Shown: positions 1-64,000 of the stretch, in pieces
How positions within the stretch are numbered: the first letter of the stretch is position 1
Layout: every line of letters starts with the position of its first letter
Source of the DNA: Leucosporidium creatinivorum
Lineage: Eukaryota; Basidiomycota; Microbotryomycetes; Leucosporidiales; Leucosporidiaceae
Direction of reading: 5' to 3'
Length of the DNA stretch: 64,000 nucleotides
Assembly: GCA_001600635.1 (NCBI GenBank)
Contig: BCKL01000012.1
Location: 434,001-498,000 of the forward strand
Made by a program: the position numbers and the translations under genes
Notes under the pieces: model-generated
What the model was told of the DNA's origin: nothing
Seen by the model: the letters and a program-made list of their open reading frames with translations, nothing else
Databases searched by the model: none

Positions 1-573
1 TGGGCGATGGTCTCTCTGACCTCCCCGACTCGCCGAGAAGCATCGGCGCGCTCGGCCCTTCGATACTCAGCCTGGACCTCGGGGTGTCGCTCCTCGGCCT
101 TGTGTCGTTGAATTAGACCAGGAGCTGTCAACAGGTGAAACGGTGGTTAATACTCGATCCTGCGAGCGTCAGAACCGGGACTTGCAAAGAGGAAGTTCGG
201 GCTCCTCGACGGCGAGCTCTGTAAGAAGGCGAGTCAGGTTCAGCTAGCCTCAAAAATGTCGTGACGCTACTTACTGATAGATCGCTCACTCCTTGCGGCT
301 GCAAAGGTGCCCAGGTCAGCAGAAATCTATAACTAGCTAATCATCGCCGAGGTTGCTCACGTGGGGAAAGAGGTGGCGGGGAGGTGGGTGGAGGGGAAAG
401 TGGCGGCCCATAAAGTGCACGAAACGCTTTCACAGTCTTCTGGTGCCCAGCTGGGTACAGAAGGCGGAGCGGCAGGGCTGAACGGGGAGAGTGTCAGGCT
501 TGCCTCGGCGCACCTCTCTCGTGACCAGGGGCAACTTACGGGGAGGCTTGTGGTGCACTCTGGTGGAAGACAT
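1..573 (-). CDS. Unrecognised protein, N-terminal part (runs off left edge)
   Basis: Five exons can be read on the minus strand: 573-540, 477-361, 298-275, 218-186 and 124 to beyond 1. All junctions keep one frame. The first four introns start GTAAGT, GTGAGC, GTAAGT and GCAAGT (a GC-AG intron at 185-125) and end in CAG. The product begins MSSTRVHHKPP. It continues through a Pro-rich stretch into a charged, probably helical segment (PGLIQRHKAEERHPEVQ). I do not recognise the family. An N-terminal basic region might suggest a small mitochondrial protein, but that is a guess. The start was chosen because the ATG opens the first exon and upstream sequence offers no better one. The gene diverges from the telomere-factor gene across about 450 bp. 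The C-terminus lies outside the window. Confidence 0.5.
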
Positions 574-1021
574 ACGGTCAGTTGGTGGGAGAGGGAAAAC
601 CAGGAAGGCAAAGAGGCAGTCTCAGCCCCCAACGAGCGGATTTGGAGCGTCTCTCCTCGAGGAGCCTCAATCTCGGCGACCGAATGATGTGCGCAAAGCT
701 ATCGTGCCGCGACAGGGAAAATGCGAGAATTCTTTACGATGTCAATTCGCTCCAAGTTTTCCCTCTCGCAGCAAATTGTAGCTCATCAGCTGCCTTTAAC
801 AATGTCAATCCCGCGCGAACCGAGCGCTGCGAAGGCCAAGACCGAGGATGGCTTTCTGCAGCTTGTGAGATGGACAAGAGCTTCCAAGCAGATACTAAAG
901 CTCAGCCGAATACTCTGCTCCTCTGTGAAACAACCTACAACCGAGGAACCTGACCATCAAACACGCCGTTTCGCGCCGCTGGACCTCTCTCCCTTCCCTT
1001 CGTCTCTGTCTCGACTTCGCC
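574..1021. promoter_or_regulatory. Divergent intergenic region (448 bp)
   Basis: This stretch separates the starts of the left-edge gene and the telomere-factor gene and must hold both promoters. The last 80 bases before 1022 are C/T-rich (ctctctcccttcccttcgtc), like a 5' leader. I see no RNA gene or clear TATA box. Confidence 0.45.
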
Positions 1022-4000
1022 ATGTCAGCTCGGCCGCGTCGGGCAAAGTCAGCAGGGCCTGCAGCACTACCACCTCCTGCTACTGCATCAACTCCCCGCG
1101 CTCGCAAAGCCCCTCGAGCTTCCCTCGCCGTCGTCTCTGGCAACTCACCCCGCCTCAGCGCCAACTTGCCTTCAACGCCCGCCGGAGTCAGCTCACGCGC
1201 TTGGAGGAAGAGCTTACTAGATGGATCGTACCGTGGTCGCTCCAAGGGTCTCGCTCTGGACGAGAGGGAGCAGTTCCTGCGAGCCCCAGCTGAGGTCGCG
1301 CTCGAAGGCTTGTGTGCGGTCGGCAAGGGCGAGGACGATGAGGAGGACGACTACGGAGCACTGCGTCTAAGTGACGAGAACAAACTGCAGTACAGCGCTT
1401 TCGAAGGTGAGTCCTGCCGCCGTCCTCGCCGAGTTGAGTGAACGCGAGCCGAGTGTTGTTTGTCGAGGTGGAGGTCGACTACAGGGCCGTGAGCTGACAT
1501 CGGACTGCACGCTACAGCTCTCAAGAAGAGTTACTTCTCCGAATCCACCTTTTTGTCGGCTACCGCCCTGAGCTCGACGTACCCCGACGCTCTCGCCGAC
1601 CCCTTGTCCTCGCTTTCCTCCCTCATCAAGCTGTCGAACCTCACCACCTTCCTCTACCTCGTCCTCTCTTCTGCGCCTACACCCGATGGTACTCGTCCGA
1701 GGACTGCTCTCGGCAGTCTCAGGGAGGCAGTCGGCGCCTTCCTCAGCTACATCGTCCCCGTCGACAGTCAGATCCACGATGGCACGCTCAGGATGCTGGT
1801 TGGACTGAACTGCCAAGTGCGCTGTTAATCTCACTGCTTCACTGCGCCCGCTGAACTTGCTTCCCTTGGCGCAGGCCTACCTCTCTGCCTCGGCGCACTC
1901 TCGCACTGGCCCACCCCCAATCACCGACTTCTTCTCCGCGCCTCTCTCTTCCTACCTCACCCTCGCCAACTCTACCGCCACCCGCGACCCTCTGCAGAAC
2001 CGCGAGGCCTCCATCCGCTTCAACAAGTACAACGCCGACGCCATCGCCCTCGTCGAGAAAGTCGGCGCCGATCTCGCTGTCCTCGAGACGCAGTGGAAGT
2101 TCGAGGACGTCGCTCTTGAGCTCAGGAACTACTGCGAGAGTGTGGCGAGGAGGATCGAGGGCGCTCAGAGCGCCAGCCAGGAGCTACTGGCTGCCAGGAT
2201 TAGCGAGTCGGAGCAAGAGGTCGCTGCGGTGGAGCAGGAGCAGCGAGGTTCTAGGAGCGCCAAGGGCAAGCAGAAGGCGGTTTCCGAGGATGAGGATAGC
2301 TCGGAGGAGGAGGAGGATGTAGTCGTCTCGCCTGCTACCTTTCGCGGCGCTCCTCGACCGGTGGAGCTCGAGTACAACGACGAGGGGGATCTCGAGGTCG
2401 ACGAGGGCCAAGAGGCTGATTATGATGGAGAAGAGGGGTCGGCCGAGTACCTCGAGCCGAAGGACGAGGAGGAACAGCTGGGATTCGACGGCCAGGAAGA
2501 TCAAGTGAGCTCGGCCATCCTCTCCCGCTTCATCGATAACTCGCCTAACGCTCCTCGTTGCAGCAAATCTCCGGAGAAGCCGATACGACCGTCGACGATT
2601 CGGCTGAGGAGGAAGCCGTCGCTCTCGCTCTCGGCGCTCTCTCCCCTCGCGCCATCCAAGCAGCCCTCGCCGCCAACCAACCAGTCTCCTCTCCTCTCAA
2701 GCACTCGGCCGACCACTCGCAGCAGCCCGAGACTCAGAATGTCGAGTAAGTCGCGCTCGTTTCGCTTCTCGCTCGCTGCCCCGACTGACTCTTGTGCTCT
2801 CTCCCAACAAGGCTCTCGACACAGCGACGAGCACAAATCGAGGCCTACCGTGCTCTGCAGGACGATGAGTCCGACTCGCAGTCTCAATCGCAAGATGAAG
2901 ATGTCGAGGAGGGCGATGCAACGTGAGTTGCTGAAGTCTCCTTCATTGCGCTACGGCTGCTGACTTCGGCTTGCTGTACACCTCGTCAACTCCCCTCGCT
3001 TCGGCTCGACAGTATGCGTCCTGCCGACCTCGATGATGCTGAGGAGGAGGAAGAGGCGGAGGAAGAGCAGTCCGAGCTGCCTGCCACCGTCAAGTGAGCC
3101 GACGGCCTCGCTTGCGCCAGGAAATACTTGTACCGAGCACCAGCTGACCTCTCTTCCCCTTCGCTCGCTTTGTTTCCACCTCTCGCAGCACTCAAGTGGC
3201 GAACCGCGCCTCCGAGTTCAAGAACCTCTACGGCGATTCGGACGAGGAGGATGAGGAGGATGTCTCGTGAGTGATTTCGCTCGCGTGGCTCCTCAGAGCA
3301 CCATCTGACTTTCTTCTTACTCTCCGCATCTACCACAAATCTCCCCGCTCAACAGTACCCAAGCTCAAACGCAACTTGCACGCCCCCACGCCGCCGCCGA
3401 GTTCCGCGCCGTCATGGAAGAGTTGTCCGACGCCGACGAGGACGAGGAGGAGAACTCGGTCACAGGAGACGAGGTCGATGAGATCGAGGCCGCTTCCACC
3501 CTAGCTCAAGCGGAGGTTAACGGCGCTCCTCCAACTCGGCTCGCCTTCCTCCACGGCAGCAACACCCTCGCAAGAGTTCCCATCGTCGCTCGAACGTGAG
3601 TTGAGCAATGCTCATCGTCTCGGCCGCTTGATCGCTAAGACGTCCTCCGACAGCGCCCCGTCCATGTTCGACCGCCAACCCGACGCCGAGCGGATCCTCT
3701 TCAACTCACAAGGCGACTCCCCTTTCCCCACGCCCAAAGCCAAGCGCAAGGGCAAAGGAAAAGCAGCTCCCTCTCAACACCAACCCTCCACCTCACCAGT
3801 CCCCAGCCGCCCCGCCAAACCCTCCGCCAGCGCTTCCAAGCCCAAGTCCAAGTTTCTCGGCGTCAAGATCCCCGTGCGCACTCGTCGCACAACTCGGTCC
3901 GCCAGCGTCGAAAAACGCTCGGTCTCGCCGGCTGTCGTCGTCGTCGCTCGCAAGAACACGGCTCGTCAGCCTTCGCCGCTCGAGGTGCCCGTGCAGGTCG

Positions 4001-5350
4001 GCCGCTCTGCTGGGGCGTCGAACAGGCGAGGAAGGGGCAGGTCGGTCCTCCCCGACCAGCGCATCGACGAGGAGGATGAATCGGTCGACGGCGAGCCCGA
4101 GCATCACGACTTTGGCAACTTCGAGCCGGAGATGGTCGACATGCCCGACGAGTATGATTATGGAGGCGGAGGTGATGAGGAGCAGGAGGATCAACAGCTC
4201 GCGCCTGAGCTGGACGATGACGAGCGACTGGCGGAGGAGGGCTCTGCGCTGCAGATGGAGGATGAGGAGGACGACGGCATCTTCGTGCCGCCGAGGCTCT
4301 CCAGCAGGGCGAAGGACAAGGGCAAGGCTAAGCGACCGAGATCGCCTTCGCCTGCTCTCGAGGACGACGATGATCTGGACGACGACGATTTGGACGACTC
4401 GTTCGTCGCGCAGGCGATGAACTTCTTCGGCGCCGCTCTTCCGTCCGCCAGCAACGGTCGACCTTCCGCCTCGGCTGCTCGTCGCTCGACATCCTCCTCC
4501 CCACCACCACCGGTCGCTGGTCCTTCTCGGCTTCGTCCATCTTCCGCCGTCAAGTCGACCTCGAAGAAGCGCCAGCAGCCCGCGAGTGAGGGTCCAGCCT
4601 TCCAGATCGACGACGCCAGCGAGGACGAGGAGCTCGTCAAGGCCAACCGCAAGAGGAGGAGGAGGGAGCCTCAGGAGGAGTACGACGAGGAGGTCTTCGC
4701 TCCCGTGTCGGGTTCGAGGAAGGGCAAGAAGGCCGCCCGAGTAGAGGAGGACGAGTCAGACTCGGCGGGCAGGAGGAAGGCGCAGAAGCCTCGAGCAAGA
4801 CGAGGAAACGACGACTCGGAGGACGACCGACCTCGCAAGAAGCGCTCCAAGGTGGACAAGCACTCGCCGAAGAAGCGTCGCAACCGCCTCCCTTCCCTCA
4901 CCCCCTCCGACTCTGATTCCGACTCGGACCTCTCCATCCCATCCTTCGACAATTGTCCCGTCGCACGCAGCAAGTACGCGCAAGGCCGAAATGCCACCGG
5001 CCGAATCCCTTGGACCCAGAAGGAGGAGCAGACCCTCATGAAGGCGATGAGCGAGTTGTCGTGCCAGTGGAGGAAGATCCTCGACCTCTATGGACCCGAG
5101 GGGACGAGCAGCAGGATCCTCAAGAATCGCACCATCGTCAGTCTCAAGGACAAGGCTGTCAACATCAAGGCGGGCTTGCTTCGAGCGGGGCGGGCTGTCC
5201 CTTACTTCCTGTCGACGGGCGAGTTTGCGTGTGATTGGCTCGCTTGCTTCTTCGCTAATCTTGGCCTTTCCCACAGTCACCGTCTCGGAGAAGAAGATTG
5301 GGCGGCGCCTGGTTCCCGCTCGCCAGCTCAGCTCGGACGACGAGCTGTAG
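1022..5350 (+). CDS. TBF1: Telomere-binding Tbf1/Taz1-like protein with C-terminal Myb (telobox) domain
   Basis: This is a double-stranded telomere/TTAGGG-repeat binding protein of the Tbf1/Taz1/TRF type, expected in the nucleus. The C-terminal Myb domain (about 4990-5218) reads PWTQKEEQTL, then WRKILDLYGPEG, then LKNRTIVSLKDKA, which matches the Tbf1 telobox very closely. The N-terminal exons (1022-1406, 1518-1816, 1875-2504) are helical (FLSATALSSTYPDALADPLS, then VGADLAVLETQWKFEDVA) and fit a TRFH-type dimerisation domain, though this is less certain. Between the two lies a very long acidic/basic, low-complexity region with many K/R clusters. The protein is roughly 1,200 residues, larger than Taz1. 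The last intron (5219-5276) is GC-AG; only its removal gives the terminal exon ending LSSDDEL. The internal splice between 2745 and about 2811 needs an AAG acceptor. Tbf1 also regulates ribosomal and snoRNA genes in yeasts, so a non-telomeric role is possible. Confidence 0.8.
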
Positions 5351-5671
5351 GAGGGTGAGGGAGAGCGATTTCAATTTGTTGATGTACTCGGTAATGGTTT
5401 GTAGTTCAAGCTCAGTTTTCAATGGACTTCGGATGAGTGAGGTCGGAGCGAAACGAGGTCCGAGCTTTGAGCGGACGGTGCTCAAACCCCTCCTTCGCTT
5501 GTTGTCTCCCGCTCCTTCGCTCCGCTTCGACGACATCACCAGTACATCATCTCAAGTCGAGCTACAGCACGAGTAGGCTTCTACATCTCTTCAGGCCGCT
5601 TCAAAGGTCAGCCCCCCCTTCCCCCTCTCCTGGCCGTCCTCGTGGACGTCCGGCTGACTCTTCTCTCCCAG
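5351..5671 (+). promoter_or_regulatory. Tandem intergenic region with 5'UTR intron
   Basis: This holds the 3' end of the telomere-factor gene and the leader of the next gene. A 65-nt intron (5607-5671) has donor GTCAGC, branch GGCTGAC and acceptor CCCAG. It ends exactly one base before the next gene's ATG at 5672. Confidence 0.5.
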
Positions 5672-6695
5672 ATGCCTGTCGAGGCTGAAGTGCTCATGAC
5701 CAAGAACCTTCGATCGTACAAAGCTCTTCCCTCGGCCATCGCTGGCCTCCAGCGCCGACTCTTCGCTCTTCTCGCCGACCACCCTCACCTACGCGCCACT
5801 TTCGCCTGCTGCCTCCCTCCATCCGATGACCTCGATACGACCCTCGCACACCACTTCTCCCAACCACCTCAGATCGCTCTCGTGCAAGGTCTCGGCGACC
5901 CCGCGACGATTCCTCGAGAAACGCAAGTGGAAGGCCGGACCAGCGCTCCCCTACAGCGTGCCGCTAGCCTACACTCGACTACATCGACTATGACGGGTCA
6001 ATCGTGGACCGAGACGGTGGATGGGGTAGAGAATCTGGTCTTCCTCCCCTGGGCTCTGCACTCGGCAATGGAGACGGCGAGGCAGGAGAAGGACGAGACG
6101 GCTTTTGGGCAGGCGACAATGATGGCGTTGGCGAGCATGTTGTACGAGACTTCGCATTGGTTGTATGAGAAGTGAGTGACGGGGCTTCCATATTGATTGC
6201 GCGTCGGCTCGGCGCTGATTCTCTCTTTCGCAGGACTCGAGGACACGAGCCTCAACCAAGCATTCGATCAATGAAGCTGGATCCAGCAGAGCTGGAACGC
6301 GTGGTGGCAATGAGGAAGGAGACGGATGTCGGACCTCGCGTGCTCGCGTTGCTGCTCGGCGCCGATTTTGAGCTGGTTGTCTTCGCCGATGGGTGCGTGC
6401 CATCTCTTCCCTTCGCCTTTCAGCTCAAATTGACATTGCTATCTACCTCTTTACCGCCCGCAGCAACTCGGCCCTCGTCAAGCAGCGACTTCCAGCGCCT
6501 CATCCCCCTCTCCTCCTCCAATCCATTCTTCTGGAGCTGCTCGCCGTTGATGAGGTCCCCGAGGCCGTTGACATCACCGCGTATGGATCAAGTCGCGTGG
6601 GAACGGTGCCGCGGTGGAGGAAAGATGAGGTCTTTCCCGTGGTCAAGGTGGAGGCCGTCGGCGGGGCTTGCCATCACGGTCGGTGCACGCTCTGA
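5672..6695 (+). CDS. Unrecognised protein of 296 residues
   Basis: Three exons (5672-6171, 6234-6392, 6464-6695) join in frame to 891 nt. I do not recognise the family. The N-terminus (MPVEAEVLMTKNLRSYKALP) leads into an alpha-helical region with no signal peptide or membrane segment. A hydrophobic patch (ENLVFLPWALHSAMETAR) is followed by MMALASMLYETSHWLYE, and the tail is ACHHGRCTL. It is probably a soluble, folded protein, because the composition is balanced and low complexity is absent. Start choice: no in-frame ATG lies upstream of the intron acceptor that abuts this ATG. Both internal introns have GTG(A/C)GT donors and CAG acceptors. Confidence 0.6.
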
Positions 6696-7202
6696 GGTAT
6701 TCAGTGAGGGTTGGGGAGGTTCGGGTTCACCTTTTGTTATAATTTGATTGAAGGAGATGTACTACAGTACTGTATTGCTTTCCGATCCTCCGCCGTTGAC
6801 CGCCACCTCGACCAGCATCTCCAGCTGTGCGCCGAGAGCCGAGATCGACGCTGTTCTGCTCCCTATGCGCTTCAGGGCTGGGCGCTTGCTCAAGGAGATT
6901 CTTGAATTCTGAGCGATTCGGTCGAAAGCCAGGTACAGGCCAGCTTTGGTTGAAGATCCCCGGGCTCGGCGTTCGAAGCTCGGCTGTGAGAAAGACGAGG
7001 GAGTCCTCGAATCATTTTGCTCGCTATCACAGCATGAGATAGAGCGGCCGGCTACAGACTAATCGCTCGCACACGTGCTCTTCACCACTCAAATAGGTGA
7101 CCCCTGGCGGAGTCCTCGGCGAAAGCCTCAGCGGACTCGTCTCGGCATCGACTGAGTCACAGCTTGGCTTCCTGGATCTCGTTCGGACCAGCACTGCTAA
7201 CT
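6696..7202. promoter_or_regulatory. Tandem intergenic region (507 bp)
   Basis: This holds the terminator of the preceding gene and the promoter of the next. An AT-rich patch (tttgttataatttgattg) lies about 40 bp after the stop codon. A perfect 12-bp palindrome TACAGTACTGTA sits at 6763-6774. No other gene is visible. Confidence 0.4.
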
Positions 7203-8127
7203 ATGGCCAACATTGAAGACGACGAGAAGAAGAACAGGAGGAAGACGATGATGGGAGACCCAGCATTTGCACATTTTAACTTTGGTTTCCGCAACTCTAG
7301 CGCTAGCGCTGGTGCCAGTGAGTGACCGCTACGAGATCAGCGATGAAGACGGCGCTAACTCTTCTGACAGGCCCTCCCACTGCTGCTCAACAGCAGCAGC
7401 AACGGCCGGCGCACTTCCCGACTGATCGGCGTGAGTTCTGTGTCGGCGATGAAGGAAACTGCCGTGACCGCTAAGTCGCCGATCTTTCCGTGATAGACAT
7501 CAACGAAGATCCTCGCAACAGGTTCTACCGCAACAAGGCCCCAGCCGAACCTGGTGAGTTCGGCGCTCCGGACTGACAGCCTGCCGAGGTTCAAGTTGCT
7601 CACCACCTTCGTTCCCGGCTCGGGCAGAGGAGAGGCCAACGACCCCCCTTCTGCCGAAGGTACCGTCGAGGGCGTCTATGATGGCCCGCCACCACCCCTC
7701 AAGCGCACACAGCAGCTATGAGCACCTCTCCCGAGACGCCTCCTCCTCACCCGAGCTTTTGAGGGCGTCGAAGCGCACGAAGTCGAATCTTAGTGAGATG
7801 ATGCGTGGAGAGGCGGCCATGCTGTCGAACAGCTACCACGTTTCTATCGAAAAGGGTGAGCCCTCTCAGTGTGCTCTGCTGTTGTTGGATGCTCACCTTC
7901 TCTCGGCGAACCTCGCAGGGAGTCCCAGACCCCCCTCCAGGCAGTTGCGCCGCTCATCTTCAGCTATGAGAGATCAGCCACCCAGCGGATTCGACTCGGA
8001 CCGCTCAAGCGAGTTCGACTCCGAGGAGGAGATGGATGAAGCACGGCAGCGGGCAGCGCCGACGCCGAAGGGCCTTTGGAAGAAGGGGATTCAGGGCGTC
8101 CGAAAGGTCAATGTGTTCAAGAGGTAG
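7203..8127 (+). CDS. Unrecognised disordered Ser/Pro/Arg-rich protein
   Basis: Exons can be joined in frame from 7203 (MANIEDDEKKNRRKTMMGDP) to a stop at 8125-8127 (KGIQGVRKVNVFKR). The introns have GTGAGT-type donors and CAG/TAG acceptors. The product is polar and low-complexity. It has a Q5 run (TAAQQQQQRPAHF), many Ser/Arg and Pro motifs that look like phosphosites (RQLRRSSSAMRD), an acidic patch (EFDSEEEMDEA) and a basic C-terminus. No domain is recognised, and there is no signal peptide or membrane segment. It could be a small regulator or scaffold, but nothing in the context helps. It is convergent with the DAHP synthase gene, with about 190 bp between stop codons. Confidence 0.55.
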
Positions 8128-8319
8128 AGCGCGCTAGTATGGTGCATGATGCAAAGCAGGGCTTGGTGGTCAATTCTGAGGATGTGGCGGAAGCTTTGAG
8201 GAGAAGCGCGCGAGCCGACGTCCGAGCCGAGCTTGCGAATCGTGGCAGACAAGAGCTGTCTTTGAACGGTGATTGCATCTACAGGGCCGTCGAGACTTTT
8301 GTAAGGTCGAGAGGATAGG

Positions 8320-10211
<1,892 letters not shown>

Positions 10212-11530
10212 TCTTGAAACGGGGAGAGAAGCACGAGGAAAGGTGTAGTGTTGTAGTGGTGTGCAGTAGATCGATCTGGTCGATTGAGGTGTGCTGTCGG
10301 CGGTGATGAAATACGAGGTGAAAGTGGGAGAAGGAGGGAGAAAACGCGAAGCTTCGAATTGGCTCTGTAGGTCACGTTGGAGTCCGAGTCAACTCAGTCA
10401 AGCCAGCTCCGAAGGCTACCGAATCATTCCCGACGCCGTTCTGCAGCTCTCTCAGCGCTACCTGCTGCTACAAGCTCTTAGCAGCCTGACCTCGGCGCAA
10501 CTTGCCCTGCGAAGGCTTTTCTCCGAGATGACTCAGGTTTCAGCTTGCCAGCGACCTCTAGAGGTGTCCTCAGGCCTCGGGCGGGTGCTGTGGATTGCTG
10601 TAGAACAGTAGCAGACTCTCGACATGCTCAGAGACGAGAATTGGCTCTCTCCAGCTTCCCCTTCGCCCTCTCCAGCTCACCCCGCGAAAGGGCGTTTAAA
10701 CGTTCAAAGCGGGCAAGGCTTGCCGTCAACAGGGGCTTTCGGAGTCGAAGCGAGCTGGCTTTCGGAAGTCAGAACCGACGGCAATTGAGTCGGATCTGAG
10801 CTCCCTTCCAAGTCCCTACTTCATTCGCCGAGATTGACTCTGCTGGTCGACTGGGAGGGCCAAGTGAGCTGCCGAAGCGTTGAGCAGTCTTACGTGCTTG
10901 TATGTACCTTACAACGAGATGAGGCAGCGGTATGACGCTACATCTGCCGAGGAAGAAAGACAATCAGTTGGTCAAAGCCGGCGCCGAGCGTGCGGCGACG
11001 AGAGGCGTGAGGAGCGGCATAGAGTGCAGACGTAGGAGAGCTAGTCAAAGACGATCAAAGCGCTTCTATATGCGATATGAAGGTGGTGAAGCCCCTTCCT
11101 TGGCACTAGAGCGCCGAGAAGGCTCGCCATGCTCGGCGCGAAGCCAGCGCCGAGAATCGTTGTTAGGCCAAGTAAGCAAGCTGCGGGTATACAGAGCGAT
11201 GGAGATGCTGTATTGAATTGTCCTCTGCCTCGAAGCGGTTTAACAAAGAGCCATACGACTCAAGATGAGGCTTCACATCGCCGAAGGGTGCGAAGGGCGC
11301 CGACTCCAGCTCGGCTTTCGCCTGTAGCGTTCTCTATGGCTCTGAGACCGAATCTTTCGCATAGATCCATCTTCAGAAGCCTAAGTCATTCTCATGCAGC
11401 GCACCAAGCCACCATGGAACACATTCGAATCAGTTTTCGAATCCCCCGCTGACGACGCTCCTTGAGGCGCGTCGACCTCTTTCCCAGCTCTCCCTCCGCC
11501 ATATCTCCTCGTCTCCCTCTACAGCACACG
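10212..11530. promoter_or_regulatory. Large divergent intergenic region (1.3 kb)
   Basis: This lies between the DAHP synthase and UBP6 starts. No convincing gene, tRNA or repeat element is seen. It has four CTGTAG/CTACAG hexamers (10365, 10598, 11322, 11519). A perfect 8-bp inverted repeat (CTCGGCGC-GAAGCCA-GCGCCGAG) lies at 11132-11154. A C/T-rich leader runs immediately before 11531, and a weak AT patch (tctatatgcgatatgaa) lies near 11065. Confidence 0.45.
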
Positions 11531-13758
11531 ATGAGCACTATCGACGTAGTTTGCAAGCATGCAGGAAAAACATACCCCATCACGGTGGACCTCGATGCTC
11601 CCGGACTTGCCTTCAAGCAGCAGATCCACCAGCTCACCGGCGTCGAGCCAGCAAAGGTCAAGGTTGTCGTCAAGGGCGGTATGCTCAAGGTGCGAGCTAA
11701 GACAGGCTTGGCTGCTAGGCTGCAGCTAATCCTTGAACGCTCTACAGGACGATGCTGACATGAAGAAGCTGGGATTCAAAGCTGTGGGTCGCTCGCCAGT
11801 TTCGGGGCTCGTTGCGCTGTAGCTGAAACTTCTAAATCGTCTTTAGGGACAAACCATCATGGTGCGCTACTGCCTGCTCCACCAAGACCTACCAAACCAG
11901 AGCTCACCGTCATCCAACAGGTTATCGGCGCCGCTGGAGCCCTTCCGCCTCCGCCAGCGCCCATCGTCTTCATGGAGGACATGACTGATACCGAGCTCGC
12001 TCAGGCTGTATGTCTGGCGCGCTCCTGCTCGGCGCGACCCCCGCTAACGCTTTGCTTGCGGTACAGGTGGCGTATCCCGTCGGCCTCCAGAACCTCGGTT
12101 CGTTCGCTTCTACTTCCTCGAGGGAGCGCCGAACTAATCACTGTAACTTGACAGGCAACACGTGCTACATGAACTCGACCGTGCAGGTCTTGCGAGCCAT
12201 CCCCGAGCTGCAAGAGGCGCTCAACAGGTGCGTCCCATCTCCCCATGTCGGCCTACCTTCACAGGCTGACCCTGATCCCCTACAGCTTCAAGGGCAACCG
12301 ACCGACTGGCCAGAACGACGCCGGTCTTACCGCCTCCCTTCGCGACCTCTACACCAACATGGGCAAGACCTCGGAGGACTTCCCTCCCATCGTCTTCCTG
12401 CAGATGCTCCGCCAGTTCGCGCCTCAGTTCGCCGAGCGTAGCCCCAGCACTGGACAGTACGCGCAGCAGGACGCTCAAGAGGCGTGGGGCAGCATCGTGC
12501 AGGCCGTCAAGAACAACTTGAAGGCCGACCAGAGCAGCTTCGTCGAGCAGTACATGACGGGACAGTACGAGAAGACGTGAGTCGTGCTCTCCGTCGCCAA
12601 AAGTATTTCGAGCTGAATCTCTGTATCTCGCAGTGTGAAGAGCGAGGAGGCACCCGAGGAGGGAACTTCGACGAGCACCGAGGCTTTCCTCGACCTGAAG
12701 TGCAACATCACCGCGCAGACCAACTACATGATGGCCGGTATCACCGAGGTGCGTTGCTATTTCCTCTCTATACAACTTTCGCTGACCTCCGCTTAATTGC
12801 AGAGCCTCTCTGGCACGCTCAACAAGACGAGCGCCTCGCTCGGGCGTGAGGCCGCTTACCAGGAGACATCGCGTATCGCCCGTCTTCCTTCGCAAGTCCT
12901 TTACTCTTGTATCGCTCTCCGGGCTCTCGGCTGACTCGCTTGTCCCTCCACAGCTACCTCACCGTCAACCTCGTCCGCTTCTACTGGCGCCGCGACATCA
13001 ACAAGAAGACCAAGATTATGCGCAAGGTCAAGTTCCCCTTCGACCTCGACGTGCTCGACCTTCTCACCGATGACCTCAAGAAGCGGATCCAGCCCGTCAA
13101 CGAAAAGTTCAAGGACATCGACAAGGACCGTCGCGAGCGGGCCAAGATTCGTCGTCGCGCCAAGATTGTCAAGGAGGAGAAGGCCGCCGATGTGGGAACT
13201 GCTACTCCTGCTCCTCCGGTACAGGCGAATCCCGAGGACGACCCTCCCGAGGCGATGTTGGTGGACGAGCCGGCGGGACCGAAGGAGGGAGAGCTCGTTG
13301 ATGAGCCGTCGAAGAGGAAGGAGGAGGTCGAGCTGCTGCAGGGACTGCTGGATGCGGGATTGAAGAACGATGTCGGCGCCAATGTGACGGGACTGTACGA
13401 GTTGGCGGGTATCGTAACGCACAAGGGTGCTAGCGCCGATGGAGATGAGTCCTTTCTCGCCTCTCGTCGTGAGCTCTCGGCTGACCTTCGTCTCTTCTGT
13501 CCTCCTCCACGTCACTATGTCGGGTGGTGCGCAAGCAACGCCAATGGCGAGATCGAGGACCCCGACAAGCAGGAGTGGTTCAAGTTTGACGACGACAAGG
13601 TCTCGACCGTGCCGAGGGAGAAGATCTCATTGTTGGAGGGTGGTGGTACGTTTCGCTTCTCGCTGATACGCTCTTACTCGATCACTGACCCTCTTCACCA
13701 CGCAGGAGAGGACCACTGCGCCTACATCCTCCTCTACCGTAGCAAGAAGCTTGAGTAG
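11531..13758 (+). CDS. UBP6: Proteasome-associated deubiquitinase Ubp6/USP14
   Basis: This is a ubiquitin-specific cysteine protease that trims ubiquitin chains on the 26S proteasome. The N-terminal ubiquitin-like domain (MSTIDVVCKHAGKTYPITVD, then MKKLGFKAGQTIMVIGAAG) should bind Rpn1. The Cys box is GLQNLGNTCYMNS (nucleophile Cys). The His box is GGHYVGW, followed by WFKFDDDKVS and EDHCAYILLYRSKKLE at the end. The UBL domain includes a 15-nt exon (11847-11861, GQTIM). The His box is only correct if a 66-nt AT-AC intron (13445-13510) is removed. Without splicing, 22 extra residues would interrupt it, but no stop occurs. The last intron is 13646-13705. A charged insert (about 13180-13340) resembles the linker of the family. 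Its neighbour on the left is divergent, and the F-box-like gene is convergent. Confidence 0.95.
11847..11861 (+). other. 15-nt microexon of UBP6
   Basis: The bases ggacaaaccatcatg encode GQTIM, a conserved piece of the USP14 ubiquitin-like domain (LGxKAGQTIM). They are flanked by a TTTAG acceptor and a GTGCGC donor. Skipping it would delete five residues without changing the frame. Confidence 0.85.
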
Positions 13759-13927
13759 ATTGTGCTCTCGGCGTTGACTGCGTATTGTCGAGCCTTTGAC
13801 GAGTTGCAACATGATTTGCTCCACGACTCACAGTCTCTTGGCGCTACTGGCGGTACTTCTCGCCGAGAGCTGACTGGCGAGAGCGACGCTCCCTTCTCTC
13901 ACGAGAGCGATTGGCCACCATTCGACA

Positions 13928-15120
13928 TTACGGCTCTGTCAACTCGTAGTCAAAGCCTATGTTGTTCCTATCGCACAACTCGCTCAACCTGACGACCGCA
14001 TCTTCATCCTCGACGCCAGCAAGCTCTATCGCCGACACCACCACCGCGACCTGCTCGAGCGTGCCCCGATGCTGACCAACAGCCTGTGCCATCGCATTTA
14101 TCGGCTCCCTCACATCTCCAGATTCTCCAATAATTTGGGCTTGGAGTCGCCGTAAGGGGGACGCCGAGAAGGAGAGAGGAAGCGACGCCGAGGTGTCGTC
14201 GAGCCAGAGCACGAGATGATGAAGATTGGGGAGGCCGAACTGGGGGAACGTATTGGTGCCGAAGTAGTATGGTACTGTGAGTTTCTTGAGAGTGCTTGCG
14301 TGGTGCTGGATGAGTGCTTGGAAGGCGGGGACCGGCAGCTGCCTGTTCCCGTTGACGTCGTCCAGATGAAGCGCGTCGAGGGAGGCACTCCACCCTTCTG
14401 TCAGACTGCTATGCACGATGCCCTTGCCGACCTCGATGTAGAGCTCCCGAAGATGGCGAAGTTGTCGGAGAGCTTTGACTAGGAGACGGGCGCCATCATC
14501 TTCTTGGTTGAACCCCGACAGCTGGACCACGACGAAGCTCGGGAGGGCGTAAACGAGGGCGGCAGCTGCGACCGCTTCGACGAATCCAACATGGTCTCCA
14601 AATCCTGCACGCAGCTCGAGGCGCCGAAGAGTGAAAGCGAAGGTCGTAGGCAGGAGAGGGACTAGTCCGGTCACGACGGCCGAGGTGAAGCGGCGTAGTC
14701 TGAGGCTTTCGACATGAGGAGTGGTCGCTAAGACCTCGGCATACGCTTCTACGACTGACGGGAAGAACGTGGTGTTGTTGACAGGACGAAAGAGGTGCAG
14801 CGTGCGGACGTAGTGACCGCGTGAGCTCAGGTCCGAGGCGAATCGGTGGTGACGGAGCAGGGACCGGTGGAAGAGGTCGAGGGTCTGAGGGCAGTAGGAT
14901 CAGTCATTTTCGTCCCACATCGACCTTTGAAGCAGCTCACCTGCCATAGAATTGGGGCAGCGAGGGCACGCAACTCGCGGTCCATCGAGCTCAGAGCGAG
15001 CAGCGCATCGAAGCTGTCGTCTCCTGCACAAGCTTCCCCGAGTCGCACTTCGTCATCATCGTCAACCATCCGCACCACCAGCGCCTTCAGCTCGGTCGGC
15101 AAGTCGTTCCATTCGGCCAT
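13928..15120 (-). CDS. F-box-like protein with leucine-rich C-terminal region
   Basis: The N-terminus (MAEWNDLPTELKALVVRMVD) matches the start of fungal F-box domains, which bind Skp1 in SCF ubiquitin ligases. It is followed by an LALSSMDRELRALAAPILW segment typical of the second F-box helix pair. After one intron (about 14889-14940) the protein continues as irregular leucine-rich material (LRRLELRAGF, LRELYIEVGKG, LDALHLDDVNG, LKKLTVPYYFG, LHHLVLWLDD), probably LRR-like substrate-binding repeats. It ends NNIGFDYELTEP. Total length is about 380 residues. The upstream leader carries a probable 5'UTR intron whose acceptor lies near 15256. The substrate cannot be told. Confidence 0.7.
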
Positions 15121-15902
15121 ACTGAGCTTTAAGTGCGAGCGGCGAGCGACGAGAGGAGGACGAGCGGGCGTGGGAAGATGTAGTCGAGTAGAGCTTCGAG
15201 GTGTTGCTTTGTAGTGCTCTTGGCGACGAGAGAGCTTCCAGAGCGAGTGAGAGCCTGCAGAACAACAAGAGCGTCAGCGCGCTTGAGCTTGATGAGCTGG
15301 TGAAGGGGGCAACGTGGAGCGAGCTGCAGGGGTGTAGGGAGGTGTCGAAGTGGTAGGGATGAAACTGTAGCTCACCTAGCAGCTGTACGCGTATCGCCGA
15401 AGAGCGGCAGTCGAGTCGAAGCGAGAACGAGCAAAGATGTGGGAGAAGCGAGAGAGGCAGACGGCCAGGTCGAACTCGCTGTGGGCGGGTCTGGCTCGTT
15501 GTCCATGTCTTCTCAGAGTCAGCTGGAGAACAGTGATACAGTCTGCTATCTCTGCTGTAGCATAATCAGCCCGATTCCGAGCCCCAGTATTGTTTTGCTT
15601 TCCCGGCATGGCCGAGCGCCGAGCAGACTCGCTCGGAGCGAGTCTTTTCAGATCTGTCGCAGCGGGTATGAACGGGGCGCTTCGTTCTTTTGGCCCGAGT
15701 AGTAGATCCCTGAAAGTCCTTACTCGGCTCTCTTATGTCTCTACTACCTCTGCAGCTCCCTTCGCAGACTATTTAACTGCTCGGCGCTGCCTTTCCGGGC
15801 CTCCACGGCCTCTTTCGGGATTGACTTCACAAAGCCACACTTCTGTACAGTATCAGAGCAGGCTACGAAGCTGAGCGGGGGTATCGGAGCCACGGATCAG
15901 CC
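15121..15902. promoter_or_regulatory. Intergenic region with 5'UTR intron and a hairpin
   Basis: This is the promoter and leader of the F-box-like gene (minus strand), including a probable leader intron between about 15375 and 15255. A perfect 9-bp inverted repeat AGACTCGCT-CGG-AGCGAGTCT at 15625-15645 is followed by TTT. CTGTAG-type hexamers occur near 15365 and 15555. No gene is seen between 15610 and 15900. Confidence 0.4.
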
Positions 15903-17595
15903 CTACTCATCCCCTCCTTCGACGAGCTTCATCATCAGCTCGGCTGTGAACGAGCGCAAAGGTCAGCGACGGGTCTCGGCAGCTCGATACGAGAAGAGGC
16001 GCACCATTCTCATTCGACTTGGCCGCCAACTCGGCTTTGAGCTGCTTGACCTGAGCGATGAGGCGGTTGATGACGAACTTCTGCTGTCCCTCTGACACGG
16101 TCGACATGGTGGAGGGGGTAGGCGAGCGACGGTGGTGGTCAAGCTGCGATCCGGCTGCGAGTAAGACCGGTCGTCAGCCAGAGCACCGAGCGAGCGCCAA
16201 TCAGGAGACCCACCCTTCAACCTCTCAGCCTCCGACTCGGCCGACTTCCTCGCCTCGAGCAATCCCTTCCTCTCCTCCTCCCACTTCATCGACCTCTCAT
16301 TCAACTTGGCGAGCTCCTTCTCGAGCTTCTCGGCGTTCCTCAAGCTCTTCTCCACCTCGCTCTTCAAGCCATCGCGCTCCTCGGTCACCCTCGTCAAGTC
16401 GGCCTGAAGAACTTGCTGTTCATCCGAAGGCGATTTCAGAAAGCGAGGAGGTGGAGAGGGCGGCGACCTAATCAGCATTCTGCTCAAGAGCTGGAGCAGA
16501 AGCGTAAGGAGCGTGTAGAGAAGACTACTGACCGTCTTGCGAGACGGCTGCTCGCGGCTCTCGGCCATATCTTCGGCCTTCTTCCTCCAGCTCGCGCATT
16601 CGGAGATCTTGACGTCAAGGTCGCGCTTCGTCGAGTTGAGCTTGGTGTCGACCTTGGCCGAGCGAGCCTTCTCGGCGGCGAGCTGTAAACGGAGAGGGCG
16701 TCAATGAGCTGCCGAAGGGTGACTTCCGGGGACAAGGCGAGGAAGGGAGTAATGCAGTGTAAAGACATACCTCCTCCTTGGTGATGACGGGCTCTCCAGA
16801 CGCCAGCAACCCCTCGGTGACGGGGAGTTCGGCCGAGCTAAAGTGAGCGTGGATCTCCTCCTGGTTGATTTGGCGAAGGTGCTGCGAGAGGGTCTCCGAG
16901 CCGGTGCGTTCGATAGCGATGGCGTGCAGAGCACCTTTCCAGAGACGCTCGAGGTGACGGTGAGACTCCATCTGCGAGAGGGAACCGAGGTCAGCTTGAA
17001 GCTTGAACGGACGGCGACGCTCGGTCCTCCTCAGAAGACGCACCAGAGATTCGTACTTGGCCACCACAGTCTTGTCGTCTACTTTGATGCCGAGTTGAAG
17101 CGCATCGAGTCCATCCGCCGCCGAGGTCAACTTGTCAAACGTCAACGCCGAGCGACCGGCCGCCTGCTGCTGCTGCTGTTGCTTGAGCGCGTCAATCTCC
17201 CTCTGCTTCTGCTCCACCAGCGCGCGATGCTCCTCTTTGAGCTGGTGGTGAGCCGCGCGCTCGCCGTTGAGAGCTACTTCGGTGTTGAGGAGTTGGGAGC
17301 GAAGATCTTGGACCGTCGAAGTGGGGGTGGGCGGCAGAGACGGCGAGGGAGTCAGGCCTGGCGGAGCGGGACTGAGAGGGGCGGGAGCTTGCGGTGCGGA
17401 GCTACTTCCAGGGAACTCGGGCCAGCCTCCTCTTTGAGCATTGGGCGGCGGGAGAGGCGACGAAACGGGAGGGAGGGAGGAAGCGGCGTAGGCGGGCTGT
17501 TGCTGCTGTATAAGAGCAGCAGGGGCGCTAGCAGCTTGAGCCTGAGCTGTCTGTCTCTCCCTGAAGAGCCGCGCTCGCTCTAGAGGCGTCGCCAT
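15903..17595 (-). CDS. Coiled-coil protein with Pro/Gln-rich N-terminus, unrecognised
   Basis: The start (MATPLERARLFRERQTAQAQ) is followed by about 80 Pro/Ser/Gln-rich residues and then a coiled coil (HHQLKEEHRALVEQKQREID) with a Q7 tract. A globular-looking part follows (ALTFDKLTSAADGLDALQL). Further coiled coils follow (VTEERDGLKSEVEKSLRNAE, then KWEEERKGLLEARKSAESEA). The last exons read FVINRLIAQVKQLKAELAAK, and the stop at 15905-15903 follows KLVEGGDE. Several GTGAGT/GTGCGC introns separate the parts. It looks like a structural or tethering protein of the cytoskeleton or Golgi, but no family motif was recognised. There are no membrane segments. Confidence 0.6.
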
Positions 17596-18367
17596 GTCAA
17601 GTCGAAGATGAGGGAGGAGGGAGAGAGGCGCAACGAGCGGGGAGCTCTCTCTTCGGTCGTTTTTAGGGCAGCTGGGAAGTCAATGCAGTGTTGTAAGTCG
17701 AGTGAAACAGCATGCAAGAGTGTACAGTTTATCTCTCTGACCTTTTGTAGGCTCTTGACGAGGCTACAGCGCTTCGCCGAGGGCTGATAACCTGCTTTGA
17801 GCAACGCTGGAGAGCTGCACAAGCTTTTCGGGATCTGTAAGCGGCCTCAAACCAGTATAGAAGCACCCACCTATAGTATGTCAGGCGATTGCTCGCCCTA
17901 GAGTCGTCCTGCTCGTGTTTCGGCGGAGAGGTCGACGCCGAGCAGACACTTCAATGAACGGAGCCTGTCTTTCAACTGCTCGTGGGCTGAAGGTCAGATT
18001 AGTACTACATGCAGCCCGCCGACAGGCCAAGAGAGTCGATTTGATGCCGTTACAGCTGTACGCTGCTGCTGTCACCGAATGGACCTTCGACCGAGCCCCT
18101 GCGACGGGTATGTACCACCTAAAAGGCCGATTGACAGGCTCAAAAGTGCAGTTATATAATCGAGCCTTGTCTACCGAGCCCAATGACGGGATCTCAGCAG
18201 ACCACAAGAAGCGCGATTGCTCCGCCTTCGCTTCTTGTCCTCTCCCACAACTTGCTCGTCACTTCGCATCGACCTACAGCACCTCAAGCGCTTCCTAAAG
18301 CCTACCTGCCTCTGCTCCTACATCCTACACCTCCGCCTACTTCCCCTACAGCATCAGTCGACGCGTC
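17596..18367. promoter_or_regulatory. Divergent intergenic region (772 bp)
   Basis: This separates the coiled-coil gene from the otubain gene. It holds CTACAG hexamers near 17764, 18271 and 18343. An AT patch (gttatataatcgagcc) lies near 18150, upstream of the C/T-rich otubain leader (18290-18360). It may be the TATA-like element of otubain. No RNA gene was recognised. Confidence 0.4.
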
Positions 18368-19640
18368 ATGGCCGACAACGCTCAGCTCCCTCTGGACCAG
18401 CGCAAGCTTTCAGACTTGACCGACTACGAGGTGAGCTGCTACCAAGCTGTAGCACACGGTCCGTGTTCACGCTCCTCTTGACAGGTCGCCTCTCTTACAC
18501 AAGAGCTCAAGACGGAGGAGGCGTCGAAGCGCCCTCTGGTCGGCGAGCTGGAACCGCTGGAGCGATTGAGCGACGAGTACAAAAGCAGTACCTTCTTGGA
18601 GAAGATCAAGTCGCTAGAGAGAGATGGATGGACCGGTCTGCGCAGGCTGAGGGGCGACGGCGACTGCTTCTACCGTGAGTCGTTGCTTCCCATGCGCCGA
18701 ACGTGAAGTGGAAGCTCACACTGTGCTCTCAAACAGGCGCCTTCGCTTTCTCCTACCTCGAACGCTTGCTCCCACTCCCTCCTACGGCCGCTCAGCTCGC
18801 TCTAGCCAAGATTGAGTCGCTCCTGCCGCTGCTGGACCAGGCTGGCTTCATGAAGGACATGTAAGCTACTGCTCGATTCGACACGGATATGCGCATGACT
18901 GACTCTGGTCTGCTACAGCTACGACGACTTCTACGAGCCTCTTCGTGACCTCCTTCTCGCACTCGGCCCAGACTCGAAAGCCCCTCGGCCGACCGCTACT
19001 TCCCTTCACGCCTCCTTCAACGACGCGGAGACTTCCAAGTGAGCTCTCTTACCACTGCTTCTTACCTGACGCTGACTCTCACTCCCACAAAGCGCCGTCA
19101 TCGTCTTCCTCCGTCTCCTCACCTCGGCCTTCCTCCGCGCCAACGCCGACGACTATACCCCCTTCCTCTTCGGCCTCGAGGATGACCCTCGCTTCATGCT
19201 GGAAGGAGGAGCGCCGACCATGGACCAGTTCTGCGGCTTCCACGTCGAGGTAAGCTCTTCCTTCTTGCTCGGCCGAATCGCTCAGTCGCTCCCACGCCTG
19301 CTATTGCTCTTCCGAGGCAGTAATTGACCCTCCCGCTCATTCACAGGCTGTCAACAAGGAAGCAGACCACATCCAGATCACCGCCCTCACGCGCGCGCTC
19401 TCGGTGTACACCAGGATCGCCTACTTGGACCAGTCGGGCGCGCCTCCCGGTGGCTTCGGCTTCGGCGCAGCAGACAACGGGGATGTCAAGGTTGACTTCG
19501 TGGAGTTTGAGAGTGAGAGCGAGGAGAAGCTGAACGGCGCGCTGTTGTACAGTGAGTTGAGCCCGGCGATTCGAGGGAGGAGCGAGCTGACTCTTTGACG
19601 ATTCGCAGGGCCGGGCCACTATGACGTGCTGTACAGGTAG
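18368..19640 (+). CDS. OTU: Otubain-type ubiquitin thioesterase (OTU domain)
   Basis: This is a cysteine protease of the otubain family that removes ubiquitin, usually from Lys48 chains, in the cytosol or nucleus. The start is MADNAQLPLDQRKLSDLTDY. The catalytic Asp/Cys motif is LRRLRGDGDCFYRAFAFSYL. Conserved helices follow (YDDFYEPLRDLLLALGPDS; AVIVFLRLLTSAFLRANADD). The residue before DQFCGFHVEAVNKEADHIQI fits the otubain signature, and the terminal catalytic His lies in PGHYDVLYR just before the stop. The length of about 290 residues fits OTUB1/2. At least six introns are used. It is convergent with the carrier gene, with 127 bp between stop codons. Confidence 0.92.
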
Positions 19641-19767
19641 ACGCTTGAGCTTGCAAAATACCTCCTCCTCTCCTTGCCTCTGCCCCCTCTCGCCTACTGC
19701 GAACGAGCATCGATTCGGCAGACTTTCCGTATCTAACCCTTCTCCATCTCTACTCTCCCATTTCACC

Positions 19768-21506
19768 TCACCTTCCCACCCCACTCAACTGCACCACCTG
19801 CAACGCCGCCGTCACGCTCAGCGCAATCAACGGCGTAACAGCGTACGAGAGCGTCAGCGTTTGAGCGATTTGGCCCTCGGCGTCGGAGGGGAGGTTCGCC
19901 ATGTTGGCGATGGCGGAGAGGGTTAGAGCTGGGGGGCCGACGTTGGAGATGGAGAGCACAAAGTCGAGAACGGGGTCGGGGGTCTGTGCGAGAGAGACGA
20001 GGGAGGGTGAGGAGGGCGAGTTCAGCGCCGAGTCAAGGTCGGCGAAGAGAAAGAAAGGTCGGACGTACGATGAGAGTGGGGAACGCTTGACGCAGTCCGT
20101 ACACGGTCGCGATACTAATCGCAGGCGCAATGAAGAAGCGGTAGGTGAAGAGCCAGAGCAGGACGAAGACGGGGGCTTTGGCGCTCGACGAGCCAGTCTT
20201 GCTGTAGAGGTGGGCGCCGAGGACGAGCATTTGGAGAGCGGTGTAGAGTGCGCCGACACTTTGGATGGATTGAGCGATACTGTGGGAGCAAGTGAGGGGA
20301 GTCAGCTGTAGCTCCGAACGGTATAAAAGTGCAAGGAGAGCGGAACGTACGGGCTCAACCATCCCTCCGCATTGAACAGCTCGTACTGAGTCCACGGAAT
20401 GACACCGAGGATGATACCGGCGAGTCCTCCTACCAGTGGCGGGTTGAGGCACTTGACCGTCCACTCCCAAGCAGTCTTCACTCCAGCGACGGCCTTCTCG
20501 CCGAGTCCTGTCGGCTTTGCTGCCTCGACTTCCTCATCATCGGTCGTCTCGGGAAGTCGGATAGCTCCTTCATCGGGAGGCGTCGTGGGATCGTCGGCGT
20601 GAGGGTGGAGGAAGACGACGTCTTTGTGGCTGCGAAGGCGAGAAGGCGAGATCAGCTACCGGTTCTCTCGCTCTTCGCTAGGCTGAGATAGAACGTACGT
20701 TGACATGAGGAAAGGACCCAGCGCGAACCGAGTCAGGTTCCCAATGAGAGCATTGAGGAGGATGTAGACGTTCATCCGCTTGACGACCGAGGCGAGGGTG
20801 TCGTTTGGCATGACCAGGCTATCGAGGCTGCCAGTCTGGCTGAGTACGGAGACGAGGAGAAGGGGAAGACTCGTCACGTTGTTGAAGACGAAGGCGGGTA
20901 CGCTGCGAGCGCAGGAGATCAGCTCGGTGATAAGAGGTGAAGCTGCTCGGCGGGACAGACGAGCAGCTACAAGGTCCACGGGAAGCGTGGGAGGGACGTA
21001 CAAGTGCTGCGGGGTCCCGAAGCGATGCGAGATGAGTCCCACGCAGAGCGAGATGAGCTGGAAGAGAAGCGAGAGGGGGAGGATCGGCCAGTCTGCGCCG
21101 AGAAGGGTCGGTCAGAGGTTGCACTAGACCAGCGGCGGAGGACGTACAGGTCATGAGATTACTCGGCGTAGCGAGTGGTCCTATCTCGCTGAACAGCAGC
21201 GCGGGCAGGAGGAAGGTCGTCCCCATGGACGAGATGTTCTGCGAACGAGACGTGAGCTCTTCTATACGCTGCAGCTTGCCGGCAAGGTCGTGCAGCTCAC
21301 TTTCTCGCCTTCCTTGCTGATCCACCGTTTCTTTCGCAGCATGTACCCGTACAGCTGCAAGGCGCAGAGAAGCGACTGGTGAGCTCTCGATACCCCACGT
21401 CCTCGAATCGCCAGCAGAAGCTCACCAGCACCAGTATGACAGCGATCGAGGCTTTTCCACTACTCGCGATAGTCTCCAAGAGCTGCTTCGAGTGAGCGCC
21501 GGTCAT
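19768..21506 (-). CDS. Auxin-efflux-carrier/PIN-like family membrane transporter
   Basis: This is a polytopic membrane protein of the AEC (Mem_trans) family, which in yeast includes Ecm3 and PIN-like ER proteins. The start is MTGAHSKQLLETIASSGKAS, followed by AVILVLVSF. The N-terminal half has SSMGTTFLLPALLFSEIGPL and PAFVFNNVTSLPLLLVSVLS, typical of the family's crossover helix. A central acidic loop (ADDPTTPPDEGAIRLPETTD) precedes the C-terminal half: PPLVGGLAGIILGVIPWTQ, LQMLVLGAHLYSKTG, FVLSISNVGPPALTLSAIAN, then AVTPLIALSVTAALQVVQLS. About ten membrane segments are expected. Substrate and direction cannot be told from the sequence. Introns are short and regular. Confidence 0.85.
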
Positions 21507-21805
21507 GGCGACGGCGAGCTGCAGGCGCCGGGTCGGAGGTGGTGGAAATAGACGGGGGTTTGCCGAGTGCTGCAGGTGAGCAGAGCGTGTTGTAGAGCAA
21601 TCCAGCGGGTTGTCGAGTACGTGAGAGCGTTATCCTGCTGAGCCGAAGCCGGCGAGCGCGAAACGAGCGAGATGGAGCAAAGCGAACCCTTGCGAGCGAG
21701 GCCCCGCGTCGGCTGAGGTCACTTAGGGGCGCCGACTGTGCTACTAGTTAGGCATGGTGGTATCTAGCGGTGCATTCAATCCCCCAACCCTCCTTCTACT
21801 GCTTC

Positions 21806-21946
21806 TCAGCACCCAGGCGTGGCCGCATTGAGCCTTTCCAGCATCGTCCTCCACTGCACCCTCGTCGGCAGCAGCGCGGCGTAGATGAAAAGAGCCATGA
21901 TGGCGAGTTCGGCGACGAGGATAAGCGTGAGGTGGTCCTCGAGCAT
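21806..21946 (-). CDS. Small single-pass membrane protein, 46 residues
   Basis: The frame MLEDHLTLILVAELAIMALF continues IYAALLPTRVQWRTMLERLN and ends AATPGC. It has one strong membrane helix (about residues 7-27) followed by a basic/amphipathic tail, so an N-out, C-in anchor is likely. A probable 5'UTR intron (donor GTGGGC, branch AGCTGACC, acceptor CCACAG) ends four bases before the ATG. This supports real transcription and start choice. The size and shape resemble tiny subunits of ER or mitochondrial membrane complexes, but I cannot assign one. It could instead be a missed 3' or 5' exon of another transcript. Confidence 0.45.
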   Translation of the reverse strand: MLEDHLTLILVAELAIMALFIYAALLPTRVQWRTMLERLNAATPGC

Positions 21947-22409
21947 TGTGCTGTGGGTGTGCGTGACAAGGTCAGCTGGAAGGTTTCGGAGACAAGTTCG
22001 GCGAAGCCCACCTCGGGAATATCTGGAGCAGTCTGGAGCGAGATGAGTACTGTAGATGTGACTTGTACTTTTAGAGAGAGAACAATGCTGTGAGAGCGGG
22101 TCGGAGAGGTGAGAGCAGGTATGAGGGAGGAAAAGCCCCGTTCGCTCGTTGTAAGGAGTTCGGCGAAGGTCTGAGAACCGCTGAGCAGGTGTAGGATGGC
22201 AATTTAGCCGCCTGGACCCAGTCTGTAGTCCCGCTGGATTTTGATTGCGGATCTGAACGCTAATGCAGCTCGTTTCTACTGCAAGAGTGACTGTTTCTGG
22301 CCTTCAACGCCATCGCCGAACTTCCACTTCACGACGTCGCCGTCTTGCGGGGCCGCCCAAACATGCCGGAGCGGCTCGCGGGCATCTCATCACCTTTTTA
22401 AGACAGCAT
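21947..22409. other. Intergenic region (463 bp)
   Basis: This holds the leader intron and promoter of the small membrane protein and the 3' flank of the next minus-strand gene. CTGTAG occurs near 22050 and 22224. No further gene was found. Confidence 0.4.
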
Positions 22410-23463
22410 TTAGCTCTCAACGACTCTTGGAGACGCGATCGAAGCGATACGGAGCGCACCTCGCTGTTGCCGGTTGAAAACGACTGGCCAGCTCATGGTC
22501 TTGCGCTGGGCTGCAGGCTCGGGGGTATGGCGGCTGAAGGGGAAAAATGCTGCGAGCTCGTATCGTGAGTCAGCTTGAGCTTTACTGAGCCTGAACAATT
22601 GCAAGATGAACTTACATCGCTGGGAAGGGTCGACCCCTTCCCGCTCGGCATTGGCGATACGCTCTCTGTCTGCTTTCGAGGATCGATCGCGGCGCCACGC
22701 TGGACAGTGGGCCACGTCAGCAAGCGAAGAGTACCCTTTACCCCCTTCAAGACCGACTCACTCTGCAGCATCATTGTCCTTAAACTTGTCGGGCTCGCCG
22801 AGCCTCCTTCGTCGAACTCGCCTGAGTGAAACGAAGCGGCTTGAGATCTGGGACGGGGGGGAGGAAATGCTGCTTCCCAGTGTTTTGAGCTCAAGGAGGT
22901 AGCGTGCTGTTGCGCAGGCCGTAGATTGAGGCGGAGGGGACCAGTTTCAGGCTCTCGAGCCTGTTTCTCGTGGTCTGCAAGGAACTCGCGGTCGTGCTGT
23001 TTCTTTGCCTGTGAGATCAGAACGAGATCAGAACGAGGATTAGTTCAGCTTAGGCGGAGAGAGAGGCGCCCAACACTGGCAGCTCGGAGATGGAACCGAA
23101 GCCCACCTTTCGTTCCATGTACCCGTTCAAAGCCTTTCGAGCCTCCTCCGTCTCGGTTCTCTTCCTCTGATACCCCTCCAGTTTCCTCTGCTTTAGCTGC
23201 AGCTCCTGCTCACGAGCATCGAGAGCCTCTCGCCGCCGATGGTGCACTTGCGCGAGAGCCGCTGAATGCTCGTCGGTGAGCTTGTTCAGCTTGTCAAACG
23301 AGAGTGATGTTGGTGATAAGGTGGGAAGAGGTGTCTGATGAGTTCCGGAGGTACCAGAAGCGTCTGCGAGCACAAGAGCGGGGTCCGAGGTCAGCGCCGA
23401 GAGCACGGAGGGCGGCTTAGATGAGACGATCATACAGGTCGGCAGACCTTGTGAGGTTCTCAT
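22410..23463 (-). CDS. Coiled-coil protein, unrecognised
   Basis: Spliced exons keep one frame from MRTSQ|DASGTSGTHQTPL through SLSFDKLNKLTDEHSAALAQ. A charged coiled coil follows (RRREALDAREQELQLKQRK, then RKRTETEEARKALNGYMERK). After an intron come KKQHDREFLADHEKQAREPE, a Ser/Pro-rich part and a last charged segment (TWRRDRSSKADRERIANAER). The end is RIASIASPRVVES. Introns lie at about 23447-23368, 23106-23010, 22767-22701 and 22652-22587. The one near 22767 uses GTGAGT and branch TGCTGACG. The family is unknown. The position of the first intron, and hence the N-terminus, is less sure. Confidence 0.5.
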
Positions 23464-24534
23464 GTCACTCTGTCGAAGAAGCGAAGAAGCAAGCGAGCTG
23501 GAGGGAGGAAGGAGCGAAGGGGCTGGTGTGGGCTAAAAGGACAGCGCCGAGCTCAGGAGTCGTCTCCCTCCGAGGAAGCTGGTGGTAATGAGGCGAGGCA
23601 TCTGCTGATCTTTGCTGGTGATATCATTGTTGGCCGTACCGAAGGCTGCCGGCGAGTGCCAGCCGAAGGAAGGGGGATCTGCTCGGCGATGATTCGGAGG
23701 AGGTTTGTGTGGTCTCCAAGGGCTTGATGGCAGACTAAAAACACCTGCAGGACGGTACTAGACTCGCAGAACCGCCTCTGCAGCCATCTGAAACGAGCAT
23801 ACACTCAACCTGCTCTTGAACATACGCGCTCGAGCCCTCCCTCTCGCTCCTCTGCTCCTAAAAATTCCGTTTGACTCGCGCTTTCACGACTTGGACGACC
23901 CTTCACGACATTTCTTGGACGACCTTACGACTGCTACGACTCTGTACCTCATTAGGCTCCTCCTCTCCTTCCCCCTCGTCAAACAACAGCTCGCGTCCGC
24001 TCACGCCAGCTACAGACGCTCTCAGACAGCGAGGACAGAGGGTGGCAACGAGCTAAAGGTGAGCTCTACTGCCGCGCTGTAGCCTGACAGCTCTAGCAGA
24101 GCAGCGTGCGGGCTTCTCGTGCATCTGGAGCTGGTCAGGCGCCGGAGCACGAGCAGAAGCAGCCGTAGCTCGGGAAGGACGCTGGCTGGTTCGGCTGCAA
24201 AGGTTCAGCATTAAGCTCCTACAGCATCTCCGAGCCACTCCTGCGCCGTCCTCGCTCCTGTACAAGGCGCCGAAGCTGGAATCGAGCCGCTCGGAGCGCA
24301 GGCCTCGCGTCTCCTTTGAACAAGTGACGCCTTCGCCTGCAGGAGGGTCACTTTGGGGCAACTGGGTGCCGAGTTAGCAAGTACAGCTCAGGAGAGCCCT
24401 ACACAGTGATGCTGCCTGTCTCCTCTCTCTTCGCAGCCCCGAAAGCAGCTTCTCCGCTCGCAGATCACCAACACCCTCTTCCACTTCTCACTTCCACCAG
24501 AACCTGCGCCACACCTCCCATACTACCCCCTTTG
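23464..24534. promoter_or_regulatory. Divergent intergenic region (1.07 kb) with leader introns
   Basis: This lies between the coiled-coil gene and the RhoGEF gene. A possible TATA-like site (cctaaaaattccgt) lies near 23857, followed by a long C/T-rich stretch that looks like a transcription start region. Possible leader-intron junctions include gtgagc at 24060 and acceptors ending at 24436 and 24465. No convincing separate gene was found. CTGTAG/CTACAG occurs near 24009, 24075 and 24218. Confidence 0.4.
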
Positions 24535-27500
24535 ATGGCTCAGCCCTTCCCTGCAAACTCTCCGCCGACCTCGGCGCTTCGGCGACCCCTTCCCCTTCCT
24601 CGCGCTGCTACCGATCTCCCGCCCAAAAGCAAAGCCACTCGCTTCAGCTTCCCCAAAACGCCCGACGTCGACGAGGAAGATGGGCCAATCCCTCGCCAAC
24701 GGGAGAGCTCGGCAGTGTCGCCTCCTCGTCACCTCCTCATGCGCTCTCGCCGAGTCTCTTCGCCCGCCAATCTCGTGCAAACCAAGACCCACTCGATCGC
24801 CGAGAGTGGAGGCTCGTACTTTGCCACCGCGGGCAATCGCATGAGCATGGCTAGCATGTCGAGCTTTGACAGCCTGCCCGAGGAGGACGAGGAAGCAACG
24901 ACGCCGAACGGCGGCTCGGCCAACGCTTCTCCTGGACGACCACCTCTTCTTCGTCGAAGCATCTCACCCAGTCGAGCCGGTCCTCTCCCTCGCCCTGTCA
25001 GCTTCGCTCCGCAAGGCTCACCTCGCCCCGGCAACCCCAAGCGCAACTCGCTCCCCACTCCTCCCGCCTTCGATGGCAGCTATCGCCCCTTTTCGCTCGG
25101 ACCACTACCTCCGAGCCGGTCCAGCAGCAGAAGTAGCAGCAGGGGTCGAGCTAGCCCTCTCGGCAAGGAAGCGAAGGAGGATCAGCCAGTCGAGACGAGG
25201 CCGAGGGGAACGACGGCCGAGCGGGAGCAGGAAAGGACGAAGAGGGAGCAGAAGAGGTGGTATGTCGCAGAGGAGCTCAGAGAGACGGAGCGAGCTTACG
25301 TTACCGTCCTGGAAGAGATCGACGAGGTGAGTACGGTCGTTGTGCACGTCCAACGCCGAGCTAACATCATTCCTTCTGCAGCACTACTACCAGCCGCTCC
25401 TCAACGCCCTTCCTCTCAATGACCCCCTTCATCGTCGCAACTCCACTCGTACCTCCGTCCCTTCCGCACCGACCTCGCCCATCCTTCGCCCGACCATGTC
25501 GTCCCGAGCTTCAATCTGCACGCCTCAACCTCTCACCGAGCTCAATCGCTCCCGCACTTCGACAGTCGAGTCGATCTCCTCCGCCACCACCAACACGAGC
25601 ACCGACACATACGCCTCTCTCACCTCCGCCTCCACCTCGGTCGGCTCTCTCCCCATCCTCGCGCGCAAAGAGGTCGGCGAGATCTTTTCCAACTTCACCG
25701 ACGTGCTCAACATTTCGCACGAGATGCTCGCCGCTCTCGACGATGCCATCCCCGACCGCCCTTCGCAGCCCGTCCCGCTCAGCACTCGACCCAGTCTCGC
25801 CCACCTCCCTTCCCTCAGCCCTCCTACATCGCTCGCCGGCTCGCCCGAGCCCGAGCTTTGCAGCAGCGGAGGTACGGAGGATAGCGAAGGCATCCATACC
25901 CCACTCGAGGGAGACCTGTCGCAGGACGACGACATGCGGCGACGGAGGACGATGTCATCAGGCAAGAGAGAGCGTCGCCCGCCTGCTCCTCCGCTCGGCG
26001 TCGGCAAAGCCCTCCTTCCCATCCTCCCTTTCCTCAAGCAATACTCCCTCTTCGTCTCCAATTTTTCCGCCTCGCTCGCTCGACTTTCGGGACTGGAGGC
26101 TCCGCTCTCGGCACCCGTCGTATCGGGTCTGAACGGATCGACGCCAAGCTCGGTCGAGGATCGTGTGAGATGGCAGGCCTTCTGTGAGGAGAGGAGGAGC
26201 ATGGGCGCGGGAAGGAACTTGGGGCTGGGAGGGATGCTGCTCAACATCGTGCAGCGCGTGCCGAGATATCGCCTCCTCCTCGCCGACCTTATCAAGCTCA
26301 CCGAGAAGGATCATCCTGATCTCAAAGATCTGACGAAGGCATGGCAGACCGTCGACTCTGGTGAGCTTGTGCAACGCGCTGTATTGAACAGCGAAAAGCT
26401 GAACTCCCCCTCTCGCAGTCGCTACCCATCTTGACTCGCAAATCCACGCCTACACCTCCGACCTCCAGATCCTCGACCTCCAACGCTCCTTCACCAATCT
26501 TGACGCTCCTCTCCTCTCCCCCGGTCGCCGCCTTCTCAAGACCGGAAACATCCGCAAGCTCGACCGCCGAGGCAAAGAGCAAGTCCGCACTTTCTTCTCT
26601 TCAACGATGTCCTCATTCATGCGAGTGGAGGAGAGATGGCAGGATGGTTGGGCATGGCGGGAGGTGCGCCGGAGCAGGCGGCGCAGAAGGGTCATGCTGG
26701 CTCGGGAGCGGGAAGTGGTTCGACGGGACAGGCGCAGTACCGACTGCACCGGCGTTTCTTGCTCGAAGATATCACCGTCGTCGGTGAGGACTCGTCGGAG
26801 AAGGGAAGGGAGCATGGGTTCCAGATCTTGAGCTCAGAGAAGTCGTTTGCTGTCTACGCTGGTATGTCCGTGGCTGCCATTTAAGGAATTCCTCGCTGAC
26901 CCTTACTCGTCCTATAGACAACCTCGACGACAAGACCTCTTGGATCGACGCCCTCCGCGACGCCAAAGCCGACCTCCTCCGCGACCGCCGAACCCTTCAA
27001 CGCGCCGACGACACCTCCTCCTCCTTCTCTCACGACGTATTCCACCAACACTCTAACACCACTCGTCGCGAGCGAAGGGTCTCGCTACCCGCCACCTCCT
27101 CTGCTCACCGCCACTTCCTCTCCCCGCAAGGCTCGCTCCCGGCGCCCCAGCTCGGCGTCATCCCCGCCACACCAGTCGACGAGCTCACGAGGTTTATCAC
27201 CGAGAGCCCGGCTTCGATGGCCACGGTGGATCGCTCATCGCAGCCGACTTCGCCGCTCGAGCTGGAAGGGGAGAAGGGCTTCTTCCCTGCCAAGGAGGAG
27301 AGCGACTCGACGAGCAAGGCGCAAGAGTACCGAGTGATCGACCACTACTCGGCACCGGTGTGGGTGCCCGACTCCAAGGCGGAGAGGTGTATGAAGTGCA
27401 ACGACGCCTTCTCGCTGTGGAAGAGGAGGCATCACTGTCGCCTCTGCGGCTCGGTCGTCTGCTTCGGCTGCTCGGACAACGTGAGTGCCTCGTGCTTTCG

Positions 27501-27915
27501 CCTAGCTGTAGTCGATACCACGTTGACTCTTTCCTTCCCACAGTTCTTCATCATCCCTCCCTCCTCCACCGAGCCCAACCGCCCCGACCTCCTCGCCCGC
27601 GCCTGCGATCCCTGCTACTCGACCGTCTTCCCTCCTGATTCGCCCTTCGCCGAGCTCCCTTCTCCCATCACTACCAAGAACCCAATTCTCCGCGCCCCCT
27701 TCCCCTCGGCCAACATCCTCTCCTCCCCCTCCTCACCGCCGAGCAACCTTGCCTTCCGCCAGATTCCTGGCGAGGAGGGGATCCCGACGTTCTCGCTCTC
27801 GCCTGAGGAACCGAATGAGGAGGAGAAGATGGCGAGTGAGAGGTTGGTAGGATCGCCGAAGAGGAAGGAGAGGGAGACGGCGAGGGGCAAGCTGGAGGCG
27901 GTGCTTCGACGCTGA
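24535..27915 (+). CDS. Rho guanine-nucleotide exchange factor with DH, PH and FYVE domains (FGD-like)
   Basis: This is an exchange factor for a Rho/Cdc42-type GTPase, probably recruited to PI(3)P membranes. It has about 1,000 residues. A Ser/Pro-rich N-terminus leads to the DH domain (YVAEELRETERAYVTVLEEI at about 25260, with a large Ser/Pro insert). The domain resumes at PILPFLKQYSLFVSNFSASL and ends with LLNIVQRVPRYRLLLADLIK, a hallmark DH helix. A PH domain follows (TGNIRKLDRRGKEQVRTFFL through LEDITVVGEDS and SWIDALRDAK). The FYVE finger (about 27360-27630) has WVPD, ERCMKCNDAFSLWKRRHHCR, LCGSVVCFGCSDN and RACDPCY, so all zinc ligands and the basic patch are present. The start at 24535 is the first ATG after the leader-intron acceptors; an earlier ATG at 24409 would lie inside an intron. 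Confidence 0.88.
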
Positions 27916-28542
27916 TGAAAGATGGACGATGGACGACAACAAAACGACATGATTACGACACCACTGCACGATGGACATACATCTTCTCATCCCACCCCAT
28001 TCACCTTTTAACGACCCTTCCCCTCTCATTACCCTTGATTGTAGCCTTTGCTGCCCCTCACTTGCTCTACCTTACACCCCTCACGACTGTCTTACGCTCC
28101 ACTAGTAACTCTAACACATTGAAACGACCACCTGTGCATGCGACCTCGTCGGAGCAAGCTAGAGGCAACGCCGAAGCGGCTGCGAAGCGAACGCCGAATC
28201 TCGCAAGAGAGCTGCAGAGTGCTCGCAAGGCCGAGATGCACACTGCATGCAATCCTGACTCACCTACGCGACCTCCGCTCAGCCTATAAGCGCCCTCCTT
28301 CGCAAGTGGACTGAAGAGGAGGCTCACGACTTTGCTCTGAGAAATCTCGCGCGTCCCGCTCAGCTTGCTCCCCATCTTCACCTCGACTCACTTCTCGCCG
28401 CTCGTAGCACAGCAGCTTGTACCACTCGGCACTCTACCGACAGCAGCTGCTTCGCCCAACCACAGCAGGTTTTCGCCAGCCCGTTGTAAACCAGCCGCAC
28501 TTTCGTCGACCCAGCGCACCACCTCCAGCGCCTCGTAGTAAC
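27916..28542 (+). promoter_or_regulatory. Tandem intergenic region (627 bp)
   Basis: This holds the 3' flank of the RhoGEF gene and the promoter and leader of the helicase gene. Two GCATGC palindromes (near 28137 and 28247) lie in the promoter half. In-frame codons continue upstream of 28543 to about 28417, but no ATG is present there. No other gene is visible. Confidence 0.4.
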
Positions 28543-31500
28543 ATGGCAGACGCCTCAAAGAAGCGTAACGCTTCAGAAGCAGGACTCGAGAATGGTGCAG
28601 CGCCCGCCCCAGCCGCTCCCATCGCCGAATGGCAGCCCGCCGCAGGAGAATCGCCCGCCGACAGGGAGAAGCGTATCAAGAGGGAGAAGCGTGCAGCTCG
28701 TCTAGGCCAGGGAACCGTCACCTTCGACACCAACCCAGCACCTCCTTCCGGATCTTCCTACGTACCCCCGCCACCCGCCTCTTCGTACCCTTCCTCTTAT
28801 GCGACCCCCGCCGGCGCCGACGAGTACGATGGCACTTCTGCACCGGTCGAGCCTGGGGTAGGAATGGCCATTCACCCTTCGCGCATGGGAGCAGCACCAG
28901 CGCTGGCACAGGAAGGCAAGAAGAAGAAGCCTCAGGCGCAGACTCCCGCTCGGCTTCGCTACCTCAAGGCCAAGAAGGATCGCGCAAAGGGAAGGAAGGC
29001 GGGAATGCCCAACGCGCCCAAGAAGGAGGGCAAGCTGAGCAAGAAGGCCAAGGCCAAGCTGGCCGAGATTGAGCGGAGGAAGGAAGCCGGCGAGCCGCTG
29101 TCGGAGTCGGAGTCGAGTAGCGAGGATGAGGACGACAAGGAGAGGGCCGAGCAGAAGAAGCAGGAGATCCTCAAGAAGAAGGAGGAGCGCAAGATCAAGC
29201 GTGATGCTAAGAAGGCCGAGATTCGCAAGCTCAAGGCCGAAGGAGGAGAGGTCCCCGTCCCTGCCCCTCGAGTGGTTCCCAAGGCCGCCGCTCCCAAGCC
29301 TACACCCGTCGTCGCCGCTTCCGCTTCCGAACCTGTTCCCATCGAGGTCGACGCCGAGACCGCCACCCCCGCTGAGCCCGACACCGCCGCCATCGAAGCT
29401 GCCGAGGAGGAGGCCGCTCGTCTCGCTCGCAAGGAAGCCAAGCGCCTCAAGCGTGAGCAGCGCCGCCTAGCTGCTCCTGCCGAGGAGGAATCGACCCTCA
29501 TACCCACCGACAATGTCGACCGACCCCCTCATCTCCCTTCCCGCTCTCCCACTCCCGTCGTCGACATCGAGCCCATCACCAAAGAGGAGCCGGCCCCTCT
29601 TCTTCGTCTGCCAGGAGCGATGAGGCCCGCTGCGCCTAGCAAGAAGACGCTGAGTGATCTGAATGTACACGAGAGCGTGAGGAACAAGAGGGTGGTGGAT
29701 CCGGAGATGAAGCTCAAGATTGAGGGCGAGGAGCTTGGAGTCAGCGAGAAGGGAAGGAAGAGGTTGGCCGAAATGGGTATCACCGAGGCATTTGCTGGTG
29801 AGTGTACTGTCTAATGTATGTGTTGGACTATTGCTGAATCGCTTCCAACTCCAGTGCAAACGGCCGTTCTCCCTCTGCTCCTGCCTCCCGGCTCGCCGAC
29901 CTACCTCTACTCGGCATTTGCTCCTCCTCAAGACCTCTGCGTGTCGGCTCCCACTGGAAGTGGAAAGACGCTGTCATACGTCGTTCCTATCGTCGAGGTG
30001 CGTGTGCTCTGCTAGCTTTTGCCCTCGCGGCGACTGACCTCTCCCTTTGCAGACCCTCGCTCCCCGCGTCGTCACCCGTCTTCGCGCTCTCATCCTTCTC
30101 CCTACTCGTGATCTCGTCGCCCAAGTGCGCGAGACGTTTGAGCAATTCGGCAAGGGTACTGGCTTGAAGGTGGGTTCCCCCGAGAGCATTGTCGCGAGAG
30201 CTTCTGCTAATTCGCCCCTCCTCGCAGGTCGGCACCGCTACTGGACAGCACTCTTTCGCGCACGAGCAGGTCTCGCTCGTCGGAGACAACGTCGATGAGT
30301 AAGTTGGGCAATCCTGCAACGCTGTGACTCTCGCTGACCCGCTTCTCGCAGGAGCATCGAGGGCGGCTCGAGCCAAATCGACATTCTCATCGCCACCCCT
30401 GGACGTCTCATGGATCACATTCGCGCTACACTTGGGTTCTCTTTGCAGCACTTGCGCTACCTGGTGAGCATCCTTCCGCTTCTCTCCTGCTCGGTGCTGA
30501 CTTCGCGTTCTCCAGGTTGTCGACGAGGCCGATCGTCTCCTCACCCAATCCTTCCACGACTGGCTACCAAGCATCCTCGCCGCGCTTAAGCCTTCATCAG
30601 CGACCGAGGTCCTCACTGAGCGGAACCCTGGGGTCGCCGACGCTCTCGCGCCCGAGTGGTGGGATGCCAAGATTGGTCGCGTCGCCTCGGATCTGGACGT
30701 TCGCTCGCAGCCGTCGGAACGCTCATTCTTCTCTTGCGTGAACCGAAGACATCGCTGATCTCCTTCGTCTACAGTGCCAGAAGCTGCTGTTCTCGGCGAC
30801 CCTCTCGCGTGACCCCGCCAAGATTGACGCTCTGCACCTTCACCGCCCCATCTACATCTCGGTCGAGGATGCGCTCGACCCTCACGCCGAGGACGAGGGT
30901 ATCGACAACGAGCTTAAATTCACCTTCCCCGCTCAGCTCAAGGTGCGATTCGCTCGCTTCTCTTACCGCTTTCGCTAGCTGACCCCCTTCTCGCATTCAC
31001 AGGAGCACATGATCTTCTCCCCCTCGACCCACAAGCCTCTCTACCTCTTCCACCTCCTTCACACTCACTCCCTCTCCTCCGCACTGTGCTTCACCAAGTC
31101 CGTCGAGGCGGCTACTCGACTCGCCAAGCTTGTCGAGTTCTTCGAGCAGGCTCGCTCCGATGCCACCAAGGATGGAGAGGAGGTCAAGAAAGTGGTCGTC
31201 AAGGCTTACTCCTCCGAGCTGCCTTCGGGTGAGAGGACCAGGATACTCGCTAGTTTCAAGAAGGGCGAGATTCAGATGTGAGCTTCGCCGACCTTTTGTC
31301 ACACTTGACAAGACTGACTCTCTTTTCTCTCTGCTACAGGCTCATCTGTTCCGATCTCATCGCGCGCGGTATCGACCTGCCTCACGTCTCGCACGTTATC
31401 TCCTACGACATCCCCGCCGACATGCGCAAGTACGTTCACCGAGTCGGCCGAACGGCTCGTGCTGGCAAGTCGGGAGATGCTTGGAGTTTGGTTGAGGATC

Positions 31501-31795
31501 AGGAGGTGAGTCATTCAAAACTAAGGTGTACGAGCGAGGTGCTGATGTGACCTCTTCGCTCGATAGGCCGCTCCCTTCAAGGCCATCATGACCTCGGCGC
31601 AACACATTCAGAAGATTGCGAGGGTCCGCGTCAAGGATTCGCTAGTCGAGCCCTTCATGCCGGCCTATCAGGTATGTTGCGCTCTCCGCCGCCCCTCACC
31701 GCCTTCGCTAATCCGTCTCTGTTTCGCAGGTCGCTCTCGAGAAGCTTCGCGCTCACTTTGCGACCGGTCAAGCCAAGAACGATGCTACCGCTTGA
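28543..31795 (+). CDS. DBP6: DEAD-box RNA helicase of the DDX51/Dbp6 family
   Basis: This is an ATP-dependent RNA helicase expected in the nucleolus, where Dbp6 acts in early 60S ribosome assembly. The first about 420 residues are a Lys/Ala/Glu-rich extension ([20 protein letters not shown]). The core follows: [14 protein letters not shown] (Q region), motif [13 protein letters not shown], Ia LLPTRDLV, Ib [40 protein letters not shown] and [14 protein letters not shown]. All are intact. The variable VDEADRLL...QSFHDWLP insert is as in DDX51. A 37-nt intron (30738-30774) is needed before [10 protein letters not shown]. The start at 28543 is the first ATG of the frame. The stop lies only 22 bp from the convergent cyclase stop. 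Confidence 0.9.
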
Positions 31796-31817
31796 TCTAC
31801 ATCGCAATACAGCCTCA

Positions 31818-33120
31818 TCATCTATACCAGCTGATGCCCCAAACCCGCAAGATGCAGCCCTGTCCCACTTGCTCGACTTCGAACCTGGCGCCGGACAAGC
31901 GGGTCGCGACGTCGAGGCAAAGCTGGGCTCTTTTCGTCAAAGAACCGAGCCGGAGAGTGGAGGAGGTACGCGAGAGTCGCTTTGGGCTGGGGTAGAAAGG
32001 TTTGTAGATCGAGCGGGAGCGGTGAGGAGGAGGACGAGTGCCGGCGAGAGCGAGGTAGGGGATGAGTTGGTCCTGCGCCGAGGCGGATGTTCAGCTCTGA
32101 TCGCCAAGTCAAGACTGGACCCCACCTTACCTGCATCCAACTCTCGACACACCCGCCACCATCCAGCTCTCGCAGAAGTGACTCTGCTGCATCTCCTCCC
32201 GCCTCCTCCGGCGTTCTCTTCCCTCGCTCGCCGCCCGAGCTGCCTCCCAATCGACAACTTGTGCTCGTCTCGGCCCAGAGAGTGATGTATATATCTCCTT
32301 TGTCTCCCTCGGTCGCAGCTTCACGAGTCGTTTCCAGCTCTGGGCGGACCTCGGCGGTTCGTTGGTGAAGAGAGAGGACCTCGGCGATGACATCTCGAGC
32401 TCTAGTGAGGGCGTGGGTCGGAGTCTTGCCAGTGATGACGATCCTGCCTCGAATGGCTATGACCTCGCCCTGCTCCAGTAGCGTGACCGGGGTCAAAACT
32501 TGACCTTCGGCCAGGGGCTGAACTTCGACCGAGAGCTGTCCTCGACCGAGGGGAGGTGAGCCGCGCTGTTCCGGCGCCATGTGAGGTAGTGGGACTCCGA
32601 GATGTGTGTGGAGGAAGTGGAGGAAGATGTTGATGGTGTAGTCGAGAGGAGGAGCGCCGGGGAGGTCAGTCGAGCCGGCGAGGAAGTGGAGTTGCGACTC
32701 TGAGGGGCTGTCGGCGAAGAGAAGGGCGGGAAGAGCGGCATGGAGGAGGATGGGGAGGCTGGTGGTAGGTCCTGGCGAGGCGTTCCGAGCTTCTGAGTGG
32801 AGACTCGAGTCCTCGCTTCCATCGTCGCTGCTTGTCCGGTCGATGCTTGATCCGTGGCCTCCTTCCTTCATTTCTCCCTCCGAGTCCCAGCTCACTTCTC
32901 CGTCGCCTAGCCTCACATCGACGTTTCCTTCTCCGCGGACCCTATCTACCAATCTCACCAGCGCAGAGTCGGCGGATTGGAGGCCTGGCTTGTTTCGACC
33001 TCGGCGAAACTCGACGATGCGGACAGGACGGTCGAGCACCGAGGCGAAGATGAGGGCGTTGCGAAGGATCAGAGATGAGCCAGGGAGTGCTGCCGCTGAA
33101 ATGAGTGTTGGATGAGCCAT
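31818..33120 (-). CDS. RNA 3'-terminal phosphate cyclase-like protein
   Basis: Two exons (33120-32131 and 32072-31818) give 414 residues. Family signs are LILRNALIFASVLDRPVRIV near the N-terminus, NKPGLQSADSALVRLVDRV, LHFLAGSTDLPGAPPLDYTI (the GGTDVxxAPPxDY signature), and DQLIPYLALAG then GARFEVEQVGQGCILRVWG at the end. RtcA enzymes convert RNA 3'-phosphate to a 2',3'-cyclic phosphate through a His-AMP intermediate. Here the usual GGGQ before ILR reads PGSS. The His-containing strand before the last helix reads STLRLGSLTKRAQL, with no His in the expected place. The protein may therefore be inactive or structural, like Rcl1. The 58-nt intron is required, because reading through it loses the DQLIPYLALA motif. 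Confidence 0.75.
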
Positions 33121-34015
33121 GATGCGCGTATCGAAGAGCTATTGATCCGGCTCGCGAGATGAGTGAATGAGGACCGTGGAGGCTTCGGCGTTGATCAGTC
33201 TCCAGTCACCGGTCTCGAGAGGTGCCCTAGGGTTGCTGGCTTGTCTGGGAGCCTTGATTTATTTGTCCAGAGTGATTCGAGAGCAGCCCAGCGACCTGCA
33301 GCTGAGCAGACACTAAAACTGGCCTCGCTCCCTCGGCGCCGAAGCCAGCGCCCGAAGCGATCTGGTTAGATCTAGCGGAGGCGAGCTCTGTAGGTCTTCA
33401 GATTACTTCTCTACACTCAGCAGACGTCTCTTGCGCTGTCATTCAATAGCTGCACTCGAGTGCCTCCTATCTCTCACATCTCTCGGCCTTAGTCGGTTCG
33501 CAAGCTCGACTTGGCTCCAACGGCGGACGTTTCAGCTCTTGCTTTGCTACTTCGCGCTCGATTTTTCTCGTCTCTCTCTCTCGCCATCTATGAATCGTTC
33601 TGCACCTCATCAACGTCTTCCTGTCGGTCGGATCATGCCTTCTTCTCCTTCCTCGGGCGTGGGCAGGCGCGTTCAGGCTCGCCAGGACAGCTCGTCTCTT
33701 CGGCTCTCTTGCAGCTCGGCGGCCTCCCTCGAGACTGAAGTACTCTTACACCTCGGCTGAGCAGCTAAAGGGCTGCTCTATGGTGCTGCTCGGCTGTACT
33801 TGACTGCAGCACCCCAGTTTCTCGCCCTTAGCGCATCATCGGCCTGGGGTCGAAGGGGGACTCCGCCTCCCTCGTCCACGCCTCCCTCACGGGGCTCGGG
33901 TGAGCTGCAAATAGGCAGCGGTCGGAGACCCGCCGGCCGACAAACGCATCGTTAAGAAGGCCGCAACGCTTTGCTTGCTCCTGTTCGACGCACGACTCTT
34001 CACGCCTTCGCCGAG
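33121..34015. promoter_or_regulatory. Divergent intergenic region (895 bp)
   Basis: This lies between the cyclase-like gene and the MFS transporter gene. It holds an imperfect copy (33332-33352, CTCGGCGC C GAAGCCA GCGCC) of the inverted-repeat element also present at 11132. A C/T-rich segment runs at 33470-33600. No gene is recognised; short open frames here show no family resemblance. Confidence 0.4.
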
Positions 34016-36693
34016 ATGCAGGCTACCGAGATCCACACGCACCAGGACAAGGCCGAGCTGGCCGATAACGGTGGCCCAGTTGGCGTTGCCTTCTATCCGA
34101 ACGACGCTGAAAACCCCGTCGCTTGGCCTGAACTCAAACGCTGGCGAGGTAAGCTTGCGAGAACTTGGCGGATTGGGTGGCCCCGGAGGAAGGGAGGAGG
34201 TGCTAACAGTGGAGCTGAGGTAGCTAACATGTGATCCATTTCCCTCCTAGTGCTCGCCGTCGCCCTCACCGTCAGCTACACCAGTGCTTGTGCGTTTCGC
34301 GAGCTCGCTGATTGTTAGCCGCCTCGAGCCCGATGCTGACAGATATTGCTCCTGCACAGTTAACGCTGCGGTATGTAACTTATCAACCGCTTCACCTCGC
34401 TGTGCTCTCCCTCCCATGCCACCTTCCACCAATGTTCTCCTCTCGGCCTTCGCGCTTTGCCCTGCGCCGAAACCCTTCGCCGGCCGCTTTACCCCCGTCC
34501 TCTCTGCCCCTGCCACCGACTTCTCACCTCTCTACCATCGACTTCTCATCTCTTTGCATTGTCACATCAACCCCTCATCTGTCTTGAGCCACCAAAGCTG
34601 ACCCGCATCACTCGCAGGCCAACGGCGCCGTCTCAGCGGGCTTCCGTGCTGAGCACCGTGGAGTCTCCGCTACGACTTTCCAGTGCTCGAGTCTTGTCTA
34701 TCTCGCCATGCTTGGAGTCGGACCGCTCTTGCTGGCACCTGTGTCCGAGACTTTTGGACGTAGGCCGATGCTCGCGGGTTTGACGCTCCTCATCACTCTC
34801 CTCTTCCTACCGCAAGCCCTCGCCCCCAACGTGGTCTCCCTCATCATCACAAGGGCTTTACAAGGGACGGCGGCCTGCATAGAGGGACCTGTATGTTATG
34901 TCTCTCGCTGTCATTAACTTCCTGGAGTGTCGCCGAGCTCTGGCTGACCCTCTCGGGACAAGATTGCCGCTGGAGTCGTCGCAGACTTGACTACCAAGGC
35001 CAACCGAGGTGTCATGATGGCCACCTTTGTCGCCATCATATTTAGTGGTTAGCTATTGCTTCCGTTACGCTCAGGAAGGTCCGCTAACGACATCACCGAG
35101 CAGCCAACTCGACCGGTCCGGTCGTCGGCAATTGGGTGGCTTCTACCATCGGTTGGCGCTACGTGTATTGGATTCAAATGGCTTCCAACGGCGTCTGCTG
35201 GCTCCTCTGCCTCTTCTTCTTCCCGGAAACGTGAGTCTCGGCGTTCTCCATCCTTGCGCCGAGCCTGAGCTGACGCTCGCCTACCGCAGTCGCGGCGAGG
35301 TCATCCTTGGCAAGCGTGCAAAAGCTCTCGAGGCGAGTTCCGGACGTCTCCACTTTGTCGAGGGCCTCGACGTCCATGAGTCCTGGGCATCGGCCTTCAG
35401 GATTTCCTGCACGCGTCCGATCAAGTTCCTCTTCACTGAGACTGTGGTCACAGCTCTCAGTCTCTGGGTTGTAAGTACACGAGCTACATTGGATCTTCTG
35501 CCTACTGACTCACCTTCGGCCTCGGTAGGGCTTTGCCTGGGGCGTGAGTGATCTTTGTCGTCATTCGTCGCTCGGCGCTACCTGGCACTTCTTCCTCGCT
35601 GACGCACGCTTCCCCTCTTCTAAGGTCGTGTTCCTTTTCTCATCGACCACATCACACCTTTTTCAAGTCACCTATGGTTTTAATCAGGGCCAGGGAGGGA
35701 CGATTCTGCTCGCTTCGGGAGTTGGGGGCTGGGTGAGTACCCTGGACTCAGCCCTAATAGACAGAGGCTGATGATTTCTCCTCGCAGATTGCTTGGTGCT
35801 TAAACGTCACGGTGCAAGAGCGGTTCTATCAGCGAGCCCTAGTGCAAGGAGCCGGCAAGGCTCAGCCCGAGGTGAGTCGGCTCGGCTGGAGGCTTCGGCG
35901 CTCAACTGACTGTTCTGCATCGTATTAGGTCCGTCTCTATTCTTCTGCAGCAGGTGGTATCATCTTTGCTGTCTCCCTCTTTTGCTTGTGAGTCGCGCTG
36001 CTTCTCAAGCTGGGACGGGGCGAGCCGCCTCGGCCGAGCATATGTCGTCCTAGCTCACCTCCACTGAGCCCGGCGTCACGTGAACAAAGTGGAACTAAGC
36101 TCACAGTGTGTGACAACCTATACAGTGGCTGGACGGCGCGTCCTTGGATTCATTGGATCGTCCCATGTCTTTTCATCGCCAGTGCGAACGTGGGGATTGC
36201 ACAAATATACCTCGGCGAGTCTCGGATGTGTACTTGTGTTACTGGAACATCCTCTGACCACCTCTCCTGCCCTCCAGCCACCTACTCGTATCTCGGCGAC
36301 GTTTACGAAATCTACTCCTCCTCGGCGCAAGCTGCTCAATCCCTTCTTCGCAACCTTTTGGCTGGAATCTTTCCGCTCTTCAGTGTCATCATGGTGCGCT
36401 ACAGCTCCCTGGTATGGTCGTCCCTGCGCTGACCGCCTCCGCCCACTTGCCCTCTGCCCACCTCCTCTGCCTTGCGCCCTCCGCTTCGAACCGTGCAGTA
36501 CGACAGGCTCACCTTTCCCATTGCATCGACCGTTCTTGGCGGCATTGCCACGTTCTTCGCCATCGTCCCGTTCGTGATCATCCGTTACGGAGCAGCCCTC
36601 CGAGCTCGGTCGTCGGTCGCTAAGGCGATGGAGCTCGCTGAGGGGACGACTTTGCGTGACGAGCCCGAGCCCGAGATGGTGCATGTCGTCTGA
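34016..36693 (+). CDS. Major facilitator superfamily transporter (DHA1-like)
   Basis: This is a proton-coupled exporter type with about 12 membrane segments, expected at the plasma membrane or vacuole. The start (MQATEIHTHQDKAELADNGG) leads through PVAWPELKRW, a hallmark of fungal DHA1 drug/polyamine carriers, to the first helices. The conserved loop GPLLLAPVSETFGRRPMLAG is present, then ITRALQGTAACIEG, ANSTGPVVGNWVASTIGWRY, and FAWGVVFLFSSTTSHLF. The final segments run to a C-terminal acidic tail (DEPEPEMVHVV). The gene is cut into many exons, including an 11-nt exon (34360-34370) and a 15-nt exon (35529-35543). One 247-nt intron (34371-34617) is long for this genome. The substrate cannot be told. 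Confidence 0.85.
34360..34370 (+). other. 11-nt microexon of the MFS gene
   Basis: The bases ttaacgctgcg sit between a GCACAG acceptor and a GTATGT donor. With one base from the exon before it, it supplies FNAA in SAFNAAANGAVSAGF, keeping the frame into the next exon at 34618. Confidence 0.65.
35529..35543 (+). other. 15-nt microexon of the MFS gene
   Basis: The bases ggctttgcctggggc encode GFAWG between a GGTAG acceptor and a GTGAGT donor. They join SLWV to VVFLFSS within a membrane helix. The following acceptor would be a TAAG. Confidence 0.65.
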
Positions 36694-37037
36694 GCCGCTA
36701 GGAGGCAACGTTGGAGCAGTGGAGAGATGGATGGGCCTTGTAGAGCCGAGCCGACTCGGAGGTAGAGCGCCGAACGACTCGGAACGAGACATAGAGCAGC
36801 CGAGCGCAGACTAGAGCGCCTATTAGGCTTCACGCGTCATAACATAAACATAGACCAGCATTTTCTCTTCGATCTTCCCGTCGAGAGCAGCGAGCAGCAC
36901 CACTTCACCGATTCAGCGCCGAGTTGAGCGAGCGTCGAGGAGGACCGCAAAGAGAGCGTTCTCAAACCCCTTTCACACCACTTTGAACATCTTTAAGCCC
37001 ATATTTTCACTTTCGACAGCTTGCTACCCTACAATGC
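36694..37037. other. Convergent intergenic region (344 bp)
   Basis: This is the 3' flank of the MFS and glycine-rich-domain-like genes. It is slightly AT-richer around 36830-36870 and 36980-37010, as expected for polyadenylation regions. No gene is seen. Confidence 0.4.
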
Positions 37038-39352
37038 CTACCCTCGCCCTCCCGTGGCCATAGCGAGCCAAGCATGCGAACCAACGCCCGAGTTCATCGC
37101 CGAGGTGTCGGACCTGCGCAATGCTGTGGGCTTGAGAGGTCAGCGTAGTAATACGGAAGTGAAGGGAAAAGCTTAAGGCTCACCTGCTGGATCACCGGCT
37201 CCACGAGCCCCCGTGAAACGCCAGCAGAGCCCAAAAGTCGCTTGACCGGCGGAGGTCAAGTTGGGTAGCATGCTGTCGGTGTTCAATGGGTCAGTGTGAT
37301 GTTCAAGCAGTAGGATCGACCTTCTTAGTCGTACTGCTGACGGTAGACGAGCGAATCGGCCGCATAGCCCTCTCGGGACGACAGACGAGCTTTCGAATCC
37401 GCCGACGGGAACGAGTCGACGAGGGAGTAGGGACTCGAGAAGCGGCTCTGCAGGTAGACGAGTCAGCAAGTACACCTATGTCGACTCTCGAGCGTCCCAC
37501 TCACCTCCCAAGCCTGTATAGTGTGAGCGAGCGAGTTCTTGGCGATGCTCGTTCCGGCTCGTGAGGCGCCGAGATGCGAATGAAAGTCCAGCTCGGCTTC
37601 AAAGGTGTCGTATCAGCGCACAGCTTTGGAGATCATCGTAGCACGCACCTCGGCCCGACAGCTGATGCGTGCGAAGACCCAGCTCCTGCGAAGTGCTCGG
37701 CAGGTTAGCGCCGAGCTCACGTCGAGCAGAAGCCAAAAGCTCACGATGTCCAACGTAGGGTGCAGCATGAAGAGAGATCGTGCTCCACCACCCAAGCCAG
37801 CGGCGAGAAGGTTCAACCCAGCATGGTAGCGCGCTACAGCCACCTCGATAATCTCGGGCGACGTCCGCTCGTTCCAGTCGAGCAGGAGCGGTTCTTCGAG
37901 CCAGGATGACTCGAGCAGGGTCTCATGAGAGGGAGGGGTCAATCAAGGATCTACTCGAGTCGAGAACGACCTACATTGAGGTTGAAAGCAAGATTCTCGC
38001 CGCGTTGATACGAGTCGACCATTCCGCCGAGCTGGCGAACCTTGGCGGCGTTGCTCCAGGATCCTTTGCCGACCATGGGCTCCCTGTGGACCAGGAAATC
38101 AATAGGTGCATCGTCTCTCAACCAAGATGAAAGACGCAAGACCCACTTGGCGAACTGCTTCTCGACGAAAGCGACGAAGCCCTGTCTGGTCCCGCCGAAA
38201 AGATCGCCCATCCCTCTCGCGTCGAGGCTCTTGAGAGGGTATCTGGTGAACAAGTTACGCCCAAAAAGCCATTCGTGCGCCTCGGGGATCTGGGCAATGC
38301 CACTGTGTTGAGTTAAGGCGGGTCAGTCGGTGAGATTTCGTCTTGAGATGAGCTAAACTCACCGAGGAAAGGCCGTCTTGTCTTCTCGCCAGCGGACGAG
38401 ATCTCGGCAGAGTCGGTAGATGCCCAGCGTTTCGTGATTGGTGACTGGGCCGCCCAGGAAATCCGAGGTGAGGGCGAACTGAGGTTCGGCGAAACCGTGC
38501 CCGTTGTCAATCCAGGCTGTGGGAGAGGCAGAAGGTCAGCGAGCGATGAGAGTGGAGGAGAGAGTACACGCACGAACGGGTACCGGCTTGGAGGTTTGAG
38601 GACTATCCACCTGAACCGTAGACGAGCGGCGAACGAGGTCGAGAGGGTCGGCCGGGGATGCTTTCGCCTGCTTTGAGACGGCCGAGTCTGGCTTCCGCGA
38701 GAAGCTTGACATGTCGTCGATGAAGTTTTTGATCTGCAAGCCAGAAGAAACTAAGCAAGAACTAGAGAAGCTGGCGAGGATACCTCGGCGCTCACCGTCG
38801 TGCTCGGCGACATCGGGCGCACGTCGTCTGGAAGCAGCCCGTGGATAGCCGTATCTCGTCTGTAGCAGAGGAGATCAGTATCCACTGACAGACCGAATAT
38901 AAAAACTGCCCGACTCACTCAGGGTGCAGCAAATGAGCACACGAGCAGAGGACAATCTCGGCCGAGGGCTCCTCCTTCATTCCACCAGCCACGTATCGCT
39001 CGAACGCTTCGACAGCCATGTAAACATACACTCTCCACTTCTCCGCCGCAGACAGCTCCCCCCAAAGCCTGCTGCCCACCGAAACTTGGTCGACCTCACG
39101 GCTCGTCTCGACTCGCTGGCGAAGGGCGCGGAGGGCGTGTAGGAGAGATAGGTGGTCGAATAACTCGTGAGTCTCAATCAATCGAGCCTGCTGTCCATTC
39201 ACGAGGTATCGACGAGGACTGGACGCTGCTGAGCCGGTCGACGGGTCGAGCGTTCGGAGTTGGCTTGCGGAGGCTTGTGCTGCTACTGTAGAGCAGGGGT
39301 CTATAGCTGAAGAGTGCTGCTCGTATGCAGGGGGTGCGCTGTAGTCGTTCAT
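37038..39352 (-). CDS. Glycine-rich-domain-containing-like protein (DUF1399/GRDP family)
   Basis: This is a fungal protein related to plant GRDP, molecular role unknown. The start is MNDYSAPPAYEQHSSAIDP. The first repeat has LSAAEKWRVYVYMAVEAFER and IVLCSCAHLLHPE, matching the 'PPLDVLLVWHAYMLNP' region in degenerate form. Later LVRWREDKTAFPR and PLLLDWNERTSPEIIEVAVA precede ARYHAGLNLLAAG. Then comes HPTLDIELGLRTHQLSG, which fits the family's PTLDIDLVWHTHQL motif. Then LGASRAGTSIAKNSLAHTIQ and AWESRFSSPYS follow. Two further introns (37334-37273 and 37184-about 37125) lead to a Gly-rich end (ATGGRG) with stop at 37038-37040. If the 37334 intron is not used, the frame stops at 37325. There are about 600 residues and no membrane segment. 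Confidence 0.65.
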
Positions 39353-40689
39353 GGTATACGAGGCGAGATGGAGAAAGAAGACCGGCGACCGAGGTGCGTG
39401 CGAAGACGAGCGGCAGCGGACTGTTGTAGTACTACAGGAAGACGTTTCCTCCGTAGCATTACAGCTAGTTTTTTGGCGTTCTGGAGCGCTTCGGCGCCTG
39501 CAGAGCATCCCCAGCTGCTCCGTTCTTCGCCCGACCCCTTTCCAGCTCGGCGCTGCCAGTTCTCGTCCTGCAGCTCTTGTTCTGCTCGTGAAGGACAAAT
39601 GTAGCACATACGAGCAGCTTCATAATCTCAATGCCGCTGCTTGCAGCCTCTGGAAACCGCTGCAGTGAAGCACCTCGGCGCCTTTGTGGCTTCGCGGGAC
39701 CTGCTCGGCACCTCCGAACGCTGTTGGGAGGCGAAGAAGCATAGCTACACCAAGCTGGCAAGTTTCGGCACATTTTATCAAGGACTGGTTTGCTACAGCG
39801 AGCTCGGCGGACCCAAATTTCGGGGCAGACAACCCCAGACGACCGAGCTAACCAGACGCTTGCTGCGAGCGCTTCCCTTTCTCCCTTCGTCTCTTCGCTC
39901 CGAGTCTGCTGCAGCACGTCCAGCACCTCCAACAATCAGCTACAGGAATTAAATAGGCTCCGGTATAGCCCTACAGTTACAGGCTACAGCAAGCGCAAAG
40001 TCTCCCTCGCTCTCGCGCTTCTCAACTGCGATGTGAGTGCTTCCACTCGGTTCAAAGGGGGCTGTAAGGGGACAGGGCTATTCTGTAGCATCTACGACAC
40101 GCTTTGCTACCCCAGTACAGCGCGTTGCAACCCAAGCGCGCGCCCTCAACCGCCCAAACCCTCGTCATCTCGTCTCCCCGCGTTGACCACCTTTCGCTGT
40201 CCTTCTTCTGCAGCTTTTTCACCTTGACCACGTCCACATCACCGACTCTTACGACCCGCAACGACTAGCGCAGGCGCACCAGCTACTACGTACGTTTCCA
40301 ACGCTTTCGTTCCCGTCCTTTGCGGTCTCTAGACGTCGAAGTGAGGGGAACCTCGCGCCAACGACGAGCTCTGAGGTGCAGATCAGGTCCCGGGCAGTGT
40401 TCCAGGGTCTATGGCACGATACCGAAGCGATAAAGCTGCTGGCAGGGCGGCATAGCACCCACTGCCGAAGAGCTCAATCGAGGGTTCCACAGGAGAGTTT
40501 GAGTGCAGCGTGCTGATCGTCGTGCTTCCCGCTTCCACAGATCTGCACACGACAGCATAGCAGCGCGCTCACACTTCCAGTAACGACTGTATCCCGACCA
40601 CCACTCTCCCACTCTCGCAGTTCCCTCGTCGTCTCGCACTCGAAACCCCCTTCGCGTCGACAACCCTTGCTCTTTCGTCCGCCGCCGCC
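39353..40689. promoter_or_regulatory. Largest divergent intergenic region (1.34 kb)
   Basis: This lies between the GRDP-like gene and the CSC1 channel gene. It holds six CTGTAG/CTACAG hexamers (39432, 39793, 39940, 39971, 39984, 40083). The first is part of a perfect 12-bp palindrome TGTAGTACTACA at 39425-39436. Probable leader exons and an intron of the channel gene lie between about 40180 and 40690. No protein or RNA gene was recognised. Confidence 0.45.
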
Positions 40690-43600
40690 ATGAGCGCCGC
40701 TCAAGCTGCCGTCAGCTCCATCTCGGCCGTTTACAATGCCAAGCTCAACAAGGTCGCGTGAGTCGACTGCTCCTTTGCCCAGAGACCTTTCGCCAAACTC
40801 CCCCCTTCGCACACGAGCAATCGCTGACCCTCGTTTCCGCCTCTGATCTGCACTATATCAGACCCGGGGCCGTCGGTATTCAGTTGGCATTGATGGCCGT
40901 CGTGGGCATCGTTGCCATCACCGCCTTCTCCCTCCTGCGGCCGAACAACTCGGTCATTTACCAGCCGAAAGTCAAGTACTCTGAGGACGACCGCAGGCCA
41001 CCAAAACTCGACAAGGGCTTACTCGCATGGTGAGTAGCGGTTGGGCACGTAGGGAGATCCAAGCTGACTGTTGGCGTCTCGCAGGGTCCCGCCGGTCCTC
41101 AAGACGAAGGAGTCGGCGCTCATGTCCACGATCGGCTTGGACGCTGTGACCTTCCTTCGTTTCCTCCGGATGTGCAGGAATATGTACGTCGATATATCTC
41201 TCCTCTGGAACAGCTCACTGACCTCAAACGCTGCAGCTTTCTCGTCACGGCCGCCCTTACGTGCGCCATTCTCATCCCCATCAACGTCGTCTACAACCTG
41301 CGCAACGTCTCAGCCAACAATCGCAACTACCTCCTCATCCTCACCATGGCCAAGGTCCGAGGGAACTACCTCTGGTCAGCATCGAGACGGGCGAGACTAT
41401 TTGAGCCGAGCGCTGACTTGGCTGTTCGCAGGGCTCACGTCGTGATGACCTACCTCCTCACCGTCGTTCTCTTCTATTTTCTGTAAGCTCGCTTCTGTAG
41501 CTGTCAATAGCAGCGACTGACCTCGTCCTACTGCAGATGGACCAACTACTCGGAGATGGTCAAGCTTCGCTGGCAGTGGTACAGGAGTGACGAGTACCAG
41601 AACTCGCTTCACGCTCGCTCCCTCATCGCAAGTCTCGCTCTTACCGCTCTCAGTAGCCTCGCTAACCTTCATGTCGCCCGCAGGTCACTCAAGTCGACAA
41701 GCGCTCGCAAACCGACGCCGGCCTCCAACACCTTCTCCAAACGCTTCAGATCCCCTACCCTACGACCGCCGTCCACATCGGCCGTCGTGTCGGAACCCTT
41801 CCCGAGCTCATCACCCGCCACAACGACGCCGTTCGCGCGCTCGAGGGCGTCCTCACCACCTACTTCAAGAATCCCGAGCACCTGCCGACGAAGCGGCCTT
41901 CGATGCGCATCGGTGGATGGATGAAAATGGGAGGAAAGAAGGTCGACGCTATCGACTATTTGACGCAGAAGATTCAGAGGTTCGAGGAGCGTATCGAGGT
42001 GAGTTTGAGGCGCTCGGTCGTCGTCTCCTACCCTCGCTGACTTCCGACGACGTCCAACAGGCCACTCGTGTACAGATCAACGACCGCAAGGCCGAGAACT
42101 ACGGCTTCGCCTCCTTCGAATCGGTCCCCTACGCCCACATTGTCGCCAAACGCCTCGCCGGCAAGGCCAAGAAGGGCGCCCATTTCGAGCTCGCGCCTCA
42201 ACCTGCCGACATCATCTGGGACAACATCACCATGTCGGACGGATCCAGGGTGAAGAACAAGTTCTTCGGCGGCATCCTGCTTGTCGTGTTCTGCGGGTTC
42301 TACTGCATCCCGCTGGTTGTAGTCTCGCTTCTGGCCAACTTGGCTGCTCTGTGCGTTAGCTCTACCTCACACGTCGCTCTCTCACTGACCTTACGATCTT
42401 CACAGCGGAGCCTGGGTCAAGTTCATCAACGACTGGTCCGACAACTACCCAGTTTTGTTCTCGGCCTTCGTCGGAGTCGTGCCCCCTCTTCTCTCGCTAC
42501 TCCTCCAGTTGTTCCTTCCGGTTGTCATTCGGTTCGTCTTCTCTCTCGATGACTCATCAGCATTGAAAGCTGACTTTCTCCCCCCTTGCAGCTGGATCGC
42601 CAGTCTTCAAGGATGCGCCACTCACTCGCAGGCCGACCGCATCGTCACGGCTCGCTACTCGGCCTTCCTCTTCATCACCCAGTTCTTCATCTTCTCGGTT
42701 CTTGGAGTCGCTGTGCAGATTGGTGAGCTTTCGTCGCTCGACTCGGACGACGACCTCGGCGCTCGACTCGGACGTCGACCTCGGCGCTCGAGCTAACTCG
42801 CTTCTTCGCGTCACAGCCATGAAGCTCTACGTCGAGATTGACGGCAAGGCCGACGCTTCCGAGATTTGGGCTTACGTCAAGACCATCCCCGACCAATTGT
42901 AAGCTCTGCGCCTCGCTCGCTACCCATCGTCGAGCTGACTCTTGCTCGCCTTACAGCCAATCGACCTACATCATCCAGTCGTCCTATTGGCTCACCATCT
43001 TCCCCCTTCGCGGCGCCTCGGCTCTCTTCGATCTCGCACAAGTCATCTCGCTCTTCCTCGTCTGGTTCAGGACGAAGCTCTTCGGTCGAACTCCCCGAGA
43101 GATTCGCGAGTGGACTAAGCCTCCCGAGTTCGACTTCCCCGTCTACTACTCCAACCACCTTCTCATTGCCGCCGTCGCCCTCGTCTACGCTCCTCTGGCT
43201 CCCCTCGTGCCCCTCTTCGCCGCGGCGGCTTTCGCCATATCGATGTGGGTCTACAAGTATCAGGTGAGTCTCGTCTACTTCTCGCCGAGCGACTCTCGCT
43301 GACCTGCTCTCGCTTCAGCTCATGTACGTCTGCGTTTCGAGGGTCGAGACTGGCGGTCGCCTCTGGAACGTCGCCATCAACCGTATCCTCTGGGGAATGG
43401 TGAGTGGTGTTTGGCTCGCGAGAGTGGAGAGCCCTGGAGAGCCCAAGCTGATCTTCTCTCATCGCAGCTCATGATGCACGCTTTAATGGCCGTGTCTATC
43501 GGACTGCAGACAAACTGGTTCTACGCCATCGCGCTGTAAGTCGCCAGGCTCGCTTTTCGACAAGCTGGTAGCTGACCTTCTTGATCTCACAGCGCACCTC

Positions 43601-44701
43601 CCGCCGTCGCCGTCATCGTGTTCAAGATCCTCTTGACGAGAAGCTTCGACAACCGCTTCCGCTGGTACATCCCTTCGCCCGAGGAGATCGCCGAGAGCCA
43701 CATTCACCACGCCGACGCTCGCAAGGGAAGGCTGCAGCGCCGGTTCGGTCACCCTTCCCTGCATGATCCTCTCTTCACCCCCATGCTGCACAAGAACATT
43801 CAACATCTGCTTCCGACGATGTGAGCCCTCTTTGTCCTCTCGGTCCTTCATTCGCTGACCCTCCTTCTCCCTCAGCTACAACGGCCGCATCGGACAGAGC
43901 ACTGGACAGTTTGAGGGTAAGGCCGTCGATCAGAACAAGATTGGCGGTCTTACGTTCAACATGCTCGAAACGCACGATCTCGCCTTCGACCGGAACGCCT
44001 ACCTCCGCCAGCGGGATGAGGATGCAATGACCGTCTCGTCGGCCAACGCTCTCGGAGGGACCAAGGCCGCCGAAGGAGGCGACGACTACTTCAACTCGCG
44101 CCGAGCAGAGTACCTCAAGAATGGCGCAGGAGGTCGCGAGTCGCCTTTCGGTGGGCGTGACTCGCCTTACGGAGGAGGTCGTGACTCGACCTACGGAGGA
44201 GGTCGTGACTCGCCCTACGGTACTCCACTCGCCACGCCCGAAGATCTCCCCTTCGAGCTCAGTCGCATGCCCGCCCACTCGACCAATTCGCCCAACTCTT
44301 CGACCGAGCAGCTCATCCAGTACCCTCCCTCTTACGCCTCACCTCAGCAACTCCACCAACAGCGTCGCGGCCACGCTCCTCAGAACACCTCCGTCGGCAG
44401 TCAAGTCTCACTCGAGCAGTACTACGGTCAACAGCGCGAGATGCAGGCTCAGCACGCGGCCTTCCACGATTACCGCGATCCTCCTCCACCTCAAGACGGA
44501 CGACGATCGGCATCGCCTGGTCCCGGACAAGCCTACGCACCGCCTGCACGCTCGAGACTGAGCCAGGATTGGTCGGCTGGAGCGCCAATGGGAGCAGGAG
44601 GAGCGAGGAGGCCACAGGAGGAGCAGCATCAGCAGCCGGCGTACCCTGATTTCCCGCGGATGGACTCATCGGATCGGATGGATGATGGTGGAAGGAGGTA
44701 G
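40690..44701 (+). CDS. CSC1: CSC1/OSCA-family calcium-permeable osmosensitive channel
   Basis: This is a mechanosensitive/osmosensitive cation channel of the plasma or organelle membrane, about 1,000 residues. The N-terminal membrane part has GVGIQLALMAVVGIVAITAF-like sequence, VTFLRFLRMCRNIFLVTAAL and a YDLRNVSANN-like loop (VVYNLRNVSANN). The cytosolic PHM7 domain has VTQVDKRSQTDAGLQHLLQT and FASFESVPYAHIVAKRLAGK, ending PADIIWDNITMSDG. The 7-membrane RSN1 domain follows (KNKFFGGILLVVFCGFYCIP, STYIIQSSYWLTIFPLRGAS, PPEFDFPVYYSNHLLIAAVA). The cytosolic tail is long and disordered, with a GGGRDSPYG repeat (44131-44220), Gln-rich parts and many Ser/Pro sites. About 13 short introns are used; one (42723-42816) contains a 25-bp tandem duplication. 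Confidence 0.92.
42735..42784 (+). repeat. Tandem 25-bp duplication inside a CSC1 intron
   Basis: Two adjacent 25-bp units start cgctcgactcggacg and end cgacctcgg, differing at one base. A third partial copy (cgctcgag) follows before the branch site. The repeat lengthens the intron from the usual 60 nt to 94 nt. Confidence 0.85.
44131..44220 (+). repeat. Coding repeat GGGRDSPYG in the channel tail
   Basis: Nearly identical 24-bp units (ggaggtcgtgactcg...tacgga) encode GGRESPF, GGRDSPYG, GGRDSTYG and GGRDSPYG. Each carries a Ser-Pro or Ser-Thr pair that could be a phosphosite. The copy number may vary between strains. Confidence 0.8.
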
Positions 44702-45002
44702 TAGAAGCGACGTTACATAGAAGGACCCTTTCTTGCTCGCCTGGGGCGAGCATCGCAGACACTTGACCGCTTGTCCTCAATTTTCACTGTAGCATTTGCC
44801 CTTTCTCACCCTGCACGAGACCTCTGCGAAGCTTCGAGCACCCACTAGATCCTCTGCACCACTGCTACGACGACCAGCTTGACCAACACGACCCTCTTGT
44901 GACTGTAAGAGCTCGACCGAGGTCGGCCTCGGTGGTCCTCACTGGTCGCTAACCTCACGTCGAATGGCACTGCTCTTGCTGCACACACGCAAGTCGAGCC
45001 AA
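44702..45002 (+). promoter_or_regulatory. Promoter of the eS26 gene (301 bp)
   Basis: This is the short region between the channel gene stop and the eS26 start. C/T-rich tracts (44760-44870) are followed by accgaggtcggcctcggtgg, a GC-rich near-palindrome near 44915. No gene is seen. Confidence 0.4.
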
Positions 45003-45623
45003 ATGGTGAGCTTCAAGAGTCAGCACCACTTGCTGCACGCTGATCATGTCTTTCACTTCCGTATCTCTGCCTCGCCATCCACTCCTCGCGCTGCTCGCTT
45101 TCTCGTTCCGTCCTCGATCCACATGGCAGACGACCAAGCGCAGAAACGGAGGCCGTAACAAGAAGGGACGTGGCTACGTTACCTTCGTCCGATGTGTAAG
45201 CTGCTAGTCGAGCTTCTGACTGCGCCGAGCCGTTGAAGCTTGCTCTGGCCGCGCTTCTGCAGCTCAGATATCTCATCTCTCGTTGTCAGCTGACACTCGC
45301 GGGTCTCGCAGGTCAACTGCGGCGCCTGCGTAGCTAAGGACAAAGCGATTCGGCGCTACCGCATTCGCAACTTGGTCGAGACGACCGCTCTCCGAGACTT
45401 GAGCGAAGCGTCGGTCTATTCAGAGTTCGTGGTGCCCAAGACCTACCAAAAAGACCTCTACTGCATCTCGTGCGCCATTCATCTTCGGATCGTCAGGCCT
45501 CGAGCCAAGGAGACGAGGCGGAGCCGCGATCCTCCCCCTCGCCGAGTTCGAGCTGGAAGGAACGGGAAGCTGGTGACGGTGGGGGACAAGGCGAGGGGTG
45601 CGGTTGCGGCGGCTTGGAGGTAG
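45003..45623 (+). CDS. RPS26: 40S ribosomal protein eS26
   Basis: This is a component of the small ribosomal subunit at the mRNA exit channel. Three exons give 126 residues: 45003-45005 (the ATG alone), 45130-45195 and 45312-45623. The first intron starts immediately after the start codon. The sequence matches eS26: [56 protein letters not shown], and [20 protein letters not shown]. The zinc ligands of CVNCGAC and CISC are kept. The family is about 115-119 residues long; here the C-terminal tail is a little longer (RGAVAAAWR). High expression is expected, which fits the retained early introns. Confidence 0.95.
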
Positions 45624-45790
45624 ACACTGCTTTGAACGATCGGACGCATAGCAAGGACCTTCGCTCCGGAGCTGAAGCGAGCGGCGAAGCAAACTCATCG
45701 CCGAGCAGCGGCTGGGCCCCAAGCGACTCGCCACTCTCTCGAGCAAGGCATGGCACAACAGAGCCTTACAGATTCAGAGAGTCAACCTCT

Positions 45791-46801
45791 CTACAAGTAG
45801 CCCCTCCTCACCGCCTTCCTCTCTGCCTTCCGATCCTTCCTATCCTCCTTCCTCTCCCTCCGCTCCTCCTTCCTCTCCATCTTTTCCCACTTTCTCTGAC
45901 CCTTATCGGACCTCCCCACCCCCGTAGCACGCCCGTCAACCCTGGAAGGGATTGCCATCAACCTCTCACCGCGCTCCTGTAGTCGACTGCCGATGCGAGT
46001 GCTTTGGAGGAGATCGCCGAGGCCCCCGAGAGTGGATTGGGAGTTCGAGGACGGGTTGGGAGGTTGCTGAGTGGATTGGCAGGCGGGAGTATGGTAGGGA
46101 GAGGAAGCCCCTCCACTGTTGCTGGCGAAGTAGGCGTCCTGCGCATGAGTGTCGGCCGGACTGGCCCCGTAGCGAGCGCCGTCGCCGCGCTCGTTCTCTT
46201 CCGGCCTCGGCGAATAGTTACTCCTCGCATTCCCACTATACGAGCCATACTCCTCACCCCCCACCGGTCGCCCTTCTCGAGACTCCTGCAGCTCCCTCGA
46301 TCCGCTGCCCGAAGCGCGGTTGAGAAGTCCGCCGAGTCGTCCACCGAGACCGCTTTGCGAGGCAGGAGGTGGTGGGGATTGAGAAGAGTGCCAGCGTTGG
46401 CTCGGTGTGTGATTCGTGAGTCGACTGATGGCGTTGCCGAAGGAGGAAGAGGACGTAGAAGCGAGGGCAGGACGTTCGGCGTTGAGGGTGCGAGAGTGGC
46501 TGCTGGAGCGGGAAGAGGACGGCGAGGGGAGCTGCTGGGCGTTGGTGTAGGAGTGGGAAGAGGATTTAGCTGCTTTGAAAGGTGGTGAACCAGTCGGCTC
46601 GGATTCTGCGAGAGGGAGGTCAGCTCGGCTCTCGTGCGAGAGGATGGAGGACTCACTCTCGTACGCTGGCGGCGCGGGTTGAGGAGCGATCCAAGTCGAC
46701 TCGCCGGAGCTTGTGTTGATGAAGTAAGGCGTCTGATGCTGGTCGCTCCACTGCTGAACACACGGCGAGGGGAGTTCGGTCTTCGAGTTGAGGTCGGTCA
46801 T
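45791..46801 (-). CDS. WW-domain protein with disordered Ser-rich tail
   Basis: An N-terminal WW domain is present: CVQQWSDQHQTPYFINTSSG followed by ESTWIAPQP, with both Trp and the aromatic pair. The rest is Ser/Gly/Pro-rich and disordered, with GGLGGLLNRASGSG-type motifs (actual text GLGGRLGGLLNRASG). A very basic C-terminus follows (KEERRERKEDRKDRKAERKA). WW domains bind Pro-rich ligands such as PPxY. A 51-nt intron (46606-46656) can be removed without changing frame and contains no stop. The start at 46801 puts the WW domain at the very N-terminus, as in the neighbouring gene. An ATG at 47053 in the same frame would add 84 residues that look like leader sequence. Confidence 0.7.
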   Translation of the reverse strand: MTDLNSKTELPSPCVQQWSDQHQTPYFINTSSGESTWIAPQPAPPAYESESSILSHESRADLPLAESEPTGSPPFKAAKSSSHSYTNAQQLPSPSSSRSSSHSRTLNAERPALASTSSSSFGNAISRLTNHTPSQRWHSSQSPPPPASQSGLGGRLGGLLNRASGSGSRELQESREGRPVGGEEYGSYSGNARSNYSPRPEENERGDGARYGASPADTHAQDAYFASNSGGASSPYHTPACQSTQQPPNPSSNSQSTLGGLGDLLQSTRIGSRLQERGERLMAIPSRVDGRATGVGRSDKGQRKWEKMERKEERRERKEDRKDRKAERKAVRRGYL

Positions 46802-47193
46802 TCTTCGGAGAGGTGCTGATAGGGTCGCTGGAGGTGTGCGGTAGACGTGGAGTCGTCGAGGAGTGATGTGAAGGAGCACAAGAAGGGAAAGGACAGCCAG
46901 CTTAAGTCGGCGCCGCTCTTCGCACACCTTGCTCGCTGTTTCGGAGGAGTCTCCAAGTGACGTTGGCGAGGACGAAGATAGCAACGCATAGCGGGAGTCC
47001 CTGCAAGCGAAGCGGGATCCTGGTCTGAGTCGGCCACGACTGTACAGAGACATGAAGGTGAATAGGGTATTCGGCGAAGAGGCGGTGAGGGAAAGGGACC
47101 GCGAGTGAGGTCAAGAAGAGCTCGGCGCGAGTCGAGCAATGTTGGCAAAGGCTTGCAGCAGTCGTACATGAGCTCCAACGCTCTACTGCAGCT
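46802..47193. promoter_or_regulatory. Region between the two WW-domain genes (392 bp)
   Basis: This is the promoter and leader of the 45791-46801 gene plus the 3' flank of the other WW gene. An open frame continues upstream of the WW gene start to 47053 with a hydrophobic stretch (LAVLSLLVLLHI). It is more likely leader than protein. Confidence 0.35.
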
Positions 47194-47779
47194 TCAGTCC
47201 GAGTCTGAGCCGCTGGACGAGTCGTCGCTGCCGCTCTTGTCGGAGCCAGAGCCCTTTTTGCGCTTGTCCTTCTTGTGTTTATCCTTCTTGTGCTTCTCAT
47301 CCTTCTTGTGCTTCCCATCGCCTTGCTCGTCCTTCTTCGGCTTGTGGTGCTCCTGCTCGACGAGCGAGAGACGCGGGGTCAGCTCCACCGACAAAACCGA
47401 GAGCAACGCGAGACTCACCTCCGGGTGACTAGCAGGAGCGTGCTGTGGATACGGACTAACGTGTACCTTGCTGCCCTGGTCGTAGTGCTGAGGCGGTTGT
47501 TGCTGGTGCTGGTGCTGAGGCGGCTGTTGGTGTTGAGGCGGTGCTTGCGTCGCTTGCGCAGGGTGGTAGTAGGAGGAAGCGTGACCAGAGGGCGCGGGAG
47601 CTGCTGGAGAGTATAGCAGAGTCAGCATAGCTCTACAGCTGCCTCGAGAGCCCTACAGCGGTCTCAAACTCACCTGACGCCTGATGTGGGTTGGTCCAGG
47701 TCGTCTCGCCGGTGAGGGAGTTGCCCCAGAAGGGGGCGCTGTACTGCGTAGAGAACTGTTCGACCCAAGGCGAGCTCAT
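47194..47779 (-). CDS. Small WW-domain protein with Lys/Asp/Ser-rich tail
   Basis: The WW domain begins at residue 4: PWVEQFSTQYSAPFWGNSLT followed by GETTWTNPHQAS, with both signature Trp residues. A Gln/His/Pro-rich middle follows (QHQQPPQHQHQQQPPQHYDQ), then a charged tail (KHKKDEKHKKDKHKKDKRKK) ending in an SGSDSD acidic run. Two introns separate these parts. This architecture (short WW protein, PQH-rich, KHKKDK tail) occurs in basidiomycetes and ascomycetes, but its role is unknown. It is next to another WW protein on the same strand. Confidence 0.75.
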
Positions 47780-48079
47780 GCTGAATCGGGACGAGAAGAG
47801 AAACGAGCGAGAGGAAGGAGAGCAAGGAGCGCGCCGAGAGCGAGGTCGAGCCAAGTGACTGACAATTCACTGGAGTTCGCATGACATCGAGTTGTAGCGC
47901 GTGGCGACTCTTTGAATAGACCCGAGCGCGCTGCACCGAGAGCAGAGCCTTCCGGCCGAGCCTCAAGCCCTTCGCAAGCCGACCTCTCAACGCCGAACTC
48001 CCGAAGCTCGAGTGTTTGCTATCCTACAAGCCCGCCCTCGAATACGATTCCAACAATAAGTTTCCCGAGTGTACACTAT
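47780..48079. promoter_or_regulatory. Region upstream of the small WW gene (300 bp)
   Basis: This is the promoter of the 47194-47779 gene and the 3' flank of the lactone oxidase gene. No element could be recognised beyond a few short AT patches near 48055-48080. Confidence 0.3.
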
Positions 48080-50171
48080 TTACCTCTGCAGCGCCTTGAA
48101 CCTCCTCATATCGACCTTCTCTCCCACCTCGCCGAGCAGATGGCGTCGCGTGTAAGCGTTGAGCAGCACTCCCTGGGGGTCCACCCTCTCGCGAACGTCG
48201 AGGAAGTCGTGGAAGCGAGGGTACATGTTGGACAGCATCGTCCGGCTGCAGTTGTGCGATTTGGCCCAGTGCGGTCGGCCGTCGTGGGCGAGGAGGAGCG
48301 ATTCGAAGCGGCCAAAGAGAGCTTTGTAGGGGACTGAAAGGTTGAAGGGGCTGTAGAGGGAGAGGTTGTAAGCACTCGGTCAAGGCTATAGAGTGAAGGA
48401 GATAGCTCACCGATACTGGATGGCACCGATGTAGGCCGCTCGCTGACCATAAGTCGGCGAAAGCCAGATGTCGTCCTTCTCGGTCCAGCGGATCTCGATG
48501 GGGAAGTGGGAGCGTAGTCCCTTGGGGTCATGTAGCTCCTTGGTGAGCCATAGCTCCATGTCGAGGAGGCACTCGCCCGTCTTCTCGTAGGGAACGGCGC
48601 CCTCGTACGTGTATTGAGGGCTGCGAAGGGAGAACAGGTCAGCTGCCGAGCGTGTCGAGAGTGGAGAGAGGGTACGCACAAGCCGCAATCATAGTTGAAA
48701 ATGTTGGTAGAAGTGTCGACGCGGTAGGTGGGCTTGGTGAGCATGGGAAGGGGCTCGGTGCGAAGAGCTCGGAGGTCGGTGACGGAGGATTGAGGCGAGG
48801 TGGCGGGAGTGAGAGGAGGTGAGATGAGGTCCACTGGTGGCCGAGTAGTAGCGGGAAGCTGCTTCTTTGCTGGTGGTGCGTCGAGCTTGAGTTGAGGCCA
48901 GACGGGCGAGAAGAGCGAGGCGAGAGAGAACGGAGCGGGTCGGTGGACAAGAGCCCACATTAGGTGTGCGTGGTAAGGTAGGATATTGGGGAAGACGCGG
49001 GCGATGGTGAGGACGACGGCGTGGAGGCGTTTGGCAAGGAGGTTCTCGGTGATGAAGGTCGAGAGCCAGGATGGAGGCGCCGAGATGGGCTGAAATAAGC
49101 GAAGAAGGGTCAGCTAGAGCTCGTAGCGGGGGATCAAGGGTAGAATTTACCTTCTGCGTTCGATTCAGCCTCGAGACCTTGACCTGCCCGACTTGAGGGA
49201 ACCACCAGCACCGAACATGCTCGGCGCTCTCGGCAATCTCCTGCCACCGCTCCACAAACTCCTCGAACCCAATACTCCAACACTCCTCCTCCAGATTGAA
49301 CGCCTTCTCGCACTTCGATGCTACACCGACGATAACACCCATCACTCCCAATCCACATGTCGCGGAGAGGAAGAGATCGGGATCCTGTGTGCGGCTCACG
49401 CGCACGAGGGGAGCGTCGGGGAGGGGCAGGACGATGTCGAGGAATTCGACGACGGAGGAGAGGTTGCCGAAGGTGACTCCGGAGCCGTGGGTGGCGGTAC
49501 TGAGGCAGCCGGCGAGGGTTTGGTCGGAGATGGATCCTAGCGAGGAGACGGCGAGTCCATGTTCACGAAGTTGGGGGTGCAGAGCGGAAAGCTTTATTCC
49601 TGCTTGTCCATGGTAGGTGCACTTCTCGGTATCGACCTGCAAAGGAGAATGGGCAAAGTCAGCCGCCGGCCTCCGGGAAATCTGCGCGCGAAACGGTTTG
49701 TGGCGCCATCTGCAGTCGATTAGACATCGCTGAGAGCTTCCCAGGCGTCATAGACATGATCTGCTATAGCCCCTGCTCTGTTGTAGCTTCTGATGACCCC
49801 GATCTCCAGCTCGGCCGAAATCGAGCGCTCTTTTGCCAAGTAAGCGCGCAGAGACTCACCGCCAACAGCTTATCCATGGCGTCGAGGTTGATGATGTATC
49901 CGTCCGTGCAGACGAGATCGCTCGGGCTGTGTCCACTTCCGCTGGCGCGCAACTCCTTGCCTTCACGCCGGGCGAGCTCGACAACCATTCGAACCTCGCC
50001 GACATGACGCGGGCGGAAGATGGCAGTCGTCTGGGCAGCAAACGTGCTGGCCCAGTTGGTGAAGAGAGCTTTCCGTCCTTTGCTGTAGGCGATTGGCGCG
50101 AGCTGGGCTTTTAGGTCGATGATGCTGAGGTGAGAGAGCGACGAGTTGGCGGAAGAAGGCGTGCTTGCCAT
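48080..50171 (-). CDS. ALO1: D-arabinono-1,4-lactone oxidase
   Basis: This is a flavoenzyme that oxidises D-arabinono-1,4-lactone with O2 to dehydro-D-arabinono-1,4-lactone, the last step of erythroascorbate synthesis, on mitochondrial membranes. The FAD domain has GEVRMVVELARREGKELRAS, then GSGHSPSDLVCTDGYIINLD, where the His of GHSPSD is the covalent FAD site. It also has SLGSISDQTLAGCLSTATHG and GLGVMGVIVGVASKCE. The C-terminal ALO domain ends with RPHWAK and the RVDPQGVLLNAYTRRHL region. Length is about 560 residues, as usual. The first intron (about 49637-49857) is longer than most. A Ser/Pro-rich insert (about 48730-48870) is not part of the fold. The start is the first ATG. Confidence 0.93.
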
Positions 50172-50805
50172 CGTGCAAGATGTAGCTCGGTAGGTGGGTG
50201 GGGTGGGGTAGAAGAGAGAGATTCGGGAGCCGATCCTACAGAACCGAGCGCGATTCGATACAGAAACGTCGAGACGAGAAAGATGACGGAGGAGAGAGAC
50301 CTCGAAAGGAGCGGCGGCGGTGGTTTTGAGTTCGATCTGCAAGCGAGATTGCCTGTCTCAGCCCTTCTGACGCGGTGCAGAGGACTGCAGGAGCTCGGAA
50401 TCGCAAGGTATAAACTTGAATAGCAGTTGAGCGTCGCCATACCAGCCTACAGGCTATCATTATCGACCCTCGCAAAGGCCGAGGTTGCTCGTAAGCGCGG
50501 CTGGTTGAACGTGGGCTTTGAGTGACTTTGAGTACATGCTAGCAGAGTTCAGTCCACGACAGCGTAGTGAGGCCCGGGAGCAAGTTGTACAGCACCTTGC
50601 TTTGCTATTCTACTTCACTCCTCTCGGGCGCCGTCTGCGCCGAGCTGTTCTCGCGAGGTCGCTGGAGCTCTCTGAGCTGTCAGAAGAGTCGAGTAGCGAG
50701 GATCAGTATCACAACAGATCTCTAGACAAGCGTTACTATGCTCCTGCACCTCGAGCCGACCCGCCTGCCTTCGACTCGCCTCCCTGCCATGCCAGACCGT
50801 CCATT
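50172..50805. promoter_or_regulatory. Region upstream of ALO1 (634 bp)
   Basis: This lies between the ALO1 start and the end of the next minus-strand gene, so it holds the ALO1 promoter. CTACAG occurs near 50445. No gene or RNA is recognised. Confidence 0.35.
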
Positions 50806-51878
50806 TCAGTCCTGGGCGTCCACCGGCAGCTCGACCTCCTCCTCAGTCCCATGCTCCGTGGCCTTCTTTGCCCGCCTAGCAAGCGACTCCTTAAGCATTT
50901 CCTCCCTCGCCGCTGTCGCCCACCTATCCGCCTCCCGATCCTCCTTCGCCCGCTCCTGCTCCGCCTTCATCGCCGCAATCTTCTCCTCGAACGCCTTCCG
51001 AGCTTGTTCAGATAATAGCGATGGTGCGCTCTCCCTGGTGTCCACCTGGGCCACCTTCTTCCCTCCTACCAGCCCGCCGAGCACGGCGGTCCAATCCCGA
51101 CCGAGGGCTTTGGCGCCTAGGCGAACAGCGGCGAAAGCGAGGAGTGGCCATGACACCCATCGAGGTAGCCAGATCCAGGCGAGAAGTATCGGAAGGTGAA
51201 TCGATCCCTCGATGATGGCTATCCTCACCGACCGAGGTCGGAGCAGTCGGCTTAGGGCTTCCTGGTTGGCGACGACGGCGTACGAGAGGGCGGTGAGAAT
51301 CATGAAGAGGATGAGGAGGACTCCAGCGATGATGGAGAGCCAGTTGCCGAGCCAGGCGATGTAGTAGATTGCTCGTTCGAGGAGGAAGAGGATCCAAGTG
51401 AGAAGCCAGGTGAGGGCGCGGAAGGGGTAGGTGGACGTCAATTTGATGAGCTTGGCGAGGATGAAGACGCCGAGGGCCCAGAGAAGGAATACAGCTGACT
51501 GCTGACCGGTTTCGAGGAGCAGCTTCAGTGTCGACCGAGCGATATCGGCATCGAGACTCCGTTCGGGGGGAGCGGCGGGGGAGTCGGAGGGGGTTGAGGC
51601 GTAAGTGCCGGCGGAGGATGTGGAATAGTCTCGTGGTGGTCGTGGTGGAGGTCTCGGGGTCGAGTTGGAGCCGGCTCGGGAGGAGGAAGGCAAGGTCGAA
51701 GTCGAGGCGATGGGCTCGTCGAGGGGAATGAGGGGTGGTGGGTCGTCTGAGGGTTTGCGAGATTTACGAGATGGCCTGTATGATTCAAGGTAAGTCAGTG
51801 GTGTGCTTCAGACTTCAAGCAAGCTCCCTCCGCCGACGGGAAGGAAATCAAGGTCGTGTGCTCCGGCAAGGCTTACAT
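50806..51878 (-). CDS. Multi-pass membrane protein, unrecognised, 323 residues
   Basis: The start codon is split: AT at 51878-51877, then a 101-nt intron (51876-51776), then G at 51775. The frame continues PSRKSRKPSDDPPPLIPLDE. A Pro/Ser-rich N-terminus is followed by four or more hydrophobic segments (SAVFLLWALGVFILAKLIKL, LTWLLTWILFLLERAIYYIA, SIIAGVLLILFMILTALSYA, LPILLAWIWLPRWVSWPLLA). A charged helical tail follows (KAFEEKIAAMKAEQERAKED) and an acidic end (GTEEEVELPVDAQD). No family was recognised. Helix 1 and helix 3 are joined by short loops, suggesting an ER or Golgi membrane protein. No other ATG lies in frame before the first membrane segment. Confidence 0.65.
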
Positions 51879-52597
51879 GACGCAAGCTTTGACCTTGGTG
51901 AGAAGCTGCAGGGGAGAGTAGCGTGAGCTGTGGTTACTGCGCTACAGTCTGCAACTCCAACTCACCTATGAGGTGTCAAAAGAAGCGCGTCGAGAGCAGA
52001 GAAGTCCAGCGAACGAGGAAGCGGCTCCGAGGCGGGAGGAGGTTTCGTAGACCGTTCTGGTAGTAGGCAGCAGCTCGTCCTTCCTCTGGAGTAGACTTTT
52101 AAGGTTGACCTCGGCGTTATTCGGCGGTGACGAGGTTAGCGAATGACTTCGCAGAGGGCAAGAAGCGACGGCGAGCGGGTTGATCTCCTTGCAATTCCTC
52201 GTCGCAGCTCAAACGACTCGCCAGCAGCTCTAGTGGACAGATCGACCTACATCGGACGCTCGGACTGCCCGCTGTAGCCTTCCAAAGCTTTCCGCGAGCT
52301 CTCGGATCAGCTCATTTCGATTGCGGCGCCTGCACCAGCGCGTCAGCTGAGCAGCTCGGTGAGAAGCAGGTAAACCCTTCAGGTAAGCTTCCGACAGCTA
52401 CATAGCAACACCAGAGTCTTCCTAGTGCTCTCAAGCTGGCACCGGCTTCGTCGCCAGCTGTGAGCAGAAGCGGCGGTTTGTGGGTCAATCAACGCGCAAG
52501 TGAGCTGACTCGGCTCGTTCGCTACAGGTCTGCTTCACGGGGCGGAGTCTTCGCCACCGCTGGACATCGAGCGAGCTCGTCGGGACGCGACAGAGCG
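51879..52597. promoter_or_regulatory. Divergent intergenic region (719 bp)
   Basis: This lies between the membrane-protein gene and the DUF3431 gene. It contains CTACAG/CTGTAG near 51943, 52273 and 52525. In-frame codons precede the 52598 ATG back to 52460 without an ATG. No other gene was seen. Confidence 0.35.
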
Positions 52598-55258
52598 ATG
52601 CCTTCTCATTCGCGGAGGTCCTCCGAGGCATCGTACGAGGAGGAGAACCTGCATCGCAGCTCAATGGACGCCCTACTCGACAAGAAAGTAGGATCGGAGT
52701 CTCCCACATCACACGCCTTCCTCAGCACTCCCCCCGCCTCTTCCCCTGGCGCGAAGCTCGCTTCGCTCATCGCCCTCATCCTCGCCTCGACTCTGGCGGC
52801 ATACACGACACCGGCAGCAGCATCTCAGCACCGGAGAGCAGTACTCTTACTAGTACCGCTACCGTCGGCTCTACTCATTGGCGCTGTTATATTGCTGGGA
52901 TGGCTTCGGCCGAGAGGCTTGTTCGGCGGAGGACGAATTGGACTCGGGAAAGGCGAGAGTGCACAGAGGCGCGATTGCATGGCGGTGGGTGCTTTGAGCA
53001 CGCTATCTGTCCTGTTAGGCCTGTTGGAGGCGCGCTGGCTGGCCCCACGAGTGTGGCAGGCTGTTGAGGTGAGCGCTTCTGCCCAGGGCGTAGCTACCAG
53101 TGCGGACTGACCTTGAGTAAACTCGACAGATCATCGCTCTTCCTGTCCTCTCCAGCCTCTCCCTCGTCCCATCTCTGGGCATTCGCAACATCCGACCCAT
53201 CCCCGAAGCGCTCGCCTGCACGTCGAGCGTAGCCTTCCTCGTCCTATTCGGGCTACTCGGCACCCCTGCACCATTCATCGGCCTCATCATCGTCATCCTA
53301 CGAGTGATTGTCGATGCGCTGCGGTGGTCCCTCCTCAAGCAAGGCCTCAGCAGTGAGAAGGCCGGTGACTTTTTGCTGATGTCGTCGTTGGTGAGTGTAG
53401 GCTACGTCGTGCGTAGATCCCTCGCTCACTTCTCTTCTCGACAGTTCGCCTTCGTCTCCTCTTTCCCAATCGCCATCGTTGGAGCAGCGCATCCCAGCTC
53501 GTCGACCCCTCCGCCAACTTCACTCGATGCCCTCTCCGAGCTCACCTATACCCTCGCGACCGTCTTCAGTCACATCACTCTCCTCTTCGCCCTCCACATC
53601 TTCACTTCACCTCTGTCTATCGCTTCGCACATCATTCCTCGCAACGCCCTTCTACTCGCACTCTCCACCTTCGGTCGAGAAGGAGTCGCTCTCGTCGGCA
53701 ATTGGCAGCAGATGCTTCTGGTCCTCGTTGGAGGATTTCTAGCCCTCGCTTACACCGATCTCGAACTCTCAGCAGCACTGAGAGATTGGTCACGGCGGAT
53801 ACGACGCTCGGCTGGGCTGGCGCAGCTCGGCGGCGGCGAGGCGTCGGGCTACGACCAGGAGAACGAGCTCGAGTCGAGATCACCATCGCCTACACCTTCG
53901 CCAACTCTCGTCGGCGCACGACGCATGTCCAACGGCAGCGGCGGGAAATACACGACCTCGCCTTCGCCCTCTCTCACCCTCCTCCTCCTACCCCTTCTTC
54001 CCCTTCTCACGCTCCTCCTCCAATCATCTACCTCGACCACCCCCTCACTCATCGACGCATGCAACTACCTATCCCCATCCCTTCGCCCCTCACTCTGCCC
54101 TCTACCCTCCAAATCTCGTACGGTCGACTTGGTCTTCGCATACTTCGATGAGGATCTCGACAAGTTTGCTGGCTACCTCGCGGAGATCGAGAAGACGCCG
54201 TTTGTGGCGGAGAGGGATACGAGGGTACTGGTGTACAACAAGGGAGCGAGGAGCGAGGAGGAGATTAGGAAGGGGCTCAGACTCGGCGGTCGGCACGAGG
54301 TGATCCCATTGCCAAACTACGGGCGGGAGGGAGCGACATATCTACAAGTGAGTTCTCCTGCATGAGCTTGTGTTGTCTTCCCACTTCTGACTCGCCTTCG
54401 ATCCACAGCACATCCTCCTCCACTACAACTCGACCCTCCTCGCCTACTCCGGCGTCTCCCTACCACCAACCTCTCCCCCTCGCTCCCGCATCCTCGCCGA
54501 CCACACCTTCTTCCTACAACCGCATTTCGCCTGGTCGCACGTCTCCGGCCCTCGCATGCAACTCGTCGAGGCTGACACGGGCTTCGCAGCGCTCGGCCCT
54601 GTGTTGAGGACGGATTGCGGTGAGGATGGGAGGGGGACGGGTAATTACCCGTTCGTGAGGGATTTGTATGTGATGTTTCGGGGTAGTCTGTGCCCGCCGG
54701 GAGGACAGTTGGTGAGTCTCGGCGATCCATCCCCGAGCGCACGTCGAATGCTGACTGTTCGCTCGCTTCAAACAGTCTGCCTGGGCGGCTGCAATGGTTG
54801 TATCGAAAAAGAGAATCATGGCTAATGCTTACGAGTGAGCTTCTCTCCCTCCTTCGCTCGGTTTGGCTCGCTGACCTCGCCTCGCTCTCGCAGCCGCTAC
54901 GCCGCTCTCGACGAGCTCATGGAGGCGCCCGAAGGCCATTGGATTCATCAGGTATATTATCTCGGACTCTCGGTCGTTCGGGCGGGCGCTGACCTCTCGC
55001 CCTCCCCTCTCTCCCCTCGTTCTCCCTCCCTCCCCCTCCGCTCTTCTCGACCTCCCCGCCCGCTCACCATCTCTCCTGATTTCTCCACCTCTCCAGCTCT
55101 GGGGCGCCAACGGTTCTGGCGGCCAGTCCAACCCAGCCCTCGGCCACCATGTCGAGCGATCGTGGCCCATCATCTTCGGCTGCACCGACCCTCGCATCGC
55201 CGACGAGTGTCCTGATGATGTGCATGAGAAGGAGAAGTGTCAGTGCCTCGACAGCTAG
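52598..55258 (+). CDS. Multi-membrane-spanning protein with C-terminal DUF3431 domain
   Basis: The N-terminal part (MPSHSRRSSEASYEEENLHR, then about nine hydrophobic segments such as GAKLASLIALILASTLAAYT, VAFLVLFGLLGTPAPFIGLI, and SLTLLLLPLLPLLTLLLQSS) looks like a transporter-type membrane bundle. The last about 320 residues form a DUF3431 domain: TVDLVFAYFDEDLDKFAGYL, then VLVYNKGARSEEEIRKGLRL, IPLPNYGREGATYLQHILLH, and DHTFFLQPHFAWSHVSG. DUF3431 resembles a glycosyltransferase-like fold in fungi, but its activity is not established. The exons join in frame across about seven introns. The start is the first ATG of the frame. The domain order is odd, since DUF3431 usually stands alone or behind one anchor. 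Confidence 0.8.
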
Positions 55259-55472
55259 ATAATATTTCTAGACAGTGCGTGTGTAGATGTAGATATAGAT
55301 ACGGAAGCAGCGCGCTTAACGATTGTCGATTCGGCTGTCGACGGCTCGGCGTTGCGAAAGCCTGCACTCGCTTCAGCTCATGCTCGTGTACGGCGGATCT
55401 TGACTGCTATGGTTCAGTGTTGCAAGACGCTATACAGATACAGATAAGACTCTCGGCTCCTCCTTCGACCCT

Positions 55473-56792
55473 TCACCACCTCAGCGGGGCAGCAGCAGCT
55501 GTGGGAGCGGCGGTGGCAACCTCGGGGGCTTTGGGAGGAGCATCAGGCGTGGGCGCTGCCTCCTTGGGCTTGTCGGGAGAGTCCGCGGGGCCGTTCGAAC
55601 TGGACTTGATCTGGACGACTACAACGATCACGCTGCTCGAAAGAGCGGTCAGCTTCGTACCGAGCGCTTCACGAGCTCGGCGACTCACATGACGAGGAGA
55701 ATGACACCAGCAAATGCGGCGCAAAGCTTGCGCTTGTGGCGAGCAGCACTAGCAGAAAGCTTCGCCGTGCCGAGCTGCTTGACGCCGGCGCTCATGTCCT
55801 CCTCCACCTTGTAGGAAGCCTCCTCGATGGTGATGAACTGCTGATCCTGCGAAGCGACGAGGCCTTGAACTTGCTGGAAGAGCGTAGCGAGTTCGACGAG
55901 GTTGGCTTCCAACTTGAGGATCTCGGAGCGGCGGTCTTTGGCTTCGGAGAGGGCGGCGAGAGCTCCCTCGGAGCGGGACGAGGCGACCTGCGCGGTGGAA
56001 GTGTGAGACCGAGGTAAGCTAGAGTCTCCTCCAAGCCGCCCACGATTCGCGAGACCCTCCTCCGAGTCGCCTGCCGTACAGCGAGACTCTACGCCGAACC
56101 GCTCCACATCGCCGAACTCACCGCCTGCGCAAAGATCTGCCCTCCGTGCCCCGCCTCCAGCACCTGCTGTACCTCAGCTTCGTCTGCCTCCGGCTTGACA
56201 ATTCGGTACTGCCTCGCCACCCTCTCCCTAATCCTCTCGCCATGAGCCTTCTCCGCCATCTGCAGCTTATTCACCGCTCGTCCGAGGCTTCCTTTTAGCG
56301 TCGCCCAATGCCCACGACGAGCTTCGTCCTTTCCGACTTGGGGCGAGAGGGCGGCGATGCGTTGGGTGAGCGAAGAGGTCGTCGAAGTGAGCGCAATGGT
56401 GAGGCCATCAACTTGGTTGGTGATCTCGGCCGAAGGTTTGGAGAGGGAGAAGGCCTGCTTGGTCGTTAAATCTTGAATGGAGGCTTCGAAGAGTCGAACG
56501 GCATCGCGAATGGAGGAGACCTGGCGGCGCAACGAGTCAGCGATACACCGGCGCCGAGCGGCAGCGGAAGCTCACCTCGTCGTAGAAAGCGTCGGAGCCC
56601 AAGTCGAGGCCTACTCCGACTTCGTTCATCTCGAGATCCTTGTCCTTCACTCCAGCCGTCTGAGCTACTTTCTCGCCGACTTGGTGGTAGCCGGCGGACG
56701 CTTTCTGGGAGGGGGTGAGCAGTCAGCGTCGTTTCCACAGGCAGCAGGGGTAGCAGCGAGAGCTGTAGCCTTACTTGTAGGAAGCTCTGCAT
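55473..56792 (-). CDS. Syntaxin/t-SNARE (Sso1-like)
   Basis: This is a Qa-SNARE-like protein for vesicle fusion at the plasma membrane. The start MQSFLQ is a six-codon first exon, followed by KASAGYHQVGEKVAQTAG. The N-terminal helices (VSSIRDAVRLFEASIQDLTT, TSSLTQRIAALSPQVGKDEA) are Habc-like. The linker is AEVQQVLEAGHGGQIFAQAV. The SNARE motif is EILKLEANLVELATLFQQVQ followed by GLVASQDQQFITIEEASYKV. The membrane anchor is KLCAAFAGVILLVMVIVVVV. Unlike usual syntaxins, which end within a few residues of the anchor, this one continues for about 45 Pro/Ala/Ser-rich residues (QIKSSSNGPADSPDKPKEAA, ending APLRW). The last exon junction is GTGAGT...CAG. Confidence 0.88.
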
Positions 56793-56991
56793 CCTGAGGA
56801 CGTGAGGCGCTTGAGGCGAGTAACGAAGCGAGTGACCCACAAGGGAGACGCAGAAGGGAGAAGGGCAAGCAGGAGCCTCGAGCTCCGAGGGTCTCGTCTC
56901 CAAGGTGGGGGGGCGCTTTCTTGTTGTGCTACAGAATCTTTGAATTGACATCCAAATTTCTTTACAAGCCCCTGAATCCCAACGCGACCCA

Positions 56992-57833
56992 CTACCATCC
57001 AAATCTCGCCTCCTCACCCTCCGCCGAGCGTCCCCACCTCGGCCTCCCTCTCGGCTGATCATAAGTCCCAGGAGGGCTCGGTCGCCTCAGAATCCCTCTT
57101 GGATACGACTTGTCAGGCGAGGGTCTCCTTCGAGATACCGGAGGAGGGAGAAGCGACGGCTCGGGCGAGGGGAGATTGTCGATGGGCGGCAGAACGTCGC
57201 CGAGGAGGGACCAGTAGCGCTCATATTCGGTCGAAGTGATGCCATTAAGACTGTGGTAAGTGGATGGGTATCAGCGAGGATCGAGCGGGGCGAAGCAATG
57301 CGCTCAAGACGGCAGATGAGGTGCGCCGAGTGCAAAACCCACGCTCGAACAGTCCGAAGGATGACGCTAGTGACATGCGCAACCCCCCAGGCAAGCTGGT
57401 CAATATCCCCTACAGCTTCCTGCGAGGTTGAAGAGAGTTGTCACGGCAGCTCAACGTCTCAGAGCTGAGCCGAGCGAACGGCGAGCTCGATATCGGGGAA
57501 CTCACCTTCCAAGCCTCCACCCTCAGCCTCAAACGCAGCTTCTCCTTCTCTCCACCGGGGTTCAGATCTACTCCCTTCCTCAGAGTGAGAGTGTAGTCCT
57601 CGCTGAGCTCGTCTTTCCACGCTTGAATGAGGCATGTCGAGTAGACGCCCGAGGACGTGAGCCATTGATACAGGTCGAGCATGCCATCTGTTGTGCGAAG
57701 CAAAAGGGTCAGCAGAGATCAAGGATATGCGGTGATCGGTCGAGCTTGAGAAGCGAGACGTCGGTGGTAGTATCGTCGCCGAGCAGCAAGCCGACGTGAA
57801 GGCAAGACAGCCTCACCTGGCATCGCTGCTCGA
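56992..57833 (-). CDS. Unrecognised small protein
   Basis: Spliced exons read MPDGMLDLYQWLTSSGVYST, CLIQAWKDELSEDYTLTLRK, GVDLNPGGEKEKLRLRLRVE, AWKEAVGDIDQLAWGVAHVT, SVILRTVRALNGITSTEYER and YWSLLGDVLPPIDNLPSPEP, ending RWGRSAEGEEARFGW. I do not recognise it. The helical middle suggests a folded adaptor; the C-terminus is Pro/Arg-rich. The start is the first ATG in the frame, in a 21-nt exon. Upstream non-coding exons (GCTACATTGATCGGG..., near 57910-57940) end at CAG acceptors and may be leader. Whether translation begins earlier is unclear, because no upstream ATG was found. Confidence 0.5.
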
Positions 57834-57982
57834 CACTCTGCAGACCAAAGCGATTAGTTGGTTCTCCTCACAAGACGAGAAGAGGCTCGTGGAGTACCAA
57901 GGTCGTAGTCGGCCCGATCAATGTAGCCTGCGAATCGAACGAGGCCGAGCGTCAGTTAAGCTGCCCGAGGGAGACAGACCAA

Positions 57983-57997
57983 TTTTTTTTTTTTTTT
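57983..57997 (+). repeat. T15 homopolymer
   Basis: Fifteen T in a row in a GC-rich genome, lying 33 bp past the stop of the minus-strand gene that ends at 58030. On that strand it is an A15 run. Confidence 0.95.
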
Positions 57998-58029
57998 CCT
58001 CGCCAATGACTTTTCAATATAGATCTTCT

Positions 58030-59271
58030 CTACTGACGCTTGAAGTAATGATCAATCGGCACCAGCAGACCTTTGATGGCGGTCGAGGCGAGCTTGACCT
58101 GACTAGCGGCGTTGCGAAAGGTGCGTTGTCGTTGGGCGAGGGACATGAGCTTGTCGCGGTTGGTAGTATCGATTCGGTAGATGACTTTGGCGACGTCGTA
58201 GCCGGCCTGCACACGTCAGAGGGTCGAGGAGGAGTCAGCTCGGAAGCTCGGCGATGGACTCGGCGACGATGAGACGGCGAGATGGAGGGCGTACTCACCT
58301 GAACAGCATCCTTCGAAAAAGCCAGATAGTTCAACGTCCCACAGAACAGCGGTAACATCAGCTGAATCTGCCTATTCATCGACCCATTGCATGGCTCCAA
58401 GTCTTTGGTCAAGGTGCCCTTCACCATCGCAAACTGCATCTTCATATGACTCTGCGCCGCCTCCTGCAGTGATCTACAGAGCTGTATAGACTCAATCATG
58501 AACGTCAAAGGGTAGGTGCCCGACGCCACGCGCGTGAGACCAGTCCCGGCGATGGCGTTGAGAGTGAACTTGACTCGGCCGCGAGAGTCGTAGGCGGTCG
58601 TGCGGAAGGGAGGGTGGCCGCCTTCGTAGTTAGGCTTTGGAGCTGGTAGTGAGCGAGCGGGAGAGGGTCCTCTGATGGTGGAAGGGCGTGGACCGAGCGA
58701 GGAGCTGCGCCGAGGGAGAGCTGCGCCGAGGGAGGGCGGCCGAGCTGGAGTGGGGGCTGGAGGGCGTGGTGATGGGCTGTGTGGTCGACGAAGGGAAGTA
58801 GGGTTGAGCAGCGGACTTGGAGGTCGAATGAAGGTAGACGGTCGAGGACTCGGCGGAGCGCGAGGCCGTGAGGGGTCGGATGAGGCCCGACGAAGGGCGG
58901 CGGGCGAAGGAGGTGCAGCGGGAGGCCTTTGGGGTGTAGGCGATGCTGAGCGACGCTGTACGATGCTCTGTCTCGGTGCTGGTGTCGGTACAGGGATCTG
59001 GCCGAAGACCCCTCGAGGCGGAGAGGGTTCAAGCCTTCGCCGAGGCGCAGGAGGCGGGCTAGGCGATCTTGCTGAAAGGTTGAGGGAGGGTCGTCGAGGT
59101 GTGCGCTGTATTGTGGGAGACTCAGCGATACTCCTTGGGGATTTCAGCCGTACGCTCTCTACTCACCGCTGCCGGCGCTGCTCTGCTCGCTGGTGGTTGA
59201 GCTGGCGGCGGAGGCGTGACTCTTGGGCGATAAGGTGCAGCTCCGGGTACTCGCATGGGCTGAGGATGCAT
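58030..59271 (-). CDS. Ser/Pro-rich protein with conserved-looking C-terminal domain, unrecognised
   Basis: The frame begins MHPQPMRVPGAAPYRPRVTP. It continues Pro/Ser/Arg-rich through RTPRRPSLNLSARSPSPPPA and SPSPRPPAPTPARPPSLGAA. A folded part follows: FRTTAYDSRGRVKFTLNAIA, SGTYPLTFMIESIQLCRSLQ, MKMQFAMVKGTLTKDLEPCN, LPLFCGTLNYLAFSKDAVQA and RIDTTNRDKLMSLAQRQRTF. The end is LLVPIDHYFKRQ. The Ser/Pro-rich half resembles cytoskeletal or nuclear regulators; the C-terminal domain is not recognised. The start ATG lies immediately after a CACAG acceptor. The intron upstream (59319-59272) is GC-AG with donor GCAAGC, so the exact N-terminus is less certain. A near-perfect 16-bp tandem duplication lies near 58703-58735. 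Confidence 0.6.
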
Positions 59272-59847
59272 CTGTGCGCTTGCTCTAGTCAGCCTGGGTC
59301 GATCCGAGTGCATGCTTGCTTCGACGAACCAGCGGAGGACCAGAGCCGGCTCTGTCAGAGTTGAGGCGTCGGGGAGAAGGCGGGCGTGATGGTAATGCTG
59401 TCGAGGCCATAAGTGTGCTTTGCCCCGGAGTTTCTGGCTGTAACCGAGCAACAAGAGTCTGTTGTGGCAAGAGCGAAAGAGAGATGAGCGGGGGGGGGGG
59501 TCAGGAGGATAAAGGGGAAGTGGGGAAGACTCCTCGTCGAGCTACAGAGTCTCGTCCAGAGTACCACACTAAACTTTGCAATCATGCTTCGGCTAGTCCG
59601 AGCCGCTGTGCACCTCTGCAAGAAGAGCGGATTGAACGCCGAGAAAGGGGCCTTCTCTGCGAACGCCGACAAAAGCCGCTCCACTACATTTTTCGAGCTG
59701 TGAATAAGCGTACACCACAGCTCTGATCACCTGTAGCATTCTACCAAGACTCGGAGCCGCTTCTCACATGCTTGGAATCGCCCGGCGCGCGTCTCTCCCT
59801 CCGCCGACTCGCTTGACTTTTCACCGCCGTCCGAACGAGCTACATCA
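59272..59847. promoter_or_regulatory. Divergent intergenic region with leader introns (576 bp)
   Basis: This holds the leader of the Ser/Pro-rich gene (minus) and the promoter of the hydrolase gene (plus). A GC-AG leader intron lies at 59319-59272. On the minus strand an acceptor near 59455 precedes a G11/C11 run (59489-59499). An alternative in-frame ATG lies at 59410 on the minus strand. CTACAG/CTGTAG occur near 59541 and 59731. No other gene was recognised. Confidence 0.4.
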
Positions 59848-61840
59848 ATGGCTACAAAGGGGGTGCTGAACCCTTCAGGTCAGCCCATGGAACCCTCGAT
59901 GAACTTCGAGTTCGAAGGACGCCCAATCGCTCCTCAGCAGCTCAAGCGCCAGCAGCTGCCCAAGGCTCATTCGAGGCTGGCGACGCCGATGCTACTCGTA
60001 CTGCTACCGGCCTTCTGCGCGGTACTGCTGGCCTACCCTTTCCTCGCTGTGGGATCGCTGGTGAGCACTTCTGGAGCTCAGCTCGCATCAACACGCGCAA
60101 GAGAGCTAACGGCAGATCGCCTACAGATTCCCGTAGTCGGTTTCTTCGCGCTGCCAACCCTTCTGTCTGCTACGGTCTTTCTCTGTTAGTGTGAAGCTCG
60201 ATAAGTCACTGCCGAGCTACAGCTAACGCTCCGCTGGCAGTCTACTCGTCGAGCTGGCTTCTGTACCTCGCGCTGGCGCAAAAGAACCCTCCCACCGACT
60301 ACACGCTCTCCCAATACCTTCCGTTCCTCCCCTACTCGCCGTACCGTGTCCTCAAAGTCACCCTCACGACTCTCGCCGTCCTTCGCGACCTCATCTCCTC
60401 TCGCGCCGTCGCCCTCTTCTTCGACCTCCAATTTCGCCGAGTGCTCACTCTCGGTGGAAAGGACAGCCATCTCATCGTCAAGAAGAACATCCTGTACGCC
60501 GAGGGAGGAAGGAGGCTCGACGTCTACTTCCCCGTCCGAGATGCTGCCGCCCCGGATGGAGCTCTCGCGCCGGTCATCCTCTTTGTCGGAGGAGGAAACT
60601 GGACGTGGTGGAGTAGGAAAGCTGGCGCTCAACTCGCGCTGAGGTTCCGTCGTCTCGGCTACGTCGTCGTCGTTCCCGATCTGAGGCAGTGGCCCGAGGT
60701 CAAGACTTCGGGGATGGTGAGCTAGGCGCTCTGTAGGTCGAGACGCTTAACTAAACATCTTGCTTTGCAGGTCGAAGATCTTCGCCTCGCGCTCGAGTGG
60801 ACCGGCGTGCACATCAAGAACTACCACGGCGACTCTGCCGAGATCCACATCCTCGTGAGCTCGGCGTCGGCTCTCGCACCTCGTAAGACCCACTGACGCT
60901 TCAACTACACCAGGGGTACGGATCCGGAGCGCACATCTCCGCTCTCACCGTCATCCAAGACGCCGTCGTCCTCAGCCGCAACGACCATTACGCTCGAACG
61001 ACTCCGTACGTGTTTCGTCCCCTTTTCGTCCAACCCCGGCTAACCCTTCCCTGATCTCTCATAGGGTGGAACCTCAAGGCCATGAACTCGAACCTCGCTT
61101 GCACGTCTCGCATGGGATCCGTCAATGCCAGATCTGGGGAGCGCGAGCTCGTCTGCCTCGCATCGCCGGCATCATCCTCGTATCCGGAGTTTTCGACGTC
61201 GTCAAGCAACTTCGCGTGGAGCACGAGAAGGGAATTGATGAGAGTGGGTCTTGTCGAGGTCTTCACCGAGAGATCAGCTCGCTGACTTCGCTCGTGCTCG
61301 CATCAGTCTCCGCCCTCCGCCGAGCTTGCGGCCCTTCGAGCCAGGCCATTCTGCAGAGCTGGTGAGTTGTCTTACCCACCTCAGCGGATTTTAGGCTAAC
61401 CCTCTCTTCCTCTACAGCCCCTCCCACCTCCTCTTCGGCTCCAAGCAACTGCTCGACCCAGCTCGCCTTCCGCCCAAGTGGATGCTCATCGCCGGCGGCA
61501 AGGACGACCAGATCAACTACACGCAGAGCGTCCTGATGAGCGTTTTACTCCACGGCGTTGGTATGGACGAAGTCAGCTTGAAGCTGTACAAGGAAGAGAC
61601 TCACGTCGGTAGCTTAGGCAGTGAGTTTCGGCACTCGGCTCTCGCACTCTCCCAGATCGCTGACGGGTGCTCTCGACAGGCCTCATGCACGAGACTCGCT
61701 ACTCCCCTCTCTTCATCAATGATATCGAGGACTTTATCGACTACATCCCCGAGGCGGAGATCCAGCGTCGGAAGCGCGAGGCGGAAGCTGCGAGCCGAAG
61801 GGGGAGGGGAAGGGGAAGGACGAGTTTCGGGAGGGCTTGA
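59848..61840 (+). CDS. Membrane-anchored alpha/beta hydrolase, isoprenylcysteine-methylesterase-like
   Basis: The N-terminus has two or three membrane segments (PMLLVLLPAFCAVLLAYPFL, VVGFFALPTLLSATVFLF), suggesting ER anchoring. The hydrolase part has PVILFVGGGNWTWWSRKAGA (oxyanion HGG-like loop), LGYVVVVPDLRQWPEVKT, the nucleophile elbow HILGYGSGAHISALTVI, then GIILVSGVFDVVKQLRVEH. The Asp/His pair lies in AGGKDDQINYTQSV and YKEETHVGSLGS. The pattern fits isoprenylcysteine methylesterase-like (ICME) enzymes that remove the methyl ester from prenylated proteins. Another carboxylesterase role is possible. A poly-Arg/Gly tail (SRRGRGRGRTSFGRA) is not part of the fold. Several short introns are used; the start is the first ATG. 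Confidence 0.8.
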
Positions 61841-62473
61841 GGAGGGTTCTCTACGTGTTGTTTGTTTGTCTCCTTGCTTTGTCGTCAATCTCATGCAGTA
61901 ACTCGTCCGCTCGACTGGATCTGATGGAGCGAGGAAAGATAACGCCGTTGCGAGCAACGCAGAGCGCCTAGGAAAGCTGGGGCCCTCCCGGATCACGGAT
62001 CACCGGCAGAGCGAGATATCCTTTGCTCTACCCTTCACCGAGGTAGATGAGCTACCCTTCCGAGTGAGTGCCGAGATGGCATATTGAGGAGATCAGATGA
62101 AAAAAGGCTGCTGAGCGCCGAGAGCAAGGGTCGCCCGCTTTGCTCGTGACGGTGCACCTGCGAGGCTTAAAGGGGATCGTGTAGAACTCTCAGACGATTC
62201 TCTACCCGCTGACTATCCTCCAATCAGCTCAGCGGAGCCCTCAAGGTCCGCTCCCCTTGCTCGCGCTCGGCTCCCTTCTCCCCGTCTCAACCTGGCGCCT
62301 CTCCTTTCAACGGCAGCTCAAAGGTCCCCGTGCTTTGTTATCCGGCTTGGGGGATGATGCACTTGCGCCTCTGTCCATCCTCATTTCCCACACAGCGATA
62401 CAGCACCTTTCTCGGCTCTCTCTCCGAGTCCCTCCTCCTTCTCGCCTTCACCTTCCAGCACTATTGTCTACCA
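61841..62473 (+). promoter_or_regulatory. Promoter of the G-alpha gene (633 bp)
   Basis: This is the 3' flank of the hydrolase gene and the promoter of the G-alpha gene. A long C/T-rich tract (62200-62470) leads to the start. No gene or RNA was recognised. Confidence 0.4.
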
Positions 62474-64000
62474 TGGGCTGCGCAGCTTCCAAGCAGAATG
62501 ATGACGGGGCTAGCGATAGGTGAGCGGGCACGAGCATCTGCGTCTTAGCTTGCCTGACTTGGTTTGACTGCAGGAATCGCTCGATTGACGCCCAACTTGC
62601 TCGGGATCGGCAGGAGCTGGCTCGTGAGGTCAAGATGCTCATTCTGGGGACGGGAGAGTCTGGGAAATCGACCGTGATGAAGCAGATGACCATCATGCAC
62701 TGTGGCGGCTTCGGCGAGGCCGAGCGAGACGGCTACGCCGAGATCATGTAGGCGGGTCATACCTCAACTTCGCTGGGTCTTCACTCACAATAAACCTTCT
62801 CCAGCTTTTCCAACACCATTCAGTCGATGCAGCTCGTCCTCGAATCCATCCCTTCCCTCTCGCTCTCGGTCGCCGAGGAGCACGAAGCGGCAAAGGAATT
62901 CGTCGAGGACACTGATCCTGACGAGCGAGTCATCAGTGAAGATCTGCTGGATGCGCTGCTACAGTTGAGAAGCGACCCTGCGGTTCTTGCCGTCCTTGGT
63001 AAGCGTCCGAGCGCTGCGAAATGTAGCGCCGAGCTGACTGTTTCCGTCTACGCTACCCTTCAGCATGCAAATCACGCTGGCAGCTCAACGATAGCGCGTC
63101 GTATTTCTTTGCCGAGGCTGGACGGACACTACAAGAAGGCTATATCCCTAAAGATCAAGATATTGTTCGATCTCGCGTTCGGACAACGGGAGTGAGTGTC
63201 TTTCCCGCTCTAGCGCGATGCAGGCTCCATTTCTGACCTCGTTCGCTTCACTTCAGATTGTAGAGACCTCGTTCATGATCGGAAAGCAGCGATATCGCAT
63301 CTTTGTAAGGCGTGGTCGTCCTTCGGCGTTAAGTTCGGCGCTGACCTCACTTCTTTTCGCTCCCGTAGGACGTCGGTGGTCAGCGCAGCGAGCGCAAAAA
63401 GTGGTACAGCAGCTTTATCGCTATTCACTCCTTCTATAGCTCACCTGACTCGCTCAGGGTGCACTGCTTTGAGGGCGTCAACGTCCTCCTCTTCCTCGTC
63501 GCCATCTCCGAGTACGATCAAATGCTCTACGAAGATGGTTCGTCCTTCGTTCGGCATCTCGCCGCTCGACAGCTGACCCGCTTTCGCTCTACAGAAACTC
63601 AAAGTCGCATGTCCGAGGCCCTCACCGTCTTCGAGTCCATCGCCAACTCCCGATGGTTCGCCAAATCCACGCTCGTCCTCTTCCTCAACAAGGTCGACCT
63701 CTTCAGAGAAAAGCTTACAAAATCTTCGCTCCGTGTGAGCCGCATCTGATGGTCCACAGCCCAGCATGCTCGCTCGGCTGACCTCTCTCGCAACAACAGG
63801 CCGCCTTTCCCAGTCTGTACAAGGGCGACGATCACGACTACGAGCAAGCCAGCGCCTTCATGACACAGCATTTCAAGCAGATATATCGTGGAGGCAGCTT
63901 ATACGTAGGCTTTTGCACTTTCTCTTCGCCGAGGGCCCGGCTCATGCTCGGCGTTCGCTTTCGCAGAGTCATTTCACCTGCGCCACCGACAGCAACCAAA
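62474..64000 (+). CDS. Heterotrimeric G-protein alpha subunit (partial at right edge)
   Basis: This GTPase couples receptors to cAMP or MAPK pathways in fungi, on the plasma membrane. The start MGCAASK is a myristoylation/palmitoylation signal. The P-loop is [18 protein letters not shown] (Thr in place of the usual Ala). The helical domain runs through [19 protein letters not shown] to [20 protein letters not shown]. The catalytic Arg lies in SRVRTTGIVETSF, the switch II Gln in [13 protein letters not shown]. The specificity motif is LFLNKVDLF and the last exon seen begins [10 protein letters not shown] 54-nt intron (63404-63457) sits inside KKW|VHCFEG and keeps frame without a stop. The C-terminus that would show receptor coupling class is outside the window. 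Confidence 0.93.

Follow-up and report, generated by a model that had tools for sequence, protein, structure and literature searches.

A 66-nt segment at positions 13445-13510, just upstream of the presumed catalytic His codon in a UBP6/USP14 gene of Leucosporidium creatinivorum, is very probably a U2-type AT-AC spliceosomal intron (subtype II) removed by the major spliceosome. It is the single AT-AC intron of the window (the whole stretch of 64,000 nucleotides analysed, with a G+C content of 59%), vs 166 predicted canonical introns. Nor does it seem to be a one-off in this organism, as judged from four more AT-AC introns elsewhere in the genome whose removal restores conserved protein segments. 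The features discussed here are collected in the table.

According to the gene model, the eleven introns of UBP6 comprise nine with GT-AG ends, one with GC-AG and one with AT-AC ends, and their removal gives a product of 524 aa. This product contains the Pfam ubiquitin (N-terminal UBL) and UCH (C-terminal USP) domains, carries Cys and His boxes and finds its best PDB matches in USP14 and yeast Ubp6. Its domains and boxes place it in the USP14/Ubp6 type, for which proteasome binding and activation would be expected. Similarly, we take the Cys of NLGNTCYMN and the His of GGHYVGW to be the catalytic residues, on the basis of their roles in the USP family. While the UBL and USP domains and both boxes are common to the three proteins, the fungal product displays between the halves of its catalytic domain an acidic stretch that aligns to neither USP14 nor Ubp6, and its gene differs from theirs by the AT-AC intron at the His box. 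Our custom gene finder recovers the ten other UBP6 introns, with weights seeded with those same ten so that this recovery is not independent; the AT-AC intron was entered by hand in one run and chosen against a penalty in another.

Table. Features of the UBP6/USP14 gene (positions in the window) and related loci elsewhere in the genome (contig:positions)
Feature	Location	Strand	Description and basis
UBP6/USP14 gene, start to stop codon	11531..13758	+	12 exons, 11 introns; predicted gene model
Cys codon of Cys box NLGNTCYMN	12163..12165	+	gene model and USP14/Ubp6 alignment
GC-AG intron	12892..12953	+	GCAAGT...CCACAG; ordinary U2-type variant; removal restores RLPSYLTVNLVRF, aligned to USP14/Ubp6
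AT-AC intron of UBP6	13445..13510	+	66 nt, phase 1; ATGAGT...CTGACC...CTCCAC; protein restoration
5' splice site ATGAGT	13445..13450	+	the genome's frequent GTGAGT donor with G1 changed to A
Branch site CTGAC	13481..13485	+	branch A at 13484, 26 nt from intron end
3' splice site CTCCAC	13505..13510	+	first AC past branch site; no AG in between
His codon of GGHYVGW	13513..13515	+	begins 3 nt past intron end; USP14/Ubp6 alignment
AT-AC intron, AMP-binding enzyme	C3:997227-997290		64 nt; removal joins LPPFYHIFG/WANVL
AT-AC intron, acyl-CoA synthetase	C5:866685-866752		68 nt; removal joins QGYG/MTESTA; in-frame stop inside
AT-AC intron, ABC transporter	C21:169491-169555		65 nt; removal joins SSKI/IILDEATASLD; in-frame stop inside
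AT-AC intron, MFS transporter	C8:995996-996063		68 nt; removal joins LLSFM/DRGNIGNA
U2 snRNA genes (four)	C15:277154-277345, 280985-281176, 373592-373785, 397461-397654		snRNA search

The segment is confirmed as sequence, in its coordinates and in its frame: re-reading the DNA gave the positions, the length of 66 nt and the frames announced by the original prediction. That prediction held that excision yields the His box of USP14/Ubp6 and that read-through adds 22 residues just before HYVGW, and both claims are borne out. Excision of the segment gives THKGASADGGHYVGW, which aligns gaplessly with THQGRSSSSGHYVSW of USP14 and likewise with yeast Ubp6, the protein across the junction reading ...VTHKGASADGGHYVGW. 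When the 66 nt are retained, 22 more residues appear, R-H-Y replaces G-H-Y and the match to USP14 breaks at the His box. Scores fall from 329.0 bits in the spliced form to 307.3 in the read-through form against USP14, from 264.7 to 246.4 against Ubp6, and from 185.1 to 163.6 for Pfam UCH. Equally, as had been predicted, no ordinary pair of ends gives the frame of the His box: GHYVGW was restored by none of the 44 GT-AG or GC-AG pairs (donor positions 13383-13499, acceptor no later than 13544, length of at least 36). The junction cannot be slid, since the flanking bases differ, and of the 22 possible registers for cutting out 66 nt, 13445-13510 alone leaves a Gly in front of the His; it is also the only one with a known intron-end pair. 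From this restoration of the protein we infer that the RNA would be spliced at 13445/13510.

Apart from its ends, the segment looks like an ordinary intron of this genome. Among 746 predicted introns, GTGAGT is the donor in 32.8%, and CTGAC heads the predicted branch motifs with 379 cases. The length of 66 nt is near the median of 62 nt for predicted canonical introns. The distance of 26 nt from branch to end is long, yet it lies inside the range of the genome (median 19, 90th percentile 25 and 95th percentile 28 for the 538 predicted introns with a clear branch site). With signal weights learnt from the genome's own predicted ordinary introns and the end dinucleotides set aside, the UBP6 intron scores 14.5.

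The pattern ATGAGT-N15-45-CTGAC-N10-40-CCAC was searched across the 27.7-Mb genome, with the reversed pattern as a control. Each gave 35 matches, i.e. there is no enrichment, and because the control is equally frequent most matches must be due to chance. Besides UBP6, however, four matches resemble AT-AC introns in conserved genes, so that the five loci lie on five contigs. Each of the four breaks up a stretch that looks conserved and that excision makes whole again; the ABC transporter junction could be placed one base further left or up to two further right. Without the end dinucleotides, the five introns score 14.0-16.2 vs a median of 10.8 and a 95th percentile of 14.5 for the 746 predicted canonical introns, values partly inflated by a search pattern that allowed no mismatch in ATGAGT or CTGAC.

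In all five genes, the Pfam score is higher with the AT-AC intron removed than in the best model of the gene finder without it. Outside UBP6, the values are 187.3 vs 174.6 bits (AMP-binding, in the AMP-binding enzyme), 261.8 vs 183.5 (AMP-binding, in the acyl-CoA synthetase), 104.2 vs 65.5 (ABC_tran) and 91.3 vs 86.1 (MFS_1), although the ABC, AMP and MFS rival models also alter or add a neighbouring intron, and the difference does not come from the AT-AC intron alone. Short fragments with the intron out or in gave 66.9 and 55.7 bits as well as 87.4 and 67.2 for AMP-binding, and 29.7 and 16.0 for ABC_tran, while the MFS short fragments had no Pfam match in either form.

Codon gains were computed for 31 of the 35 pattern matches, each allowed as an intron at zero net cost (those on C32, C33, C34 and C43 were considered as matched strings only). 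The four accepted loci gain 11.5, 8.3, 6.8 and 5.6, and UBP6 1.3. A match at C1:273341 was rejected, with a gain of only 2.0, a location in repeated DNA and no conserved gene seen, as were 25 other matches with a gain of 0.0. The pattern matches C1:273282-273341 and C14:22536-22595 are near-identical with similar flanks, which suggests that both are part of a dispersed repeat. Codon usage alone is too weak to set AT-AC above other end pairs: over 284,746 nt and 42 classes of end dinucleotides, AT-AC had three introns with a gain of at least 6 and the other 41 classes had from 0 to 7. This test picked 12 AT-AC candidates, five of which were accepted; the other seven had gains of 1.3-8.0, by codon gain alone. 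One CT-AG candidate was set aside as apparently a GT-AG intron whose weak donor follows LSGGQK.

All five introns end in CTCCAC, the CCAC being fixed by the search pattern itself, and three of them use the first AC past the branch site. As for common descent, their ten pairwise comparisons gave scores of 14-19, four above the 95% mark of shuffled sequences (17) and none above the 99% mark (20), which does not establish it. GTGAGT and CTGAC occur together in 20.2% of the 746 predicted introns; if AT-AC introns have an equal make-up, five such introns imply about 25 with a like acceptor. As a rough estimate, the genome would thus hold perhaps a few dozen AT-AC introns, of which five are identified here.

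The same set of predicted introns suggests that GC-AG introns are frequent: 69 of the 746 begin with GC and, among those with strong signals, 10 have GCRAGT vs 233 with GTRAGT. This predicted share is higher than the approximately 1% given in a table row that we take to be fungi (PMC7072748, excerpt). Contigs C47 and C48, about 53 kb each, were compared in two places, and in both they carry identical sequence in opposite orientation; they are probably one region assembled twice, and the duplicate stretches were excluded from the intron counts. A phenylalanine ammonia-lyase exon matches the PDB entries 1t6j and 1y2m, of Rhodosporidium toruloides, at 190 bits, vs 97 for the entries that follow; taken with the short, densely spaced introns and the G+C content of the window, this suggests a basidiomycete yeast with kinship to Rhodosporidium.

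One variant is compatible with a U2-type AT-AC intron in UBP6: its retention could be regulated and give a catalytically dead Ubp6, still bound to the proteasome via the UBL. We regard it as improbable. The segment is a stop-free multiple of three directly before the catalytic His, and Ubp6 inhibits the proteasome non-catalytically (PMC8837689, excerpt). The original prediction had drawn attention to this length and to the absence of a stop; both are correct, but neither is special to this intron, as introns 12098-12154 and 13646-13705 of UBP6 are likewise stop-free multiples of three, whereas none of the four sister AT-AC introns has a length divisible by three. Moreover, stop-free introns of such lengths are not rare, at 9.2% of fungal GT-AG introns in an excerpted table (PMC7072748). 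The term 'intron retention' is absent from the open-access Ubp6/USP14 papers among the matches listed. Regulated retention giving inactive Ubp6 is in sum possible but unsupported. Equally improbable is a reading in which a small class of U2-type AT-AC introns is maintained with its own acceptor preference, the UBP6 intron serving as a switch whose slow or partial splicing during stress would yield a Ubp6 that binds the proteasome but is catalytically broken.

We consider it very unlikely that the 66 nt are instead exon, encoding 22 lineage-specific residues before the catalytic His. The length divisible by three, the absence of an in-frame stop, the UCH match of 163.6 bits kept by the read-through protein and the small codon gain from calling the segment an intron would all fit such an insert. 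On the other hand, it costs 22 bits against USP14 and 18 against Ubp6, breaks the match to USP14 in two at the His box and replaces the Gly before the His, and it would leave the donor, branch site and tail at intron strength within coding sequence. The four sister introns argue in the same direction: keeping any of them in the mRNA would shift the frame, and two, in the acyl-CoA synthetase and the ABC transporter, contain an in-frame stop, so that they cannot be put down to simple read-through.

Given that the segment is best read as an intron, the question of which spliceosome removes it can be approached through its signals and through the snRNA genes. U12 introns have the donor consensus ATATCCTT. 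ATATCC is given as the U12 donor word in PMC3033335 (excerpt). The UBP6 intron matches 2 of the 8 donor positions and the five introns 2-3; for the U12 branch consensus TCCTTAAC the best match is 5/8 in UBP6 and 4-5/8 across the five. The earlier assignment to the U2 rather than the U12 type therefore stands, with ordinary donor and branch signals and poorly matched U12 words. No match to a minor snRNA was obtained among the candidates scored, namely 42 of 177 for U12, 46 of 1371 for U6atac, 48 of 359 for U4atac and 39 of 349 for U11, the control genomes being also without minor snRNAs; the same search found U2 in four copies and U6 in two. It is likely that minor snRNAs are absent from this genome. 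The U2 genes, all on C15, form two pairs whose members are opposite in orientation and equal in score. The ACAGAGA box is of the usual form in both U6 genes found; the AT-AC introns are thus not accompanied by a changed U6 box.

Removal by the minor spliceosome as a U12-type intron appears extremely unlikely from these results. In its favour, one part of the U12 introns typically has AT-AC ends, the minor snRNA candidates were scored in part and with no positive control genome, and there is the case of a basidiomycete, Cutaneotrichosporon oleaginosum. It is the single fungus for which minor snRNA genes are reported in PMC7072748 (excerpt). Against this reading stand the poor donor and branch matches, the four minor snRNAs with no match among the candidates scored, and one survey in which Ascomycota and Basidiomycota are without convincing minor introns (PMC10639083, excerpt). 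Finally, assembly or sequencing errors turning GT-AG into AT-AC would fit the ordinary remainder of the intron, but they would have to corrupt both ends alike at five loci on five contigs, which we consider extremely unlikely.

A U2-type AT-AC intron thus remains our preferred reading. As judged by protein restoration, the five introns would have the AT-AC ends of subtype II; their donor interior and branch site are like those of GT-AG introns of the genome, a likeness for which the search selected. In yeast, A-C can stand in for the G-G contact between the intron termini (PMC8283771, excerpt), and AT-AC is the most efficient end pair after GT-AG (PMC6726248, excerpt). Together with the ordinary signals and the missing minor snRNA matches, the A-C replacement makes the major spliceosome the likely agent; removal would then depend on U1/U2/U4/U5/U6 instead of U11/U12/U4atac/U6atac, for which the snRNA searches are indirect evidence. 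We infer that the major spliceosome would recognize the intron because its ordinary signals are strong: U1 and U6 would read GAGT at +3 to +6, U2 the CTGAC branch site, and the pyrimidine-rich tail would act as a further signal. An A1/C-1 pair in place of the G1/G-1 contact between intron ends would then allow exon ligation. As for origin, the simplest supposition is a GT-AG intron in which both terminal bases have changed.

Gene predictors that consider only GT-AG and GC-AG introns would miscall UBP6 and at least four other genes, placing wrong residues in or beside conserved motifs, which we take to be the USP His box, the ABC Walker B region and AMP-binding motifs. If the minor spliceosome is truly absent, the five introns would offer a natural test set for A1/C-1 acceptance outside artificial mutants.

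U2-type AT-AC introns are a rare but known kind, with examples in C. elegans, in mutants of yeast and in further fungi; AT-AC introns make up 0.019% of annotated introns in a row taken to be fungi (PMC7072748, excerpt). Among the open-access literature matches listed, none dealt with AT-AC introns of red yeasts. In C. elegans, at least 42 AT-AC introns are suspected to be real, and the worm seems to be without U11, U12 and U4atac (PMC3033335, excerpt). The likeness lies in AT-AC ends in an organism apparently without minor snRNAs, while the present introns, predicted from DNA, belong to a fungus, measure 64-68 nt and carry a strong CTGAC branch site. Among fungi, the excerpts mention two 'other AT-AC' introns vs 561 GT-AG in the rust Phakopsora pachyrhizi, in a study reporting them in many species (PMC2846911), AT-AC ends in 69 of 14,305 RNA-seq junctions of Trichoderma longibrachiatum (PMC4324775), AT-AC among the non-canonical introns of Fusarium graminearum (PMC3577648) and one AT-AC protointron in S. 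cerevisiae (PMC6726248). These cases, too, are AT-AC ends in Ascomycota or Basidiomycota that the excerpts do not assign to U12. The L. creatinivorum introns differ from them in that each of the five interrupts a conserved protein motif that is restored on removal, a restoration not shown for the other fungal cases in the excerpts cited.
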